This document shows positions 1-64,000 of a stretch of DNA of 64,000 nucleotides, piece after piece (the stretch's first letter is position 1; each line of letters begins with the position of its first letter). The notes below the pieces were generated by a model. That model was given only the letters and a program-made list of their open reading frames with translations. It ran no database searches and was not told the origin of the DNA. The position numbers were made by a program, and so were the translations under genes. The stretch comes from Selenomonas ruminantium subsp. ruminantium ATCC 12561 (GTDB lineage Bacteria; Bacillota; Negativicutes; Selenomonadales; Selenomonadaceae), in contig NZ_AUJE01000021.1 in NCBI RefSeq assembly GCF_000424065.1, forward strand, positions 1 to 64,000, read 5' to 3'.

Positions 1-348
1 CAAGCTTGCATGGCAGGGCAAACAACTTATAAAGATAGACAAGTGGTATCCAAGCAGTCAATTATGCCATATTTGCGGCTACCAAAATGACGAAACTAAA
101 AACTTGTCTGTGAGAGAATGGGATTGTCCCGCTTGTGGCAGTCACCATAACCGCGATAAAAACGCTGCAATAAATACTCGAGAAGAAGCTAGACGAATAT
201 CTGCCTAACGAATCTCGTAAAATACCGTGGGTCGCACGGGAATCTACGCCTGTGGAGAGAGTGTAAGTCGCTGCAACTCTTCGGAGTCAGTGGTGCTGTT
301 CTCGTGGAAGCAGGAAGCTCCCGCCTCTATAGGCGGGGGGACGTTCAC
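1..348 (+). mobile_element. Right end of an IS200/IS605-type element carrying tnpB
   Basis: The window opens inside the element. It holds the tnpB 3' end and then about 140 non-coding bases that finish with a hairpin (CCCGCC at 320-325 pairing with GGCGGG at 332-337) and the motif GTTCAC at 343-348, which is typical of the right cleavage site in this family. Immediately after this motif the host sequence becomes the reading frame of an AAA ATPase on the minus strand, so the element appears to sit inside that gene. The left end and any tnpA are outside the window. Confidence 0.8.
2..208 (+). CDS. tnpB: TnpB (OrfB) RNA-guided nuclease, C-terminal fragment
   Basis: This is the last 68 residues of a TnpB protein; the 5' part lies before the window. 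The zinc-finger module is visible as CHICG followed by CPACG. The third RuvC motif follows directly as HNRDKNAA, which contains the last catalytic Asp. The stop is TAA at 206-208. TnpB of IS200/IS605 elements is an RNA-guided DNA endonuclease, the ancestor type of Cas12, that helps the element persist. No frameshift is seen in the part present. Confidence 0.9.
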   Translation, partial: KLAWQGKQLIKIDKWYPSSQLCHICGYQNDETKNLSVREWDCPACGSHHNRDKNAAINTREEARRISA

Positions 349-368
349 TGAGTCGTTTGATTTCATCT
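180..368 (+). ncRNA. Probable omega-RNA (reRNA) with guide
   Basis: In IS200/IS605 elements the guide RNA of TnpB comes from the end of tnpB and the right end of the element, and its guide is the flanking host sequence. Here the non-coding right end runs from the tnpB stop to about 348, with several short hairpins. The predicted guide begins at 349 and corresponds to the interrupted AAA ATPase gene. The boundaries are estimates; the 5' end is not visible in sequence. Confidence 0.5.
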
Positions 369-838
369 GTGTTCAGATATTCCATGGACAATATGGTGGT
401 GTAGGGGGCCAGTTCTTTGGGAATGGCAGCGGTGCTGGAAATAATGACGATGTTGCATTCCATATCATCATTGCCGATGGCAATTTGTTCGGATAAATAC
501 TTCAGCTGTGCAATGATATCCGGTTGTTCGATTAAGGATTGCGTATCTTTTAAGACCAGTACCTTGCGTGACAGGTCGAATTTTTGGGCAAATTTTTCAT
601 TCCCCATCCTGTGCGGGCTGGCAAAGTTCTTCAACGCTTCTGCTAAGGAGATATCTTCCATATTTAGTTCGGGCGTTTGCGGATAGAACAAACCGCGCAT
701 ATTCCATTCGACAAGAGGACGATTAGAGGATGCCTTTTGAGTGATTTGCATGGCTTTATCTTCTTCGAAGGTTTCCAAATATAAAATAGGGAAACCGGCA
801 TCCATATATAGATTCAAGCGTTCTGTTAATGATTTCAT
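349..838 (-). pseudogene. AAA-family ATPase N-terminal part, interrupted by the IS element
   Basis: About 163 residues of host protein can be read from ATG at 836-838. The start MKSLTERLNLYMDAGFPILY and later KVLVLKDTQSLI and IVIISSTAAIPKEL resemble the N-terminal half of Ycf46-like AAA ATPases; the Walker motifs would come later. The frame runs into the right end of the IS element at 348/349 and ends there on foreign codons. The rest of the gene must be on the other side of the element or lost. The spacing to the small zinc-ribbon gene at 853-1008 suggests they were co-transcribed. Confidence 0.7.
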
Positions 839-852
839 GACGTACTCCCTTA

Positions 853-1008
853 TTAGAATTTCCGGTTAATCGTCCAGCTATGCGGCTTGTTTCCCTGTTT
901 GCGGGGGCACTTGCCTGGCAGGGGTCTTCCTGTATTGACCATGCGGACAACTTTGTTGCCGCAGCATGAGCACATATACTCGACGTGGGTAATCGGTTTG
1001 TTGGCCAT
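853..1008 (-). CDS. Small zinc-ribbon-like protein, 51 aa
   Basis: The start at 1008 is chosen because GGAGGA lies at the right distance upstream; a start further upstream would place that site inside the gene. The protein has CSCCG near residue 16 and one more Cys (GKCPRKQG), with a basic, aromatic C-terminus, so it could bind zinc through three or four thiols. I do not recognise the family. It lies 14 bases upstream of the broken AAA ATPase gene on the same strand, probably in one operon. Confidence 0.6.
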   Translation of the reverse strand: MANKPITHVEYMCSCCGNKVVRMVNTGRPLPGKCPRKQGNKPHSWTINRKF

Positions 1009-1166
1009 GATATTTTCCTCCTTTATGGTAAACAATTTTGTTATATTCCATCAATAATGGACTTTTATTATATTAAATGTTAATATATGCGTAAGAGTAA
1101 AATGCTTTACATAAATGTTTTTTACGAATCAATTTCATGGTACAATAAAGGAAAGGAGCACCTTAA

Positions 1167-2003
1167 ATGTCAAACGGACGGTATCGAGTTAAACCTTGGG
1201 AAGAACTTACGATTGCGGATGACTATATGTTCAAGCTAGTTATGTGACATCCTAAGATTTGCAAGCGGCTTATTGAGAAAATCCTTAAAATTAAGATTCG
1301 GCATATTGATTATCTGGATGATGAAAAATCCTTGAAGTTCCGTTATTCTGGCAAGGGGATTCGCCTTGATGTGTATGTAGAGGGTGATGATACCATCTAT
1401 GATATTGAAATGCAGGTTCGTGATTACGGTGATGATGAATTGGCTCATCGTACCCGCTATTACCAGTCTATGATTGATGTAGATGCTTTAGCGGCGGGAG
1501 CAGATTATAAGGAACTGAAAAACTCCTATATAATATTCTTGTGTCCTTTCTCCCTATTTGATGGTCAGCGCCATATGTATACATTCCGAAATATTTGTCT
1601 TGAAGAACGTAAACTGGAACTGAATGACGGAACCACTAAAGTTTTCCTCTGTTCCGAAGGTGAACTGGATGATGTATCTGCTGATGTAAAGGCGTTTTTA
1701 GATTACATGAAGGGGTTGCCCAGTAGTGATGATTTTGTTAATGAAGTGGATAATTTTATCAAGGAAGTCAAGATAAAGGACGAAGAAAGGGTGAGCTACA
1801 TGACGTACGAAATGAAAATGCGCGAAGCCCATGAGGATGGAAAAGAGGAAGGGCGCAATGAGGGGATTCGTGAAGGCATGTTGAAGGCTGTTGCTATGCT
1901 GAAAAAATTGAAGCTAAGCAAAGAGGTGGCTGCCAAACAGATTGCAGATACATATTCCTTAACATATGAAGAAGCGGTAGCCATGGTCAATAGTAATTGG
2001 TAA
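1167..2003 (+). pseudogene. Rpn/PD-(D/E)XK nuclease-family transposase-like gene with in-frame TGA
   Basis: From ATG 1167, with GGAGC upstream, the frame reads MSNGRYRVKPWEELTIADDY and continues with an Rpn-like fold: the DVYVEGDDTIYDIEMQ segment holds the acidic nuclease residues, and the C-terminus has the repetitive EDGKEEGRNEGIREG tail typical of these proteins. A TGA at 1245-1247 interrupts after residue 26 (VM-stop-HPKICKRLIEK), and the frame then stays open for 252 codons. One base change, for example CGA to TGA, explains it. Internal initiation at 1332 would lose the N-terminus. Rpn proteins are recombination-promoting nucleases that spread like mobile genes. Confidence 0.8.
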
Positions 2004-2019
2004 TATGTGGATTTTGTGG

Positions 2020-2062
2020 AAGGCCAAGTTGACTTGTCATTTTTGCAAGTCAACTTGGCCTT
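2020..2062 (+). terminator. Strong hairpin after the Rpn-like gene
   Basis: A perfect 17-bp stem (2020-2036 with 2046-2062) begins 17 bases after the Rpn stop. It is followed by only a few T residues, so it may act as a terminator or an RNA-stabilising hairpin. Confidence 0.6.
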
Positions 2063-2688
2063 AAGCAACTAGGGCTTATGGCTCCATATCGGAGAAATCC
2101 CTCTAACATCATAACCACTTATGTCCGCCACAAATGGGACATGTACTTGATTTGAAAAGGAAATAATATACTCAACTTTCCCACCACGAAAATAACGCCA
2201 ATGGTCCTATGTCAAGATTTAGTACAACATAAAACGGAGTATTGGTGAATTATTCTATGTCTCATGCGATGAATTGCAGGATTTACAGTACATGGATGCG
2301 CTGATTATGGTGTTGAAAAAGCTTGTATCCATGATAACGGAAAAATGGCTTTTCCTTGAAAAAGAACTAAATGCCATGCTGGATTCCTTCTTGGAAAATC
2401 TGCCTGATTTATGGCACAACTACCTGAACCGATGTGCATGAGGTTGCCTTTTTAGCAGTCAGTTCCCTATGCTACGCCTGATAGAAGGCTTGTTTCAGAT
2501 GTGCGAAGTTTGAGATATTAATAATTCCAGCAATAAACATTGCCACTAATGAACGTCAAAATTTTATGTATATCAATTATAAATTGATAAAACATAATGG
2601 GCATGACAAGGATGGTGGATTTGTGGAAAATATGACAATAGATAACATTCAAGGTGCTGAAGATGTTTTAGTTAGGGAATGAATATTA
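2063..2688. other. Intergenic stretch with decayed coding fragments
   Basis: There is no intact gene here. Two open fragments have coding-like composition: one at 2223-2441 and one ending with TGA at 2680-2682 (NERQNFMYINYK through AEDVLVRE). Neither is recognised and neither has a convincing start with a ribosome site. Together with the neighbouring IS end and the broken Rpn gene, the stretch looks like eroded mobile or accessory DNA. Confidence 0.5.
2223..2441 (+). pseudogene. Unrecognised coding remnant
   Basis: An open frame of about 72 codons reads ELFYVSCDELQDLQYMDALI and ends LPDLWHNYLNRCA. It is amphipathic and helical in character. The only internal ATG codons lie far from any ribosome site, so this is most likely the tail of a lost gene. 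The function is unknown. Confidence 0.25.
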
Positions 2689-2733
2689 AAAATGACGATA
2701 ATAGCGAAAATAAGCGCTATTATCGTCATTTTT
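2689..2733. terminator. Bidirectional terminator hairpin
   Basis: An 18-bp perfect stem (2689-2706 with 2715-2732) carries an A-run on one side and a T-run on the other, so it can stop transcription from either strand. It ends just before the stop of the minus-strand gene at 2740. Confidence 0.8.
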
Positions 2734-2739
2734 GGGATA

Positions 2740-3291
2740 TTATTGTTCTAATGAACGAATAAATGAATCATCACTCATTGGTTGAAGATTCATTTGGGAA
2801 ACATATCTTTCTCCGTTAGACTTTTTGGAGGAATATATTATAAGATAAGTTCTTCTTGTTGGATCAATTACATAAAATTGGTTACTAGAGCTATCGATTT
2901 TATAAATATCTTTAGCTTCTTGATATGGCATTCCTAAATGTACACCTGCTAATGTGTTTATGCCAATATCTTGTCCTGTGGAAGAAAATACTTGAATATA
3001 ACTTACACGTCCTTGCCAACTCCCGTCTTTTTTACCTATTCTTATTGTTAGTTTATCTCCGTATATATAGTCTTGACAAACTATAGCATCAGCTAACAAA
3101 ATATTGAAATAAGGAATTTTTTTGTTAGGCTCGCCATACATATTTAAAATTTGCGATTCTGTATAATTGATTTCTAATCCTTTAAAGGATGCATCTCCTT
3201 TTACTCGGTCTTTAGCATAACTAATAGATGTTGTAGTTATTATTGAAAAGAGAAGTGTGAGTATGAATGGTAATAATAAAATTCTTTTCAT
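2740..3291 (-). CDS. Exported protein of unknown function, 183 aa
   Basis: The start at 3291 is preferred because AAGGAG lies 7-12 bases upstream. Residues 1 to about 27 form a signal peptide (MKRILLLPFILTLLFSI then SYAKD), giving a secreted or periplasmic protein. The mature part has two similar segments with the pattern ...GLEINYTESQILNMYGEP and GVHLGMPYQEAKDIYKI, a short repeat reminiscent of SmpA/BamE-like proteins; that comparison is weak. It contains a single Cys, in VCQDY. The AT-rich composition suggests acquired DNA. Confidence 0.55.
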   Translation of the reverse strand: MKRILLLPFILTLLFSIITTTSISYAKDRVKGDASFKGLEINYTESQILNMYGEPNKKIPYFNILLADAIVCQDYIYGDKLTIRIGKKDGSWQGRVSYIQVFSSTGQDIGINTLAGVHLGMPYQEAKDIYKIDSSSNQFYVIDPTRRTYLIIYSSKKSNGERYVSQMNLQPMSDDSFIRSLEQ

Positions 3292-3368
3292 GTTTATTCT
3301 CCTTATCATCAAAAAAGATAATGAATAGACGCTATTTTGAAATATGATACTTTACAGTTTGTTGAATA

Positions 3369-3734
3369 TTAGTATTGTTCTATCTCAATGACTTTACCAC
3401 CAGAAAATATTGATTTGACCATCCACCAACTTGTAATAGTTGCAAAACTACCAAAGGTAAAATCGAAACGAAGACGGATAAAGTCGCCATCTTTTATTTT
3501 GAAGCTGAAAGGTCGACTCTTTAGGAATGACCAATTCATTTTTATGTGTATTTCGTGAAGACCAGCAGGAATTTCAAAGCGCTCTTTATTACCGTTACTA
3601 ACACGACCTATTTCTGTGCCATCAAGATATATTTTGCATGCACAAAGCATACCTACCCATCGACTTACGCGATAAACTTCGATGCTCGCAGGCTCTAAAT
3701 CTGTAGATAACTGAACATTATTTGTGGATTCCAT
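3369..3734 (-). CDS. Beta-rich protein of unknown function, 121 aa
   Basis: ATG at 3732-3734 follows GGAGGA at a good distance. The middle reads CKIYLDGTEIGRVSNG and ends an element at IPAGLHEIHIKM, the pattern of a PEGA/DUF2846-type beta-sandwich in which a short 'dressing' domain displays a G-x-H hairpin. A hydrophobic stretch near residues 92-105 (FGSFATITSWWMVK) could touch a membrane. No catalytic motif is visible. It sits between an exported protein and an HTH regulator on the same strand. Confidence 0.5.
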   Translation of the reverse strand: MESTNNVQLSTDLEPASIEVYRVSRWVGMLCACKIYLDGTEIGRVSNGNKERFEIPAGLHEIHIKMNWSFLKSRPFSFKIKDGDFIRLRFDFTFGSFATITSWWMVKSIFSGGKVIEIEQY

Positions 3735-3765
3735 AATGACTCATCCTCCTAAAAATATAGAAAGT

Positions 3766-3960
3766 TTATGGTATGTGGTTAGGGAATAATTCCTCAAAAG
3801 AACATTTTAATATTTGTGTCAATTGTCTAAGCTTATTCATTCGTGGAAAGTGCATACCAGTTTCCCATTTTGCAACTGTTGACCGGTCGACCTTGATTTT
3901 TGATGCAAGTTCTTGTTGACTGAGTTTTTGCGCTTGACGTAGTTTGCGCATACGGTTCAT
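3766..3960 (-). CDS. XRE-family helix-turn-helix protein, 64 aa
   Basis: This is a single Cro/CI-type HTH domain spanning nearly the whole protein: RKLRQAQKLSQQELASKIKV, then DRSTVAKWETGMHFPR. It has no effector domain, so it is probably a dimeric DNA-binding repressor. It lies directly upstream of the 3369-3734 gene on the same strand and may control that pair. Divergent from it is a second XRE gene at 4109. Confidence 0.75.
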   Translation of the reverse strand: MNRMRKLRQAQKLSQQELASKIKVDRSTVAKWETGMHFPRMNKLRQLTQILKCSFEELFPNHIP

Positions 3961-4108
3961 ATTATCTTTTCCTGTGAATTAAACGCACATTTTATATTAT
4001 GAATTATACGACTATTTTGAATGGATGTCAATGATTTAGTGAGTATAACTCACATCTTGCTTCAGATGTCATTTCCTGCAAGAATATTATTTAGTAGGGA
4101 GTGATTCT

Positions 4109-4453
4109 ATGAATGTCACGGGACAGCGGCTGCGTTTGCTGCGTGAGGAACGGAAGTGGTCGCAGGAAGCAGTGGCGGAAAAGCTCGGCATATCGCGGAC
4201 GGCTTATAATAAGTATGAAAATGGTGCGATTCGTCCGGTGCGCAAGCTGAAAGAACTGGCAGATTTATTCGGCGTGAGTGCCGATTATATTTTAGGTAGT
4301 GCAGATGATGAGACAGGTGATGTGCCTGCTATGCACCGGCAAATGAAAAAATATATGGAACTGAGCGACAACGGAAGGAAGATTGTTGACCTCACGCTTG
4401 ATGCGGTCTATGCACACGAAGAACGGCGGGGAAACCTGCCCAAATATGAATGA
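4109..4453 (+). CDS. XRE-family transcriptional regulator, 114 aa
   Basis: Residues 5-60 form a Cro/CI HTH domain (LRLLREERKWSQEAVAEKLG, ISRTAYNKYENG, ADLFGVSADYILG). A helical C-terminal tail (MHRQMKKYMELSDNGRKIVDLTLDAV) is of the kind that dimerises or binds a partner. GGGAG precedes the ATG. It is divergent from the smaller XRE gene at 3766-3960, and the 148 bp between them presumably holds their operators. The target genes are unknown. Confidence 0.8.
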   Translation: MNVTGQRLRLLREERKWSQEAVAEKLGISRTAYNKYENGAIRPVRKLKELADLFGVSADYILGSADDETGDVPAMHRQMKKYMELSDNGRKIVDLTLDAVYAHEERRGNLPKYE

Positions 4454-4480
4454 TGGATAAATTTATTCCATTATAAAGTA

Positions 4481-4520
4481 GTCCCCACAGCATTTGGTTA
4501 GCTGTGGGGACACTTTTGGT
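4481..4520. terminator. Intrinsic terminator
   Basis: A GC-rich stem GTCCCCACAG (4481-4490) pairs with CTGTGGGGAC (4502-4511) and is followed by ACTTTTGG. It separates two convergent genes and can serve both. Confidence 0.8.
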
Positions 4521-4526
4521 ATTTTT

Positions 4527-5969
4527 TTACGGGGCATAGGAAAAGGAGATTCGGTAGCGGCTGCTGCAGATTTCCTGCGGTGAATCGCTGCTCACTTCAA
4601 TCGACAATTCGCCTAGCGTAACGTTAGTGGTCTTTTCCGGATTGATGATGGGATAGTTGGCCAGGGGGATGTTTACATCGGTGGATTCGCCGGGGGCGAG
4701 GGCGTTTATAGTTACGCTTTGGGTATCGGTATAGCCGTGGCTGTCATAGTGAAGGGTTACATGGGCGTTACGCCAAGGCTCGGGGCTGCGGTTGATGATG
4801 CGCAGTGTGACGATATCGTCTGCGGGCAGATGAATTATGCCTTGGCCATCGCGGGCCTGTTCCCAAAAGTTGCGGTGGAGTTCAATCAGAGTGCTGCCGT
4901 TATTGATGGGCATGTCAAAGTTTTCCATCCAGCCTTCGAGACGCTGGCCATAGTGGAAATATTGTGTGCGGATATAATTGGTGGTTGTTTCTGCCGGGGC
5001 GGGTGTTGTTTCTGTGGGCTTGTTTTGTTGGTGGGCTGGAGGTGCTGGGGCCGGAACGGTTATATTTGAAGGTGTGGGAGCTGGTGGTGCAGCGTCGGTG
5101 GCAGTTGGGGGAGTGTTGGTGTTTTCTTGAGGTTGGTTAGTCGTGGCATTTGTCGGTGGGCTGTCGGTGTTTTCTTCGGTGGCAGCAGGCGGTGTGGGTT
5201 CGGCTGGTGGTTGGACAGGATAGAGGTATGCTAAGAGGGCAAGAACAGGCAAAATCAGAAGCAGGGCGCTTCTTTTATTCAGGGCAGGCCGCCTGATGGC
5301 CGCTTTTAGTTCCTGCATACTTTGATAGCGGTCGGCAGGGTCAAGGCGCTGGCAGCGTTTGAGGATGGAACGGAGTTTTCCTTGATAGTCCGGGGGCAGC
5401 AGTTCGTTGATGGTCTGCCCCAGGGCGTAAATATCGCTGCGGCAGTCGGTCTGCCGGAAGCCGAACTGTTCTGGCGGAGCGTAGTTTTTTGTGCCGAGCA
5501 GTTCGGTGTCTTCGCGCTGGCTGTCTTTTAACAGGCGGCAGGTGTCAAAGTCAATAAGCCGGGGCGTACCGTCTTTTTCGATGAGGATATGGTCAGGTTT
5601 TATATCGCGGTGGATGATGCCCAGTGCGTGCATGGCGGCAAGGCCGTCGCAGAGGGCGAGCAGGATTTTTTCTGCTTCCAGAGGTGTGAGAAAACGGCCT
5701 TCATGTTTATATTGAGCAAGGCTGGTGCCGGTGATGTATTCCTCGCTGGTGATGGTTTCGCTTTTGGTTTCGGTGATGTAATACAGTTGGGGCAGCAGGG
5801 GGATTTGGGCCTCTTTTAACGGCCGCAGGGGCAGGCCGGTCTGCCGCAGGTGTTTTAGGATGACCAGTTGTCACTGCGGGGCAGCGGCCAGCCATACCGC
5901 ACTGCGTTCCGTCTGTTTGAGCAGGCGGATTTTTTCGTATTGGCTGGTTATAAAGTCGAGGGCATGCAT
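4527..5969 (-). pseudogene. Membrane-anchored Ser/Thr protein kinase gene with in-frame TGA
   Basis: From ATG 5967-5969 (AAGGTGA upstream) a 480-codon kinase can be read, interrupted at codon 33 by TGA (5871-5873) in AAAPQ-stop-QLVILKHL; GGA to TGA would explain it. Downstream the domain is complete: N-lobe Lys in VILKHL, catalytic HRDIKPDHILI, DFDTC in place of DFG, and APPEQFGF. After about residue 255 come a membrane segment (LLLILPVLALLAYL), a long Pro/Thr-rich linker and a beta-rich extracytoplasmic domain. Translation from the internal ATG at 5633 would lack the N-lobe. A divergent HTH gene at 6039 may be its partner. Confidence 0.85.
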
Positions 5970-6038
5970 AAAATCACCTTGCTTTCTTGTCAGGGCTGTT
6001 CTATGATGGTGGTAATCAAGAGCAGGGAGGATTTTTCG

Positions 6039-6476
6039 ATGAATAATCAGGAAATGGATACGGAATCCTTAGAGAACCGGCTGAGTCAGACTGGAGGTGT
6101 GAAGGAGTTTTGGCGCGATAATGAGCTGAATCTGCGGGAGATGACATTGGCGGATTTTCTGTCCAAGCTGCTGGCGCAAAAGGGACTTAAAAAGGCTGAG
6201 GTGATTCGCCGGAGTGAAATGGATAGGTGCTATGCTTATCATATATTCGGCGGGCAGAAAGAGAATCCCTCCCGCGACAGGGTGCTGGCACTGGCATTGG
6301 CCATGGAACTCAGCCCCAAGGAAACGCAGCATTTTCTGCATTATGCAGGGGCGGGGGCACTCTATGTCCGCGACCATTTTGACAGTGTGATTTGGTATGC
6401 GCTGGAACATAAGCTGGGCGTAGTGGAAACAAATCAGTTGCTGGAGGATTTAGGACTGCGGACATTTACCTTATAA
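6039..6476 (+). CDS. HTH-type regulator divergent from the kinase gene, 145 aa
   Basis: ATG 6039 follows GGGAGG with ideal spacing. Residues about 30-90 resemble a lambda-repressor-like HTH (LADFLSKLLAQKGLKKAEVI, then RRSEMDRCYAYHIFGGQKEN). The C-terminal part is helical (ALEHKLGVVETNQLLEDLGL). Proteins of this type are often encoded beside Ser/Thr kinases in Firmicutes, which suggests it is a kinase target or regulator; that link is inferred from position only. Confidence 0.65.
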   Translation: MNNQEMDTESLENRLSQTGGVKEFWRDNELNLREMTLADFLSKLLAQKGLKKAEVIRRSEMDRCYAYHIFGGQKENPSRDRVLALALAMELSPKETQHFLHYAGAGALYVRDHFDSVIWYALEHKLGVVETNQLLEDLGLRTFTL

Positions 6477-6485
6477 TTTTTTATG

Positions 6486-6531
6486 CAGAGTGCACAAAAC
6501 TTTTGTGTTCTCTGTCATTTTCATGTATAAT
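6486..6531 (+). promoter_or_regulatory. pyrH promoter with overlapping dyad
   Basis: An extended -10 (TG.TATAAT, 6526-6531) is preceded by TTGTGT at 6503-6508 with a 17-base spacer. An inverted repeat CAGAG-TG-CACAAAA-C-TTTTGTG-TT-CTCTG (6486-6514) covers the -35 region, so a repressor could sit there. The repeat may alternatively terminate the upstream HTH gene. Confidence 0.55.
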
Positions 6532-6555
6532 GTAAGTTAGTGTGAGTAAGAATAG

Positions 6556-7316
<761 letters not shown>

Positions 7317-7317
<1 letters not shown>

Positions 7318-7874
7318 TGGTAAAAGATATCCTTAGCTCTCATGAAGAGCGTATGCAGAAATCCATTGATGCACTGAAACGTGAATTCGCATCCCTGCGT
7401 GCTGGCCGTGCTACGCCGTCCCTCTTGGACAAGGTTATGGTGGATTATTATGGCACGCCGACGCCGGTTAACCAGATTGCCAAAGTGGCTGTTCCGGAAC
7501 CGCGCATGATCATGATTCAGCCCTATGAAAAATCCATGCTGCATGAGGTGGAAGTAGCCATCATGAAGTCGGATCTGGGCCTGTCCCCGAACTCGGATGG
7601 TACGGCTATCCGTCTGGCTATTCCGGCACTGACGCAGGAACGCCGTCAGGAACTCGTGAAGACCGTTAACAAGAAGGCAGAAGAAGCCAAGGTTGCTATC
7701 CGTAATGTGCGCCGCGATGGTAACGATGCCATCAAGAAGCTGGAAAAAGGCAAGGAAATCACCGAGGACGAATCCAAGAAGGCTCAGGAATCCATGCAGA
7801 AGCTGGCCGATAAGTATGTAAAAGTGGTCGATACCACCCGTGCCGGCAAGGAAAAGGAAGTCATGGAAGTCTGA
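7317..7874 (+). CDS. frr: Ribosome recycling factor
   Basis: A protein of 185 aa, standard length. With EF-G it splits post-termination ribosomes. Family signatures include the N-terminal AGRATPSLLDKVMVDYYGTP, the repeat-like VRRDGNDAIKKLEKGKEITE, and the tail helix with KYVKVVDTTRAGKEKEVMEV. AGGAGG lies upstream inside pyrH, and translation is coupled to pyrH through the one-base overlap. The next gene overlaps its stop. Confidence 0.97.
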
Positions 7875-8086
7875 TGATACCCGATGTTGCGGCACTCCCG
7901 TGGAAGGAAGCAGAAGCCAGACTGCGGGAAGCAAATGTATCTTATACAACAGAACGGACTCGTCCCACGCGGGATTTTTTCCCCGTGGATGAGGATAGAT
8001 TGTATGTTATTCGCCAGCGTGAGGGAGCAGACGGCAAGCTGCTGCTGACGCTGGCGGCTAAACAGATTCCTATGGAGGAGGTGTAA
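7874..8086 (+). CDS. Small conserved-looking protein, 70 aa
   Basis: It starts at ATG 7874, overlapping the TGA of frr, so it is translationally coupled. The first half, DVAALPWKEAEARLREANVSY, resembles a PASTA-type unit (a proline-then-helix pattern binding muropeptides in other proteins), but there is no membrane anchor and only one unit. The rest is beta-rich (LYVIRQREGADGKLLLTLA). Placement between frr and a ferredoxin gene suggests a cytoplasmic redox- or ribosome-linked role, but none can be assigned. Confidence 0.6.
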   Translation: MIPDVAALPWKEAEARLREANVSYTTERTRPTRDFFPVDEDRLYVIRQREGADGKLLLTLAAKQIPMEEV

Positions 8087-8089
8087 CAC

Positions 8090-8260
8090 ATGGCTTACAA
8101 AATTGGTGAGGATTGCATTTCTTGCGGTTCCTGCGCAGCTACTTGCCCGGTAGAGGCAATCAGCGAGGGTGCAGAACGTTATGAAATCGACCCGGATAAG
8201 TGCGTAGAGTGCGGCGCTTGCGCTGCTGGCTGCCCGGTATCTGCTATCGAGGCTCCCTGA
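8090..8260 (+). CDS. 2[4Fe-4S] ferredoxin, 56 aa
   Basis: Two classical cluster motifs are visible: CISCGSCAATCP near residues 9-20 and CVECGACAAGCP near 38-49. This is the small clostridial-type ferredoxin that carries low-potential electrons in anaerobes. GGAGGAGG precedes the ATG, and the gene lies 3 bases after the previous stop, so it is in the pyrH-frr operon. A strong terminator follows. Confidence 0.95.
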   Translation: MAYKIGEDCISCGSCAATCPVEAISEGAERYEIDPDKCVECGACAAGCPVSAIEAP

Positions 8261-8270
8261 CGCTACTTTG

Positions 8271-8310
8271 CAAGCCCCTCTGGTGCTTTTGGCAGAGGGG
8301 CTTGTTTTGC
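8271..8310 (+). terminator. Intrinsic terminator after the ferredoxin gene
   Basis: A 12-bp stem CAAGCCCCTCTG (8271-8282) pairs with CAGAGGGGCTTG (8293-8304), followed by TTTTGCTTTT. It ends the pyrH-frr-ferredoxin operon. Confidence 0.9.
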
Positions 8311-8345
8311 TTTTATGAGATAATTTTCCTAGTGAGGGATTATAT

Positions 8346-9161
8346 ATGATAAATAAATTATTAGGCAAGGCAGTCATGACGCTTGCTGGCCGTGATGACT
8401 TTGCTATTCCAAAGCATGATTCGCCGTTGTTTGAAGGTGTTGACTGGGATAATCTTCCCCGGCATGTAGCGGTAATAATGGACGGCAATGGCCGTTGGGC
8501 TAATGCACAGGGGCAGGTTAGAACCGTTGGTCACAGTGCAGGAGCCAAGGTTTTAAAAAATATCCTGAAGACCGCTATCGGCTTAAATCTTGAGTCGTTG
8601 ACGGTATACGCATTTTCCACAGAAAACTGGACTCGTCCGGCTACAGAAGTAAAGTTCCTGATGAATCTTATCTACGGGTACCTGAAGCAGGAATTGCAGG
8701 AAATGCATGAAGACAACGTGCGAATTCACTTTATCGGTGATATCGCTGGATTGCCTGATTATCTCCAAGAGGAAATTCGTAAGGCCGAGGAACTGATGAA
8801 GAACAATACAGGCGTCAAGTTCAATGTGGCAACAAACTATGGTGGACAGGATGAAATGATTCGTGCGATACAGAAAATTGCTGTATCGGTGCAGAACGGA
8901 GAAATCACGCCGGCGGATATTCAAAAAGAGTTGATTGAGGATAGTTTGGATACCTGCGGCAATCCACCGGTGGACTTGTTGATTCGCACGGGCGGTGATC
9001 ATCGTTTGTCGAACTTCCTTCTTTGGCAGGTTGCGTATGCTGAGTTTTATTCGGCAGAGGTTCCCTGGCCGGAATTCTCGCCGAAGTGCTTTGTCAAGGC
9101 GATAAAGGAGTTTAACAATCGTGACCGGCGTTTTGGCGGCCTCAATGATGATAAAAAATAA
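8346..9161 (+). CDS. uppS: Isoprenyl transferase (undecaprenyl diphosphate synthase)
   Basis: A cis-prenyltransferase that extends farnesyl diphosphate with isopentenyl diphosphate to the C55 lipid carrier for peptidoglycan. It is 271 aa with the conserved sequence HVAVIMDGNGRWA (Asp at the active site), GHSAGAKVLK, YAFSTENWTRP and the C-terminal RLSNFLLWQVAYAEF. TGGDHRLS replaces the more common TGGExRLS. The N-terminus is about 30 residues longer than usual. It is the first gene of the run to proS; cdsA follows after 15 bases. Confidence 0.95.
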   Translation: MINKLLGKAVMTLAGRDDFAIPKHDSPLFEGVDWDNLPRHVAVIMDGNGRWANAQGQVRTVGHSAGAKVLKNILKTAIGLNLESLTVYAFSTENWTRPATEVKFLMNLIYGYLKQELQEMHEDNVRIHFIGDIAGLPDYLQEEIRKAEELMKNNTGVKFNVATNYGGQDEMIRAIQKIAVSVQNGEITPADIQKELIEDSLDTCGNPPVDLLIRTGGDHRLSNFLLWQVAYAEFYSAEVPWPEFSPKCFVKAIKEFNNRDRRFGGLNDDKK

Positions 9162-9176
9162 TGGGAGCGTTGCTTT

Positions 9177-10004
9177 TTGTTAGTTAGAATTATCACGGGA
9201 ATTATCGGCATTGCTGCGGCGGCTTTTGTCATTCAGACAGGGGGCGCGGTCTTTGCCGGTTTTACGCTTTTACTGATGCTGTTGGCCTGGTTTGAGTATG
9301 CCCGGGCTTTTTCGGAGCGCGGCATGGGGATTGCCCTCGTTACGGGCTTTATCGCTTTGGCGGCTATGTGGTATGCTGCCTGGCAAAAGCCGGAACTTTT
9401 GGCACTGGCCTGCCCGCTCATCGTGCTGGTTATGCTGCTCGAAAGTGTACTGATGCGCAGTTCGACCACCATTATGGATGCGCTGGCTTCGGGGGCTGGG
9501 ATTATCTATATCGGTTTTCCGTTTACCTGCCTGCTGCAGCTGCGGGGAATGCTGCCGGAGACGCTTTTTAGTACGGAAATCAGCAGTTTCACCTTTGGCT
9601 GTGCCTTTGTCTGGATTATGTTTATCGGCACCTGGGCCAGTGATACCTTTGCCTATTTTACGGGTACGGCGATTGGCCGGCACAAGCTTTGCCCGTCCAT
9701 CAGCCCCAATAAGACTATTGAGGGCTTTATGGGCTCGGTTATCGGGACTACGGCGGTCGTGGCAGGCTTAGGCTATTATCTGAACTTGCCCCTGCAGGAA
9801 ATGGCGGTACTGGGGCTGTTGATTGCCATTTTTGCCACGCTGGGGGATTTGGTGGAATCCGTGGCCAAGCGTTATGTGGGCATTAAGGATTCGGGCAATA
9901 TCATTCCCGGTCATGGCGGTGTATGGGATCGCTTTGACAGCGTTCTCTTTACGGCGCCGCTGGTTTTTTATTTTGTACAGTTTGTGAATCTTCTAGGGAA
10001 GTGA
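9177..10004 (+). CDS. cdsA: Phosphatidate cytidylyltransferase
   Basis: It makes CDP-diacylglycerol from phosphatidic acid and CTP, the entry to phospholipid synthesis, in the cytoplasmic membrane. The 275-aa protein has about 7-8 hydrophobic segments and the family signature near the C-terminus (GDLVESVAKRYVGIKDSGNI followed by PGHGGVWDRFDS, with the conserved Asp residues). The TTG start at 9177 fits GGGAGCG 7 bases upstream. Confidence 0.95.
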   Translation: MLVRIITGIIGIAAAAFVIQTGGAVFAGFTLLLMLLAWFEYARAFSERGMGIALVTGFIALAAMWYAAWQKPELLALACPLIVLVMLLESVLMRSSTTIMDALASGAGIIYIGFPFTCLLQLRGMLPETLFSTEISSFTFGCAFVWIMFIGTWASDTFAYFTGTAIGRHKLCPSISPNKTIEGFMGSVIGTTAVVAGLGYYLNLPLQEMAVLGLLIAIFATLGDLVESVAKRYVGIKDSGNIIPGHGGVWDRFDSVLFTAPLVFYFVQFVNLLGK

Positions 10005-10010
10005 TAACAG

Positions 10011-11162
10011 ATGAAAAATATTGCAGTATTGGGATCTACGGGGTCTATCGGCACGCAGACCCTTGAGGTCGTGCGCCGCAATCCGGAGCTTTTCCATATA
10101 TCGGTGCTCGCGGCCAATTCCCGCGATGAACTCTTTGAGGCGCAGGTTCGTGAGTTTGAGCCGGAACTGGCGGTATTGGCTGATGTTGATGCCTATAACC
10201 GTTTAAAGAGCCGTTACAGCGGCAAGACGAAGCTGGCAGGCGGTCGTCAGGCCTTTATTGACGCCGCAGCTTTTGATGGCGTGGATACGGTCGTAACCTC
10301 CATGATGGGCTTTGCCGGTCTGGAACCGACCATGAAGGCACTGGATGCGAAGAAAAATATCGCGCTGGCCAACAAGGAAACTTTGGTGGTAGCTGGCGAA
10401 ATCGTAACCCGCAGAGCCAAGGAACAGGGCGTTAAGATTCTGCCAGTGGACAGCGAACACTGTGCGTTCTTCCAGTGTCTGCAGGGCGAGAAGCTGGAGT
10501 CTATCGAAAAACTTCTGCTGACATGCTCCGGCGGTCCCTTCCGCGGCAAGAAGCGTGAAGACCTGCTCGACGCTACGAAGGCGCAGGTTTTGGCTCATCC
10601 AACCTGGAATATGGGGCAGAAAATCACCGTGGACTCGGCGAGCCTCGTAAACAAGGGCCTTGAAGTTATCGAAGCCAAGTGGCTCTATGATGTAAGCTAT
10701 GACCAGATTCAGGTGGTGGTTCATCCGCAGAGCATTGTGCATTCCATGGTGCAGTTCCGTGATGGCGCTGTGATTGCTCAGCTTGGTTCTACGGATATGA
10801 AGCTGCCGATTCAGTATGCACTGACTTATCCTGACCGTGTGCAAACAAGCTTTGACCGTTTGGATTTTTGGCAGATGAAGGATCTGACCTTTAGCCAGCC
10901 GGATACGGATACGTTCAAGGGCCTCAAATTTGCCTATGAAGCCGGTGCTATGGGCGGCAGTATGCCCTGCGTGTTCAACGCAGCCAATGAAATTGCCGTA
11001 GGCGCATTCCTGCGCGATGAAATCAAATTCCTCGACATTTACGATATCATTGAAGAGACGATGCTCAAGCGGGAATGCATTATTGAGCCCACACTGGAAG
11101 AACTTTTCGAAGAAGACCGCTGGGCAAGGGAGTTTGCTACGGAAGTTTTGCGGAAGTTGTAA
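10011..11162 (+). CDS. dxr: 1-deoxy-D-xylulose 5-phosphate reductoisomerase
   Basis: The second enzyme of the MEP isoprenoid pathway, converting DXP to MEP with NADPH. Visible features are the N-terminal nucleotide fold GSTGSIGTQTLEVVRRN, the metal/substrate region PVDSEHCAFFQCL, the flexible loop segment HPTWNMGQKITVDSA, and NKGLEVIEAKWLY. At 383 aa it has the usual length. It lies 6 bases after cdsA, in the same operon as ispG of the same pathway. Confidence 0.97.
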   Translation: MKNIAVLGSTGSIGTQTLEVVRRNPELFHISVLAANSRDELFEAQVREFEPELAVLADVDAYNRLKSRYSGKTKLAGGRQAFIDAAAFDGVDTVVTSMMGFAGLEPTMKALDAKKNIALANKETLVVAGEIVTRRAKEQGVKILPVDSEHCAFFQCLQGEKLESIEKLLLTCSGGPFRGKKREDLLDATKAQVLAHPTWNMGQKITVDSASLVNKGLEVIEAKWLYDVSYDQIQVVVHPQSIVHSMVQFRDGAVIAQLGSTDMKLPIQYALTYPDRVQTSFDRLDFWQMKDLTFSQPDTDTFKGLKFAYEAGAMGGSMPCVFNAANEIAVGAFLRDEIKFLDIYDIIEETMLKRECIIEPTLEELFEEDRWAREFATEVLRKL

Positions 11163-11177
11163 AAGGATGGTGACTTT

Positions 11178-12215
11178 ATGGTATTAACCATTGCAGCGGC
11201 TGTTTTTGTTTTTGGCCTGCTGGTATTGGTGCATGAATTGGGCCATTTTATCACGGCGAAAATGACGGGGATGCGGGTCGATGAATTTGCCATCGGCTTT
11301 GGCCCGAAGATTTTTAGCTTTACCCGCGGTGAGACGGTGTATTCCCTGCGGGCTATCCCGTTGGGGGGCTTTAACGATATTGCAGGTATGGACCCGGCCA
11401 ACAATGAGGCCGGGGCGCGCGGCTACTGTGAAAAGCCGGTACTTTCCCGTATGATTGTCATTCTGGCCGGTTCGGCGATGAACTTTGTGCTGCCGGTGGT
11501 GCTGTTCTTTGGGATTTTCTTCTTCTCCGGTGTCAGCACGCCGAATCCTGAGCCGGTGCTGGGCACGGTTATTGCCGGTAAGGCAGCAGATTTAGCCGGA
11601 CTTAAAGACGGGGATAGGATTATCAGTCTGGATGGCAAGGAGATCAGCAGTTGGACGGAATTTGTCGATAACGTCAAGGACAATCCGGGAAAACCCATAG
11701 CGGTAGTGGCCAGCCGTGGCGGAGAAACGATTGAAACCACTATGATACCTGCTTTGGATGAGAAATCCCAAAGAGCCATGGTGGGCGTGATGAGTTCGCT
11801 GGATACCCGGGAAACCGGCTTTATTGAATCTATGGAGTTGTCCCTGCAGAAGACGGGCATGATTATTGTCATGATGCTTGAGGCGCTGGCGCAGATTGTG
11901 TTGAAGCTTTCCGGCTCGGAACTGGCTGGCCCCATCGGTGTTGCTCAGATGGCCGGAGAAGTCGCGCAGATGGGTTTTGTGCCGCTGCTCAATTTTGCAG
12001 CGTTCCTGAGCCTGAACTTAGGAATCGTGAATCTGTTCCCGATTCCGGCGCTTGACGGCGGTCATTTTGTGACCCTGTGTGTTGAAGCGGTACGGGGCAA
12101 GCCCATGAGCCCCAAGGCTTTGGAATACACGCAGAAGGTGGGCATTGTGCTCCTGCTTCTGCTGATGGTTTTAGCAACCAAAAATGACATTGTACGCGTC
12201 TTTACGGGAGGCTAA
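11178..12215 (+). CDS. rseP: Site-2 membrane zinc protease RseP
   Basis: An intramembrane metalloprotease of the S2P family. The zinc site HELGH is at residues 19-23 in the first membrane helix; a PDZ domain spans about residues 125-205 (KAADLAGLKDGDRIISLDGK); the third zinc ligand region is NLFPIPALDGGH near residue 290. It cleaves membrane-bound anti-sigma factors and signal-peptide remnants. At 345 aa it has one PDZ domain, as in Firmicutes. It sits in the usual place between dxr and ispG. Confidence 0.95.
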   Translation: MVLTIAAAVFVFGLLVLVHELGHFITAKMTGMRVDEFAIGFGPKIFSFTRGETVYSLRAIPLGGFNDIAGMDPANNEAGARGYCEKPVLSRMIVILAGSAMNFVLPVVLFFGIFFFSGVSTPNPEPVLGTVIAGKAADLAGLKDGDRIISLDGKEISSWTEFVDNVKDNPGKPIAVVASRGGETIETTMIPALDEKSQRAMVGVMSSLDTRETGFIESMELSLQKTGMIIVMMLEALAQIVLKLSGSELAGPIGVAQMAGEVAQMGFVPLLNFAAFLSLNLGIVNLFPIPALDGGHFVTLCVEAVRGKPMSPKALEYTQKVGIVLLLLLMVLATKNDIVRVFTGG

Positions 12216-12219
12216 ATAA

Positions 12220-13302
12220 ATGTTTGAACGAAAAAATACCCGTCAGATTCATATTGGCAACGTGGCTATTGGCGGCGGTGCGCCGATTTCCGTGCAGTCT
12301 ATGTGCAATACCAAGACCACGGATACGAAAGCGACGGTTGCGCAGATTAAGGCCCTGCAGAATGCGGGCTGCGATATCGTGCGGGTGGCGGTGCCGGATA
12401 TGGAAGCCGCACAGAATCTCGGCAATATCATCAAGGAAATCAATATTCCTTTAGTGGCCGATATCCATTTTGACTATAAACTGGCTCTCGAAGCCATCAA
12501 GCAGGGCATTTCCGCTCTGCGCCTGAACCCCGGCAATATCGGCGGGGAAGAAAAGGTGCGGGCTGTGGTCAAAGCCGCTAAAGAAGCCCATATTCCCATC
12601 CGTATCGGTGTAAATGCGGGTTCCCTGGATAAGAAGATTCTGGCCAAATACGGTGAAGTTACGCCGGAAGCCTTGGTGGAATCGGCCATGCAGCATGTGA
12701 AAATCCTGGAGGACTTGGATTTCCATGACCTCAAGATTTCGCTCAAGGCCCATGATGTGCCCTTGACGCTGGCCGCTTACCGCCTCATGAGCAAGACGGT
12801 GGATTATCCCCTGCATTTGGGCATTACGGAAGCAGGGACAGTGAATACCGGCATCATCAAATCCGCTGTGGGTATCGGCGCCCTGCTCTCTGAGGGCATT
12901 GGCGATACCTTCCGCATTTCGCTGACCGGCGACCCAGTAGTGGAAGTGAAAGTAGCCAATGAAATCCTGAAGTCTTTGGGCCTCAAAGAATACGGGCCGA
13001 CGCTTGTTGCCTGTCCGACCTGCGGCCGTACAAGCATTGACCTGCCCGCCATTGCCGAGCAGGTGGAAAAGAAGCTCGAAGGCATTAAAGACCCCATTGA
13101 TGTAGCCGTAATGGGCTGCGTGGTCAATGGCCCAGGCGAAGCCCGCGGTGCCGATGTCGGCATTGCCGGCGGCAACGGCGAAGGTCTTATCTTCCGCAAG
13201 GGCGAAATCATCCGCAAAGTGCCGGAAGAAAATTTAGTAGAAGAACTCTTTAAAGAAATCGATGCCATATTGGAGGAACGTAAGAACAATGCGAGCAAGT
13301 AA
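12220..13302 (+). CDS. ispG: 4-hydroxy-3-methylbut-2-en-1-yl diphosphate synthase
   Basis: This is the iron-sulfur enzyme of the MEP pathway that makes HMBPP from MEcPP. The N-terminal TIM barrel shows [15 protein letters not shown] and RLNPGNIGG; the C-terminal [4Fe-4S] domain has CPTCGR near residue 266 and [14 protein letters not shown] near 306, supplying three Cys ligands. At 360 aa it is the short bacterial form. GGGAGG precedes the ATG. Its end overlaps the proS start by 14 bases. Confidence 0.97.
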
Positions 13303-15010
13303 TTTATATGCACCTACGCTGAGAAATACGCCGGCGGAAGCCGAGATTGCCAGCCATCAGCTCATGTATCGTGCGGGTATGATCCGCAAGGTTGCTGGCG
13401 GTATGTACACCTACCTGCCACTGGGCTGGCGCGTAATCCGCAAGATTGAAGAAATCATCCGCGAGGAAATGGACGCCGCCGGCGGTCAGGAAATCGGCAT
13501 GCCGATTCTGCAGCCGTCTGAGCTTTGGGAAGAAAGCGGCCGCTGGGCAGCATACGGCGATGAAATGATGCGTATTAAAGACCGTCATGGCCGTAACTTC
13601 TGCCTTGGCCCGACGCATGAGGAAATGATTACGGATTTGGTGCGCGACGAAGTCAGCTCCTACAAGCAGCTGCCGTTGATGCTCTATCAGATTCAGGACA
13701 AATTCCGCGATGAACGCCGTCCGCGCTTTGGCCTTATGCGCAGCCGTGAATTCATCATGAAGGATTTGTATTCCTTCGATAAAGACGTAGAGGGCATGAA
13801 TGTGTCCTATCAGAAGATGTACGATGCGTACACGAACATCTACACCCGCATGGGCCTCGAATTCCGTCCGGTAGAAGCCGACAATGGTGCCATTGGCGGC
13901 GGCCACTCCCACGAGTTCACGGTGTTGGCTGAAGCCGGTGAATCCAATATCGCTTACTGCACGAAATGCGACTATGCAGCCAGCGATGAAAAGGCTGCAC
14001 TCAGTCCCATCGAGGCTCCGGCAGAAGAAGAATTGCCGCTGGAAAAAGTGGCTACGCCGGGCACCAACACGATTGAAAGCCTTGTCGAATTCCTGAATGT
14101 GCCCATCGAAAAGACCATCAAGGCTGTTGCTTACAGTAGCGACAACGGCAAACTGGTGCTGGCTTTTGTCCGTGGCGACCATGATGTAAATGAAGTCAAG
14201 GTCATCAATCAGGTAGAAGGTGCGCTGGAACTTACCATGGCCGAAGATGAAGCCATCAAGAATGCTGGCGGTTATCCGGGCTTTATGAGTGCCATTGGCA
14301 TTCAGCCCAGTGAAGATGTCATTGTGCTCGTTGACCCGACGGTCATGAACATGCATAACGCTGTAGCTGGTGCCAACGAAGTAGATGCCCACTACAAGAA
14401 CGTCAACCCCAAGCGTGACTTCAATGCTGAAGGGATTATTGTCACTGACCTGCGCATGGTCAAGGAAGGCGACGCCTGCCCGCACTGTGGCGCACCCATG
14501 AAGATGACCCGCGGCATTGAAGCCGGCCAGGTGTTTACGCTGGGCACGAAATACAGTCAGGCTATGGGTGCCATGTTCCTTGATGAGCAGGGCAAACAGC
14601 AGCCGCTTTACATGGGCTGCTACGGTATCGGCGTAGGCCGTACGATGGCTGCTGCTATCGAGCAGAACAACGATGAAAACGGCATCATCTGGCCGCGTGC
14701 CATTGCCCCGTTCGAAGTTGTTGTCGTTGCTGTAAACGCCAAGAAGGAAGACCAGCTGGCTTATTCCGAAGAAATCTACAAGGAATGCAAGGCTGCAGGC
14801 TTCGATACCCTGCTCGATGACCGTAAGGAACGCGCCGGTGTCAAGTTCAAAGACTGTGACCTTATCGGCTATCCCTTGCGCGTAGTTGTCGGCCCTAAGG
14901 CTGTAGAAGAAAACCAGATTGAAATCAAGGTGCGTAAGACGGGCGAAATGTTCACCGTCAGCCGCGAAGAATATTTGGATAAGGTAAAAGAGATTTTGGC
15001 AACGCTGTAA
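13289..15010 (+). CDS. proS: Prolyl-tRNA synthetase
   Basis: A class II aminoacyl-tRNA synthetase of the bacterial type with an editing insertion, 573 aa. Motif 2 is visible as [22 protein letters not shown] (written here as a description of residues about 138-159), and motif 3 near [17 protein letters not shown]. The YbaK-like editing domain lies at about 225-405. The start at 13289 (MRASNLYAP) gives the normal N-terminus; a GGAGG site lies inside ispG. A terminator follows, closing the uppS-proS run. Confidence 0.97.
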
Positions 15011-15018
15011 TATGGATG

Positions 15019-15046
15019 AGCCTTCCCTGCGGGGAGGGCTTTTTTT
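15019..15046 (+). terminator. Intrinsic terminator after proS
   Basis: A short GC-rich hairpin (GCCTTCCC with GGGAGGGC) is followed by seven T residues, 9 bases after the proS stop. Confidence 0.9.
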
Positions 15047-15092
15047 ATGGAGCAATGTAAACAAGTATACATGTACACATAACGGTAAATGC

Positions 15093-15121
15093 TAGACTAT
15101 TGTTACAATATTCCGTATAAT
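15093..15121 (+). promoter_or_regulatory. Candidate promoter for the symporter gene
   Basis: TAGACT (15093-15098), a 17-base spacer and TATAAT (15116-15121) precede the gene starting at 15176. The -10 is perfect and the -35 matches four of six positions. Confidence 0.55.
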
Positions 15122-15175
15122 AAAGACAGATGGAAGCGCATTTATTAAGGATTTTTTGTAAAAGGGAGTGATAGT

Positions 15176-16399
15176 ATGAATCTTTCCATCAAAATCTTTA
15201 TCGCTCTGGTTCTCTCCGTGGTGGTTGGCCTGATAGCAGGCGAATCGTCTCTGCCGTTTATCAATTGGTGGATTGCTCCGATTGGTACCATGTTCATCAA
15301 TCTGATTAAGATGATGATTGTGCCGGTGGTCTTCTTCTCTTTGGTGGTCGGCATGACCAGCTTGGGTGATACCAAGAAATTGGGCCGTATTGGTGCCAAG
15401 ACCGTATGTTTGTATCTGGCAACGACGGCAGTGGCCATTTTGATTGGTTTCGGCGTAGCAGGGATTGTCAGCCCGGGGACGGGGCTTTCACTTACCAGTG
15501 ATGCCGCAGTAAAGGTAAAAGAAGCACCAGGGCTTATGCAGGTGCTGGTAGCCATGATTCCGGCAAACCCGATTGACGCTATGGCAAAAGCGCAGATTTT
15601 GCCGGTTATCGTATTCTCTCTGTTCGTGGGCATTGGGATTGTCCATGTGGGCGGCGAACGCGCACAGCTTCTGATGAAGTTCTTTGATGCCGCTGCTGAA
15701 GTTTCCTACAAGATTATCGGCATCGTCATGCAGTTTGCACCGATTGGTGTGTTTGCTCTGCTCCTACCGGTAGTAGCGAAAAACGGCCCGGCAGTACTTC
15801 TGCCGCTGATGTCCGTTATCGGCTGTGTAGCTGTTGGCTGCGTGATTCATGCTATTGTGGTTTACTCCTCGCTGGCCCGCGTTTGGGGCGGCCATACGCC
15901 GATGGAATTCTTCCGTGGCATGAGTGAAGCCATGATGATTGCTTTCACCACTTGTTCCAGTGCAGCAGCGCTGCCGATTAACATGAAGAACTGTCAGGAA
16001 AAACTCGGTGTATCTCGTGAAGTTTCCTCCTTCGTTCTGCCGCTAGGCGCGACCATCAACATGGACGGCACAGCTCTTTACATGGGTGTGTGCTCACTCT
16101 TTATCGCTAACGTATTCGGTGTTGATTTGACTATGGGACAGATGCTCATGATTATCCTGACCGGTACGCTGGCTTCCATCGGTACCGCAGGTGTTCCGGG
16201 CGCTGGCCTTATCATGCTGGCCATGGTACTGCAGACGGCTGGTTTGCCGCTCGAAGGCCTGGCTCTCGTGGCTGGTATTGACCGTGTGCTCGATATGTTC
16301 CGTACCTGCCTGAATATCACGGGCGATGGTGCTGTTACCATCGTGATGGATCAGGAAGAAAAGAAATATGACAGCGGTGTGGCTGGGGCTGAGGCATAA
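15176..16399 (+). CDS. Dicarboxylate/amino acid:cation symporter (DAACS family)
   Basis: A 407-aa membrane protein with the glutamate-transporter fold. The hallmark serine-rich hairpin reads TCSSAAALPINMKNC near residues 260-275 and the Na-binding NMDGT motif lies about 30 residues later (PLGATINMDGTALYMGV). It should take up dicarboxylates or acidic amino acids with sodium or protons; the exact substrate cannot be read. AAGGGAG precedes the ATG. Three palindromic repeats follow its stop. Confidence 0.9.
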   Translation: MNLSIKIFIALVLSVVVGLIAGESSLPFINWWIAPIGTMFINLIKMMIVPVVFFSLVVGMTSLGDTKKLGRIGAKTVCLYLATTAVAILIGFGVAGIVSPGTGLSLTSDAAVKVKEAPGLMQVLVAMIPANPIDAMAKAQILPVIVFSLFVGIGIVHVGGERAQLLMKFFDAAAEVSYKIIGIVMQFAPIGVFALLLPVVAKNGPAVLLPLMSVIGCVAVGCVIHAIVVYSSLARVWGGHTPMEFFRGMSEAMMIAFTTCSSAAALPINMKNCQEKLGVSREVSSFVLPLGATINMDGTALYMGVCSLFIANVFGVDLTMGQMLMIILTGTLASIGTAGVPGAGLIMLAMVLQTAGLPLEGLALVAGIDRVLDMFRTCLNITGDGAVTIVMDQEEKKYDSGVAGAEA

Positions 16400-16431
16400 A
16401 ACGGCTTTCGGCTTAGGTTTACATCGATGAA

Positions 16432-16521
16432 CTAAGACGCCCGGTGGCTGATTATACTTTTCCTCTGCTTAGACAGGCTTGTCCAACGCGACGGAAAAGC
16501 ATAATCAGCCACCGGGCTTAG
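16432..16521 (+). repeat. Palindromic repeat copy A
   Basis: The outer arms CTAAG...CGGTGGCTGATTAT and ATAATCAGCCACCG...CTTAG are complementary. Inside come TTTTCC/GGAAAA and an apical palindrome GACAGGCTTGTC. It is one of nine nearly full copies in this window; the arms differ between copies, the inside is conserved. A preceding fragment ending CGGCTTAG at 16408-16415 may be the relic of an earlier copy. Confidence 0.9.
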
Positions 16522-16552
16522 TGTTTGCATTGCATTACATTACATCGTTGTA

Positions 16553-16642
16553 CTAAGACGCCGAGTGGGCTGATAATATTTTCCTTTGCCATAGACAGGC
16601 TTGTCAAAAGCTGCGGAAAACATCATCAGCCCACTCGGCTTA
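16553..16642 (+). repeat. Palindromic repeat copy B
   Basis: It has the same architecture as copy A, with arms CCGAGTGGGCTGAT and ATCAGCCCACTCGG and apical GACAGGCTTGTC. The linker before it (TTACATCGTTGTA) recurs before other copies. Confidence 0.9.
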
Positions 16643-16664
16643 ATGCGTAGATTACATAGATGTG

Positions 16665-16757
16665 CTAAAGGCGCCGTGGGGACTGGTAATATTTTCCTTC
16701 GCCATAGACAGGCTTGTCAAAAGCTGCGGAAAAACATCACCAGTCCCCACGGCTTAG
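16665..16757 (+). repeat. Palindromic repeat copy C
   Basis: The arms are CCGTGGGGACTGGT and ACCAGTCCCCACGG, with the same apical region as copy B. A degenerate partial start of another copy (GTGCTAATAAGG) follows at about 16783-16794. Confidence 0.9.
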
Positions 16758-16834
16758 GGCGTATTTTACGAGGTGCTAATAAGGGGGGGCAGGATTGGGG
16801 AATAGCTTTACTTGGTGGTGCTAGGGTAAAAATG
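16758..16834. other. Degenerate repeat debris between copies C and D
   Basis: It contains GTGCTAATAAGG, resembling the left edge of a repeat, then a G-rich run. I see no gene and no intact palindrome here. Confidence 0.4.
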
Positions 16835-16934
16835 CTAAAACTGAGGAGGGGCGGGGCGGCAGTGGCTTTCGGCAGCGTTTGACAAGCTTGTCTAAGCAGA
16901 CGAAAGTTACTGCCGCCCCTCCCCTCCGTCTTAG
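16835..16934 (-). repeat. Palindromic repeat copy D, inverted and variant
   Basis: Read on the minus strand it begins CTAAGACGG and carries the apical GACAAGCTTGTC. On the plus strand the arms are AGGGGCGGGGCGGCAGT and ACTGCCGCCCCTCCCCT. The inner TTTTCC/GGAAAA pair is replaced by a complementary TTTCG/CGAAA pair. It lies between convergent genes. Confidence 0.85.
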
Positions 16935-16953
16935 TTTATCGAACTTCTCGAAT

Positions 16954-18624
16954 CTATTGCGCAACAATATAGGGCGTACTTTCCAAATATATCTCAAAGG
17001 TACGGGGCCAGGGGAAGCTTAGTTCAATGGTCAGGTCACTGACCCATAATGTGAAATCGCCTTGTGGGGTATGGAAGTGGGCGGGATTTTTTACGGCTCT
17101 GGTCTGTTTGTAGGCGGCGAGGTGTTTTTGCATGCTTTTCTGCAGCATATGGTTGGCCCAGCGCCAGTTGTGTTCGAGGTCTAAGTCGGCGGTGTTTTGA
17201 TAGCCGGCTTTTTTTAGTGTGTGATTGATGGTGTCGATATCTTCTTTTAGATAGAAATAATCTTCCAAGATGCGGTTGTGCAGGAATTTGATATTGCTGG
17301 CGGCAATGCTCATGGCTTCTTCGCGGCTTTGGGCTGTTTGCTGTGCGCTGGTGTAAAGGCTGGCAGAGGCTATGGCGGTGCCGATGGCATTGCTGGCGGT
17401 ATTCCAGCCGGCGTAGGCGGTGAGGGTGTTTAGAGTATAATCGCTATCCAGCAGGAGGGGGAGCAAAGTTTCCTGCGCGGTGAAGTGTTTGGACAGGTCA
17501 ACGAGAGCGATATTTTGGCCCTCAGCAGTTAAATTTTTTAATTCCTGTACATTGGCACGGCGGCTGCTGACAGTGTCTTTTTCGTAGTCATTAGCGGAAA
17601 GATATAGGATATAGTCGGCGTTTTCCCTATTGTCCGTCTCTTTCCCGCCAATCAGGGCGATTTTTTCGCGGGCGGTTTCCTGATTATCAATGGCCATATA
17701 GGGCATAACGGTTTCAGGAGTCTTGTTATGGTTATAGGCAAGATAAATTTGCGGGCAAAAGCCTGTTTGTTCATTTTGGAAGGCGGCCAGCATGGTCAGG
17801 GCGATTTCGTCAGCACCGTGGGTCAGGATTACTTTTTCCGTGGGAAGGTTTTCGCTGGTGATATAGTCTTTCAGGTGGGCTTTTTCGATATTGGGAATGC
17901 TGTATTCCTCGCCATCGTCCTGCCCGAGTACCAGTTTAGACAAGACACCTTCTTTTACGAGAGCGATGAGTTTTTTGTTGAGTTCTTCGTTTTCCTGAAA
18001 ATGCGCCAGATATTTTTCCTTGCTTTCCGGGGAAATGGCGCTTTCTAAGCGGGACAGTTCCTGTTCATCGATAGAAAGGCCTGCTGCCTGACGGCCTTTC
18101 AAGCGGGAGTAGGCGAGTAAATCCTTGCGCTCCTGATAGCCGTCGATGGTATCCTGTGGTGTCTGCCGGGGCAGAATGGAAAAGGCCAGCAGGGGAACCG
18201 CGGGATTATCGGCATGGAGCTGGCGCAAGAAGTTCACCAAATCGTCCTGTTGGGCAGGTGTGGCTTCTTTTTCGCGGGCGGCGAGCAGTCCACCGTAGAG
18301 CAGTTGGTCGATGGAGATAAGAGCAGCTTGGTTATGGGGCGTATTTTCCTGCAGCCATTTGCGCATGCCGGCAGTATCGCCGGGGGCGGAGTAGTAGTCC
18401 TGCAATTCACTGGGGGGCGTCGTTACGTTAAAGCCCGCAATCGCGCCGCTGTCGATGACGAACTGCTTGCAGGGAGGACGCCCGTCCAAGGGGACAAGCA
18501 GGATATTTTTATTCAGCTGGCGGCTGGGCACAGGCGTGCCTGCAGCGGTGTTTTGGGAAAGCCCTGCATGCCAAAGTGCGCAAAAAAAACACAGCAGCAA
18601 GGGTAGAAACATGATTTTTTTCAC
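16954..18624 (-). CDS. DUF4127-family exported protein, 556 aa
   Basis: GTG at 18622-18624 is the likely start, as AAGGAG lies 9 bases upstream and would be inside the gene with an earlier start. A signal peptide (IMFLPLLLCFFCALWHAGLS) precedes the mature domain, which opens NKNILLVPLDGRPPCKQF, the family signature. Other conserved-looking parts are SIDQLLYGGLLAARE, VLGQDDGEEYSIPN and HGADEIALTMLA. The family's function is not known; the acidic, His-containing motifs suggest an extracytoplasmic hydrolase-like fold. It is a single gene, convergent with the symporter region. Confidence 0.85.
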   Translation of the reverse strand: MKKIMFLPLLLCFFCALWHAGLSQNTAAGTPVPSRQLNKNILLVPLDGRPPCKQFVIDSGAIAGFNVTTPPSELQDYYSAPGDTAGMRKWLQENTPHNQAALISIDQLLYGGLLAAREKEATPAQQDDLVNFLRQLHADNPAVPLLAFSILPRQTPQDTIDGYQERKDLLAYSRLKGRQAAGLSIDEQELSRLESAISPESKEKYLAHFQENEELNKKLIALVKEGVLSKLVLGQDDGEEYSIPNIEKAHLKDYITSENLPTEKVILTHGADEIALTMLAAFQNEQTGFCPQIYLAYNHNKTPETVMPYMAIDNQETAREKIALIGGKETDNRENADYILYLSANDYEKDTVSSRRANVQELKNLTAEGQNIALVDLSKHFTAQETLLPLLLDSDYTLNTLTAYAGWNTASNAIGTAIASASLYTSAQQTAQSREEAMSIAASNIKFLHNRILEDYFYLKEDIDTINHTLKKAGYQNTADLDLEHNWRWANHMLQKSMQKHLAAYKQTRAVKNPAHFHTPQGDFTLWVSDLTIELSFPWPRTFEIYLESTPYIVAQ

Positions 18625-18776
18625 GGTAAACTCCTTGGTCAAAATGATGATTCAAGTATAGCACAATAATCCGCTTTACAGATGTGCTTTTTCGCTGTAT
18701 TTTAGCGGATATATAGTTCACTATTTTACGAAAATATGCTAAAATAATAGTGTTTCTGTATTAGGGAGTGAGAAAT

Positions 18777-19361
18777 TTGCGCATAATTACCGGTTCGGCG
18801 CGGGGGTGCCGCCTGAAAACGCCCAAAGGGGCAGAGGTTACGCGGCCAACGGCGGACAGGGTGAAAGAGTCGCTGTTTAATATCTTAGGCCAAATGGTTG
18901 TTGGACGTAAGGTTTTGGATATCTTTGCCGGTACAGGCAATCTAGGGCTGGAGGCGCTCTCCCGTGGGGCAGAGTCTGCCGTCTTTGTGGATAAAGCGAC
19001 GGCGAAGCTCATTACCGAAAATTTACAGCTCACCCGTCTGCAGGAAAAGGGCACAGTTCGCAGTGGTGATGTATTTGCTGAACTTTCCCGACAGACGGCA
19101 GGCAGGGCGGAGTTTTCCTTGATTTTCTGTGACCCGCCGTATCATAAAGGATTATGGCAGCAGGCGCTGAAGCAGATTGATTCTGCTGATGGTCTGATGG
19201 CAGAAAATGGTATCTTGGTTGTGGAGCATGGCGCTGAGGAAAATGAAATCCCAGAACTTTCGCGCTTGCAGCTGGTTCATAACCGCCGATACGGCCATAC
19301 GACGCAGCTTAGTTTTTTCCAGTGGCGTGCCTACGTGGAAACAGAGGAGGAAGAAGCATGA
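18777..19361 (+). CDS. rsmD: 16S rRNA (guanine966-N2)-methyltransferase
   Basis: An SAM-dependent methyltransferase acting on 16S rRNA in the small subunit. The N-terminus ITGSARGCRLKTPKG with TRPTADRVKESLFNIL is the family signature; the SAM loop is DIFAGTGNLGLEALSRGA and the catalytic motif DPPY is at CDPPYHKG. TTG 18777 is preferred over GTG 18768 because GGGAG would otherwise abut the start. It is 194 aa, slightly longer than usual at the C-terminus. coaD overlaps its stop. Confidence 0.92.
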   Translation: MRIITGSARGCRLKTPKGAEVTRPTADRVKESLFNILGQMVVGRKVLDIFAGTGNLGLEALSRGAESAVFVDKATAKLITENLQLTRLQEKGTVRSGDVFAELSRQTAGRAEFSLIFCDPPYHKGLWQQALKQIDSADGLMAENGILVVEHGAEENEIPELSRLQLVHNRRYGHTTQLSFFQWRAYVETEEEEA

Positions 19362-19843
19362 GGCGGGCGGTGTGTTCGGGCAGTTTTGACCCGGTGACGC
19401 TGGGGCATGTAGATGTCTTTGAGCGGGCAAGCCGTATGTTTGATGAACTCATCATCTGCGTGTTCCGCAATATTGAAAAGCAGGGATTTTTTTCTGTCGA
19501 TGAGCGGGTAAGGCTTATTGAGGAAGCTGTGGCTCATTTAAAGAATGTCCGTGTTATGGCGTTTTCCAGTCTGATTACCGATTTTATGGCGCAGCAGGAT
19601 GCCAAGATTATCGTGCGGGGTGTGCGTTCGGTAAAGGATTTGGAGTATGAAGAAAATGAAGCGTATATGATTAAGCACTTGAATCCTGAAATTGATACCG
19701 TGTTTTTATTGACCCGGCCGGATTTGTCTTATGTAAGTTCATCTGGAGTGCGGGAGGTATTCCGTTTTGGGGGCAGTGTAAGTGGATTGGTACCTGCCTG
19801 TGTAGAACAGGCGATGAAAAATAAAAAAGAGCAGTGCAGATAG
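19358..19843 (+). CDS. coaD: Phosphopantetheine adenylyltransferase
   Basis: It catalyses the fourth step of coenzyme A synthesis, joining AMP to 4'-phosphopantetheine. The nucleotidyltransferase motif is SGSFDPVTLGHVD (T-x-G-H type) and the C-terminal ISSS-type motif is YVSSSGVREV. The 161-aa length is standard. ATG 19358 overlaps the rsmD stop by 4 bases, and GGAGGAAGAAG lies just upstream; the two genes are paired in most Firmicutes. Confidence 0.96.
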   Translation: MRRAVCSGSFDPVTLGHVDVFERASRMFDELIICVFRNIEKQGFFSVDERVRLIEEAVAHLKNVRVMAFSSLITDFMAQQDAKIIVRGVRSVKDLEYEENEAYMIKHLNPEIDTVFLLTRPDLSYVSSSGVREVFRFGGSVSGLVPACVEQAMKNKKEQCR

Positions 19844-19861
19844 GGAAAGGATGTAGCAAAT

Positions 19862-20461
19862 ATGTCGTCGGTACGCGAAACCTTAGATAAAATTGAAAAC
19901 ATGGTCGTGGGAGCATCCCGTGTGCCATTTACGGAAAAGACGCTTATTAATGATAATGAATTGGTCCATTATGTAGAGGAACTGCGCAATGATTTGCCCA
20001 AAGAACTGAATCGGGCCGATGAAATCATGCGCAATCAGGCAAAGATTATCAAGCAGGCCGAGGAAGAGGCTGAGGAAATCAAGCGCAAGGCGCGTGAATA
20101 TGCTGAGAGCATTACGAATGAGAATGAATTGGTCAAGCAGGCCAAAGAAAAGGCCAAAGCTATTGTTCAGCAGGCGCAGGAACAGGAAAAGGAAATCATG
20201 GAGCGCACGCAGACCAATGCTATTCAGCTGCAGACGAATGCTGATGCCTATGCCAATCAGGTCTTTGACCAGTTGATTGGTCATGTGAATGGCACTTTTC
20301 AGGGGGTTCGTCAGGCTGAAGCTGGTCTACAGCAGGCCTTGAATGTTCTGCAGCAGGCGAAGATGCAGATGAACCAGCAGGCCGCCCGTCAGCAGGAACA
20401 ACAGCAGCCGCAACAGCAGGCGCAACCGCGCCAACAGCTCGCTCCTGCGCAGAGAAAATAA
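19862..20461 (+). CDS. Coiled-coil protein downstream of coaD, 199 aa
   Basis: The protein is almost all helix: residues about 45-150 are rich in Glu, Lys and Ala in heptad patterns (KQAEEEAEEIKRKAREYAES), similar to the stalk subunit b of ATP synthase or to DivIVA-like proteins. The C-terminal 35 residues are Gln/Pro-rich. There is no signal peptide or membrane helix. Genes of this kind commonly follow coaD in Firmicutes; a role in cell division or envelope scaffolding is possible but unproven. Confidence 0.7.
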   Translation: MSSVRETLDKIENMVVGASRVPFTEKTLINDNELVHYVEELRNDLPKELNRADEIMRNQAKIIKQAEEEAEEIKRKAREYAESITNENELVKQAKEKAKAIVQQAQEQEKEIMERTQTNAIQLQTNADAYANQVFDQLIGHVNGTFQGVRQAEAGLQQALNVLQQAKMQMNQQAARQQEQQQPQQQAQPRQQLAPAQRK

Positions 20462-20474
20462 AAATAAGAATAGC

Positions 20475-20518
20475 AAACAAGCTGCTACAGCAAAATGGTT
20501 GTAGCAGCTTGTTTTATT
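20475..20518 (+). terminator. Intrinsic terminator
   Basis: Stem AAACAAGCTGCTAC (20475-20488) pairs with GTAGCAGCTTGTTT (20501-20514), followed by a TTATTT tail. It ends the rsmD-coaD operon. Confidence 0.9.
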
Positions 20519-20606
20519 TGGCAGGAATTCTTTTTCAGGGAGCGAATAATCCCAATAGAAGAACTGCTTATTTTGAAGAAATGTGTGAGTAAAGGAGGTT
20601 TATCAG

Positions 20607-22154
20607 GTGGACGCAAGACAATCTGAAGCGGCAGCGGTCAAGGCGGCAGAAGAAGCCTTTGACCGCAAGCGGCGCACCATTGGGCTTTTCGGTGCACCGA
20701 TACTGGCATTATTGGTCTTTATGACGCCTATTGACGGAGTGACCTTGGAAGCCCACAAACTTTTGGCGATTATGGTACTGGTAGCACTTTGGTGGATTAC
20801 CGAACCCGTACCGATTCCGGTTACTTCGCTTATCGGACCAACGCTGGCGGTTATTACGGGCGTAGTACCTGTGGGCACAGCGTTTGCAGCCTTTGCCAAT
20901 CCCATGATTTTCCTGTTCATGGGGGGGTTTATTCTGGCCAAGGCCATGATGACGCATGGGCTGGATAAGCGTTTTGCTTATTGGCTGCTCTCACGTGAGT
21001 GGGTCGGTTCTAATCCCAGGCGGATTTTTCTAGCGGTTGGCCTTGCGGCAGCTCTTTGCTCCGGCTGGGTCAGCAATACGGCTACTGCGGCGATGATGTT
21101 TCCCATCTGTCTGGGCCTGTTGACTTCCATTAAAGAAATGTTTGCAGCCAATGGGCGGGAGATTCATCTGCATGAATATAAATATGCAACCGGACTGATG
21201 CTGATGACAGCTTATTCCTGCTCCATCGGTGGTGTTCTTACGCCTATCGGCACGCCGCCGAACCTCATCATGCTGGGCTTTTTGGATACCATGTGTGATA
21301 TTCATGTGTCCTTCTTCCAATGGATGACCTGGGGCTTTATTGCGATGGTAATTTATTTCGCTATCGCCTATGTGGTGCTATCCCACATGTTTCCAGCCGA
21401 TGTAGACCATATTGAGGGCGCAGATGTGTTCATCAGGACAAAACTGGCAGAGCTTGGTGGCTGGACCCGTGCCCAGAAAAATACGCTGATTGCGTTTATC
21501 GTTGCCGTTACGCTTTGGGTATTGCCGGGATTTTTGTCCATTGCCTTTGGCAGTACAGACCCGCTGCTCAAGATGTATAACCGCCTGTTCCCGGAAGCTA
21601 TTGCGGCTATGGCTGGTGCTTTGCTGCTCTTTATCATGCCGGTGAATTTCAAGGAACGCCAGTTCACGCTGAAATGGTCAGAGGCCATGCAGGGGATTGA
21701 GTGGGGGACGCTGATTCTCTTTGGCGGCGGCCTGGCTATGGGCGGCATGATGTATAAGACCGGTCTTTCACAGTGGGTGGGCGATTTAATCGTCAGCTCT
21801 ATGGGCGGTGCACCCTCGGAAATTGCGATGGTGGCGATTTTCTCGGTTATGGCGCTTTTGCTCTCCGAACTCACGAGCCATACGGCGGCTACGAATATGA
21901 TAGGGCCTTTGGCGATTACGGCAGCGGTTTCAGCAGGCATCAGTCCTGTTCCGGTATCGGTGGGGATTGCGCTTTCGGCATCACTTGGCTTTATGCTGCC
22001 GGTTTCTACGCCGCCGAACGCGATTGTCTATGCATCGGGTTACATTCCTATTACCAAGATGATTAAGACCGGTGTATATATTGACTTTATCGGCATTGCC
22101 TGTGTGACGATTCCCTTAGCAATTTATTTTGTCAGCTGGATTACAGGTATGTGA
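20607..22154 (+). CDS. DASS-family sodium/anion symporter (SLC13 type)
   Basis: A 515-aa transporter with 11-13 membrane segments for di- or tricarboxylates, or sulfate. Both substrate-binding motifs are visible: SNTATAAMM at about residue 163 (S-N-T) and the C-terminal SHTAATNMIGPL (helix hairpin with a second N), plus the Na-site GGVLTPIGTPPNLI. The GTG start follows AAAGGAGG. The 14 bases to the next gene show they form one operon, so the transported acid may be linked to that protein. Confidence 0.9.
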   Translation: MDARQSEAAAVKAAEEAFDRKRRTIGLFGAPILALLVFMTPIDGVTLEAHKLLAIMVLVALWWITEPVPIPVTSLIGPTLAVITGVVPVGTAFAAFANPMIFLFMGGFILAKAMMTHGLDKRFAYWLLSREWVGSNPRRIFLAVGLAAALCSGWVSNTATAAMMFPICLGLLTSIKEMFAANGREIHLHEYKYATGLMLMTAYSCSIGGVLTPIGTPPNLIMLGFLDTMCDIHVSFFQWMTWGFIAMVIYFAIAYVVLSHMFPADVDHIEGADVFIRTKLAELGGWTRAQKNTLIAFIVAVTLWVLPGFLSIAFGSTDPLLKMYNRLFPEAIAAMAGALLLFIMPVNFKERQFTLKWSEAMQGIEWGTLILFGGGLAMGGMMYKTGLSQWVGDLIVSSMGGAPSEIAMVAIFSVMALLLSELTSHTAATNMIGPLAITAAVSAGISPVPVSVGIALSASLGFMLPVSTPPNAIVYASGYIPITKMIKTGVYIDFIGIACVTIPLAIYFVSWITGM

Positions 22155-22167
22155 GGAGGATATGAGC

Positions 22168-23505
22168 ATGCAGAATCAAACGCTTACCGAGAGTCTGGCG
22201 GCTTTCGACCCGGAAATATATGGACTGTTGCAGGAAGAAATACAGAAACAGCGTTTTACCCTGTCGCTTTTGCCCACATCGAATGCGGTGTCGCCCTTTA
22301 GTGCGTATTTGAAGGCCAGTATTTTTGGCAATGGACATTTAGACCATCATGCTGTGCAGAGTCATTTGATCTTGGAAGATATTGCGGCCCGGCGGGCAGA
22401 GAAACTCTTCGGTGCTGACCATGCTATTGTGCGGATTTCCGATATTGCCGCTGCTTCCCGGGTGGTATTTCAGGCTTTGGCCACTACGGGCGATACCATT
22501 CTTTCCTTTAACCGCCGCAAGGCGGAACATTGTATAGGCGAACATTTGCGGCATGATTTTGTTTCGTTCAGCATTGAGCCGGAAACGGAACAGATTGATT
22601 TGGACAGGGTAGCACAACTGGCCAGCGCACGTAAGCCACGGCTGATCATTTATTCCCCGGTAAATTATCCCCGCCATATTGATTATGCCCGGCTCAAGGA
22701 GATCGCTGCAGGGGTTGGGGCTTACCTTTGGGTGGATATTGGCCAGAATGCGGGGGCTGTGGCGGCAGGCTGTGCTCCGTCACCGATACCTTATGCTGAT
22801 GTGGTGACCATGCCCACCGATGATTCGCTCCATGGCCCGCAAAGTGCAGTTATCTTTACGACTATGGATTTAGCGGAAAACATGGACCAGGCTGTGCTGG
22901 ATACAGGGCACTCTATGGTCAAGAAAAATGTGCTGGCTGCATTGGCAACCTCATTTTTGGAGGCAGGCAGTCCAGCGTTTAAGACCTATTGTGAACAGGT
23001 ACTTAGAAATGCCAGAGCGTTGGAAAAAGGCTTGCATGATGCCGGGATAAAGACACTTTGCGGGAATACAGAGAGCCATTTGGTGCTGGCAGAGCTGCCC
23101 AATGACATGATTCCGGAGAAAATGGCGAAAAAATTGCGCGATGCCGGGATTATGGCTAAGGGGGATACCATGCTGACATCAGACGACAGCAAGACGTTTT
23201 CGATTCTGCGTTTGTCAACTTTAGACCCTACGACCAGAGCATTAAAGGAAGCCGCCTTACAGACAATCGGGCATTTATTGGGAGATTTTATTCAGTCCGG
23301 CGGTGATGAGTCCGCGCAGAAGAAGGTTAAAACGCAAATCCACGCCATTCTCATGGATAAGCCGCTGTTCTCCGATGAGTGGCTTTCCAAGAATATCAAT
23401 CTTACACCAGGGTATGGGCAGAAAGATTTGAATATTGCCCGCGAGGTAGAGGCAGAGAAGAAAGAGGCACAGGCCGAGCGCATGTGGAGTTTTTGGGATA
23501 ATTAA
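22168..23505 (+). CDS. Serine hydroxymethyltransferase-like protein lacking the PLP lysine
   Basis: The fold matches SHMT along its length: EKLFGADHAIVR, TTGDTIL, RKPRLIIYSPVNYPR in the position of the SHMT segment, GAYLWVDIGQNAGAVAAG and PSPIPYADVVTM. In true SHMT the next segment is T-H-K-T-L-x-G-P-R with the lysine that binds PLP; here it is PTDDSLHGPQ, so His and Lys are both Asp. VDxAH has become VDIGQ. It is therefore unlikely to form the usual Schiff base. ATG 22168 is chosen because GAGGAGG is 8 bases upstream. It is cotranscribed with the DASS symporter. Confidence 0.8.
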   Translation: MQNQTLTESLAAFDPEIYGLLQEEIQKQRFTLSLLPTSNAVSPFSAYLKASIFGNGHLDHHAVQSHLILEDIAARRAEKLFGADHAIVRISDIAAASRVVFQALATTGDTILSFNRRKAEHCIGEHLRHDFVSFSIEPETEQIDLDRVAQLASARKPRLIIYSPVNYPRHIDYARLKEIAAGVGAYLWVDIGQNAGAVAAGCAPSPIPYADVVTMPTDDSLHGPQSAVIFTTMDLAENMDQAVLDTGHSMVKKNVLAALATSFLEAGSPAFKTYCEQVLRNARALEKGLHDAGIKTLCGNTESHLVLAELPNDMIPEKMAKKLRDAGIMAKGDTMLTSDDSKTFSILRLSTLDPTTRALKEAALQTIGHLLGDFIQSGGDESAQKKVKTQIHAILMDKPLFSDEWLSKNINLTPGYGQKDLNIAREVEAEKKEAQAERMWSFWDN

Positions 23506-23520
23506 CGTCGGTGTATTTTG

Positions 23521-23545
23521 GCCCTCCTTCCTGGGGAGGGCTTTT
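23521..23545 (+). terminator. Intrinsic terminator
   Basis: A short hairpin GCCCTCC with GGAGGGC is followed by TTTTAG, after the SHMT-like gene. Confidence 0.85.
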
Positions 23546-23623
23546 AGTATGTTTGTCGAAGATAATATTTGACTTGTAGTATACTCCAACGATTATAATA
23601 GATATAGGAATTGAGGTGACAGC

Positions 23624-24382
23624 ATGAAGAAAACAGATATAGCAAAACTTTTACAGGCGTATAAAAATGGTGCTCTGACCGAGGAAGAAGCGGTGGACAA
23701 AATTGCTGAAACACCTTTTGAGGAGATGAAGTTTGCGGCCATTGACCATCATCGGGAACTGCGGCAGGGCATGCCAGAGGTGATTTTTGCTGCGGGCAAG
23801 ACCCCGGAACAGGTACGGGATATTTTTTATTCTCTGTATACGCATAGCCAGGGCAATATTTTGGCCACCAGAGCAGGGCGGGAGCACTATGAAAAAGTGC
23901 TGGAAAAAGTGCCGGAAGCAGAATATGATGAAATGGCCCGGGCAGTTTACCTTGACCGGGATACGGCTAAGGTGCGGGACGAGCAGCATCAAATCCTGAT
24001 TTTGACGGCGGGAACCAGCGATATTCCTGTGGCCGAGGAAGCAAGGCTGACGGCTTACCTCTTTGGCAATAGCGTCAAGACGCATTATGACTGCGGCGTG
24101 GCGGGGATACATCGTCTCTTTGCCCATTTGCCAGATATTGAGCAGGCAAATGTCATTATCGTCATTGCGGGGATGGAAGGTGCACTGGCCAGTGTGGTGG
24201 GCGGCCTTACGGATAAACCGGTCATCGCTGTGCCGACCAGTGTGGGCTATGGTGCTTCGTTTCATGGCGTAGCGGCCCTGCTTTCCATGCTGAATAGCTG
24301 TGCTGCGGGCGTATCCGTAGTGAATATTGACAATGGTTTTGGCGCTGGTGCTTTGGCCAGCAAGATTAATAAATTGAGGTGA
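23624..24382 (+). CDS. larB: Nickel-pincer cofactor biosynthesis protein LarB
   Basis: LarB carboxylates and hydrolyses nicotinic acid adenine dinucleotide in the first step to the nickel-pincer cofactor of lactate racemase. The C-terminal half is related to PurE (AIR carboxylase): SDIPVAEEARLTAYLFG, YDCGVAGIHRLF, VIAGMEGALASVVGGL and PVIAVPTSVGYGASFHGVAA. At 252 aa it has normal length. GAGGTGA precedes the ATG. larC starts 5 bases after its stop. Confidence 0.93.
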   Translation: MKKTDIAKLLQAYKNGALTEEEAVDKIAETPFEEMKFAAIDHHRELRQGMPEVIFAAGKTPEQVRDIFYSLYTHSQGNILATRAGREHYEKVLEKVPEAEYDEMARAVYLDRDTAKVRDEQHQILILTAGTSDIPVAEEARLTAYLFGNSVKTHYDCGVAGIHRLFAHLPDIEQANVIIVIAGMEGALASVVGGLTDKPVIAVPTSVGYGASFHGVAALLSMLNSCAAGVSVVNIDNGFGAGALASKINKLR

Positions 24383-24386
24383 CGGA

Positions 24387-25604
24387 ATGCGCGCGCTATA
24401 TTTGGACTGTTTTGCCGGCATCAGCGGCAATATGTTTTTGGGAGCAATGCTGCAGGCTGGTGTGCCTGTGGCGTATCTGGAAAAGGAATTAAAAAAACTG
24501 CCTATGGCAGATGAATTTGCGCTGGACGTAAAGGAAACGCAGCGCAAGGGCATACATTCCCTTTATGTGGAGGTGAATCTGCTGGCGCATGGCGAAAAGC
24601 ATCATGAACATCATGATGGAGAACATCATCATGCACATCGCAGTATGAAAGATATCCGGGAACTGATTGAAAAATCTTCATTAAATATGGCGGTGAAACA
24701 GCAGGCACTAGCCATCTTTATGGAAATTGCCCAAGCTGAGGGCAAGGTGCACGGCAAACCGGCAGAGGAAGTATCCTTCCATGAAGTGGGGGCTGTGGAT
24801 TCCATTGTCGATATCGTGGGCGCGGCTATCTGCCTGGATTATCTGGAAATCGAGCGTGTCTTTGTTTCGCAGTTAACTGTGGGCAGTGGTTTTGTAAAAT
24901 GTGCGCATGGCCTTCTGCCTGTCCCGGCTCCGGCGGTGGCGGAACTGTTAATCGGCTGGCAGACCGAGCGCGGCACAGAGCAAAAAGAGCTGGTGACGCC
25001 TACCGGCGCGGGCATTGTGCGTGCTTTGGGCATTTATAGCGAAAGCCTGCCCAAAGGCTTTGTGACGGAGTGTATCGGTTATGGGGCTGGCAGTCATGAA
25101 CTGTCCATTCCCAATGTACTGCGGGCTTACTTGGGGGAATACAATGGTGCAGTGGATAGCAAGCTGTCCATTATCGAAGCCAATATTGACGATATGAATC
25201 CGCAGATTTATGGCTATCTCTATGAAAAACTGCTTGCGGCAGGGGCCTTGGACGTTTGGACAACGTCGATATTTATGAAGAAAAACCGCCCGGCACAGAA
25301 ACTTTCGGTGTTGACAGCGGAGGAAAAAAAATCTGCCTGCATAGGGATTATTTTTGCGGAAACCACCAGCATCGGCCTGCGGATTATGCCTGTAGGGGAA
25401 CGGTTAGAAGCAGCCCGCCATATCGCCAAGGTGGAGACCAAGTACGGTGTGGTGAATTGCAAGGTCAGCGCCTGGAATGGGAAGCTTTGCAGTGTTTCGC
25501 CAGAATACGAAGATTGCCGGAAACTGGCGGCGGAAAAACAGGTACCATTGAAGGTGGTACAGCAGGAGGCACTGCGGGTGCTCAATGAACGGCTTGGCGT
25601 TTAG
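24387..25604 (+). CDS. larC: Nickel-pincer cofactor biosynthesis protein LarC (nickel insertion)
   Basis: LarC is the CTP-dependent cyclometallase that inserts nickel into the pincer precursor. The N-terminus LDCFAGISGNMFLGAML, VSFHEVGAVDSIVDIVGAA and TPTGAGIVRAL are family signatures. A His-rich stretch at about residues 68-90 (HGEKHHEHHDGEHHH) probably stores or binds nickel. It is a single uninterrupted 405-aa frame, whereas in some lactobacilli it is split by programmed frameshifting. larE and larA are not in this window. Confidence 0.93.
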   Translation: MRALYLDCFAGISGNMFLGAMLQAGVPVAYLEKELKKLPMADEFALDVKETQRKGIHSLYVEVNLLAHGEKHHEHHDGEHHHAHRSMKDIRELIEKSSLNMAVKQQALAIFMEIAQAEGKVHGKPAEEVSFHEVGAVDSIVDIVGAAICLDYLEIERVFVSQLTVGSGFVKCAHGLLPVPAPAVAELLIGWQTERGTEQKELVTPTGAGIVRALGIYSESLPKGFVTECIGYGAGSHELSIPNVLRAYLGEYNGAVDSKLSIIEANIDDMNPQIYGYLYEKLLAAGALDVWTTSIFMKKNRPAQKLSVLTAEEKKSACIGIIFAETTSIGLRIMPVGERLEAARHIAKVETKYGVVNCKVSAWNGKLCSVSPEYEDCRKLAAEKQVPLKVVQQEALRVLNERLGV

Positions 25605-25623
25605 GTTTATTTATATTTATATG

Positions 25624-25713
25624 TTAAGACGCCCGGTGACGGCTAATACTTTTCCTCTGCTTAGACAAGCTTGTCAAGCGCGACGGAAAAGCATTAGCCG
25701 TCACCGGGCTTAG
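25624..25713 (+). repeat. Palindromic repeat copy E
   Basis: The arms are CCGGTGACGGCTAAT and ATTAGCCGTCACCGG, with inner TTTTCC/GGAAAA and a perfect apical palindrome GACAAGCTTGTC. It starts 19 bases after the larC stop. Confidence 0.9.
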
Positions 25714-25730
25714 TATCATACATTACGCCG

Positions 25731-25760
25731 TTAAGACACCGTGGGACAGATAATATTTTT
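25731..25760 (+). repeat. Truncated palindromic repeat (left arm only)
   Basis: TTAAGACACCGTGGGACAGATAAT matches the left edge and left arm of the repeat family (described by position 25731-25754) but the apical region and right arm are missing, replaced by the promoter of the next operon. Confidence 0.7.
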
Positions 25761-25769
25761 CTACAATAA

Positions 25770-25798
25770 TTCAAATTGTGTAGCAGATATGCTACAAT
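25770..25798 (+). promoter_or_regulatory. Promoter and operator of the Panacea toxin-antitoxin operon
   Basis: TTCAAA (25770-25775), 17 bases, TACAAT (25793-25798). A perfect inverted repeat TGTAGCA-GATA-TGCTACA (25779-25796) covers the spacer and overlaps the -10, the arrangement expected for autorepression. Confidence 0.65.
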
Positions 25799-25819
25799 AA
25801 ACACAGGGAGGTGCAGGCA

Positions 25820-26374
25820 ATGTGTAAAGTTCAAGATGTTGCGGACTTTTTTGTTGATTCAGCTCTCAACGACCCTGACGACAATATGACCAATTTGCGT
25901 GTCAACAAACTGTTATTTTTTGCACAGGGCTGGAGTCTGGTAAGGCGCAATGGGAAACCTCTTTTTAATGATGACTTTTTTGCGTGGGACTTAGGGCCGG
26001 TGATTCCTGCTGTTTATCATAGATTTAAGGTGGCAGGCAGGAATAAAATACAAGATGTGGACAATGAGAATTATGATAAAAATTTTTCGGAAGAAGAAGC
26101 ACAGTTGTTGATTGATGTATTACGGGCCTATTCCAGATACTCTACCAGTGGTTTGGTGGATATGACACATAGAAGTGGCACACCGTGGAGCAAAGTCTAT
26201 GAAGCCCATGTGAACAATGTGATACCGAAAAAAGATATTCAGGAGTATTTTGAGTCATTACCGGTTTTGGAAAGTTTTTCTATGCCTGTTTTATCGGAAA
26301 ACGATTTTATCGGTCATAGGGATGAAGTTACTGGCCATTATGTTCTTCCGGAGGAATGGGCTGATGGGCGATAA
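25820..26374 (+). CDS. Panacea-domain (DUF4065/SocA-like) protein, probable antitoxin
   Basis: The N-terminal 130 residues match the Panacea/SocA domain: VQDVADFFVDSALN, MTNLRVNKLLFFAQGWSL, FFAWDLGPVIPAVYHRFK and MTHRSGTPWSKVYE. Panacea proteins neutralise many unrelated toxins encoded next to them. ATG 25820 is used because GGAGG lies 8 bases upstream and would be inside a GTG-started form. The downstream gene begins before this gene's stop, the overlapped layout typical of toxin-antitoxin pairs. Confidence 0.8.
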   Translation: MCKVQDVADFFVDSALNDPDDNMTNLRVNKLLFFAQGWSLVRRNGKPLFNDDFFAWDLGPVIPAVYHRFKVAGRNKIQDVDNENYDKNFSEEEAQLLIDVLRAYSRYSTSGLVDMTHRSGTPWSKVYEAHVNNVIPKKDIQEYFESLPVLESFSMPVLSENDFIGHRDEVTGHYVLPEEWADGR

Positions 26375-26708
26375 AGACATAAAGCCATATGACCTATGGT
26401 TCGCAAGCGTTGCTTATGAGGATGACCCATCCAAGGCCGATGACAGGCCAGTTTTGGTCATTGATGAAAAAAGGGGAATTTATGCCGCATTAAAAATTAC
26501 GAGAACTCCGCCAAGAGAGAGCTTTTGGGGCGAGTATCGCGTACAAAAGTGGCGGCAGGCAGGTCTATCTGATCCGTCAACCATAAGAATCTCAAAATTT
26601 TTGCGCTTGGAGCCGAAAGATTTTCGTCGCAAAATAGGAACATTGCGAATGGTGGATGTAGCTGGCGTGCAAAACTATATCGATAGATTATATAAGAATA
26701 CATTATAA
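26364..26708 (+). CDS. PemK/MazF-like protein, probable toxin of the Panacea pair
   Basis: ATG 26364 overlaps the upstream gene by 11 bases and has GGAGGA 8 bases upstream. The protein has 114 aa; the start KPYDLWFASVAYEDDPSKAD followed by DRPVLVIDE resembles PemK/MazF endoribonucleases, whose first strand and 'RPVLVI' strand build the active site. The remainder is less clear, with LRMVDVAGVQNYIDRLY at the end. Toxin activity is inferred from position and this partial similarity. Confidence 0.6.
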   Translation: MGDKDIKPYDLWFASVAYEDDPSKADDRPVLVIDEKRGIYAALKITRTPPRESFWGEYRVQKWRQAGLSDPSTIRISKFLRLEPKDFRRKIGTLRMVDVAGVQNYIDRLYKNTL

Positions 26709-26775
26709 GGGAATGTAAGGCTAGTGTACTGTCACTTTTGCAGTAGAAGAAATCAGGAAAGAAACTTGTAGTAGC

Positions 26776-26873
26776 AAGCCCCAGGCGGGCGGGGAGGCAA
26801 TGGCTTTCGGACGCGTTAGGTAAGCCTGCATAAGCAGACGAAAGTTATTGCCTCCTCGTCCGCCGCCCTTTTG
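26776..26873 (-). repeat. Palindromic repeat copy F, inverted and variant
   Basis: On the plus strand the arms are GGGCGGGGAGGCAAT and ATTGCCTCCTCGTCC (two G-T wobbles) with inner CTTTCG/CGAAAG as in copy D. The apical part is degenerate (GGTAAGCCTGCA). It lies between the toxin gene and the rpiB promoter. Confidence 0.8.
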
Positions 26874-26889
26874 GCTCGAAGTGAAAATA

Positions 26890-26950
26890 TTGACAAATGC
26901 AAGCCCTCCCGCTACAATCAATGTATCATTGTATGGATTGTAACGGGAGG
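26890..26950 (+). promoter_or_regulatory. Promoter of the rpiB-like gene with long inverted repeat
   Basis: TTGACA (26890-26895), 17 bases, TACAAT (26913-26918). A 15-base inverted repeat, CCTCCCG-C-TACAATC at 26905-26919 and GATTGTA-A-CGGGAGG at 26936-26950, joins the -10 to the ribosome site GGGAGG. A transcript starting near 26925 would contain only one arm, so DNA binding is more likely than an RNA hairpin. Confidence 0.65.
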
Positions 26951-26958
26951 TTTTTCGT

Positions 26959-27420
26959 ATGAAAATTGCAATGGCTAATGACCATGCCGGCACGCGGCTC
27001 AAAGAGGAAATCAAGAAGTATCTGGAAAGCGAAGGCCATGAGGTCAAAGATTTCGGCACTTATGATGAAGAATCCTGCGACCTGTCGGATTTCGTGCTGC
27101 CGGCAGCTACGGCTGTAGCCAAGGGCGAGTGTGAACGCGGTATTTTTGTCGATGGCGTAGGCTATGGCAGTGCCATGATTGCCAACAAACTGCGCGGCAT
27201 CTTTGCCGTTGTCTGTCAGGATCCGTTCTGTGCAGCACTGGCGCGTCAGCATAATGACTCCAATGTACTGTGCCTGGGCGGCAAGATCATCGGCGGCGCT
27301 ATCGCGATGGAAACGGTAAAGACCTGGATGCACACGGACCCGTTGACGGCTGAAAAATATGTGCGCCGCGTGGAGAAGGTCAAGAAGATTGACGCTGAGC
27401 ATACGGTAGCCGTCAAGTAA
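26959..27420 (+). CDS. RpiB/LacA/LacB-family sugar-phosphate isomerase
   Basis: The 153-aa protein has ANDHAGTRLKEEIKKYL at its start (substrate-binding Asp-His), GVGYGSAMIANKLRGI and ARQHNDSNVLCLGGKIIG, as in ribose-5-phosphate isomerase B. In RpiB of the E. coli type the catalytic Cys lies in CGTGIG; here this is VDGVGYG, with no Cys, as in divergent family members. It could be a ribose-5-phosphate, allose- or galactose-phosphate isomerase. GGGAGG precedes the ATG. Confidence 0.85.
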   Translation: MKIAMANDHAGTRLKEEIKKYLESEGHEVKDFGTYDEESCDLSDFVLPAATAVAKGECERGIFVDGVGYGSAMIANKLRGIFAVVCQDPFCAALARQHNDSNVLCLGGKIIGGAIAMETVKTWMHTDPLTAEKYVRRVEKVKKIDAEHTVAVK

Positions 27421-27426
27421 ATCCCA

Positions 27427-27455
27427 TTGACAAACGGGGTAGCAGCTGTTAAAAT
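27427..27455 (+). promoter_or_regulatory. Promoter of the yceD-rpmF pair
   Basis: TTGACA (27427-27432), a 17-base spacer and TAAAAT (27450-27455), 21 bases before the ATG of the DUF177 gene. Confidence 0.75.
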
Positions 27456-27475
27456 AGTTCGAGGTTGATGCTGAA

Positions 27476-27976
27476 ATGATGAATATTAATATTGCTGAAT
27501 TACAAATTGATTTAGGCAGGGAGCTGCCCTTTTCTTTTGCGGTGACAGCAGCCGAGCTGGATGCCCTGAGTGATGACTATGAGTTCCAGGACCCCATAAA
27601 GGTCACGGGTACGGTAGTCTACACGGGGATGCGCTGGCGTGTCAGCGGCAAGATTGAAGTGGTCAAGACTTTCGTTTGCAATCGCTGCCTTACCGACTGC
27701 CGCGAGGAACAGGTACATGAGTTTTCCGAGGACTTCACCCGTGATGAAGGTGAGGACGATTCGGTAAATGTCTTTAGTGGAGATTTGCTGGATATTGAAG
27801 ACATGGTGCGTGATACCCTGCTGGCGGCGCAGTCACTCAGTAATATATGCAAGCCCGATTGCAAGGGGCTTTGTCCAAAGTGTGGGCATAACTTAAATGA
27901 AGGCGATTGCGGATGCGACCGTTTTATCCCTGACCCGCGCATGGCAGCATTACAGCAGTTATTGAAGAAAGACTAA
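27476..27976 (+). CDS. DUF177 (YceD-like) protein
   Basis: DUF177 proteins are encoded next to rpmF and, in other bacteria, are linked to 23S rRNA accumulation. The 166-aa sequence has the typical middle (VTGTVVYTGMRWRVSGKIEV) with CNRCLTDC near residue 64, DLLDIEDMVRDTLLAAQ, and a Cys-rich zinc-ribbon end (CKPDCKGLCPKCG, then GDCGCD). The start may be 27476 or 27479 (two ATG codons in a row). rpmF follows 33 bases downstream with its own ribosome site. Confidence 0.88.
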   Translation: MMNINIAELQIDLGRELPFSFAVTAAELDALSDDYEFQDPIKVTGTVVYTGMRWRVSGKIEVVKTFVCNRCLTDCREEQVHEFSEDFTRDEGEDDSVNVFSGDLLDIEDMVRDTLLAAQSLSNICKPDCKGLCPKCGHNLNEGDCGCDRFIPDPRMAALQQLLKKD

Positions 27977-28009
27977 GCATAACGCTAGTTTCAAGGAGGT
28001 GTATCCGAA

Positions 28010-28189
28010 ATGGCAGTTCCAAAGAGAAAAATGTCCAAGGCTCGTCGCGATAGCCGTCGTGCTAACTGGAAACTGGAGGCTCCGGGCTTCGTTGCATGCC
28101 CGCAGTGTCATGAACCGAAGATGCCCCATCACGTATGCCCGGAATGCGGCTACTATGACGGCAAAGAAGTTGTGGCAGCAGCTGAATAA
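28010..28189 (+). CDS. rpmF: 50S ribosomal protein L32
   Basis: A 59-aa protein starting [20 protein letters not shown], the L32 signature. A zinc ribbon is present as CPQCHEP and CPECGYY, so this is the C+ zinc-binding form. AAGGAGG precedes the ATG. Placement upstream of fapR-plsX is the usual Firmicutes order; a terminator separates them here. Confidence 0.97.
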
Positions 28190-28200
28190 GCGAAAAAGAA

Positions 28201-28237
28201 ATAAGCAGGACGAGGGTTTGTCCTGCTTATTTTATTT
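28201..28237 (+). terminator. Intrinsic terminator after rpmF
   Basis: Stem ATAAGCAGGA with TCCTGCTTAT (28201-28210, 28221-28230) and a TTTATTT tail. Confidence 0.9.
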
Positions 28238-28277
28238 GCCCGCTGTGAATTTATCGAAATAAATGTCATTTGTCTCT

Positions 28278-28340
28278 TGCATTTTTAGTACATAGACCTT
28301 ATAATAGGCAATGTTATGAGATTGTAATAGCAGGTACTAA
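28278..28340 (+). promoter_or_regulatory. Promoter and probable FapR operator of the fatty-acid operon
   Basis: TTGCAT (28278-28283), 16 bases, TATAAT (28300-28305). A sequence GTAATAGCAGGTACTAA (28324-28340) agrees with most of the FapR palindrome TTAGTACC..GGTACTAA, with the right half perfect, and a further half-site TTAGTA lies at 28285 between -35 and -10. FapR with its ligand malonyl-CoA would thus control its own operon. Confidence 0.7.
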
Positions 28341-28360
28341 ATTTGAAAGGGGGTGTACGA

Positions 28361-28921
28361 ATGGCAAGAGTGAAGAAAAAGATTCGTCAGGAACAGCTGA
28401 TTGAAAAGGTAAAAAGCAAGCCTTTTCTTACTGACGAAGAGCTGGCCAGACAGCTGGATGTAAGCGTACAGACCATCCGCCTTGACCGTTTGGAACTGGG
28501 GATTCCGGAACTTAGAGGACGCATTCGGAAGATGGCAGAAAATGCTCAGAACAAAGTCAAAGCGATACAGAGCAATGAAGTGGTCGGTGAGCTTATCGAT
28601 TTGGAGCTTGGCCGTTCGGGCATTTCCTTGCTGAAGATAACGGAGGATATGGTCTTTGGCAAGACCCAGATTGCCAAGGGGCATTTCATGTTCTCGCAGG
28701 CCGATTCTTTGGCCATGGCGATTGTAGATGCGCCGATGGCTGTAACCGGTGTGGCCAATGTGAAGTACAAAGTACCTGTGCATGTAGGCGAAAAGCTGAT
28801 TGCTAAAGCCGAAATCGTCAAGGTGCGCGGTAATAAATATTTTATATGGGTCAAGACCCATAATGAGACCCAAGAAGTTTTCCGGGCGAAATTCATCGTG
28901 GTTTCGTGGGGAGAAAAGTAA
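28361..28921 (+). CDS. fapR: Transcription factor FapR
   Basis: A repressor of fatty-acid and phospholipid synthesis that is released by malonyl-CoA. The N-terminal DeoR-type HTH reads FLTDEELARQLDVSVQTIRL with DRLELGIPELRGRIR; the C-terminal hotdog domain has GHFMFSQADSLAMAIVDAP. It is 186 aa, the usual length. ATG 28361 is preferred to the upstream TTG since AAGGGGG lies between them. It is the first gene of plsX-fabK-fabD-fabG-acpP-fabF. Confidence 0.95.
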   Translation: MARVKKKIRQEQLIEKVKSKPFLTDEELARQLDVSVQTIRLDRLELGIPELRGRIRKMAENAQNKVKAIQSNEVVGELIDLELGRSGISLLKITEDMVFGKTQIAKGHFMFSQADSLAMAIVDAPMAVTGVANVKYKVPVHVGEKLIAKAEIVKVRGNKYFIWVKTHNETQEVFRAKFIVVSWGEK

Positions 28922-28936
28922 GGGGGAAATAGATTC

Positions 28937-29956
28937 GTGAAAATTGCAGTTGATGCAATGGGGGGCGACTTTGCTCCTGAACAGATTGTGTTCGGTGCAG
29001 TGCGGGCGGCCAAGAAATATGGCTGCGAAATCGTACTGGTTGGTGATGAAGGGAAAATCCGTGAAGTGCTGAAACGGGAAACGGGCTGGGAGAATCTCGG
29101 CATTACGATTCATCACACGACGCAGGTTATCGAAATGGACGAACATCCTGCTGATGCGGTGCGCTCGAAAAAAGATTCTTCTGTCGTTGTAGCGACAAAG
29201 CTGGTAAAAGACGGTGTGTGCGATGCGGTACTTTCCGCAGGCAGTACCGGGGCAGCCGTTACGGCCGCGCAGCTTATCCTGAAGCGCATCAAGGGCATTG
29301 GCCGTCCGACCATTGCGACGCCGATTCCGACGACCAAGGGCGTAACGCTCATGCTCGATTCCGGTGCCAATGTGGACTCCAAGCCCATTCATCTGGTACA
29401 GAGCGGCATGATGGGGTCCATTTATGCTGAATATGTATTTGGTATAAAAAATCCGCGGGTAGGGCTGTTAAATATCGGTGAGGAAGAAACCAAGGGCAAT
29501 GAACAGGCCCGGGAAACCTATCCACTGTTGAAGGAACTGCGCAGCATTAACTTCTGCGGCAATGCAGAAGGCCGCGATATTCCCAAGGGAAATTTTGATG
29601 TTGTAATTTGTGATGGATTTGTGGGCAATGTTGTGTTAAAATTTGCAGAGGGCTTAGCAAAGACCATCATGAAACTGATAAAGGAAGCCATCAAAGATGG
29701 CGGGATTTTAGCAAAGCTTGGCGCACTCCTCTTAATGCCTACGCTCAAGAAGCTGGGCAAGCGGCTGGACGCTTCTGAATACGGCGGCGCACCGCTCTTA
29801 GGTGTCAACGGCGTGTGCATCATCAGTCATGGTTCGTCAAATGCCAAGTCCATTTGCAGTGCTATCGGAGTCGCTAACGACTATGTAAACGGCAAGGTGC
29901 TGGAGCATATTCGGGAAACTTTGGAGCAGGAAGAAGTATTAATGAAAGAGTCTTAA
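28937..29956 (+). CDS. plsX: Phosphate acyltransferase PlsX
   Basis: It makes acyl-phosphate from acyl-ACP at the membrane surface, the first step of phosphatidic acid synthesis with PlsY. The sequence opens MKIAVDAMGGDFAPEQIV, and includes SAGSTGAAVTAAQLILKRI, LLNIGEEETKGNE and SEYGGAPLLGVNGV. It is 339 aa with a GTG start after AGGGGG. It is in the fapR operon. Confidence 0.97.
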   Translation: MKIAVDAMGGDFAPEQIVFGAVRAAKKYGCEIVLVGDEGKIREVLKRETGWENLGITIHHTTQVIEMDEHPADAVRSKKDSSVVVATKLVKDGVCDAVLSAGSTGAAVTAAQLILKRIKGIGRPTIATPIPTTKGVTLMLDSGANVDSKPIHLVQSGMMGSIYAEYVFGIKNPRVGLLNIGEEETKGNEQARETYPLLKELRSINFCGNAEGRDIPKGNFDVVICDGFVGNVVLKFAEGLAKTIMKLIKEAIKDGGILAKLGALLLMPTLKKLGKRLDASEYGGAPLLGVNGVCIISHGSSNAKSICSAIGVANDYVNGKVLEHIRETLEQEEVLMKES

Positions 29957-30006
29957 TCACTGGCATGGAAAATCCAGCGTTGAAAAGGCTAAGGAGGACG
30001 TATTTA

Positions 30007-30954
30007 ATGTTTGAAAACAATGCAATCTGTAAGTTACTGAACATAAAGTACCCGATTTTCCAAGGCGGCATGGCCTGGATTGGTACAGCAGAACTGGCTT
30101 CGGCTGTGTCCAATGCCGGTGGTTTGGGCATTATTGGTGCCGGCCACATGCCGCCTGATATTTTGCGGGCAGAAATCCAGAAGTGCAAGGGGTGGACGGA
30201 TAAACCCTTCGGCGTGAACATCATGCTGATGAGCCCCTTTGTTAAGGAAGTCATGCAGGTTGTTATCGATGAACGTGTTCCGGTAATCACGACCGGTGCA
30301 GGCAACCCCGGCGAGTACATGCCGGCTCTCAAGGAAATCGGTACCAAGGTTATTCCGGTAGTAGCTTCCGTTGCTCTGGCTAAGCGCTTGGTACGTGCTG
30401 GTGCAGATGCGGTTATCGCCGAAGGTACGGAATCCGGCGGTCATATCGGCGAAATCACGACGATGGCACTTTTGCCGCAGGTTGTGGACGCTGTTGATGT
30501 ACCGGTAATCGGTGCCGGTGGTATCGGTGATTCCCGTGGTATGGCAGCAGCTTTTGCGCTCGGCGCACAGGCTGTACAGATGGGTTCCCGCTTTGTACTC
30601 AGTGAGGAGTGCATTGCGCATGAGAACTACAAAAATCTCGTACTCAAGGCAAAGGACCGTTCCACGGTGGTTACGGGCAGAAGCCTTGGTCATCCGGCAC
30701 GCATCATTGCCAACAAACTCTCCCGCAAGTACGAGGAGATGGAGGCAGCCGGTGCATCTGCTGAAGAACTGGAAAAGTTGGGCGCAGGCACGCTGCACCT
30801 CGCTACGCATAAAGGTGATGTGGAAAATGGTTCCGTCATGATTGGCGAGATTTCCGGTATGCTCAGCGATATTAAGCCCGTAAAACAGATTATTGAAGAC
30901 ATTGTTGGCGGTTTGCCAAATGTTATAGATGCTATTCAGGGGAATTGCAAGTAA
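30007..30954 (+). CDS. fabK: Enoyl-[ACP] reductase II (FMN)
   Basis: FabK is the FMN enzyme that reduces enoyl-ACP with NAD(P)H in the last step of each elongation cycle. The sequence shows YPIFQGGMAWIGTAELASAV, the segment AEGTESGGHIGEITTM (catalytic His region), and VPVIGAGGIGDSRGMAAAFALGA for flavin binding. ATG 30007 follows AAGGAGG; 315 aa. No fabI or fabL is seen here, so FabK may be the main enoyl reductase. Confidence 0.93.
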   Translation: MFENNAICKLLNIKYPIFQGGMAWIGTAELASAVSNAGGLGIIGAGHMPPDILRAEIQKCKGWTDKPFGVNIMLMSPFVKEVMQVVIDERVPVITTGAGNPGEYMPALKEIGTKVIPVVASVALAKRLVRAGADAVIAEGTESGGHIGEITTMALLPQVVDAVDVPVIGAGGIGDSRGMAAAFALGAQAVQMGSRFVLSEECIAHENYKNLVLKAKDRSTVVTGRSLGHPARIIANKLSRKYEEMEAAGASAEELEKLGAGTLHLATHKGDVENGSVMIGEISGMLSDIKPVKQIIEDIVGGLPNVIDAIQGNCK

Positions 30955-30969
30955 TTGGGGGTTATAGTC

Positions 30970-31914
30970 TTGAATAAATTAGCATTTGTATTCCCTGGTC
31001 AGGGTGCTCAGGCCGTAGGCATGGGCAAGGACTTCTGCGAGCAGTATGAAGTAGCAAAGAAGCTTTTTAAGGAAGCTGACGAAGCACTGGGGTATTCCAT
31101 CAAGGATATGTGCTTTGAAGGCCCCGCTGAAGATTTGAAGCTGACGGCGAATACGCAGCCGGCAATCCTCACCATGAGTGTGATTGCTAATGAAATCCTG
31201 AAGGAACACGGCATTCAGCCGGATGTTGTCGGCGGTCACAGCCTGGGCGAGTATTCCGCTCTCGTTGCTGCTGATGTCATGAATTTCCAGGATGCAGTGT
31301 TGCTTGTGCATAAGCGCGGTCAGTTTATGCAGGAAGCTGTACCTGTCGGTCAGGGCGGCATGGCAGCAATCATCGGCCTGTCTGATGAAGTAATCGTGGA
31401 TGCCTGCGCTAAGGCTACGGAAAAAGCTGGCGAAGTACAGGCGGTTAACTTCAACTGCCCCGGCCAGACGGTTATCGCCGGTACTACTGCAGGCGTTGAA
31501 GCTGCTGTGGAAATGCTTAAAGAAGCTGGTGCCAAGAAGGCAGTTATCCTGCCGGTATCCGCTCCGTTCCATTCCACGCTGATGAAGCCGGCAGCTGTGA
31601 AGCTGGCAGCAGAACTCGACAAGGTGGATATCCGCGATGCCAAGATTCCGGTGGTTTCCAACTACACGGGCAAGCTCGAAGAAAGTGCTGCTGACATCAA
31701 GGCTAACCTTGTGGCACAGGCAGACCATCCGGTTAAGTGGATTGACTGCGTGAAGACCATGCAGGAATTTGGCGCTGATACCTTTGTAGAAGCTGGCCCG
31801 GGCAAGACGCTCTGCGGTTTCAACCGCCGTATCGACAAGAGCCTTACCAGCATGAATGTGGAAAATATCGAATCCCTGCAAAAAACTCTTGACTATTTCA
31901 AGGAGGTTCGCTAA
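30970..31914 (+). CDS. fabD: Malonyl-CoA:ACP transacylase
   Basis: It transfers malonyl from CoA to ACP. The active-site serine is in [13 protein letters not shown], the N-terminal loop is [15 protein letters not shown], and the catalytic His region is [15 protein letters not shown] 30970 is favoured because a GGGGG site lies 8 bases upstream; this gives 314 aa. It is in the fab operon, tightly linked to fabK. Confidence 0.96.
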
Positions 31915-31915
31915 T

Positions 31916-32659
31916 ATGCTTTTAGACGGAAAAGTTGCCCTCGTTACGGGTGCTTCCCGAGGCATTGGCCGGGCCATTGCCTTGAAACTGGCCGCTGAAG
32001 GCGCCAAGGTTGCCATCAACTATGCAGGCAACACGGCCAAGGCTGAGGAAGTCAAGGCAGAAATCGAGAAGAATGGCGGGCAGGCCATTCTCGTGCAGGC
32101 TGATGTGGCAGACAGCGCAGCCGTAGAAGCTATGGTAAATGCTACGGTTGAAGCTTTTGGCCAGATTGATATTCTGGTGAACAATGCCGGTATTACGCGT
32201 GACGGCCTCATGATGCGCATGAAGGACGAGGATTTCGATGCAGTTATCAACACGAACCTCAAGGGCGTGTTCTACTGCACGAAGCTTGTTTCCAAGCTCA
32301 TGATGAAGAAGCGCAGCGGCCGTATCATCAATATGGCTTCGGTAGTCGGTCTTATGGGCAATGCCGGTCAGACCAACTATGCAGCAGCCAAGGCTGGTGT
32401 AATTGGCTTCAGCAAATCGGCAGCCAAGGAACTTGCTGCTCGTGGCATTACGGTGAACATGGTAGCACCGGGCTTTATTGACACGGACATGACGGCAGCC
32501 ATGACGGACAAGGCAAAGGAAATGACGCTTACGGGGATTCCCTTGAACCGCATGGGTACGCCGGAAGATGTGGCAAATGCTGTAGCATTCCTGGTATCGG
32601 ATAATGCGTCCTATATCACGGGTCAGGTCATCAATGTAGACGGTGGCATGGTTATGTGA
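31916..32659 (+). CDS. fabG: 3-oxoacyl-[ACP] reductase
   Basis: An NADPH-dependent short-chain dehydrogenase for the first reduction of the elongation cycle. The cofactor loop is [13 protein letters not shown], with [14 protein letters not shown], and the catalytic Tyr-Lys is in [15 protein letters not shown]. It ends with NVDGGMVM as usual. The ATG lies directly after fabD with AAGGAGG; 247 aa. Confidence 0.97.
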
Positions 32660-32700
32660 TATAACTATAGATGGACATCAATTTAAGGAGGTGAAACTTC

Positions 32701-32928
32701 ATGACTTTTGATAAAGTAAGAGATATCGTTGTTGAGCAGTTAGGTGTTGAGGCTGACGAGGTTGCCCTCGAGTCCACTTTCATCGATGACCTGGGAGCTG
32801 ACTCCCTGGATATTGTTGAGCTGATCATGGCTTTCGAAGAAGAATTCAACATTGAAATTCCGGACGAAGCTGCTGAGAAGATCAAGAGCGTTCAGGACGT
32901 AGTTACCTACATAGACCAGAACAAATAA
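32701..32928 (+). CDS. acpP: Acyl carrier protein
   Basis: A 75-aa acidic four-helix protein. The phosphopantetheine serine is in [20 protein letters not shown]. It carries the growing acyl chain for all other enzymes of this operon. AAGGAGG precedes the ATG. A hairpin follows, before the next gene. Confidence 0.98.
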
Positions 32929-32950
32929 GTTTGAGCGTCTTACCTGTTTG

Positions 32951-32985
32951 AAAATCCCGTGAAACTTGTTTTCGCGGGATTTTTC
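32951..32985 (+). terminator. Hairpin between acpP and the next gene
   Basis: AAAATCCCG at 32951-32959 pairs with CGCGGGATTTT at 32973-32983, with further A/T pairing in between. It may be a partial terminator that makes acpP mRNA more abundant than the downstream genes, or the end of one transcript. Confidence 0.65.
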
Positions 32986-33016
32986 AAGGTGGGTAAGCTT
33001 GATTGGAGGAGTAACA

Positions 33017-33961
33017 TTGAAACTTCCAGAGCTGAAAATAGGCAATAAAGTCGCCCGCGTTCCCATTCAACAGGGCGGTATGGCGATTCGCTTGTCCACA
33101 GCCCGTCTGGCGGCAGCAGTTGCCAATGAAGGCGGTATCGGCCTCATTGCGGCATCGGGTATGAGCCATGACGAACTGCGGTATGAAATCCGGCTCGCAC
33201 GTTCGCTTACGTCTGGTATCATCGGTATCAATATCATGGTAGCAGCTAACGACTTTGCCGAAGTGGTGAAGGTGGCTATTGATGAAGGCATTGACCTTGT
33301 GGTAGCCGGGGCTGGTTTTTCCCGTGATATGTTTGCACTGGGGAAGGAATCCGGAACGCCGATTGTTCCTATTGTTTCTTCCGTTAAATTAGCTAAAATT
33401 TCAGAGCGTCTTGGCGCAACAGCTATCGTGCTGGAAGGCAAGGAAGCTGGCGGCCATCTGGGAACCGATACGTCGGTGCGTGACCTCATCGCTGATGTCA
33501 GCTCCGCAGTAAAGATTCCTGTGATTGCAGCCGGTGGTGCACTTCATGGCCAGGACATCGTTGATTTTATAAAGCTGGGCGCTGCAGGCGTTCAGATGGG
33601 TTCCCGGTTCGCAGCCTGCGAGGAAAGCAATGCGGCGCCGGCCCTCAAAGAGTATTATCTGAAATCCAAACCGGAGGATATTGTAGTTATTCATAGCCCT
33701 GTCGGCTTGCCTGGCCGTGCTGTGCGCACGCCTTTCTCGGCGAGGGTTATGGAAGGCCCTGTGCCTCCGACACAGTGTGATGCCTGCCTGAAGGCGTGCA
33801 AGCACAATTTCTGCATCATTCGTGCGCTGACTCGTGCACAGCAGGGTGATGTGGAAACGGGTCTGGTCTTTACGGGAGAATATATGCCGCGTATTGACAA
33901 GATTATGACCGCACATGAAATTTTTGAGCAGCTTATCGCGGAAGCCGAAGCTGCTGACTAA
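33017..33961 (+). CDS. FabK-like/nitronate monooxygenase-family FMN protein
   Basis: This second TIM-barrel flavoprotein is related to FabK (VPIQQGGMAIRLSTARLAAAV, LEGKEAGGHLGTDTSV, IPVIAAGGALHGQDIVDF). It differs in a Cys cluster near the C-terminus (CDACLKACKHNFC, around residue 260), seen in some nitronate monooxygenase-type relatives rather than in FabK. TTG 33017 follows GGAGG. It may be an accessory enoyl reductase or another flavin reductase of the fatty-acid operon; both are guesses from context. Confidence 0.8.
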   Translation: MKLPELKIGNKVARVPIQQGGMAIRLSTARLAAAVANEGGIGLIAASGMSHDELRYEIRLARSLTSGIIGINIMVAANDFAEVVKVAIDEGIDLVVAGAGFSRDMFALGKESGTPIVPIVSSVKLAKISERLGATAIVLEGKEAGGHLGTDTSVRDLIADVSSAVKIPVIAAGGALHGQDIVDFIKLGAAGVQMGSRFAACEESNAAPALKEYYLKSKPEDIVVIHSPVGLPGRAVRTPFSARVMEGPVPPTQCDACLKACKHNFCIIRALTRAQQGDVETGLVFTGEYMPRIDKIMTAHEIFEQLIAEAEAAD

Positions 33962-34006
33962 ATATGAGGACATCGCTGCTTTAGTAGATGAGAGGAGTTA
34001 TTCGTT

Positions 34007-35251
34007 TTGAGTAATCGCGTAGTTATCACTGGTGTAGGTGCCATTACCCCTATCGGTACGGGCAAAGATGAATTTTGGAAAGGCCTGATGGAAGGCCGTA
34101 ACGGTATTGACAAGATCAGCCGTTTTGATGCTTCTGAATTCACGGCGCAGATTGCTGGCGAGGTTAAGGATTTTGACCCGACCCAGTACATTGATAAAAA
34201 AGAATCCAAGCGCATGGACCGTTACACGCAGTTTGCTGTAGCAGCTGCAGATCTCGCCATCAAAGATGCCGGTCTGGACCTCGAAAAGGAAAATTTGGAC
34301 CGCATGGGTACCTTCATTGGTACGGGTATCGGCGGCATTGAAACCATGCACAGCCAGTACGAGAAGTTCTTTGCCAAAGGCCCTTCCCGTATCAGCCCGT
34401 TCTTTGTACCCATGATGATTGCCAACATGGCTGCTGGTCAGGTCGCTATCACCTACAAGCTCCATGGTCCGTCCAGCTGCACGGTTACGGCCTGCGCTAC
34501 GGGTTCTAACTGCATCGGTGATGCTTTCCGTGTGATTCAGCGCGGCGATGCTGATGTGATGGTTGCCGGCGGTACGGAAGCTGCTGTTTCCGAAGCTGCT
34601 GTAGCAGGTTTTGCGGCTATGAAGGCTCTCTGTATGGACCACAACGATGACCCGGCTCATGCTTCCCGTCCGTTCGACAAGAACCGCAGCGGTTTCGTTA
34701 TGGGCGAAGGTGCAGGCCTCGTAATCCTCGAAAGCCTCGACCATGCAAAAGCTCGTGGCGCACATATCTACGCTGAAGTAGTCGGCTATGGTGCAAACTC
34801 CGATGCTTATCATATGACGAGCCCGGCTCCCCATGGTGAGTTCCAGGCAAAATGCATGCAGCTGGCTCTTGATGATGCCGGCATGAAGGCTGAAGAAGTG
34901 GACTATGTCAATGCACATGGTACGTCCACGCACCTCAATGACCAGGGTGAAACCGAAGCCATCAAGGCTGTATGGGGGCAGGCCGCAAAGAATGTTTCCG
35001 TTTCCTCCATCAAGTCCATGACGGGCCATATGCTCGGTGCTGCCGGCGGTGTTGAAGCAATCGCTACGGCTATGGCTATCGAAAACGATATGCTCCCGCC
35101 GACCATCAACTACGAAACTCCGGACGAAGGCCTCGACCTCGACTATGTGCCCAACAAGGCCAAAGCCAAGACGGTTCGTGCCGCTATGTCTAACTCCTTC
35201 GGTTTCGGTGGCCACAATGCCTGCCTGCTGCTGAAGAAGTACGCGGAGTAA
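34007..35251 (+). CDS. fabF: 3-oxoacyl-[ACP] synthase II
   Basis: The elongating beta-ketoacyl-ACP synthase. The catalytic Cys-His-His are in VTACATGSNCIGDAF, NAHGTSTHLNDQGE and KSMTGHMLGAAGG. At 414 aa it has normal length. TTG start after GAGAGGAG. It closes the fab genes; rnc starts 14 bases later. Confidence 0.97.
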   Translation: MSNRVVITGVGAITPIGTGKDEFWKGLMEGRNGIDKISRFDASEFTAQIAGEVKDFDPTQYIDKKESKRMDRYTQFAVAAADLAIKDAGLDLEKENLDRMGTFIGTGIGGIETMHSQYEKFFAKGPSRISPFFVPMMIANMAAGQVAITYKLHGPSSCTVTACATGSNCIGDAFRVIQRGDADVMVAGGTEAAVSEAAVAGFAAMKALCMDHNDDPAHASRPFDKNRSGFVMGEGAGLVILESLDHAKARGAHIYAEVVGYGANSDAYHMTSPAPHGEFQAKCMQLALDDAGMKAEEVDYVNAHGTSTHLNDQGETEAIKAVWGQAAKNVSVSSIKSMTGHMLGAAGGVEAIATAMAIENDMLPPTINYETPDEGLDLDYVPNKAKAKTVRAAMSNSFGFGGHNACLLLKKYAE

Positions 35252-35265
35252 GAGGATAACGGGCG

Positions 35266-35988
35266 ATGGGAGATACACTAACGGCTAAACGCAAGGGAGA
35301 GCTTTTGGAACTGTCGGCACGTTTGGGTGTGGAGTTTAAGGACTTAACCCTGTTGCACAAGGCGCTGATTCATTCGTCCTATGCCAATGAAGCCAAAGAA
35401 AAAAACATCGTCCATAATGAACGTCTCGAATTTTTGGGAGATGCGGTGCTGGAGCTTGCCTCCAGCACCTATCTTTATATGCAGTTTCCGCAGATGCCCG
35501 AAGGTCAGCTGACCAAGACCAGAGCCAGCATCGTCTGCTCCAGCAGCCTTGCGGAACTTGCGCGGACGCTTCATTTGGGCGACTATCTGCTCTTAGGCCA
35601 TGGCGAAGAAATGAGCGGTGGCCGTGATCGGCAGACCAACTTAGAAGATGTATTCGAGGCGGTAATCGGTGCCATTTATTTAGACCAGGGCTGGGAAGCC
35701 GCCAAGGACTATGTCGTGCGTCAGCTTATGCCGCTCTTTGCCAAAGTAGAGCAGGGGGGCATACTCAAAGACTACAAGACCATCTTACAGGAAGTGGTCT
35801 ATCAGGAAGCCCAGCAGACGGTAAGTTATGAACTCGTGAGCACTTCCGGCCCAGACCATGACAAGACCTTTACCTTTAATGTACTCATTACCGGTAAGGT
35901 CATGGGGACAGGTACCGGCAGAAGCAAAAAAGAGGCCGAACAAAAAGCTGCCCGTCAGGCTTTGGAAAAATTGACAAACAAGAAATAA
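35266..35988 (+). CDS. rnc: Ribonuclease III
   Basis: A double-strand-specific RNase that processes rRNA and other structured RNAs. The catalytic signature HNERLEFLGDAVLEL is at about residue 45; a second acidic site is in EDVFEAVIGAIYLD; a dsRNA-binding domain fills the C-terminus (KDYKTILQEVVYQEAQQ and GRSKKEAEQKAARQAL). It is 240 aa and commonly follows fabF or acpP in Firmicutes. Confidence 0.97.
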   Translation: MGDTLTAKRKGELLELSARLGVEFKDLTLLHKALIHSSYANEAKEKNIVHNERLEFLGDAVLELASSTYLYMQFPQMPEGQLTKTRASIVCSSSLAELARTLHLGDYLLLGHGEEMSGGRDRQTNLEDVFEAVIGAIYLDQGWEAAKDYVVRQLMPLFAKVEQGGILKDYKTILQEVVYQEAQQTVSYELVSTSGPDHDKTFTFNVLITGKVMGTGTGRSKKEAEQKAARQALEKLTNKK

Positions 35989-36000
35989 GGAGAGATTGTT

Positions 36001-36807
36001 ATGCGCAAACTGGTTATCCTCGGCACTGGCTTTGCCATGGCCACGAAATGTTTTAACACCTGTTTCTTTTTGGAGTTGGAGGACGGCAGTCTGTTCCTGA
36101 CTGATGCCGGCGGCGGCAATGGCATTCTGCGCCAGCTCGAAGTTACGAATTTTGACTACAATAAGTGCCATCATATGTTCGTAACCCACGGTCATACCGA
36201 CCACGTACTCGGCGTGGTTTGGATTATCCGCAAGGTGGCGGACCTCATGAACAAGGGCAAGTATGACGGCAAGTTCCATATTTACTGCCATGATGTGGTC
36301 AAGGATATGCTCGAAAAGATGTCGGCTATGACCCTCAAGAAAAAAGACTTTGCCCGTGTGGGAACGGATATTATCCTGCAGGAAGTCAAAGACGGGGAAA
36401 GCATCGAACTGCCGCAGTTTAAGCTGACCTCCTTTGATATCATGTCCACCAAGGCCAAGCAGTTCGGCTATGAACTCAAATTTGCCGACGGGCTGAAGTT
36501 TACCTGCCTGGGTGATGAACCCTAAAACGAACATGCCAGACAGTATGCGGAAAAGGCTGACTGGCTGCTGGCCGAAGCCTTCTGCCAGTACAAGGATAGG
36601 GATATTTTCAAGCCCTATGAGAAAAACCACAGCACCGTAAAAGAAGCCAGCGAACTGGCCGAGGAGTTAGCGGTGAAAAATCTCGTGCTCTACCATACTG
36701 AGGATAAGCACATCAATACCCGCAAGGGCGATTACACGGCGGAAGCCAAAGAATATTATCATGGCAATATCTTTGTGCCGGATGATTTGGATGTAATCGA
36801 GCTGTAA
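36001..36807 (+). pseudogene. MBL-fold hydrolase gene with in-frame TAA
   Basis: The frame from ATG 36001 is a metallo-beta-lactamase-fold protein of the RNase Z-like type: LGTGFAMATKCFNTCFFLE and the zinc motif THGHTDHVLG near residue 63. TAA at 36523-36525 ends it after 174 residues (CLGDEP-stop-NEHARQYAEKADWLL), but the same frame continues for 94 codons with the expected zinc-binding His in FKPYEKNHSTVKEA and YHTEDKH. A TAC or TTC to TAA change explains it. Without the second part the zinc site is incomplete, so the gene is probably dead or a sequence error is present. Confidence 0.8.
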
Positions 36808-36820
36808 TTTTGTTTGCTGA

Positions 36821-36853
36821 TGGTCTGTCATTTAATGGCAGGCCATTTTATTT
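36821..36853 (+). terminator. Wobble-paired terminator hairpin
   Basis: TGGTCTGTCA (36821-36830) pairs with TGGCAGGCCA (36836-36845), including two G-T pairs, followed by TTTTATTTT. Confidence 0.7.
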
Positions 36854-36931
36854 TGCGTATAGAGCAGGAATATTCAGTCAGCTTGTGGAAATATTGCATA
36901 ATGGTCAAGTGCATTTTTAGGGGGGTTGGAT

Positions 36932-37585
36932 ATGCGCATATTAAAACAGCTGCCGGAATGGCAAAAAGTGGTTATTTGTCTGTGCCTTCTGCTCTTGCCT
37001 GCATTATCAGCTAGTGCAGAGAAAACCAACTGGGTGGATAAAGACTACGATTTTCACAAGATTCAAAAGGCCCTGATTTATGATGTGGTGCTCACCGATA
37101 CGGCAGAGATGGATAACGACCTGTTGGAGCAGGTATTGCGGGAGGATTACCTGAAAAATGCCATGCGGCCCAAGTATAAGGTTATCCGTCCGGATAAAGC
37201 AGCGGTGCTCTCGCCGGACAATCCCAACGAAGCAGCAGATGTCTATATCAAGGCGGAGCTTTTGAAGTGGCATGATGATTCCTACATCAAAGAAGCATAT
37301 ACATCATGGGAGACCAGACATGCCAAGCGGACGAAAAAACTGCCCAATGGGTCCAAGGTGGAGGAAGACTATAGCTATACCGTTCCGGTTCATCATCCGG
37401 CCAGAACCATCTATACATCTACTGTCCGCCTGCGTTTCGAGGTATTTGATTCCAAGACCAATAAGCGGGTAATGGCCCGCGACGAGCTGCGGCTCCGTGA
37501 TGATTCCCATCATGGCCAGCAGGGCATTTTTGGTCGTATCAGCAAATCCTTCTTTGATGATTTAGGAAAACAGATAAGACAATAA
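36932..37585 (+). CDS. Exported protein of unknown function, 217 aa
   Basis: Residues 1 to about 29 form a signal peptide (EWQKVVICLCLLLLPALSASA). The mature protein is mixed alpha/beta and rich in charged residues. The middle RTIYTSTVRLRFEVFDSKTNKRVMA resembles an outer-membrane or envelope lipoprotein-like strand pattern that may act in stress resistance, but no family is recognised. ATG 36932 has AGGGGGG upstream. It has its own terminators on both sides, so it is monocistronic. Confidence 0.6.
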   Translation: MRILKQLPEWQKVVICLCLLLLPALSASAEKTNWVDKDYDFHKIQKALIYDVVLTDTAEMDNDLLEQVLREDYLKNAMRPKYKVIRPDKAAVLSPDNPNEAADVYIKAELLKWHDDSYIKEAYTSWETRHAKRTKKLPNGSKVEEDYSYTVPVHHPARTIYTSTVRLRFEVFDSKTNKRVMARDELRLRDDSHHGQQGIFGRISKSFFDDLGKQIRQ

Positions 37586-37589
37586 ATAA

Positions 37590-37628
37590 AGGACGGCCTG
37601 ATGGTTCATACATCAAGCCGTCCTTTTT
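37590..37628. terminator. Bidirectional terminator
   Basis: AAGGACGGCC.TGATG pairs with CATCA.AGCCGTCCTT, and is flanked by AAATAAA and TTTTTC. It serves the convergent exported-protein and marR genes. Confidence 0.85.
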
Positions 37629-37637
37629 CATTCGTTT

Positions 37638-38072
37638 TTACAAAAACATCTTGTTGATCAGTTCGTAATATCTGCGCAAAATACTGGCCAGTTCCTGCCG
37701 CTCATTAATCGTTAAATTTTGGGCATGATTTTCAAAGCGCTGCCGGAATTGTTCCATATGGTCTTCGAGCAGTTTTTTGCCCTTGAGGCTGATGGTGATG
37801 ACCAGCCGGCGGCGGTCTTTGGGGTCAGGTTCCTTGCTGACATAGCCCGCACTTAATAGCTTGTCGATGATGTTGGTCATCTGCTGTTTGGAGATATTGA
37901 GCTGGCGGCTGATATCCGTGATGGCAAAACCCTGCGTATCCATGAGAACACACAATACACCGAACTGATTGAGGGGCAGGGGAACCTGCGTCTGCCTGCC
38001 GAAATTATTATGCAAGAGCACCATGATTTCCACAAATTGCTGGGATAAACTAGGTGATACTTGGGCTTCCAT
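37638..38072 (-). CDS. MarR-family repressor
   Basis: A 144-aa winged-helix regulator: NQFGVLCVLMDTQGFAIT, DISRQLNISKQQMTNIIDKL as recognition helix region, and the wing with DPKDRRRLVITISLKG. It is divergent from acrAB and a dyad lies between them, so it very likely represses the pump and itself and responds to a toxic ligand. No Cys-based sensor is evident. Confidence 0.9.
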   Translation of the reverse strand: MEAQVSPSLSQQFVEIMVLLHNNFGRQTQVPLPLNQFGVLCVLMDTQGFAITDISRQLNISKQQMTNIIDKLLSAGYVSKEPDPKDRRRLVITISLKGKKLLEDHMEQFRQRFENHAQNLTINERQELASILRRYYELINKMFL

Positions 38073-38130
38073 GATATGACTCCTTTATTCCTTGACTTTT
38101 ATCTGAATATAATATACTATAGATAACACA

Positions 38131-38154
38131 AATAGTAAACATTTATTTACTATT
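38131..38154. promoter_or_regulatory. MarR-type operator between marR and acrA
   Basis: A perfect inverted repeat with arms AATAGTAAA and TTTACTATT, separated by six bases (24 bp in all), lies in the divergent promoter region. Its size fits a MarR dimer site. Confidence 0.8.
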
Positions 38155-38249
38155 CCTTAGGGGATAAGAAATGAATTGTGGTCATAAGCATGGGAGGGGA
38201 GCAGTGCGCTCTTTTCTTTGTGTTTAGGCTAAAAAAGGAGGTTCATAAA

Positions 38250-39461
38250 TTGTTTTTGTCCAAAAACAAGAAGACTAAAGCATTGCTGATTGGCCTGTCT
38301 TTGGCTATTTCGACAAGCTTTGTGGTGGCAGGCTGTGGCAACAAGCAGCAGCAGGCTCAGATGCAGGGCGCGCAGGTCAAAGCCATGCAGGTTATCCAGC
38401 AGGATACGCCGCTGATCAGTGAGTTTGCCGGCCAGATTATTGGCAAGGACGAAGTAAAAGTCCAGTCCAAAGTGTCCGGCAACGTGGTCGAAAAATACGT
38501 GCAGGGCGGTCAGTGGGTAGAGGCAAATCAGCCGCTTTACCGCATTGATGACCGTCAGTATAAGTCGGCTGTATGGCAGGCGCAGGCTAACTTTGCGCAG
38601 GCACAGGCAACGCTGAGCAATGCACAGAATGATTTGGGCCGTTATGAACAGCTCGTGGCATCCAATGCCATTTCCCGCCAGACGTACGACAATCAGCTGT
38701 CCACGGTGAACGCTTATCAGGCCGCTGCAGACGCTGCTCACGCCCAGCTCATAAAAGCGCAGCAGGATTTGGCCGACACCACGATTTATGCACCGATGAG
38801 CGGTCAGCTGGCCGTTGATGATGTGGCTGTAGGAACATTTGCTTCTGCGGGTACGACGGCGCTTGTAACCATTGGTTCCGCCAATCCCGTGTATGCGAAG
38901 TTCAATGTGTCGGAAACGGACTATATTACCTATATGAATGCCATTATGCAGGGCGGCAATCAGGTAAAACCGATTGTGAACATCACCCTGACCGATGGCA
39001 CGGAATATCCGCTCGAAGGTGAAATTGTCGAACAGGACAGAGCCCTTTCCGACAGCACGGGTACGTTGACCTTCAAGGCGCTTTTTGAAAATCCGAACGG
39101 CATGCTGATGCCGGGCATGTTTGCCCGCGTGCGTCTGTCCGGTCAGACGATTCCCAATGCCATTCTCGTGCCGCAGCGTGCAGTTCAGCAGCTTTTGGGT
39201 AAGTCCTTTGTCATGGTCGTAAATGGCGATGGCAAGTCCGAAGCTCGCCCGGTAACCTTGGGCAACAAGGTCGGCAGCTACTATATCATCAAAGACGGTC
39301 TTACCACGGCTGATGTGATTGTGGTAGAAGGCTTGTCCAACCTGCAGGAAGGAGTGCCTCTCAACGTTACGATGGTAACGGCTGATGATATGGGCTTCTC
39401 GCTGATTACGGATACGAGCAAGTTCGACTCCAATAAAGTAGCAGGTTCTTCAACGAAATAA
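38250..39461 (+). CDS. RND efflux periplasmic adaptor (membrane fusion protein)
   Basis: It links the inner-membrane RND pump to an outer-membrane channel. TTG 38250 follows AAGGAGG by 8 bases. A lipoprotein signal (IGLSLAISTSFVVAGC) places the mature protein on a lipid anchor in the periplasm. Typical parts are the lipoyl-like half (KVSGNVVEKYVQGGQWVEANQPLYRID), a hairpin of coils at about 95-160, and the barrel with MPGMFARVRL. 403 aa. Translation of acrB follows after 12 bases. No outer-membrane TolC-type gene is present here. Confidence 0.93.
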   Translation: MFLSKNKKTKALLIGLSLAISTSFVVAGCGNKQQQAQMQGAQVKAMQVIQQDTPLISEFAGQIIGKDEVKVQSKVSGNVVEKYVQGGQWVEANQPLYRIDDRQYKSAVWQAQANFAQAQATLSNAQNDLGRYEQLVASNAISRQTYDNQLSTVNAYQAAADAAHAQLIKAQQDLADTTIYAPMSGQLAVDDVAVGTFASAGTTALVTIGSANPVYAKFNVSETDYITYMNAIMQGGNQVKPIVNITLTDGTEYPLEGEIVEQDRALSDSTGTLTFKALFENPNGMLMPGMFARVRLSGQTIPNAILVPQRAVQQLLGKSFVMVVNGDGKSEARPVTLGNKVGSYYIIKDGLTTADVIVVEGLSNLQEGVPLNVTMVTADDMGFSLITDTSKFDSNKVAGSSTK

Positions 39462-39473
39462 GGAGGCGGCGAT

Positions 39474-42400
39474 TTGTCTAAGTTTTTTATTCACCGCCCG
39501 ATATTTGCCATTGTTATCTCGATTATCATCGTGATTGTCGGTATTTTGGCCGCCTTCCAGCTGCCAATTGCCCAGTATCCGCAGATTTCGCCGCCGACGG
39601 TTTCCGTTAGTACCAGTTATACCGGTGCCAGCGCTTCCGTTATCAACGATACGGTGGCTCAGGTAATCGAGCAACAGGTCAATGGTACTCAGGGTATGGA
39701 CTATATGAGTTCCAACTCGGACGACACGGGTCGTTACAGCCTGTCTGTGGTCTTTGAGACGGGAACGGATGGCGATATGGACTCCGTAAAGGTGCAGAAC
39801 AATGTCGCCATTGCCAATGCCAGCCTGCCGTCTGATGTACAGCAGGTCGGTGTTACCACGAAGAAATCTTCCAACGACATGGCGTACATGCTGTCCCTTT
39901 ATTCTCCGGATGGCACCTATGACCGTGCCTATATGAAAAACTACGCCGATATTTATCTTTTGGATGAACTCAAGCGTGTATCCGGCGTCGGCGATGTGCA
40001 GATTTTCGGTTCCGACTACGCTATGCGCGTCTGGCTGAATCCGGACAAGCTGGCAGAGCTCAAGCTGACCGTAGCGGATGTGACCTCGGCCATCAAGGAA
40101 CAGAACGTGCAGGCTCCTGCCGGTACGGTCGGCGCTATGCCGGTAAACAACGGTCAGGAAAAGCAGTACACGGGTAAGATTTCCGGCCGTCTGGTAACGC
40201 CGGAAGAATTCGGCAATATTGTCCTGCGCTCTGACGAGGGTAAATTTGTACGTCTGAAAGATGTAGCCCGGATAGAAACTGGTGAAAAATCGAGCTCCAT
40301 CATCTCCAAATTTAACGGTTATCCTTCTGTGGGGTTCGGTATCAATCTGACCAGTGATGCCAACGCCATGCAGACGGTAGCAGGTGTGCGCGAAGTGCTC
40401 GAAAAGGCCAAACCGACCCTGCCGCCGAAACTTGAGATGGCACAGATTTTCGACTCCACGAACTACATTAACGCGTCCATCAAGGAAGTGGTGGAAACTT
40501 TCGTCGAAGCCCTCCTGCTGGTCGTATTGGTTATCTTCATATTCCTTCAGAGCTGGCGTGCAACGCTGATTCCGCTCTTGGCTGTGCCAGTATCCCTTAT
40601 CGGTACACTCGCGGCGTTCGTGGTGCTGGGCTTCTCCATTAACACGCTGACGCTTTTCGCCATGGTATTGGCTATCGGCCTCGTCGTCGATGATGCTATC
40701 GTTGTTATCGAAAACGTCGAAAAGCACATGGAAGAAGGCTTAACGCCGGTTGATGCCACCGAGCGCGCTATGGCAGAAGTGCAGGGCCCGGTTGTGGCTA
40801 TCGCCTTCGTTCTGGCCGCCGTGTTCGTACCGGTTGCCTTCTTGGGCGGCATGACGGGTATCCTTTACCGTCAGTTCGCTTTGACCATTGCGGTGTCCAT
40901 GGCACTCTCCGCCTTTGTGGCACTGACCCTGACTCCGGCTCTCTGCGCCATGATTTTGAAGCGCCATGAAGCCAAGGATGATGAAGGTGTTCTCGGTCAG
41001 TTCTTTGTGAAGTTCAACAACTGGTTTGAACGCACGAAGCGCGGTTATATGGGCGTGGTGGCCAAGTTTATCCGCCGCACCCGTCTTGCGATTCTCTTTA
41101 TGGTCATTGTGTGCATCATTTCCGGTGCACTTTACAAGGTACTTCCGTCCACCTTCGTTCCGGACGAAGACCAGGGGTATCTCTTTGCTGTAGTACAGCT
41201 GCCGGAAGGTACCTCCATGAATGTTACCCAGCAGACCATTGATAAGGTGGCTACGGCAGCCAAAGACGTTAAGGGTGTAGAAAATGTCATGGCCATCACG
41301 GGCTTTGATATCTTAGGCGGCGGTGCCAAGCCGAGTGCTGGTCTGGTCGTTTTGGGCATGAAGGACTGGTCACAGCGTCCTGGCGGTGATGAATCCGTTG
41401 GGGCAGCTGTTGGGGCTATGTTCGGCATCGGCGCAAAAGTTGCTCCGGAAGCTACGGTTATCGCCATGAATCCGCCGGCTCTGCCTGGTCTGGGTGCCGT
41501 AGGCGGCTGGAGTCTGCAGCTGCAGGATATGTCCGGTCATACCGATGAGGAATTGGCTGACATCACCGGCAAAATCGTGGCCGCAGCCAACCAGCGTCCG
41601 GAACTTAAAGGTGTACGTACGACCTTTAAGATGACGGCGCCGACCTATGAATACGACATTGACCGTGAAAAGGTCAAGCAGTTGGGCGTTAAAATGTCCG
41701 ATGTGTTCACGGCTATGCAGGTGAACTTCGGTGGCGCTCAGGTCAATGACTTCAACCAGTTCGGCCGTACCTACAAGGTTATGCTGCAGTCGGATGTCAG
41801 CTACCGCAGCGAGGCCGAAGGCATGAAGTTTGTGTATGTGGAATCGGACAACAAAACGATGGTGCCGCTCGATACGCTCTTAAAACCGCGTGTAAGTTCC
41901 GGCCCGACGTCGATTTCCCGTTTCAACGGTGCCCGCGCTATCAACATTCAGGGTAACGCCGGGGAAGGTTATTCCTCCGGTCAGGCCATGGCAGCCATCA
42001 AAGAAGTGGTTGAGCAGAATGCGCCCAACGGCTTCAACATTGAATGGTCTGGCCAGAGCCGTGAGGAAGCCAAGGCAACCAGCTCCACCTTCCAGGTGCT
42101 GGCCCTGGCACTCGTATTCGTATTCCTGTGCCTGGCAGCGCTCTATGAAAGCTGGAGTGTTCCGTTCGCTGTATTGCTGACGGTGCCGACCGGTATTATG
42201 GGTGCTCTTATCTCCGAGTATGGGCTGTCCATGCTGGAAGGGATGTTCGGCATTCAGAATGCAGGTCTGCAGAACAGCGTTTACATGCAGATTGGTATCA
42301 TCATGATTATCGGTCTGGCTGCCAAGAACGCTATTCTGATTGTAGAGTTCGCCAAGGTCCGTGTGGACAGGGGCATGGAGCCGGTCAAGGCCGCTATTGA

Positions 42401-42659
42401 AGCCGCCGGCCTGCGTCTGCGTCCTATCCTCATGACGTCCTTTGCATTCATCATCGGCTGTTTGCCGCTGGCTGTGGCCAGTGGTGCAGGTGCGGCTGCC
42501 CGTAATGGTATGGGCGTGGCCGTTGTCGGTGGTATGCTCTTTGCAACGGCTCTCGGTATCTTCCTGATTCCGGTGTTCTTTGTAGCCATGGAATGGATTG
42601 CCGCGAAGCTTGGTATGTTCAAACAGCAGAAGAAGAAGACTTCTGCCGATTATATGTAA
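39474..42659 (+). CDS. RND multidrug efflux transporter (AcrB/HAE1 family)
   Basis: A 1061-aa trimeric proton-driven pump of the inner membrane that exports hydrophobic drugs from the periplasm. It has 12 membrane helices in two halves. TM4 contains GLVVDDAIVVIENVEKHMEE with the proton-relay Asp pair; TM1 is FFIHRPIFAIVISIIIVIVG. The large periplasmic loops and the 'docking' segment are of normal size. TTG start after AGGAGG. The C-terminal tail is short and Lys-rich. Confidence 0.95.
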   Translation: MSKFFIHRPIFAIVISIIIVIVGILAAFQLPIAQYPQISPPTVSVSTSYTGASASVINDTVAQVIEQQVNGTQGMDYMSSNSDDTGRYSLSVVFETGTDGDMDSVKVQNNVAIANASLPSDVQQVGVTTKKSSNDMAYMLSLYSPDGTYDRAYMKNYADIYLLDELKRVSGVGDVQIFGSDYAMRVWLNPDKLAELKLTVADVTSAIKEQNVQAPAGTVGAMPVNNGQEKQYTGKISGRLVTPEEFGNIVLRSDEGKFVRLKDVARIETGEKSSSIISKFNGYPSVGFGINLTSDANAMQTVAGVREVLEKAKPTLPPKLEMAQIFDSTNYINASIKEVVETFVEALLLVVLVIFIFLQSWRATLIPLLAVPVSLIGTLAAFVVLGFSINTLTLFAMVLAIGLVVDDAIVVIENVEKHMEEGLTPVDATERAMAEVQGPVVAIAFVLAAVFVPVAFLGGMTGILYRQFALTIAVSMALSAFVALTLTPALCAMILKRHEAKDDEGVLGQFFVKFNNWFERTKRGYMGVVAKFIRRTRLAILFMVIVCIISGALYKVLPSTFVPDEDQGYLFAVVQLPEGTSMNVTQQTIDKVATAAKDVKGVENVMAITGFDILGGGAKPSAGLVVLGMKDWSQRPGGDESVGAAVGAMFGIGAKVAPEATVIAMNPPALPGLGAVGGWSLQLQDMSGHTDEELADITGKIVAAANQRPELKGVRTTFKMTAPTYEYDIDREKVKQLGVKMSDVFTAMQVNFGGAQVNDFNQFGRTYKVMLQSDVSYRSEAEGMKFVYVESDNKTMVPLDTLLKPRVSSGPTSISRFNGARAINIQGNAGEGYSSGQAMAAIKEVVEQNAPNGFNIEWSGQSREEAKATSSTFQVLALALVFVFLCLAALYESWSVPFAVLLTVPTGIMGALISEYGLSMLEGMFGIQNAGLQNSVYMQIGIIMIIGLAAKNAILIVEFAKVRVDRGMEPVKAAIEAAGLRLRPILMTSFAFIIGCLPLAVASGAGAAARNGMGVAVVGGMLFATALGIFLIPVFFVAMEWIAAKLGMFKQQKKKTSADYM

Positions 42660-42695
42660 GCATTCGATGCACATGTTTGAGTTGACATCGATATG

Positions 42696-42786
42696 CTAAG
42701 GCGCCCGAGGGTGTCGGTAGTATTTTCCTTCGCTTAGACAAGCTTGTCAAACGCTGCGGAAAACACCACCGGCACCCTCGGGCTTT
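42696..42786 (+). repeat. Palindromic repeat copy G
   Basis: Arms CCGAGGGTGTCGGT and ACCGGCACCCTCGG (one G-T wobble), inner TTTTCC/GGAAAA, apical GACAAGCTTGTC. It begins 36 bases after the acrB stop. Confidence 0.88.
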
Positions 42787-42814
42787 GGCTTATTATTATA
42801 CATAACATCTATAG

Positions 42815-42905
42815 GAAAAGACGCCCGGTGGCTGATAATACTTTTCCTTTGCTTAGGCAGGCTTGCCAAACGCAGCGGAAAAGCATTATCAGCCACCGGG
42901 CTTTT
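42815..42905 (+). repeat. Palindromic repeat copy H
   Basis: Arms CCGGTGGCTGATAAT and ATTATCAGCCACCGG. The apical palindrome is GGCAGGCTTGCC, in which an A-T pair of other copies has become G-C on both sides. Confidence 0.9.
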
Positions 42906-42927
42906 GTGCGTACATTACATCGTAGTG

Positions 42928-43016
42928 CTAAGGCGCCCGTGAAACTGGTAATATTTTCCTTCGCCATAGACAAGCTTGTCAAAAGCTGCGGAAAACATCA
43001 CCAGTTCCACGGGCTT
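42928..43016 (+). repeat. Palindromic repeat copy I
   Basis: Arms CCCGTGAAACTGGT and ACCAGTTCCACGGG (one mismatch), inner TTTTCC/GGAAAA, apical GACAAGCTTGTC. A degenerate relic may follow at 43028-43063. Confidence 0.88.
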
Positions 43017-43164
43017 AATGCGTTGTTGAGTGGTAAAAGTATCTGCATCCGTGGGGCTGGCTTAGTGCGTGCATCGCTGTGATAATTGCTGTGATTGGTT
43101 GCAGGAATATGGGGGCGGGAAGGAGAAATCTTATAAAAGTATATCTTCTATAGGGGGCATCAAT

Positions 43165-43755
43165 ATGGGAACTATTGCATTGCTGGGCGCAGGTGTGTTT
43201 TTGGGCTGGGTGTTGTTTGGCCGGCGAGGGAGTAGTAATGAGAACAGGCAGCATTATGCAGGCGGCCAGGAGAACGTAATCCGGCAGGAGGGCAGAGACA
43301 ACGCGGTCAGCGCTGGAAAAACGGCAAATTATGCGACGCAGCCAGCAGCCCGTGTACAGGAACATAATCATAACAGCAACAGTCAGAATCATACCCTGCG
43401 CAATGTGGCGGGCGGCATGGTGGCTGGTGCGGTTTTGGGGCATATGCTGAGCGGCGACCATAAGGCAGAAGCTCATGAGACAATCAACAACTATAATACC
43501 TATAATGAGCTTTATGATCATGATGATTGGGAAAACGAGGACTACGATACGGATTATGATGGTGATGGGCTGGATTATCAGGATGATGATGACAGCAGTG
43601 AGCTGGATTATGTGGATTATGACAGCTATGATGATGACAGTTATGAAGACGATAGCTATGGTGAGGATAGCTATGATAGTTACGACTATGATGCGGACAG
43701 CTATGACAGCGGTTCTGACTGGGGCAGTGATTCTTATGATGGCGGAGATTGGTAG
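43165..43755 (+). CDS. Membrane-anchored protein with Asp/Tyr/Ser-rich repeats, 196 aa
   Basis: ATG 43165 follows AGGGGG. Residues 1-16 are a short hydrophobic segment (MGTIALLGAGVFLGWVLFG) that can anchor the protein. The middle holds a glycine-rich hydrophobic patch (RNVAGGMVAGAVLGHML). From about residue 125 to the end the chain is almost only Asp, Tyr, Ser and Gly, as imperfect repeats of D-S-Y-D/E-D. Such a strongly acidic tail could bind calcium or basic partners. No family recognised. Confidence 0.7.
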   Translation: MGTIALLGAGVFLGWVLFGRRGSSNENRQHYAGGQENVIRQEGRDNAVSAGKTANYATQPAARVQEHNHNSNSQNHTLRNVAGGMVAGAVLGHMLSGDHKAEAHETINNYNTYNELYDHDDWENEDYDTDYDGDGLDYQDDDDSSELDYVDYDSYDDDSYEDDSYGEDSYDSYDYDADSYDSGSDWGSDSYDGGDW

Positions 43756-43787
43756 AGTTTATTATGCTAGCAAGAGGAGGATTTGTT

Positions 43788-44330
43788 ATGCACAGGTGGT
43801 TAAAAATTCTATTGATGTCGATGGTCGCATTTTCGACGATTTTTCTGGCCACAGGCTGTTCGGCTGAAGATGGAAAAATAACGCAGGAAACGGCAGACAG
43901 CAATAAGTTCCCGGCCTTTCAAACGGTAGATGTAGCAGGCAATACCGTTACGCAGGATATTTTCAAGGGCAAAAAAATAACGGTTGTAAATATCTGGGGA
44001 ACTTTCTGCCCGCCCTGCATTGGAGAAATGCCGGAATTGGAAAAATGGGCCAGGGAAATGCCACAGGATGTGCAGATTATCGGCCTTGTATGTGATGCCA
44101 GTGGCCCTGACGATAAAGAAATCACGGCGGCTGCTGTGAAAATCTTAAAAGATGCCAATGCCGGCTTTGTAAATATTCTGCCGGATGATAAATTGTTAAA
44201 GTATCTGGAAGGTGTAGATGCCGTGCCCACGACCATCTTTGTGGATGCAGACGGCAACATCATTGGCGAAAAGGTTGTAGGTGCCGATGTAGCGAAGTAC
44301 AAAGAGCAGGTTAAGAGGTATCTCAAGTGA
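43788..44330 (+). CDS. TlpA-like thiol:disulfide reductase lipoprotein
   Basis: A lipobox (STIFLATGC) shows membrane anchoring outside the cytoplasm. The thioredoxin fold has the redox motif in WGTFCPPCIGEMPELEKWA and the cis-proline region DAVPTTIFVD. 180 aa. AGAGGAGG precedes the ATG. It overlaps the next small gene by 4 bases and heads a cluster with a membrane ferredoxin protein, so the thiol may be re-reduced by electrons from that partner. Confidence 0.9.
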   Translation: MHRWLKILLMSMVAFSTIFLATGCSAEDGKITQETADSNKFPAFQTVDVAGNTVTQDIFKGKKITVVNIWGTFCPPCIGEMPELEKWAREMPQDVQIIGLVCDASGPDDKEITAAAVKILKDANAGFVNILPDDKLLKYLEGVDAVPTTIFVDADGNIIGEKVVGADVAKYKEQVKRYLK

Positions 44331-44467
44331 CCAGACTTGGCAAAATCCGCAGCCTGCTGCTGGCTTTGGCAGTCGGCTGTATACTGTGGGGACTGTGGCG
44401 TGGTGAGGCCCGAATCATTTTGCAAAAGGCTGTGCGCGTGTGTATGGAATGCATAGGATTGGGGTGA
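44327..44467 (+). CDS. CD1871A-type small CxxC protein, 46 aa
   Basis: GTG 44327 overlaps the tlpA-like stop. The protein has one hydrophobic helix (LLLALAVGCILWGLW), then RGEARIILQKAVRVCMECIGLG. The closing C-x-x-C-I-G motif after 'KA' is the mark of the small CD1871A-type proteins found between TlpA-like and ferredoxin-like genes in anaerobic Firmicutes. The two Cys may pass electrons or a disulfide across the membrane. It is easy to miss because of its size. Confidence 0.75.
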   Translation: MTRLGKIRSLLLALAVGCILWGLWRGEARIILQKAVRVCMECIGLG

Positions 44468-44471
44468 ACAG

Positions 44472-45335
44472 ATGAATATCACCCGTTCGGTTAATCGTCG
44501 TTTTGTGCAGCTGCTCGCGACTATGCTTACCAATCAGGAATTGCTGAATTTTACTTCCGGCAGGCTCTACAAGGGCAGTGCCAAAAATTTGTGCGCACCG
44601 GGGCTGAATTGTTATTCCTGTCCGGCAGCCACTTTGTCCTGCCCTTTGGGGGCGTTGCAGGCAGTCGGAGGAACGGCCGGTTATGGATTCAGTTTTTATG
44701 TCGGTGGCTTTTTGCTGCTGCTCGGCGTGCTTTGGGGAAGGTTGGCCTGTGGCTTTCTTTGTCCCTTTGGCTTTTTGCAGGACTTGCTGAGTAAATTGCC
44801 GGTGCCGAAAAGACGCCTGTTTCCGCCGTTGCGCTATGTGAAATACCTGCTGCTGGTCATCTTTGTCCTGTTATTGCCGGTGCTGCTCCTCATGGCAAGC
44901 GGTGCGGGAGCGCCGGCCTTTTGCGAGTACATTTGCCCGGCAGGTACGTTGGAGGCCGCTGTGCCATTGCTGCTGACGCATGCGGAGTATCGGCAGGCTG
45001 TCGGTGGCTTGTTTGCCTTAAAGGCCGTGATATTGGCTGCGGTGCTCATCGGCTGCCTGTTTATCCGCCGCTTCTTTTGCAAAATGCTTTGTCCGTTGGG
45101 AGCAATTTACGGCCTGCTGAATGCCGTCAGTATCTGCAGGCTGCATTTTGATGAAAAAAGCTGTGTGTCCTGTGGTCGCTGCCAAAAGGCTTGTCCCATG
45201 GATATCGACCCGGCAGCGCAGCCACATTCCCCGGAGTGCATTATGTGCGGTCAATGTGTTGAGGCTTGTCCGCAAAAAGCACTGCATTTAGGGATGAAAA
45301 ATCCGGCAACTAAGACTGCTGCAGATACACATTGA
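44472..45335 (+). CDS. Membrane 4Fe-4S protein (NapH/CcoG-like)
   Basis: A 287-aa protein with about five membrane helices and NapH-type Cys motifs (CGFLCPFGFLQDL and FCKMLCPLGAIYGL), then two ferredoxin clusters at the C-terminus: CVSCGRCQKACPMDI and CIMCGQCVEACPQKAL. Such proteins move electrons between the cytoplasm and membrane or periplasmic partners. In this cluster it is the likely electron donor to the TlpA-like protein through the small CxxC protein. Confidence 0.9.
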   Translation: MNITRSVNRRFVQLLATMLTNQELLNFTSGRLYKGSAKNLCAPGLNCYSCPAATLSCPLGALQAVGGTAGYGFSFYVGGFLLLLGVLWGRLACGFLCPFGFLQDLLSKLPVPKRRLFPPLRYVKYLLLVIFVLLLPVLLLMASGAGAPAFCEYICPAGTLEAAVPLLLTHAEYRQAVGGLFALKAVILAAVLIGCLFIRRFFCKMLCPLGAIYGLLNAVSICRLHFDEKSCVSCGRCQKACPMDIDPAAQPHSPECIMCGQCVEACPQKALHLGMKNPATKTAADTH

Positions 45336-45359
45336 AGCGAATAGTGGGGAGGATTGAAG

Positions 45360-45521
45360 ATGAAACAGAAAATCTGTGTTTGGCTGCTGACCATGCTGCT
45401 TATGGCTGCAGCTGTTCCGGTCATGGCGGCGGAGAGTGATACGTCCGATAACAGCAATTACCAGCAAAGTGATGATGGCTGTAAGGATGGCGTATGCCCG
45501 TGGCGAAAGGGCGGAAAATAA
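45360..45521 (+). CDS. Small exported Cys-containing peptide, 53 aa
   Basis: The ATG lies 24 bases after the ferredoxin-type gene, with GGGGAGG upstream. Residues 1-24 form a signal peptide ending VMAAES. The mature peptide is only about 29 residues, with two Cys in CKDGVCPWRKGGK. It may be a redox partner or substrate of the upstream thiol proteins. No family is recognised. Confidence 0.65.
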   Translation: MKQKICVWLLTMLLMAAAVPVMAAESDTSDNSNYQQSDDGCKDGVCPWRKGGK

Positions 45522-45542
45522 TACATTTAAGCCGCACAGATT

Positions 45543-45566
45543 TGTTCGGTCAAATTTGACCGGACA
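45543..45566. promoter_or_regulatory. 24-bp palindrome upstream of the phosphatase-like gene
   Basis: Halves TGTTCGGTCAAA and TTTGACCGGACA are complementary in 11 of 12 positions. The same left half and core recur at 55509-55532. It lies 79 bases upstream of the 45645 gene. Confidence 0.8.
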
Positions 45567-45644
45567 GGGAAAATAAGCAATATTTTCTGCCTTCATTGGC
45601 TTATACTAATAATAGATGGTGTAAGTGAAGATGGAGGTAAGGGG

Positions 45645-46238
45645 ATGGAGTATAATCGCATTTTTGTAATTGGGCCGGTAAAAGGTGATTTTGTAAAATT
45701 TATTAACGTTTGGGAGAAAATAGACTTCCAGCCAGAGCGCGATTTGGCCGTGTTTCTTGGCGATTATATCGGCAGCGGTGACGGTAATGTGGATATGATG
45801 CGCTGGGTCATGGAGCATCAAACAGAAAAAAACATGGTCTTCCTGCCCGGTGAGAATGAAGGACTCATGTACCTGGCAGAGGAAAAAGGCGACGAAGAAA
45901 TGAAGTCGCTATGGATGGAAGATAAGGATGGTTACTGGGTAGATGAGGCAATTTGGGCACAAAAAGATTGTAAAGAATTATATGAGGATTGGATGTATTT
46001 CCTGCATTGTCTGGATTTGAAGGATAGCTTCCAATTGTCTCTCGGTAAAACAAAAATCCATTTCGTTTCCCGCGCATGGAATCTGGATGAGGGAGATTTG
46101 GGCAGTGAGCGGCAGATTGTAGATGCCCATCTGCTAGAAGCCAGTGGTGCAGTTATAAATCCCAATTATCCGGATGGGCAAGTGGTTATGTGTGAGTTGC
46201 TTTCGAAGAAATATTATATATCCAAAGATAGTAAGTGA
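45645..46238 (+). CDS. PP2A/ApaH-like phosphoesterase-fold protein without its metal ligands
   Basis: The order of motifs follows PrpA/ApaH-type phosphatases: IFVIG-PVKG-DFVKFINVWEKIDFQPERD, FLGDYIGSGDGNVD, FLPGENEG. In active enzymes these are D-x-H-G, GDYxDRG and GNHE; here D-x-H is P-V-K, D-R is G-S and N-H is E-N. Most metal ligands are gone, so it is probably a binding protein, not an enzyme. The 197-aa length is normal. ATG follows GGAGG. Upstream is the palindrome shared with the 55.5-kb promoter. Confidence 0.7.
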   Translation: MEYNRIFVIGPVKGDFVKFINVWEKIDFQPERDLAVFLGDYIGSGDGNVDMMRWVMEHQTEKNMVFLPGENEGLMYLAEEKGDEEMKSLWMEDKDGYWVDEAIWAQKDCKELYEDWMYFLHCLDLKDSFQLSLGKTKIHFVSRAWNLDEGDLGSERQIVDAHLLEASGAVINPNYPDGQVVMCELLSKKYYISKDSK

Positions 46239-46259
46239 TTAAGTGATAATTGAATACAA

Positions 46260-46298
46260 ACAAGGCTCCTAACATTCTATCACAGGAGCCTTGTTTTC
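46260..46298 (+). terminator. Intrinsic terminator
   Basis: CAAGGCTCCT (46261-46270) pairs with AGGAGCCTTG (46284-46293), followed by TTTTCTT. Confidence 0.9.
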
Positions 46299-46430
46299 TT
46301 ATATTAATATGTATTATCTCAATCAATTTAGGGAATATTTGATTGCATGATAAGCAGGAATTGTAAAAATGATGTCGAATTACTATATATTAGAATTTTA
46401 AGATTATTTAAGAAACTTATAAATGGATAT

Positions 46431-46690
46431 TGAGGGATTACTACTTCTTAGAGTCAAGGGTTATTCCATAGCTGCAAAACTAGGGAGAAACAAAGAGAAA
46501 ATCTCCCGTGAACTTCGCAGAAATACTTCCAAAGGTGAGCGTATATACCTGTAACTGCACAGCAACAATACCAGAAGCGGCGTGTTGCTTGCAGACCTCA
46601 CAAACGATTGGATAATGGCAACATCTTAGAACATGTGCGGCATCGGCTGCTTGAATGGGAAGCTGATACGGTATATTTTGATTATAAAAC
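46431..46690 (+). pseudogene. IS30-family transposase remnant
   Basis: A broken frame reads KGYSIAAKLGRNKEKISRELRRN (stop near 46555), then, in a shifted frame, TAQQQYQKRRVACRPHKRLD and LLEWEADTV. HTH-type S-R-E-L-R-R-N and W-E-A-D-T-V (the first catalytic Asp) are IS30 hallmarks. It is truncated after WEADTV and has at least one frameshift. It marks a former insertion next to the HNH gene. Confidence 0.8.
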
Positions 46691-46763
46691 ACTATATGCT
46701 ATATGAGATTCATTTTTCCAAAGTGTTGCACTTAGTTTGTCTTAGCTTTAGGAGGAGAGAAAA

Positions 46764-47735
46764 ATGAAAAAAGTATACGAGAAACAAGCATTCGAAGAAT
46801 TTACAAAAAAATATAAACGTGGAAAAGGCGAGACGATAAAAGGAAGGAGTTCAACTATTGTTAGAACAGTTTATAAAAATTTAATGCCATGGATTGAATT
46901 TCAAGATAAGGATTTAAAAAAGATTGAAGACTACTTTGGTGATATAAGGAATTGCGTTTATTGTGGAAAAAAAGCTAACACGGTTGATCATATAAATCCT
47001 TTAATTGGGGAGAAGAAGCCTACTGGATGTATAAATGAGCCGAATAATATTCTTCCTTGTTGTAGTGATTGTAATAGCAAGAAGGGAGGGAATGATTGGA
47101 AATGTATGGAATTACCTTCGGAAAATAAAGAAAGGATGGAAAAATTCACTAATGAGAATAAAGTACATGAGTTCCAAATTGAAGGGGTGATTAATCCAAA
47201 AACGAATAAAAAGTGGATTGATGAAATTCAAGAGGATATTGATGAAATTAATCAAAAGTTGTCTATTTTGAATAAAAAATGTGCATTAGCTAAAAGGGAT
47301 TTAATAGCACATTATATAAGGGTCAATAAGCCCGATAGGGAATTTATAGATAAACTTATTCGTGACAACGGATTAGATACTTTATATAGAAAACCGGGCG
47401 ATAAAAAGGGGGAATATGAAAATATAAGAGATATTTCAATTTTGCATATTGTTAGAAAGGAAATAGAAAAATTTAAAGGTATTATGCGTAACATTGATGA
47501 TATAAAAAATTTGTTAAAAAAATATAGAATAGCCAATCCGAAAAATGATGATTTCCTTAAAGATTATATTAGTGATAATGATGTATTAGATAATTATTAT
47601 TCTATTTATAAGTCTAATATAAAGTTATATATTCTAAAAAAAGGATGGAATATTAGCGAGAATAAAAAAAATGAAGTAATTAAACAGTTAAAATTGATAT
47701 CATGGAAAGAAGATGTGTTAAAGAGTATTACTTAG
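46764..47735 (+). CDS. HNH endonuclease, 323 aa, AT-rich
   Basis: The HNH core is clear: CVYCGKKANTVDHINPLI, then NEPNNILPCCSDCNSKKGGND, with two CxxC pairs for a structural zinc and the catalytic His. The rest (150 residues after it) is Lys/Glu-rich helical sequence with no recognised domain. The DNA is far richer in A and T than its neighbours, a sign of recent acquisition. GGAGGAG precedes the ATG. It may be a restriction-like or defence nuclease; which one is unknown. Confidence 0.85.
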   Translation: MKKVYEKQAFEEFTKKYKRGKGETIKGRSSTIVRTVYKNLMPWIEFQDKDLKKIEDYFGDIRNCVYCGKKANTVDHINPLIGEKKPTGCINEPNNILPCCSDCNSKKGGNDWKCMELPSENKERMEKFTNENKVHEFQIEGVINPKTNKKWIDEIQEDIDEINQKLSILNKKCALAKRDLIAHYIRVNKPDREFIDKLIRDNGLDTLYRKPGDKKGEYENIRDISILHIVRKEIEKFKGIMRNIDDIKNLLKKYRIANPKNDDFLKDYISDNDVLDNYYSIYKSNIKLYILKKGWNISENKKNEVIKQLKLISWKEDVLKSIT

Positions 47736-47760
47736 TGTAAAATATAATGAGGAGCGTAAT

Positions 47761-49497
47761 ATGGCAAGATTTTACCCTGAAAATCCCGGTAATTTTAATG
47801 GTAGTGAAGGCGAAGAACAGGTCTATAATGCCCTAAAGACGCTGGATGACCGCTATGTGGTGTTTCATTCTTATCGCTGGGTAGGGGATGGCAATCGCTC
47901 ACAGGCTGATGGTGAGGCTGACTTCATTATCTTTGACCCGAAATATGGTGTTCTGGTCATTGAGGTGAAAGATGGCATTATCAGCTATGAGGGAGGGCGT
48001 TGGTATAGCACAACGCGTGATACCCACGAGAAAAATGAAATCGAACCATTTAGGCAGGCGGTCAGCAGCAAGTATAGAATATTGGATGAATTCAACAAAC
48101 ATATGCGCTTTGCGCCCTGGGTATTTCATGCTGTGTGGTTTACGAATTTTGACAAGTCACAAGTCCATAACTATCCGCTGGAAGCACCGCCAGAGATTAT
48201 CTTGGACGCGGATGCCCTTAGCTGGCCGGAAGATGCCATCAGAAATGTATTCGAATTTTGGTATGATACTACTGCAGCCCGCAAATATCCCAGTGTGTTG
48301 TCCGATGAAGACATCACGCGCTGTGTCGGCATTTTGCAGCCAGTGGTACGGGCAGCAGAGACGGTCAAAACATCCGGTGTGAGCTGTGAAAGCACGTCCG
48401 TTCGCCTGACCAATCAACAATATGCCTTGCTGCATTTCCTGCAGGAGCAACGTATCGCGGCTATATATGGACCGGCGGGCACTGGCAAGACCATTTTGGC
48501 TGTGGAGAAAGCGAAGATGCTGGCGAATGATGAGGAGGATGTATTGCTCCTTTGTTTCAATGAGTTTCTTTGGGAGCGGCTCAAGGAAATGGAACTGAAT
48601 CAGCATATTGCGCTGCATAATGAGCGTACACTGGCCGAGGAGCTGATGCCGGAGAAGAGGATTCCTTTTGACAAGATTATTAACCGCTTTGAAGCGTATT
48701 TTGCCGAGGAATTCGCGGATGAAAGCTGGCCATACAAGAATGTCATCATTGATGAAGCACAGGATTTCCCCAGTGATCTCTTGGCGCATATTCATCAGTT
48801 GGTTTTAGCTCGTGGTGGCATCCTATATGTATTCTATGACCGGAAGCAGTCGGTCATCACCCGCAAGATGCCGGATGGCACGTTAAAGCCAAATGCCAGC
48901 GTATGGATTGACCAGAACATGGATTGTCGTCTCGTGTTGTATCGTAACTGCCGCAACACTGCAGAAATCAGCAAGTCGCTCAGTAATATCGGGGAAATCA
49001 AGACCCAAGGCTATGTCAATGAAAATCATGGAGATAAACCAATAGTGCAATTTTGCACGAATCAGGAGGATATCGTTGCTGCTGTGAAATCCTTTATCAA
49101 TCAAAGCTTTGGAGAGGGATTCTCCCTTACGGATATGGTTATTCTCACCACCCATATGCTCAAGAGCAGTATGCTCACGAATTTTGCGGCAATCGGCGAC
49201 TGGCAGATTTCCAACAAGCCGGAACTGGGGAAAGTATGGTTTACCACGGTGCGCCGTTTCAAGGGGGTGGAGGCAAAAGCCGTGCTCATTCTGGATGTGA
49301 AAACATCCGAACTTACACAGGAAATAACCCGCAATCTGCTGTATGTGGGCAGTTCGCGGGCTACTCTGAAGCTGAAATTGCTGATTCTTGATGATGTACG
49401 CCGCAAGGACTATCCTGTGGCATTGGCAGCCTTGGGAGATAAAATCGAACAGCGTAAGGATATCGCAGATTGGCTGGGGATGGATATCAAGAAGTGA
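47761..49497 (+). CDS. NERD nuclease-domain UvrD-like (SF1) helicase
   Basis: Residues about 8-125 form a NERD domain, a nuclease-related PD-(D/E)XK fold, seen in SEGEEQVYNAL, GEADFIIFDPKYGVLVIEVKDG. Residues 215 to the end are a superfamily 1 ATPase: Walker A GPAGTGKTILAVEKAKM, Walker B NVIIDEAQDF, and C-terminal RRFKGVEAKAVLILD. 578 aa. It probably processes foreign or damaged DNA. The end overlaps, on the opposite strand, the last codons of the DUF2779 gene by 11 bases. Only about 25 bases separate it from the HNH gene. Confidence 0.88.
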   Translation: MARFYPENPGNFNGSEGEEQVYNALKTLDDRYVVFHSYRWVGDGNRSQADGEADFIIFDPKYGVLVIEVKDGIISYEGGRWYSTTRDTHEKNEIEPFRQAVSSKYRILDEFNKHMRFAPWVFHAVWFTNFDKSQVHNYPLEAPPEIILDADALSWPEDAIRNVFEFWYDTTAARKYPSVLSDEDITRCVGILQPVVRAAETVKTSGVSCESTSVRLTNQQYALLHFLQEQRIAAIYGPAGTGKTILAVEKAKMLANDEEDVLLLCFNEFLWERLKEMELNQHIALHNERTLAEELMPEKRIPFDKIINRFEAYFAEEFADESWPYKNVIIDEAQDFPSDLLAHIHQLVLARGGILYVFYDRKQSVITRKMPDGTLKPNASVWIDQNMDCRLVLYRNCRNTAEISKSLSNIGEIKTQGYVNENHGDKPIVQFCTNQEDIVAAVKSFINQSFGEGFSLTDMVILTTHMLKSSMLTNFAAIGDWQISNKPELGKVWFTTVRRFKGVEAKAVLILDVKTSELTQEITRNLLYVGSSRATLKLKLLILDDVRRKDYPVALAALGDKIEQRKDIADWLGMDIKK

Positions 49498-50998
49498 ATG
49501 CTTGTAGTTTCTCAAATATCTTGACCATTGCTAAGGTGTCAAGTTCGCAGTATTTCAGCATTTGCTGGCGTTTGATGGCTGCATCGGTGCAATCGTCTTT
49601 GGCTGTCTCCAAATAAACCATAGGAGCTTCGCCGCCATTATGTACACCGGCAAGCGCGTGATAATCTAACTCCTTGTCATTGGGAAAGAGGGCGGGCAAT
49701 ACATCCTTGATACTATAGCTGCCTTTTAAAACTTTGCTGTAGTATAATCTATCCCTGAAGGGAGCCATCATATCGACAAAATGCGTCAACCGTGCTAATA
49801 GCTGTGTACGCAGCTGCGGATATTCATTGGCTAAGTCTTGAATGCAGCTCCTTTCCACAGATGCATTGTAGGCGACAATACATGCTCCTGCAGGAATATC
49901 CTGACATAATCGTTGGGCGATTTCCTCGCGGGAGTCTTTGCGTGGGTCCCCTAGATACTCCTTATGGATTAACTTGCCGCCAGCTGACTCCAATATATGC
50001 AGCGAATATTGGAAAACCTGTCTTTGATATGGCCTTGTGCCTTTATATTGGGGAATGGCGGGATTGATGGTTTCAAAGTCTAAGAAATATAAGGGATATT
50101 GGATTTGAGTCAAAAAGCTACGAATGGCATTTTTATCAATATACGGCTCTGTTTCATGCAGCTCGTGGTCGACTTGTTGTTTATAATCCTCCTTCTTGAT
50201 ATGGGGCAATACATCCTCAAAGGAATAAATTCCGTCGTTATAGAATTTTACTTTGGCAGGTATGTTCATTCCACGAATGTCAAATATGTTCGGTTTGGGC
50301 AGACCTCGTGAACAGTAGGGGAAGAATGGGCAATCGTATGGATGCAGGCTGTCTTTTGCATCTGACCCGAAGCATTGCTTTCCCATGTTTCGGGTCGGTT
50401 CATTATCACCGGCAGTATACATGTAAGCGGCGATATCGGCAAGGTTTTTGACGGTATCACGTTGTAAATCACGGATTTCATCGGTCAGGTCAACAATCTT
50501 GAATAGCTGCTGGATATCCAATTCATCGCTGCGCACATATTGATTGTCTATAATGACCAGGCAGGCTTTCTGGACATTCAGCCCTGCTTTGGTCAGCACA
50601 TAATATTGGAAGGCGGCATCATGCTTATAGATAGGCTTTACTTTGGTACTGCTCTTGACCTCATAGATTTCTACATTTCCCGCGCCCAAATTACGCAGAA
50701 TGTCTACGCTGCAAAACAGTTTGTCAACGAAGAAGGAGGCCTCTGTGATTACCGAGGTGCCTTTCTTCATCTCTATCTGCGTATCCTGTGCCATCTTGTC
50801 ACGGTCATCATCACGGACAATCTCATGGAAAGCGCCAAACAGCCCCATAGCCAAATCGCCGACCTCGCTGCCCTGTTTTAAAATGGCTTCATTGTCGTAG
50901 GATTCATCATATTCGTCTGGTTTGTATTTTCTTAGCCAGACGCGTTTGGGGCATTGCAGGGCTTCACAGTATCTGGTTTTTGACAAGTCAACTGCCAT
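49487..50998 (-). CDS. DUF2779-family RecB-like nuclease, 503 aa
   Basis: The N-terminal part is a RecB-like PD-(D/E)XK domain with a Cys-based metal cluster: YCEALQCPKRVWLRK, then EIYEVKSSTKVK (catalytic E-x-K), and CPFFPYC. The C-terminal DUF2779 has YPLYFLDFETINPAIP, an RNase H/exonuclease-like fold with the acidic D-F-E. ATG 50998 follows GGAGG. Together these suggest a nuclease with two active sites. It is downstream of the WYL gene on the same strand and convergent with the NERD-helicase. Confidence 0.85.
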   Translation of the reverse strand: MAVDLSKTRYCEALQCPKRVWLRKYKPDEYDESYDNEAILKQGSEVGDLAMGLFGAFHEIVRDDDRDKMAQDTQIEMKKGTSVITEASFFVDKLFCSVDILRNLGAGNVEIYEVKSSTKVKPIYKHDAAFQYYVLTKAGLNVQKACLVIIDNQYVRSDELDIQQLFKIVDLTDEIRDLQRDTVKNLADIAAYMYTAGDNEPTRNMGKQCFGSDAKDSLHPYDCPFFPYCSRGLPKPNIFDIRGMNIPAKVKFYNDGIYSFEDVLPHIKKEDYKQQVDHELHETEPYIDKNAIRSFLTQIQYPLYFLDFETINPAIPQYKGTRPYQRQVFQYSLHILESAGGKLIHKEYLGDPRKDSREEIAQRLCQDIPAGACIVAYNASVERSCIQDLANEYPQLRTQLLARLTHFVDMMAPFRDRLYYSKVLKGSYSIKDVLPALFPNDKELDYHALAGVHNGGEAPMVYLETAKDDCTDAAIKRQQMLKYCELDTLAMVKIFEKLQAFTS

Positions 50999-51015
50999 TA
51001 TAAACACCTCCGTTT

Positions 51016-52347
51016 TTAGCTCGGTATCCTCAGCATATCGTCGAACATTTCTACTGTTCGCTCTTTCTGTTTATCTGCTTTCAATTTTTCGGGGTCAACA
51101 GGTTCAAGGGGGTGCTGCTCATAATCGATGATTGTATTCAAGGCAGTTTGCATCCTTTTTTTCAGTTCGGCTCGAACAGAGGCCGGTTCTACGACAATTA
51201 CATTATCCCCCTGCAGCATAAGCCATTTATATAACCCTTCATTTTCCTGCACGGTAACATAGGCATTAAGCGCAGTTTCGCCGTCAGGGAAGGTCCGGTT
51301 AGTGGGATAAACATGCAGCATGTTGCTGTCCAAATTGAATTGTGCCAAAAACTGCCCTTGGAAACTCTCGCGAAAGAAAAAGCGCATATCTATCGGGGCT
51401 GTGTCATTATGGAACATAAAGATATTTTCCCGCATATAGCGGTCCAAAGAGAACGTTACCAACGCAGAACGGTTACTGATAAGTTGCTTTTCTTCCTCGG
51501 TTGACGCTTTTTTCTTGTACTCATTTACGGCTTTGTATTCAGGAATCGTTCGTTTGAGAGAATACCGCTTATATTCCTCCATCTCACTGATGGAGAGGGC
51601 GGCGTCATAGGTCAGTTGAAACTGGTCTGCAATCAGGGACACCTTGAAATGGCTTAGGTGATGTTTGTCCTTTTTCGTGTCATGTGCCGCACAATGGGCA
51701 ATGAGGTAGCATTCATCCATGTTCCAGACGAGGTAGTAGGGGGAAACAACATACTTCTTGGTTTTTCCGGTTGCAGAGTCCAGACGTTTTTGCATATTTG
51801 CCATATCACGGTCTTGATGCGTATAGTAGGTGAATTTAAGCTTTTTCTGCTTCCAAATGGCATCCAAGATGGCACGGATAATGGGGAGAGTGTGTCTTGT
51901 AGGTTTACGGCGGGGAGCTCTGCGTTCCATTTGCTTTATCATGATGTCCAGATAATCTTCCCCAAGGCTGTCTGTACGGTGCAGGAATTTCTTTATTATG
52001 GCATTCGTTTCAGTAGTGGAAATGGTGACAGAACGATAGAGCGCCTGCGCAATGAGGGAAAATTCGGCAGCTTCAAAATCGAATTTGTCACAATAATAGC
52101 CCTCTTTTTTGTTTTTGCTGGTAGCAATGTGGTAGAAGCCGCTGGTATTCAATGCATCTATATATCGCCCTACGCTTGATTTACTTAGCTGGGCTGGCGG
52201 TTCATCAGGAAAGTGTTCCTGCCATGCAGAGGCCACATCCTGAATAAGCTCATCTTTAGTCCGGGTATGTTCGAGATTGGTATGCTTTAGGGCATCGAGT
52301 AAAAGTAAAAACAGCACATAGGATTTTCCTTTTATTTGTTTTTCCAT
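51016..52347 (-). CDS. WYL-domain transcriptional regulator, 443 aa
   Basis: Residues 1 to about 90 hold a winged helix (KGKSYVLFLLLLDALKHT to SSVGRYIDALNTSGFY). The WYL domain spans about 140-320 (IWKQKKLKFTYYTHQDRD, KYVVSPYYLVWNMDECYLIAH), with a further C-terminal domain. WYL proteins are often repressors of phage-defence genes and sense a nucleic-acid ligand. ATG 52347 is used since the ribosome site AGGAGG touches the other ATG. The DUF2779 gene lies 17 bases downstream. Confidence 0.88.
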   Translation of the reverse strand: MEKQIKGKSYVLFLLLLDALKHTNLEHTRTKDELIQDVASAWQEHFPDEPPAQLSKSSVGRYIDALNTSGFYHIATSKNKKEGYYCDKFDFEAAEFSLIAQALYRSVTISTTETNAIIKKFLHRTDSLGEDYLDIMIKQMERRAPRRKPTRHTLPIIRAILDAIWKQKKLKFTYYTHQDRDMANMQKRLDSATGKTKKYVVSPYYLVWNMDECYLIAHCAAHDTKKDKHHLSHFKVSLIADQFQLTYDAALSISEMEEYKRYSLKRTIPEYKAVNEYKKKASTEEEKQLISNRSALVTFSLDRYMRENIFMFHNDTAPIDMRFFFRESFQGQFLAQFNLDSNMLHVYPTNRTFPDGETALNAYVTVQENEGLYKWLMLQGDNVIVVEPASVRAELKKRMQTALNTIIDYEQHPLEPVDPEKLKADKQKERTVEMFDDMLRIPS

Positions 52348-52388
52348 GTTCATACCTCCTGTGGTTTTGCAGTACGTTAGCTTTGATG

Positions 52389-52402
52389 TGTCATATTTGA
52401 CA
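52389..52402. promoter_or_regulatory. Palindrome between the WYL gene and the TPR gene
   Basis: TGTCATATTTGACA has complementary arms with one mismatch. Its core GTCA.ATTTGAC matches the centre of the larger palindromes at 45543 and 55509. It sits in the divergent promoter region, where a WYL autoregulation site would be expected. Confidence 0.55.
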
Positions 52403-52488
52403 GATGATTCCAATTTCCTGCCGCATATCGGTATATTCGTGTTAATATGATTTTAGAGGTCAGGTTAGTTTTTGGGGAGGATACGATT

Positions 52489-53211
52489 ATGACGGAAGAA
52501 AAATATCAAGAGCTGGTAAAACTGGTGGAAGAACAAGGCACGTTAACCCCACCCAAAGAGTTATATGGCCATTATGGCGACTGGAATGCAATGGTCACAT
52601 TGGCGCGGCTGTTGACCAGTTTTGGTTTGGATTATCCGCAAGAGGCGGTTTTACTTTTCCGTGAAGCCGTAGCGGTACCCTTTGCAGATTTTCCTCAAGA
52701 TGTGTCTGAAGATGAATATGTTGATTTAATGGCCTGGGCATTGCGTGACCTTAGCAGTTTAGAACGTAAGCTTGGCGAATATGAATTGTCTCTTGCCCAT
52801 ATTGAGAGGGCCATAGAAATGGCGAATTCCAGAAAGGTTCGTTATCAATGGACACTTCGCGGCAATTTGGTCTATCACAAACTGCTTACTTTGTGTGCGC
52901 TGGGAAGAACAGCAGAAGCTGATGCGATAGCAGAATCCATGGTAAAACCACAAAAGCAGGATAGCTGCGCTTATTATGGTTATCTGTTCCAGGCAAGACA
53001 GTCTGCAGCGCAGGAAAATCCAGCAGCTGTAAGGGATTTTATGGTAAAGGCCGTAAATTCCATGGATAACGCTGATGTGGTCTTACAATGCCGCACTGAA
53101 TTAGAGCAGGTTGACATTACCAAGTTGGATGCGCAGAGTGTGTTTGACCGTATGAACCGATTATTACCAGATGTTTATCATGAAGTTGTCTGGGAAAATG
53201 AAATAAATTGA
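52489..53211 (+). CDS. TPR-like helical protein, 240 aa
   Basis: ATG 52489 follows GGGGAGG. The sequence is helical and includes TPR-like pairs: FREAVAVPFADF, LSSLERKLGEYELSLAHIERAIEMA, LLTLCALGRTAEADAIAESMV. It has no signal peptide or catalytic motif. TPR proteins usually scaffold other proteins. It is divergent from the WYL gene and lies upstream of, but convergent with, the AAA+ ATPase gene. Confidence 0.7.
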   Translation: MTEEKYQELVKLVEEQGTLTPPKELYGHYGDWNAMVTLARLLTSFGLDYPQEAVLLFREAVAVPFADFPQDVSEDEYVDLMAWALRDLSSLERKLGEYELSLAHIERAIEMANSRKVRYQWTLRGNLVYHKLLTLCALGRTAEADAIAESMVKPQKQDSCAYYGYLFQARQSAAQENPAAVRDFMVKAVNSMDNADVVLQCRTELEQVDITKLDAQSVFDRMNRLLPDVYHEVVWENEIN

Positions 53212-53230
53212 GAGAGATTACTCTTGTTTA

Positions 53231-53272
53231 TGCTTGCGGGATATTGCGCATTGGCGGCAATATCCCGCAGGC
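53231..53272. terminator. Hairpin between convergent TPR and AAA+ genes
   Basis: TGCTTGCGGGATATTGC (53231-53247) pairs with GCAATATCCCGCAGGCA (53256-53272) in 16 of 17 positions. There is no long T-run on either side, so its strength as a terminator is uncertain. Confidence 0.65.
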
Positions 53273-53278
53273 ATATAT

Positions 53279-55372
53279 TTATACGGAAAAGCCTATGGGG
53301 GTGGAATGGTCATATTCCCAGAATGTTTCTTGAATATCACGGAAGTCTTCGGCACGCAGCAGCATCAGGTCTTCTTTACCGGCTTCGCCATTAGCCGCTT
53401 CGGCATAGATACGGTTGGCCTGATTCATGATGGCTTTCTGCAGCAAGTTGCGCACATAGCGGCCGTTGCCAAAATCCTTCATTCTTACAGCGTTGCAGAA
53501 TACCTCATGACAAGCGGCTTTGGCATCTTCATCCAGTTCATAGCACTTGTCCTCGGCCATTTTCTGCATGATTTCATCTAACTGGTTGGGGGTATAGTCC
53601 TCAAAGGTCAGTTGGAAACCAATTCGGCTGCGGAGGCCTTCATTTCTCTTGAGGAACTTAATCATCTTGTCCGGATAGCCAGCAAAGATGACAATGGTGT
53701 CGTCACGATGGTTTTCCATCTGCTGGACAATGGTGTTGATGGCTTCATCGCCGAAACTGCCATCACGGCCATCGGTCAGGGCATAGGCTTCATCGATGAA
53801 TAAGATGCCGCCTTTGGCCTCCTTGAATTTTGCCTCAACCTGTTTGGCCGTCCAGCCAACATATTTACCCACTAAGTCCTGTCTGCCACATTCCACGAAG
53901 ATGTCACCTTGCAGTATTTGTTCATCACTCAGGATACGAGCCAGCAGTCTTGCCACGGTTGTCTTGGCTGAACCCGGATTTCCCAGGAAGGCCATATGGG
54001 GGGCGTTTCCCCCGGCGGGGAGTCCGACTTTCTTGCGTTGGCTTTGCATTTTGGAAAAGGCAATGATGCTGTTGACCAAGGTTTTTATGTTGTCCAAGCC
54101 AATCAAGCGATTCAGGTTTTCATAGGCAGAACTGCGGCTGCGAATGTCTGACTCTACTTTTATAACCTCTGCCGTTCTGTAGGATTGATAGATTTGGTCC
54201 GAGAGCATTGACTTGCAATAATTGTTGTAGATATCATGTACCTCTGACATTCGGTAAAGGTCTTTGGTCAACAGTTTGCGAAAATCTTTGGCATTCCATG
54301 CGGGAAATTTATGCTCCGCCTGTAAGGTTTTGGCAAACAGCATCGAATCCTCTATCGTCCCCAGGCCTTCGCGGATATCAATGAAATCTACTGTGCCCGC
54401 CAACTGCTCAATGACATTTTTGGACAGCGTTGCCTGCTGGCCAATATCAATAAGCATAAATAAGGTGTTTTGGTGGTGCTGACGAATCAGCCGTTCAAAA
54501 TAATCGACAACAGCATGATGGGCATTAGCATATTGGCCGCTGTCTTCCGACTCTCCATTCAGGAATAAGACAACCACACCGCCATTGGCACTTTCGAAGA
54601 TATTCGTTAACGCCGTATCGTTGAAACAACGCTTGGTTACATGGTCAATAATATTTTTGCGGAAACTGCTTAGTCTGCCGTTTTTATACAACGCCTGCAG
54701 CAAAAGTTCCATCATAGAATTTGCCGATGGCAGGCTGGCTGCATGAATGTGATAGTGTACGGGATGGCCCCAGAAGCCTGTCTTGTTATTCTTGTCGTAA
54801 ATACGCTCAATTTCCTCCCGCAAAGAATCATCGGCCAGCATACATTTTAATTTCGTCAGACAGCTGCGGTGGGATAACGGTGTCTGGCGGCAGATTTCTT
54901 CCCGATACTGGTAGTAACAACCGTTATTATTACGGGTATGGTCGGTTATATCCAGACATTGCAGGATATTTCGGCCATATCTGGTATTGATGAAATCAGC
55001 GTATGCACCACGCTCTGTTAAATGAACAAATTCGGCTTGTGATATTTCTTGCAGTTTCTCAATCTGCAGTGATTTTAGGCCAAATTGTCCTCTTATAAGC
55101 TTGATGTGGGATTCGATAAAATCAAGCAGTTCTGCCGCCTGCAGCTGGCAGGTCTTGCGGGATACTAAGGCTATTTTCATATATTTTGCATTGGCATCAT
55201 ATACGAATACGCTAAGGGGGTCTGTAATTGTCTGCAACCCTGCCAAGGCACTGATTTTGCTGATATTCTCAGCCCAATCCCTAACGAGGTCAGGGTCTGT
55301 ACCATCACCGACCTTGCTTAAAACGGACTTTGTGCACAGCGTATAGGCGAGAGAGGCTTGATAATAAATCAT
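53279..55372 (-). CDS. CbxX/CfxQ-type AAA+ ATPase with large N-terminal domain, 697 aa
   Basis: The last 275 residues are a CbxX-type AAA+ module: NLNRLIGLDNIKTLVNSIIAF, Walker A LGNPGSAKTTVARLLARIL, Walker B GGILFIDEAYALTDGRDGSFG, sensor/Arg region GYPDKMIKFLKRNEGLRSR. In place of the usual lysine-flanking Gly, the loop is G-S-A-K-T. The first 400 residues (with YQASLAYTLCTKSVLSKVGD) are of unknown fold. Related AAA+ proteins remodel partners, for example in type VII secretion and rubisco activation. It is divergent from the PcfJ-MotA operon. Confidence 0.85.
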   Translation of the reverse strand: MIYYQASLAYTLCTKSVLSKVGDGTDPDLVRDWAENISKISALAGLQTITDPLSVFVYDANAKYMKIALVSRKTCQLQAAELLDFIESHIKLIRGQFGLKSLQIEKLQEISQAEFVHLTERGAYADFINTRYGRNILQCLDITDHTRNNNGCYYQYREEICRQTPLSHRSCLTKLKCMLADDSLREEIERIYDKNNKTGFWGHPVHYHIHAASLPSANSMMELLLQALYKNGRLSSFRKNIIDHVTKRCFNDTALTNIFESANGGVVVLFLNGESEDSGQYANAHHAVVDYFERLIRQHHQNTLFMLIDIGQQATLSKNVIEQLAGTVDFIDIREGLGTIEDSMLFAKTLQAEHKFPAWNAKDFRKLLTKDLYRMSEVHDIYNNYCKSMLSDQIYQSYRTAEVIKVESDIRSRSSAYENLNRLIGLDNIKTLVNSIIAFSKMQSQRKKVGLPAGGNAPHMAFLGNPGSAKTTVARLLARILSDEQILQGDIFVECGRQDLVGKYVGWTAKQVEAKFKEAKGGILFIDEAYALTDGRDGSFGDEAINTIVQQMENHRDDTIVIFAGYPDKMIKFLKRNEGLRSRIGFQLTFEDYTPNQLDEIMQKMAEDKCYELDEDAKAACHEVFCNAVRMKDFGNGRYVRNLLQKAIMNQANRIYAEAANGEAGKEDLMLLRAEDFRDIQETFWEYDHSTPIGFSV

Positions 55373-55508
55373 GGAAATATTCCTCCATTCCTCTATTCAG
55401 CTCTGATTTAACAGGTGACAGCCTTTGGCTGCTCAAGCACTGTCAAATCTCTTTCGTGTTATCTTTAGTATAACCGGTAGAGTGCTTCCATAGTTGCGCA
55501 AATCGCTC

Positions 55509-55532
55509 TGTTCGGTCAAATTTGACTGAACA
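55509..55532. promoter_or_regulatory. 24-bp palindrome upstream of the PcfJ-MotA-like operon
   Basis: Halves TGTTCGGTCAAA and TTTGACTGAACA are complementary in 11 of 12 positions. It lies in the 260-bp gap between the AAA+ ATPase and the operon and could control both. 55373-55632 holds no gene besides this. Confidence 0.8.
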
Positions 55533-55632
55533 CGAAAATTATATCCCCCCATATTCTTCCTTGCGGTTAGACTGTAGGTAACAAACAAAACAGTCTAACC
55601 TTATTGTCGTGCGGTAAAAAGGGGAGGTTACT

Positions 55633-57201
55633 ATGCTGCCAAGAGCTTTCATTGTTGATTGGAATAAAAAAGATTGGCAAGAAACATTTGCCAATCATCT
55701 AATCAACGACCCCATTGAATCATTACCAGAATTGTTGCCACCACAATGTGGACAATATTCTACATCCCGGCCATCTGAACGCGGCTGGATAAATCTTCGC
55801 TGGCGGGTGGCTTGTCATAATGAAGTGGTTTTCATTGCCGTAGACCGTGGACGTTTTATCGCCCCATATGCCCGTGAGCCACACAACCAACGAAAATCCT
55901 ACATATTAAAGGTAGTGGATTATCGGGTAAATACATTATCCCTGAGCTTGACGCAGACATTAGCCGTACCTGAGAAAAACTGCCGCAATATTCCCCAATG
56001 TGTGGCCAGGGCAGCCGTGGATTTTTTACAGGAAGAAGCTGAGAAACGATACGGTTATTCGTTTGTTCTTCCGGCCAGCATACAAAACGGTTATTTCAAT
56101 GATGGACGAACACTGATAGATGCCGCTCTGCGATACCCGCATGATATCAATCTCTGGTATGTCCAGAATTTTTTTGACAAAGGTAGACAACATCAAGAAA
56201 TTTTTCAACCGGGAGGTTTTGATACTTTTCCGCTGCTCTGTGAGCAATTTTCCATCGAGCCAACAACTGCCTTGCGTGAAGCATACAATAATCACCCTTA
56301 CGCCATCATCATGACCAGGGTTCTGGAATCCTTAGGAATCAAGGAGCCAAAACTTATCGAACCATTTTTGAAGCTGAACAAATGGAATGACAAACCCATC
56401 TATGAAGGGTTGTGCGATTGGGGGATCTACACCTATCATTGCTTGTTTAGTCATATCTTCCACCAAAGTTGGTTCACGGATGACATGGGCATCAGCCATA
56501 TGTTGCAGCAAAATAATTATTTCTATCGCCAAAGTTTTCCCTACATTTTTTTCTGCCAGTTATTGCGACAGGAGATTGGTGAGATTAAACTTGCTCAACG
56601 TTTATTGGCGCAGCAAATGACAGATGGGGATATATTCAACAAATTTGCTGCAGTGCTATTCTATAATTTCCACATCATTCCCATTCCATGGAGAAGGAAA
56701 ATCATATCTTCACCATTGACGGAAGAATTATATGCTGAGCTGCTGGCCGTTATTGACACAGAAAAGGTACAACGCTGTACGTTCCATTATCCCCCAGAAA
56801 TAAAGGCTTGCGAGGGTATGGTAGATGGTTTTGAATTCCGCTTGATAAGCAATAGTGATGAATTTACACGCATGCAGCGAGCAATTACCTCCTGTGGTAA
56901 TCCGAAATCACCATTGTTAGATGGCGATGGTGTTGTCCGGCTGGGCATTTACAAAAACGGCGAAATTGGAGGCTGCTTAACCTTACAGGGCATATTTAAG
57001 ATTTATTGCAACAACAGTGGCGGTATCTACGAACATACTCTTTTAACTGCTGGTCTGCGAATAGCGGTATTGCATTGGCTCAAAGCTACAGGGCTATATA
57101 AGAATTATGGTCCGTATTTTTCTACAGATTATGCGTATCTGTCCGAAGATGTCCAACTTCTGCCATTGTCATCGGAACAGGAAGGGAGCGAATTACAATG
57201 A
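55633..57201 (+). CDS. PcfJ-like domain protein, 522 aa (first gene of the operon)
   Basis: ATG 55633 follows GGGGAGG. Residues 1 to about 380 are unassigned (PRAFIVDWNKKDWQETFANHL, with WRVACHNEVVFIAVDRGRF). The C-terminal 130 residues, ACEGMVDGFEFRLISNSDEF through ITSCGN and RLGIYKNGEIGGCLTLQGIF, resemble the PcfJ domain of conjugation/phage-type proteins, and the same module is present in the third gene of this operon. No transmembrane segments. The stop overlaps the next start by 4 bases. The function is unknown. Confidence 0.6.
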   Translation: MLPRAFIVDWNKKDWQETFANHLINDPIESLPELLPPQCGQYSTSRPSERGWINLRWRVACHNEVVFIAVDRGRFIAPYAREPHNQRKSYILKVVDYRVNTLSLSLTQTLAVPEKNCRNIPQCVARAAVDFLQEEAEKRYGYSFVLPASIQNGYFNDGRTLIDAALRYPHDINLWYVQNFFDKGRQHQEIFQPGGFDTFPLLCEQFSIEPTTALREAYNNHPYAIIMTRVLESLGIKEPKLIEPFLKLNKWNDKPIYEGLCDWGIYTYHCLFSHIFHQSWFTDDMGISHMLQQNNYFYRQSFPYIFFCQLLRQEIGEIKLAQRLLAQQMTDGDIFNKFAAVLFYNFHIIPIPWRRKIISSPLTEELYAELLAVIDTEKVQRCTFHYPPEIKACEGMVDGFEFRLISNSDEFTRMQRAITSCGNPKSPLLDGDGVVRLGIYKNGEIGGCLTLQGIFKIYCNNSGGIYEHTLLTAGLRIAVLHWLKATGLYKNYGPYFSTDYAYLSEDVQLLPLSSEQEGSELQ

Positions 57202-58085
57202 CGAACAACACGCACTTTTCTTTATTTTATTTGCTGATTGGATTGCTATTGTTTATCAATGGTGAATTGAGATTAGTATATTCGGACTCACCACTGGATT
57301 CTTTATCATTATTTGCTGGCTGTCTATTCTGTTGCGCCAGTACGGGGCTTTTTACGACCGTTAAGCATAATATGACGGTATCTTCTTTTTGGCAGGGGGC
57401 AGAGGTGGAACGTGAATCATTATTTCTGACCCGTCTATTTGTAGAACTGGCCTTTATCGCTCGCAATCAGGGGATTTTGGCTTTGGAAGAAAATCCGCAC
57501 GATAAAAATTACCGTAATCCTTTTTTCCACCTGGGGAAAGATATGGTAATGGATGGCTATGACCCTGACTATATCCGCGAAGTGATGGAGAACATCAATA
57601 AGACCTTAGCTTATCATCTGACTGCTAAAATTACCTGCCTGAAGCACTTGGGGCTATGCCTGCTTAGCAGTGGTCTTATCGCTCTGCTTGCAGGGACACT
57701 TTCCCTGTATCTGCGAACATATAGCGGGGAAAACATCGCTGTGATTGTTCCGGTGGTGCTTATGGTTTTGGTCAGTGCCTTTTGTCTCATGGGCCTGTTT
57801 TGCCTGTTCTTCCTTCCCCTGTACCTGAAAGACCAGCAGCATCGTCAGTTGTCCTTGCAAAAACAAATTATGGCAGGCATATTCTCCTTGCAGGCGGGGG
57901 ATTCCTATAATGCGATTATGCGCTTGCAGCTATCCTTCCTGTCCCGCGAAGATATGCGCTCTCTGCTTGAGCAGCCTATGCTGGAAATGGACGATGAAGA
58001 AAACTTATCGTCCAGCCAGAAAAAAGAATATGAGGTTATACAACAAACCTTGAGAAAAGAAATAACCAACTGGCATATGGTCTGA
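57198..58085 (+). CDS. MotA-like membrane protein without a MotB partner, 295 aa
   Basis: Four hydrophobic segments lie at about residues 9-27, 35-55, 147-170 and 180-205, the MotA/TolQ layout. The cytoplasmic loop reads ELAFIARNQGILALEENPHD, FFHLGKDMVMDGYDPDYIRE, matching the MotA signature ('ARxEGxLALE', 'L.VDG.dpe.iRe'), and the C-terminal part has AGIFSLQAGDSYNAIMRLQL, like MotA 'GILAIQ.GENP'. The usual G-T-V-x-G-L of TM3 is absent. No MotB, FliM or flagellar genes are nearby. The 4-base overlap with both flanks shows one operon. Confidence 0.75.
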   Translation: MTNNTHFSLFYLLIGLLLFINGELRLVYSDSPLDSLSLFAGCLFCCASTGLFTTVKHNMTVSSFWQGAEVERESLFLTRLFVELAFIARNQGILALEENPHDKNYRNPFFHLGKDMVMDGYDPDYIREVMENINKTLAYHLTAKITCLKHLGLCLLSSGLIALLAGTLSLYLRTYSGENIAVIVPVVLMVLVSAFCLMGLFCLFFLPLYLKDQQHRQLSLQKQIMAGIFSLQAGDSYNAIMRLQLSFLSREDMRSLLEQPMLEMDDEENLSSSQKKEYEVIQQTLRKEITNWHMV

Positions 58086-58102
58086 GAACGGAGGTGATAC
58101 AC

Positions 58103-59506
58103 ATGGGCAAAACCGTTTTTGGCTATAATTACCCCCGGAACACCTGGAAGATCATTACGCACGCGCATCTAATCGATGACAATATTGCTGCCGTACCAAT
58201 TATTATCCTTGTGAGATATCGTCATCAGTTCATTGGTAAAGAAACGGTTAGTGTATGGTGTCCGCGGCATCGGGATTACGAGGAAATCGGTGAATTTACA
58301 GAAGATGGTCTGATAACGGGCGCAGGCTGCCAATTAACCGGGTTGTTAGCTGAGGTAGAAAAGAATATTTATCAGACCTCTTGGCATTACGGGGAGGATT
58401 CAATCGTAACTCCTGTTCGTTATACGGTAACGGAGACTGAACATGGTGCTTACCATATCACTCAGGAAAATGTACATATTTTGCTTAGCTGGCAAAAACG
58501 GCATGATTCCACATCTTGGGGAGCAACGGGTTTTTTACTTGTTCCGAACATCATGTTCATTGATAAAAGCTGCATGCTGGCCTCGCCAAAAGCTAATGTC
58601 CCCGAAGCAATACAAAAGCATATTTTCCCTAATATGCCAGTACGAAAAACTGTAAAAAAGAAAAATACTCCTCCAATTGATGACGAGCAGGCTATACGGG
58701 CAGAGGCAGGATATTACATTCCCATCACTACACCAGCATTAGACAGAAAACAATGGGAATGTAACGTCAACGGCTATAACTTTCGACAAATTAGATATAT
58801 GAACATGTTTCAAAACATCAGTCGTCATATGGAAGGGCGTTGGTACACGCAAAAAGAGCTGACGGACAAAATTCTTTTTGCTGTCGAACGCAATGGCCGT
58901 TATGTTGCGCTGCTGGTATTAAGTGGCAATATACTGGAATCAAGCATCATAAATACTTATAATGACCATATACTGACCGCCAAAACCAGAGTCGCTATGC
59001 TGGCGTGGATGCAGCACAATCGAATTGAGGAAAAATACAGCAGCCCCAAAGAGGACTGCCGGAGTCCCCTGAACCAGCCGCTGCATATTAACGCTGTAAC
59101 CCAATACGCTCTCTGGGAGGAAATGACCTTGCAGCAAATGCTCTCCCTCCCCGCAGAGGAAGTTGCCAATGCGCCTTTATACTATTTGAATCTCAAGCTA
59201 AAAATCAATACCATCATGCTGTTGCGTTACCAATCCCCTGATTTTCAGGATGATGAGATTGCCTTGCTGGAAGAACGCTATCCGTATATCAGGCACCTGT
59301 TTGTCGCTGCTGATAATAACAATCCTGAAGCTCAATATGTGCTCCATCTGATGTACAGCGATGCAATATTATTCAATTTCCGTGATTATCGGCGTGCTGA
59401 TAGCTGGTATCAGCGTGCGGTCAGCAATGGCTGGCTGGATTTAGCTCCTGAAAAAGATGATATCAAGCTTACCGGCTTTGACTTCCCGCTAAATAATCGT
59501 ATTTGA
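58103..59506 (+). CDS. PcfJ-like protein with Sel1/TPR-like tail, 467 aa
   Basis: ATG 58103 follows GGAGG. Its middle (about residues 210-300: ECNVNGYNFRQIRYMNMFQ, QKELTDKILFAVERNGRYVALLVLSGNI) aligns by eye with the C-terminal PcfJ-like region of the first gene. The C-terminus has a Sel1/TPR-like unit (AQYVLHLMYSDAILFNFRDY, RRADSWYQRAVSNGW). The first 150 residues are unassigned. No membrane helices. The gene ends inside the convergent lysR gene by 38 bases. Confidence 0.6.
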   Translation: MGKTVFGYNYPRNTWKIITHAHLIDDNIAAVPIIILVRYRHQFIGKETVSVWCPRHRDYEEIGEFTEDGLITGAGCQLTGLLAEVEKNIYQTSWHYGEDSIVTPVRYTVTETEHGAYHITQENVHILLSWQKRHDSTSWGATGFLLVPNIMFIDKSCMLASPKANVPEAIQKHIFPNMPVRKTVKKKNTPPIDDEQAIRAEAGYYIPITTPALDRKQWECNVNGYNFRQIRYMNMFQNISRHMEGRWYTQKELTDKILFAVERNGRYVALLVLSGNILESSIINTYNDHILTAKTRVAMLAWMQHNRIEEKYSSPKEDCRSPLNQPLHINAVTQYALWEEMTLQQMLSLPAEEVANAPLYYLNLKLKINTIMLLRYQSPDFQDDEIALLEERYPYIRHLFVAADNNNPEAQYVLHLMYSDAILFNFRDYRRADSWYQRAVSNGWLDLAPEKDDIKLTGFDFPLNNRI

Positions 59507-60377
59507 TTTGTACGAAATCCAGGAATTTGGCGGTGGCAGCTGAGAATGCATGGTTCTTTTTCCAGGCCAGTACATGTCCGGTGATGCGTTCCGGCTGGAA
59601 GGGGCGGAAGCAGATTCCCGTCATGGGGCGGATGGAGACGGCACCCTCCACGCAGATGAGGATGCCAATGCCCTGCTTGACGAGCAGCAAACCGTTGGTG
59701 GGGAGATTATGGGAGGCGACAATGTTCAGCTTATCTTCGGCAATGCCCAGCCATTTGGCAATTTCCTCAATGACGATGGTACGGCGGGGAATGATGATTG
59801 GCAGGCCTTGAATGTCCTGCGTGGTGATTGCTGTTTTGGCGGCAAGAGGGGAATCCTCAGGTATAACAATGCCCCATTTTTCATAGCAAGGCAGACGCAG
59901 GAAATTATATTTTGCAACTTCTATAGGTTCGAGCAGAATGCCCAAATCAATGCTGCCACGGTCGATTTTTTCGCGGATATCGTTACCGTCTGCGCTGTAA
60001 AGTTCATATTTGACGGCAGGATATTCTTTGCTGAAGTCGGCCATGATTTGGGGCAGCAGGGTGGAGGCAATGCTTTCCACACAGGCGATGGATATGGTTC
60101 CGCCCAGCTGTCCCTGCTGCTCGGAAATTTCGCGGCAGGCTTTGTCGGCGAGCTGGGCGATTTCCTTTGCCCGTTGCTGGAACAAAAAGCCGCTGTCCGA
60201 CAGGGTCAGTTGTTTGTGCTTGCGGATAAACAATTCACAGCCAAGGTTTCGTTCCAAATCCATAATCTGCCGGGATAATGTTGGCTGGGTGATGTGGAGG
60301 TCTTTGGCTGCCTGGGTGATGTTGCCGGCATTGGCAACGGCCAGAAAGTATTTAAGTACGCGGATATCCAGTTCCAT
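59469..60377 (-). CDS. LysR-family transcriptional regulator, 302 aa
   Basis: The N-terminal HTH is clear: LKYFLAVANAGNITQAAKDL, HITQPTLSRQIMDLERNLG. The rest is the periplasmic-binding-protein-like effector domain. ATG 60377 follows AAGGAC. It is divergent from the exported CMD-like protein gene, which is its probable target. Its stop lies inside the 3' end of the upstream operon's last gene. Confidence 0.92.
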   Translation of the reverse strand: MELDIRVLKYFLAVANAGNITQAAKDLHITQPTLSRQIMDLERNLGCELFIRKHKQLTLSDSGFLFQQRAKEIAQLADKACREISEQQGQLGGTISIACVESIASTLLPQIMADFSKEYPAVKYELYSADGNDIREKIDRGSIDLGILLEPIEVAKYNFLRLPCYEKWGIVIPEDSPLAAKTAITTQDIQGLPIIIPRRTIVIEEIAKWLGIAEDKLNIVASHNLPTNGLLLVKQGIGILICVEGAVSIRPMTGICFRPFQPERITGHVLAWKKNHAFSAATAKFLDFVQIKYDYLAGSQSR

Positions 60378-60568
60378 AATATGTCCTTTCGTTCGTGTAT
60401 AGCCTTATAATCGTCAGATATTTTGGGGGTATAATAGCACATTCCTTTCCTTTTATCAATGCTCAAAAAGCATGAATAAAAATGTAAAATAGGTATTAGA
60501 CAGGTAAATGTCCTAAAGCTATACTATAAGCAAGTTAAACAGTTGTTTACATCGAAGGAGAAAATGGC

Positions 60569-61006
60569 ATGAAAAACATGGGCAGGAAACTTGTCGCCGC
60601 AGTTTGCGGAGCAGCGTTTTTGGCAGCGAATATGATGCCGGTTATGGCAGCAAATCAGGAAGGAGAAAAAAATATGGCAAAGAAAATCGTACAGACAGCA
60701 GGACGGGATGCGTTGGGGGAATTTGCACCGGATTTTGCCCGCTACAATGATGATATTTTATTCGGTGAGGTATGGTCACGCAATGATGTCCTTTCCCTGC
60801 ATGACCGCAGTCTGATTACCATTTCGGCGTTGGTGGCCAGCGGCATTATTGACAGTTCCCTGAAGTATCATATTCAGACGGCAAAAGCTAATGGCGTGAC
60901 GCAGGCTGAGATGGTCGAAGCCATCACGCAGCTGGGCTTCTATGCGGGCTGGCCGAAGGCTTGGGGCGCTTTCCGCATGGCAAAGGAAGTTTACGAGGCC
61001 AAGTAA
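60569..61006 (+). CDS. Exported carboxymuconolactone-decarboxylase-like (CMD) protein
   Basis: The CMD fold appears as GEVWSRNDVLSLHDRSLITI, SALVASGIIDSSLKYHIQTA and NGVTQAEMVEAITQLGFYAG. Unlike most CMD proteins, which are cytoplasmic, this one begins with a signal peptide (MKNMGRKLVAAVCGAAFLAA to VMAANQ). There are no CxxC cysteines, so it is of the non-thiol type. 145 aa. GGAG precedes the ATG. It may act on quinones or small aromatic lactones outside the cytoplasm; this is a guess. The MATE gene begins 4 bases after its stop. Confidence 0.85.
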   Translation: MKNMGRKLVAAVCGAAFLAANMMPVMAANQEGEKNMAKKIVQTAGRDALGEFAPDFARYNDDILFGEVWSRNDVLSLHDRSLITISALVASGIIDSSLKYHIQTAKANGVTQAEMVEAITQLGFYAGWPKAWGAFRMAKEVYEAK

Positions 61007-61010
61007 GCGC

Positions 61011-62342
61011 ATGGAACGTTTTTCCGGACGCAGGCTGCGGGCGATGATGTTGCCGCTTTTTGTTGAGCAGCTGCTCGTCATGCTGGTAGGGCTAACGGAC
61101 ACACTTATGGTCAGCCATGCCGGGGAAGCGGCTGTGTCCGGTGTTGCTCTGGTGAATCAGTTCAACATTATTTTTCTGTATCTCTTTTTGGCACTGGCCT
61201 CCGGCGGGGCCGTTGTCATCAGCCAATACATCGGCCGCAAGGAGAACGAGCAGGCGGGCAGAACTGCCAGTCAGCTGCTGCTCTTGAGCATTGTGATTTC
61301 CCTGGCGGTCACAGGTTTGGTGCTGTCCAGTGCAGAGTGGCTGCTTTCCCTGTTGTTTGGCAGGGTGGAGCCGGAGGTGATGGCAGCCTGTGTCCGCTAT
61401 TTGCAGATTACAGCTTGCGGCTATCCAGCTATAGCGGTTTATTATGCCGGGGCGGCAATCTGCCGCAGTCTGGGTAAAACCAGAATTACTATGTATATCA
61501 CGGCAGTTGCCTGTGTGCTTAACGCTGTGGGAGATTTTTTAGGGATATTTGTCCTGCAGGCCGGCGTTGCTGGCGTGGCATGGCCCTTTGTGCTGGCCTG
61601 GGGCATTTCGGCGGTGCTGATTACGCTGGTCTGCTTTGGCAAAGCGCAGGCAGTGACTTATCGTATCAGCTGGATTTTGGCGTGGAATGGCGCGCTTATG
61701 CGCCGGATTTTGTCCATCGCCATACCCAACGGCATTGAAAGCGGTGTGTTTCAGTTGGTCAAGGTGGCGTTGACCAGTATGGCGGCGCTGTTTGGTACTT
61801 ATCAGATTGCCGCCAATGGTGTGGCACAGAGTATCTGGTCGCTGGCGGCATTAGCAGGCGTAGCGATGGGACCGGTGTTTATTACGGTCATCGGCCAATG
61901 CGTTGGGGCCAGGGATTTAGAGGCGGCTGCTTATTATTTCCGCAAGCTGGGCCGCTATACGCTGGCTTTTTCTACGGGCTGGAATATCCTTATCCTCGCG
62001 ATTACGCCCTTTGTACTGGATTTTTACGCACTGGCACCGGAGACCAAGAAACTGGTCTTGCTGCTGGTCCTGATTCACAATGTATTCAATGCGGGAGCTT
62101 TTCCGTATTCCGGCGCTTTCAGTAACGGACTGCGGGCGGCAGGTGATGTGCGGTTTACGATGGTGGTTTCGTTGGCTTCGACCATCGGTGGCAGGCTGTT
62201 GCTATCGTATGTGCTGGGGATTGTGCTGAACATGGGGGTAATTGGCCTGGCCTGGGCCATGGCAGTAGATTGGACAATTCGGGCGGTCATTTTTCTTTGG
62301 CGGGAACGGACAGGAAAATGGCGGAATTTTCAAGTGATATAA
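61011..62342 (+). CDS. MATE-family efflux transporter, 443 aa
   Basis: Two halves of six helices each, typical of the DinF/NorM superfamily: MMLPLFVEQLLVMLVGLTDT with LMVSHAGEAAVSGVALVNQF, and the second-half repeat ANGVAQSIWSLAALAGVAMG. It exports drugs or metabolites with sodium or protons. ATG 61011 lies 4 bases after the CMD gene, so they are cotranscribed; the ribosome site is weak. Confidence 0.93.
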   Translation: MERFSGRRLRAMMLPLFVEQLLVMLVGLTDTLMVSHAGEAAVSGVALVNQFNIIFLYLFLALASGGAVVISQYIGRKENEQAGRTASQLLLLSIVISLAVTGLVLSSAEWLLSLLFGRVEPEVMAACVRYLQITACGYPAIAVYYAGAAICRSLGKTRITMYITAVACVLNAVGDFLGIFVLQAGVAGVAWPFVLAWGISAVLITLVCFGKAQAVTYRISWILAWNGALMRRILSIAIPNGIESGVFQLVKVALTSMAALFGTYQIAANGVAQSIWSLAALAGVAMGPVFITVIGQCVGARDLEAAAYYFRKLGRYTLAFSTGWNILILAITPFVLDFYALAPETKKLVLLLVLIHNVFNAGAFPYSGAFSNGLRAAGDVRFTMVVSLASTIGGRLLLSYVLGIVLNMGVIGLAWAMAVDWTIRAVIFLWRERTGKWRNFQVI

Positions 62343-62358
62343 AATGATTTTTGCAATA

Positions 62359-62402
62359 TTGACATCGTGTCATTTATTGTTTATAATAATGACATGATGT
62401 CA
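62359..62402 (+). promoter_or_regulatory. Consensus promoter with two identical-type operators
   Basis: TTGACA (62359-62364), 17 bases, TATAAT (62382-62387) is a perfect match to the housekeeping consensus. Palindromes TGACATCGTGTCA (62360-62372) and TGACATGATGTCA (62390-62402) sit over the -35 and just after the -10; their centres are 30 bp apart, about three helical turns, so two dimers would bind one face. Confidence 0.85.
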
Positions 62403-62440
62403 ATATTAATTTTCCGTGATTGTTTATGGAGGGAAAGAGC

Positions 62441-63214
62441 ATGAAAAATCTGCCGAAAATTGCTTTAGGGGCATGGGGCTGGAAAAAAGGCATAATGTTC
62501 TGTCTGGGAGGAATATTGATGGCTAGTTCAGTTGTTGGTGCACATCCCATCCGCACGCCGGAAGGCAATATGCCGATGGTACATTGGGCTGTACTGGAAT
62601 CCACGCCGGGCACTATGCAGGCCATGGGCGCTATCGGCGCCAAGACCGTTGGTCCGCAGACAGCCAAAGAGGCGGGGACGTATGCGCTTTATGGCGCTAT
62701 TGATGTGAAGAACCATGATTTAATGCGGTTGCTGGAAATTTACGAAAGCTATGAAGCCTATCGCATTCACAGCACCAGTGAGGCTTTTCAGGAATACCGG
62801 GCGGCAAGGCTGCCAATGCTGAAGAGCCTGCGGATTATGGAGGCCAACGGCATTGCCTTGGAGCAGAAAGACAGTGGCACAGCAACGGTCGCCTATATGC
62901 ATCGTTATGAAGTGGAACCGGAAAAACTGGCGGAATATCAGCATTTGGCAACAGCAGAAGCAGTTCGCGCCGTAAGGGAAGATGCTGGTGTCATGGGCAT
63001 GTTTGTGACAGCTGAACACGATAATCCGAACATCATCCATACGATGGAGCTCTATCGGGACAAGGCCGCCTATGAACAGTATCAGCAATCGGCAAAGGCC
63101 AAGGAATTCCAGAGCAAAATCGCCGCGATGTTCCGCAATGTGCATACGGTGGAAAACCTTCCCGCCAATATTACATTGAGCCAAAAGGGATTGCAAGGGG
63201 TAAAACGGTTCTAA
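62441..63214 (+). CDS. Exported two-domain antibiotic-biosynthesis-monooxygenase (ABM)-like protein
   Basis: ATG 62441 follows GGAGGG. A signal sequence (GIMFCLGGILMASSVVGAHP) precedes two ABM-like halves, one with LLEIYESYEAYRIHSTSEAF, the next with TMELYRDKAAYEQYQQSAKA; each has the Y-x-x-Y-x-x-H/Q pattern of the ferredoxin-like ABM fold. Such proteins are cofactor-free quinol monooxygenases or stress proteins in the cytoplasm, but this one is exported. 257 aa. The double-operator promoter lies directly upstream. Confidence 0.8.
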   Translation: MKNLPKIALGAWGWKKGIMFCLGGILMASSVVGAHPIRTPEGNMPMVHWAVLESTPGTMQAMGAIGAKTVGPQTAKEAGTYALYGAIDVKNHDLMRLLEIYESYEAYRIHSTSEAFQEYRAARLPMLKSLRIMEANGIALEQKDSGTATVAYMHRYEVEPEKLAEYQHLATAEAVRAVREDAGVMGMFVTAEHDNPNIIHTMELYRDKAAYEQYQQSAKAKEFQSKIAAMFRNVHTVENLPANITLSQKGLQGVKRF

Positions 63215-63280
63215 GTATTCTTCTTAGGAAATCCGGGATTTAGTGAAGCGGCATTTGCAAGGTAAATAAAGAAAAACGAT

Positions 63281-63343
63281 AAAGAGGAAAGCACAGAATT
63301 TCGCGTCATGCGGGCGTGAGATTCTGTGCTTTCCTCTTTTTTT
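63281..63343 (+). terminator. Strong intrinsic terminator
   Basis: A perfect 19-bp stem (63281-63299 with 63321-63339) is followed by TTTTT, between the ABM gene and birA. Confidence 0.9.
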
Positions 63344-63418
63344 GCCTATGGCAAAATTTGCCTATTGGCGGTATAATCGTATAGTGTGAAAAAATGACCA
63401 ATCCATAAGGAGGATGTC

Positions 63419-64000
63419 ATGCGGAATAAGATTTTGCAAATCCTGCGGGAGAGCAGGGATAATTATATATCCGGTGAGGAAATGGCAGACCGATTGGGCG
63501 TTTCCCGGACGGCGGTTTGGAAGCATATCAAGGAAATGCGGGCGCAGGGCTACGATATCGAAAGTCATGCCCGCAAGGGTTATGTGCTGAAAGAAACGCC
63601 GGATGCGCTGCTATCGGGGGAAATCGCGCACGATTTGCAGACAAGCGTTATCGGGCAGAACATCATCTGTCATGAGGAAATTGACTCCACCAACAACGAA
63701 GCCAAACGCCTGGCGCGTGAGGGCGCAGCAGAGGGGACCGTTGTGGTGGCCGAATGTCAGACCGGGGGCAAAGGCCGGCTCGAACGCCAGTTCTTTTCGC
63801 CCAAGGGCAAGGGCATTTGGTTTTCCGTTATCCTGCGGCCTAAGTTCCTGCCGCAGGAAGCGCCGAAATGCACGCTGATGGCAGCGGTGGCCGTGGCCAG
63901 AGCCATGGAGGTGTTTGGTCTTGAGCCGGGCATCAAATGGCCCAATGACCTGCTTTATGAGAATAAAAAACTCGTGGGCATCTTGACGGAAATGAGTGCT
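63419..64000 (+). CDS. birA: Biotin operon repressor / biotin-[acetyl-CoA-carboxylase] ligase, 5' part
   Basis: The bifunctional form: an N-terminal winged helix (LQILRESRDNYISGEEMADR, LGVSRTAVWKHIKEMRAQGY) then the ligase domain with the biotin/ATP loop STNNEAKRLAREGA, GTVVVAECQTGGKGRLER and KWPNDLLYENKKLVGIL. It biotinylates acetyl-CoA carboxylase and represses biotin genes. AGGAGG precedes the ATG. The window ends after residue 194, so the C-terminus is not seen. Confidence 0.93.
   Translation, partial: MRNKILQILRESRDNYISGEEMADRLGVSRTAVWKHIKEMRAQGYDIESHARKGYVLKETPDALLSGEIAHDLQTSVIGQNIICHEEIDSTNNEAKRLAREGAAEGTVVVAECQTGGKGRLERQFFSPKGKGIWFSVILRPKFLPQEAPKCTLMAAVAVARAMEVFGLEPGIKWPNDLLYENKKLVGILTEMSA

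What the first reader, a model, noticed from the sequence alone, without database searches (positions are those of the whole stretch)
45543..55532. A shared 24-bp palindrome links distant promoters in one putative regulon
TGTTCGGTCAAA/TTTGAC.GAACA-type palindromes occur at 45543-45566 and 55509-55532, and a shorter related palindrome (GTCATATTTGAC) lies between the WYL and TPR genes at 52389. These precede the phosphatase-like gene, the PcfJ-MotA-like operon and the WYL gene itself. A WYL autoregulator controlling its island is the simplest reading.
Basis: partly seen in the sequence, partly recalled or inferred. Interest (0 to 1): 0.7.

Follow-up and report, generated by a model that had tools for sequence, protein, structure and literature searches.

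The report
WYL activator operators that seam islands
Two matching 24-letter mirror-image DNA signals really do mark the promoters of one defence-like gene island in a rumen Selenomonas; comparison with relatives suggests they are docking sites for the island's own WYL regulator, placed so that it would switch genes on, and that island pieces are gained or lost exactly at these signals.

Summary
TGTTCGGTCAAATTTGAC(C/T)G(G/A)ACA occurs at exactly the stated places. The consensus TRYTCNGTCAAATTTGACNGARYA occurs at only five places in the 3.39-Mb genome (3 mismatches or fewer): two here, three in a paralogous island on another contig with the same gene set (WYL, AAA, DUF2779, metallophosphoesterase, NERD-helicase). 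Related Selenomonadaceae WYL islands, including one on S. ruminantium plasmid pSRC1, carry the motif upstream of the same genes, and once upstream of a solitary WYL gene. These promoters have an A+T block near -42, no -35 box and often an extended -10. That is class-I activator geometry (centre near -60), so activation is more likely than the repression known for BrxR/CapW; the WYL model's best PDB matches are PafBC and DriD. Second, close relatives gain or lose segments with junctions exactly inside the palindrome (two cases). WYL binding is inferred. Autoregulation in this window is unproven: the 52384 site fits the TPR promoter better than the WYL promoter.

The parts
45543..45566 (.). operator 1, TGTTCGGTCAAATTTGACCGGACA; left seam of the 9.94-kb segment absent in relative G154
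45602..45607 (+). -10 box TATACT of the metallophosphoesterase gene, offset 47 from operator 1 centre (offset 0 = first base past the centre)
45645..46238 (+). calcineurin-like metallophosphoesterase (PF00149)
   Evidence: paralogue 44% identical in the C3 island
47761..49497 (+). NERD-domain SF1 helicase (PADLOC RTasNERD-Hel, 7e-59)
   Evidence: paralogue 67% identical
49487..51007 (-). DUF2779 protein (weak Cas4-like and RNase H-like matches)
   Evidence: paralogue 58% identical
51016..52347 (-). WYL-WCX regulator with N-terminal winged helix-turn-helix; proposed binder of the operators
52384..52407 (.). operator 3 (weaker), TGATGTGTCATATTTGACAGATGA, between WYL and TPR genes
52443..52448 (+). 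-10 box TAATAT (preceded by TGT) of the TPR gene, offset 47 from operator 3 centre
52489..53211 (+). TPR protein (start at 52489 fits the -10 and the ribosome-binding site better than 52447)
   Evidence: 44% identical to the TPR protein of the pSRC1 island
53279..55372 (-). AAA ATPase, C-terminal SpoVK/CbbX/EccA-like AAA plus AAA_lid_6, N-terminal domain unknown
   Evidence: paralogue 65% identical
55467..55472 (-). -10 box TATACT of the AAA gene, offset 48 from operator 2 centre
55509..55532 (.). operator 2, TGTTCGGTCAAATTTGACTGAACA, serving two divergent promoters; right seam of the segment absent in G154
55568..55573 (+). -10 box TAGACT of the PcfJ-like operon, offset 47 from operator 2 centre
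55633..57201 (+). first PcfJ-like gene (no Pfam match itself; a distant homologue in L055 matches PF14284 PcfJ, 6e-9)
57198..58085 (+). membrane protein with partial MotA similarity (NCBIfam 7.6e-13, far below the model cut-off)
58094..59506 (+). third gene of the operon; weak similarity to the first PcfJ-like gene
45567..55508 (.). segment present here, absent in G154 with the junction exactly at a single palindrome

Best explanation
The palindromes are operators of the island's own WYL-domain protein (51016-52347). A WYL dimer is proposed to bind the 24-bp site TGYTCTGTCAAATTTGACAGARCA, centred about 60 bp upstream of the transcription start, and to recruit RNA polymerase, probably through the alpha C-terminal domain on the A+T block at about -42, to promoters that have a good (often extended) -10 but no -35. 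One site serves one or two promoters (metallophosphoesterase; AAA and PcfJ operon; TPR). The signal is probably nucleic acid bound by the WYL domain, as in DriD and PafBC, so the island would be switched on by DNA damage or phage attack. Because each cassette begins at the same 24-bp sequence, crossover between operators also adds or removes whole cassettes while each gene keeps its promoter. Shown: the sites, their restriction to these islands, the fixed spacing, and junctions exactly at the sites. Inferred: WYL as the binder, activation, the alpha-CTD contact, the signal, and defence as the output.
For: Genome-wide restriction to two paralogous islands. The same motif lies at the same genes in relatives, plus a solitary WYL gene with a site at its promoter in L052. 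A -10 box starts at offset 47/48 from the centre in 19 of 27 hand-chosen gene-facing directions (maximum 8 for any 2-bp position in 2000 shuffles) and in 20 of 36 unselected directions versus 3 of 46 at chance palindromes in IMG/VR contigs and 1 of 32 at 3-mismatch sites (Fisher p = 4e-9). 12 of 16 dissimilar promoter groups have it. A/T is 94-100% at -31/-30 from the -10 start, the -35 zone is no better than shuffled, and TGn is present in 11 of 18. The WYL model matches the activators PafBC and DriD before BrxR and CapW, with three helices between the wHTH and WYL domains, as in DriD, whose 3-helix bundle contacts alpha-CTD (PMC12340889). Operator-exact junctions: window versus G154 and L094 versus L095.
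Against: No binding or expression data. The link to WYL rests on co-occurrence. G155 has a site but no WYL protein was found (86% complete genome). G185, whose WYL is the closest relative (56%), shows no recognisable site in its 11-kb, partly masked contig. The WYL gene of this window has no class-I promoter at its nearby site. The -10 search used an E. coli-type matrix. Homologous promoters are not fully independent. The WYL structural model has only moderate confidence (pLDDT 68), and its wHTH-to-WYL helices are the least certain part.
Confidence: 0.72

Rival explanations
1. The palindromes are WYL operators used for repression, as with BrxR and CapW: the WYL protein keeps the island silent and releases DNA when it senses nucleic acid.
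For: BrxR, the best characterised WYL regulator next to defence genes, binds inverted repeats and represses (PMC9122601). In this window the 52384 site lies within about 50 bp of the WYL start, where a bound protein could block the WYL promoter.
Against: The sites lie upstream of the -35 position at a fixed distance from the -10, and the promoters lack a -35. BrxR sites lie downstream of the -10 (PMC9122601). The WYL model is closest to the activators.
Confidence: 0.13
2. The sites are operators of another regulator (an unlinked host factor) that controls these islands.
For: G155 has a site without a detected WYL protein. Only co-occurrence links WYL to the sites.
Against: Genomes with sites at 2 mismatches or fewer carry this WYL subfamily, except incomplete G155. 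WYL is the only recognisable DNA-binding regulator among the island proteins scanned. L052 has a WYL gene plus site without the other island genes nearby on its contig.
Confidence: 0.1
3. The palindromes are recombination or insertion sites (attachment sites or target duplications) flanking a mobile 10-kb segment, and their promoter position is incidental.
For: They bound a segment absent in G154, with an exact junction. A second exact junction exists in L094/L095.
Against: No integrase or intact transposase was seen in the segment (only an IS remnant and an HNH gene). The sites recur at promoters of genes in diverged islands, with fixed -10 spacing. Deletion between short direct repeats explains the junctions without a dedicated enzyme.
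Confidence: 0.04
4. Chance palindromes or terminator hairpins.
For: Several single core matches elsewhere in the genome look like terminators (for example L014, L015, C20:39388).
Against: Island sites are restricted to two islands, conserved across genomes, and placed at promoters with fixed spacing.
Confidence: 0.01

Closest known systems
DriD (Caulobacter crescentus WYL activator)
   Same: wHTH - helices - WYL - WCX architecture; pseudo-palindromic site; fixed distance to the -10; promoters with poor -35; fold match; alpha-CTD contact is known for DriD (PMC12340889).
   Different: The DriD site (ATACGAC-N7-GTCGTAT) overlaps the -35 and its DNA-binding domains sandwich sigma4. Here the site is centred near -60 and the sequence is unrelated. 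DriD regulates several repair and cell-division genes; here the sites are confined to two gene islands.
PafBC (mycobacterial DNA-damage activator)
   Same: WYL activator that works with promoters lacking a normal -35; top fold match.
   Different: PafBC is a PafB-PafC heterodimer that inserts between sigma domain 4 and promoter DNA (PMC11804915). Here the site is a 24-bp palindrome upstream of the -35 position and a single WYL gene is present per island.
SiwR (Mycolicibacterium smegmatis)
   Same: Local WYL activator of neighbouring genes binding a palindrome (PMC10693628).
   Different: The SiwR palindrome is 19 bp and lies between -35 and -10; here it is 24 bp, near -60, with several operons under it.
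BrxR and CapW (WYL regulators of defence systems)
   Same: WYL regulator inside a defence-like island with inverted-repeat operators at more than one operon (BrxR).
   Different: BrxR represses from 11-bp repeats with a 5-bp spacer downstream of the -10 (PMC9122601); CapW as a repressor is from general knowledge. Geometry and motif differ, and fold similarity is weaker.

Membership tests
WYL-domain transcription factors | wHTH plus WYL (PF13280) and WCX domains | tested here: met
   PF13280 1.5e-9 and PF25583 1.5e-5, both above cut-off; model matches PafBC, DriD, BrxR, CapW
WYL-domain transcription factors | binds a (pseudo)palindromic DNA site | not testable with these tools
   conserved palindrome associated with the subfamily; binding not measured
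DriD/PafBC-type WYL activators | site at a fixed distance from a -10, promoters without a good -35 | tested here: met
DriD/PafBC-type WYL activators | site overlapping the -35 region | tested here: not met
   site centre 47-48 bp upstream of the -10, i.e. near -60; so it is not filed as a DriD- or PafBC-type member, only as working like a WYL activator
DriD/PafBC-type WYL activators | activated by ssDNA in the WYL pocket | not testable with these tools
   needs biochemistry; the WYL motif here reads CYL (alignment, my reading)
BrxR/CapW-type WYL repressors | operator overlapping or downstream of the promoter | tested here: not met
   sites lie upstream of the -35 position for the promoters found; only the WYL side of 52384 could fit
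Class I activated promoter (CRP-type) | activator site centred near -61.5, at fixed spacing from the -10 | tested here: met
   offset 47/48 (a few 49), centre about -60; transcription starts are inferred from the -10, not mapped
Class I activated promoter (CRP-type) | alpha-CTD contact with the activator and adjacent DNA | tested here: inconclusive
   only the A+T block at about -42
Mobile element flanked by target duplications | element-encoded recombinase or transposase | tested here: inconclusive
   no intact recombinase seen among the genes scanned; exact junctions exist

The most novel reading that the evidence does not exclude
A Selenomonadaceae WYL family activates a multi-operon defence-like island from class-I (-60) operators, a geometry not reported for the WYL activators read here, and the shared operators double as recombination seams, so that cassettes can be swapped or lost between strains while every cassette keeps its own half-site and promoter and stays in the regulon.
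Probability: 0.45. Interest if true: 0.66.

Novelty: new variant of a known kind. Interest (0 to 1): 0.55.

Why it matters
WYL regulators sit beside very many bacterial defence systems, but only a few operator sets are known and the characterised defence-linked ones mostly repress. A conserved operator with fixed spacing predicts an activated, probably damage- or phage-induced regulon and gives a motif that can be tested directly. The exact junctions at operators suggest a simple way for islands to shuffle cassettes without losing control of them.

Tried and rejected
Terminator or chance origin: rejected by island restriction, cross-genome conservation and -10 spacing. Phage-borne regulon: 23 IMG/VR contigs have the 18-bp core pattern, but none encodes an island protein; they served as a control. 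Distant WYL relatives (about 28-35% identity, loci L057-L063, also next to metallophosphoesterase-like genes) show no related palindrome, and only one unrelated palindrome with the spacing turned up. PDB search by sequence with the WYL alignment found nothing; only the fold search did. The order-level search returned the same 189 genomes as the family. Plasmid search with the PcfJ-like protein: none.

Full report
OBSERVATION. The shorter one is TGTCATATTTGACA at 52389-52402; as a 24-mer (52384-52407) it has 9 of 12 symmetric pairs. In the 3,386,012-bp genome, the tight consensus finds these two sites and one 3-mismatch hairpin-like site.

A SECOND ISLAND. The other core matches led to contig C3, 148-161 kb. 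There lies a paralogous island: WYL (46% identical), AAA (65%), DUF2779 (58%), metallophosphoesterase (44%) and NERD-helicase (67%), plus McrBC. It has three palindromes of slightly different flank, NGCTCTGTCAAATTTGACAGAGCN. One lies between the divergent metallophosphoesterase and WYL genes, one upstream of AAA, and one at 148.4 kb. The broader consensus finds exactly five sites at up to 3 mismatches in the whole genome: two in the window and these three.

RELATIVES. WYL homologues of this subfamily were found only in Selenomonadaceae. One is on the complete plasmid pSRC1 of S. ruminantium TAM6421, beside TPR, DUF2779, metallophosphoesterase, AAA and NERD genes. Loci L052, L053, L055 and L056 carry the motif, and L054 a degenerate form, upstream of AAA, metallophosphoesterase, PcfJ-like or WYL genes. 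L052 has it upstream of a WYL gene that has no other island gene nearby on its contig. Across 189 family genomes, every site with 2 mismatches or fewer that I opened lies next to island-type genes. Pooled half-sites give TGYTCTGTCAAA, with positions 8-10 and 12 nearly invariant.

PROMOTER GEOMETRY. Lining up sequence outward from each palindrome centre shows a -10 box starting at offset 47 or 48. Examples in the window: TATACT for metallophosphoesterase, TATACT for AAA, TAGACT for PcfJ and TAATAT for TPR; in the C3 island: TATAAT for AAA and metallophosphoesterase. For 27 hand-chosen gene-facing directions, 19 have it, against at most 8 at any 2-bp position in 2000 shuffles. Without any choice of direction it is 20 of 36, against 3 of 46 for chance palindromes in viral contigs and 1 of 32 for 3-mismatch sites (Fisher p = 4e-9). 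Counting similar promoters once, 12 of 16 groups have it. Eighteen aligned promoters also share an A+T block about 30 bp upstream of the -10 start, no -35 signal above shuffled, and TGn before the -10 in 11. A site centred near -60 with these features is the layout of class I activation; this step is established promoter knowledge applied to the counts, and no transcription start has been mapped.

THE REGULATOR. The WYL model (pLDDT 68, so moderate) matches PafBC and DriD best, then BrxR and CapW. DriD contacts RNA polymerase alpha-CTD through a three-helix bundle between its DNA-binding and WYL domains (PMC12340889); the model here also has three helices there, at low confidence. DriD's own site overlaps the -35, SiwR's lies between -35 and -10 (PMC10693628), PafBC inserts at sigma domain 4 (PMC11804915), and BrxR represses from downstream of the -10 (PMC9122601). 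The geometry here differs from all four.

OPERATORS AS SEAMS. In relative G154 the same chromosomal site has one perfect palindrome, TGTTCGGTCAAATTTGACCGAACA. Its left flank aligns with the window up to 45566 and its right flank from 55509 on, so the 9.94 kb between the window's two palindromes is missing and the junction is the palindrome. G152 and G153 lack the whole island, joining about 45521 to 59495. A second case: L094 (G154) has two palindromes 1.28 kb apart, while L095 (G155) has one hybrid, TGCTCTGTCAAATTTGACAGACCT, whose two halves and flanks come from the two L094 sites. Deletion between short direct repeats explains both; insertion is not excluded. With two cases this is suggestive, not established.

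WHAT REMAINS OPEN. No binding or expression data exist here. G155 has a site without a detected WYL gene, and G185 has the closest WYL without a recognisable site in its short masked contig. In this window the WYL gene itself is not placed for class-I activation by the nearby site. The island's biochemical function is unknown; NERD-helicase, McrBC, and in one relative Hsp70, vWA and double-GTPase neighbours suggest a conflict or defence role.

Noticed in passing
G000:C23:46419-46442 (locus L004:1495-1518): A fourth exact core, GCCCTAGTCAAATTTGACTGGTCA, with TG-N-TATCAT starting at offset 48 from its centre. A gene upstream of it (L019:497-2677) looks DUF262/GmrSD-like by eye. Possible extra regulon member or chance.
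   Followed up: partly
window 46420-46690: Short remnant resembling an IS30-type transposase inside the island (read by eye, not searched).
   Followed up: no
window 16433-16769 and 42735-43002: Dispersed short arrays of related direct repeats with 113-122 bp spacing (TAGACAGGCTTGTCAAAAGCTGCGGAAAA-like), also near the same locus in relative G153.
   Followed up: partly
L055:10856-17036: Downstream of the WYL gene of Selenomonas sp. AE3005: double-GTPase, Hsp70, and Hsp70-vWA genes, of the kind found in predicted NTP-dependent conflict systems.
   Followed up: partly
L057, L058, L060, L061, L063: Distant WYL homologues (28-33% identical) repeatedly sit next to one or two metallophosphoesterase-like genes but lack this palindrome.
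   Followed up: partly
window 46764-47735: HNH endonuclease gene within the segment, with weak PtuB/PDC-M01B matches; no operator of its own was found.
   Followed up: no
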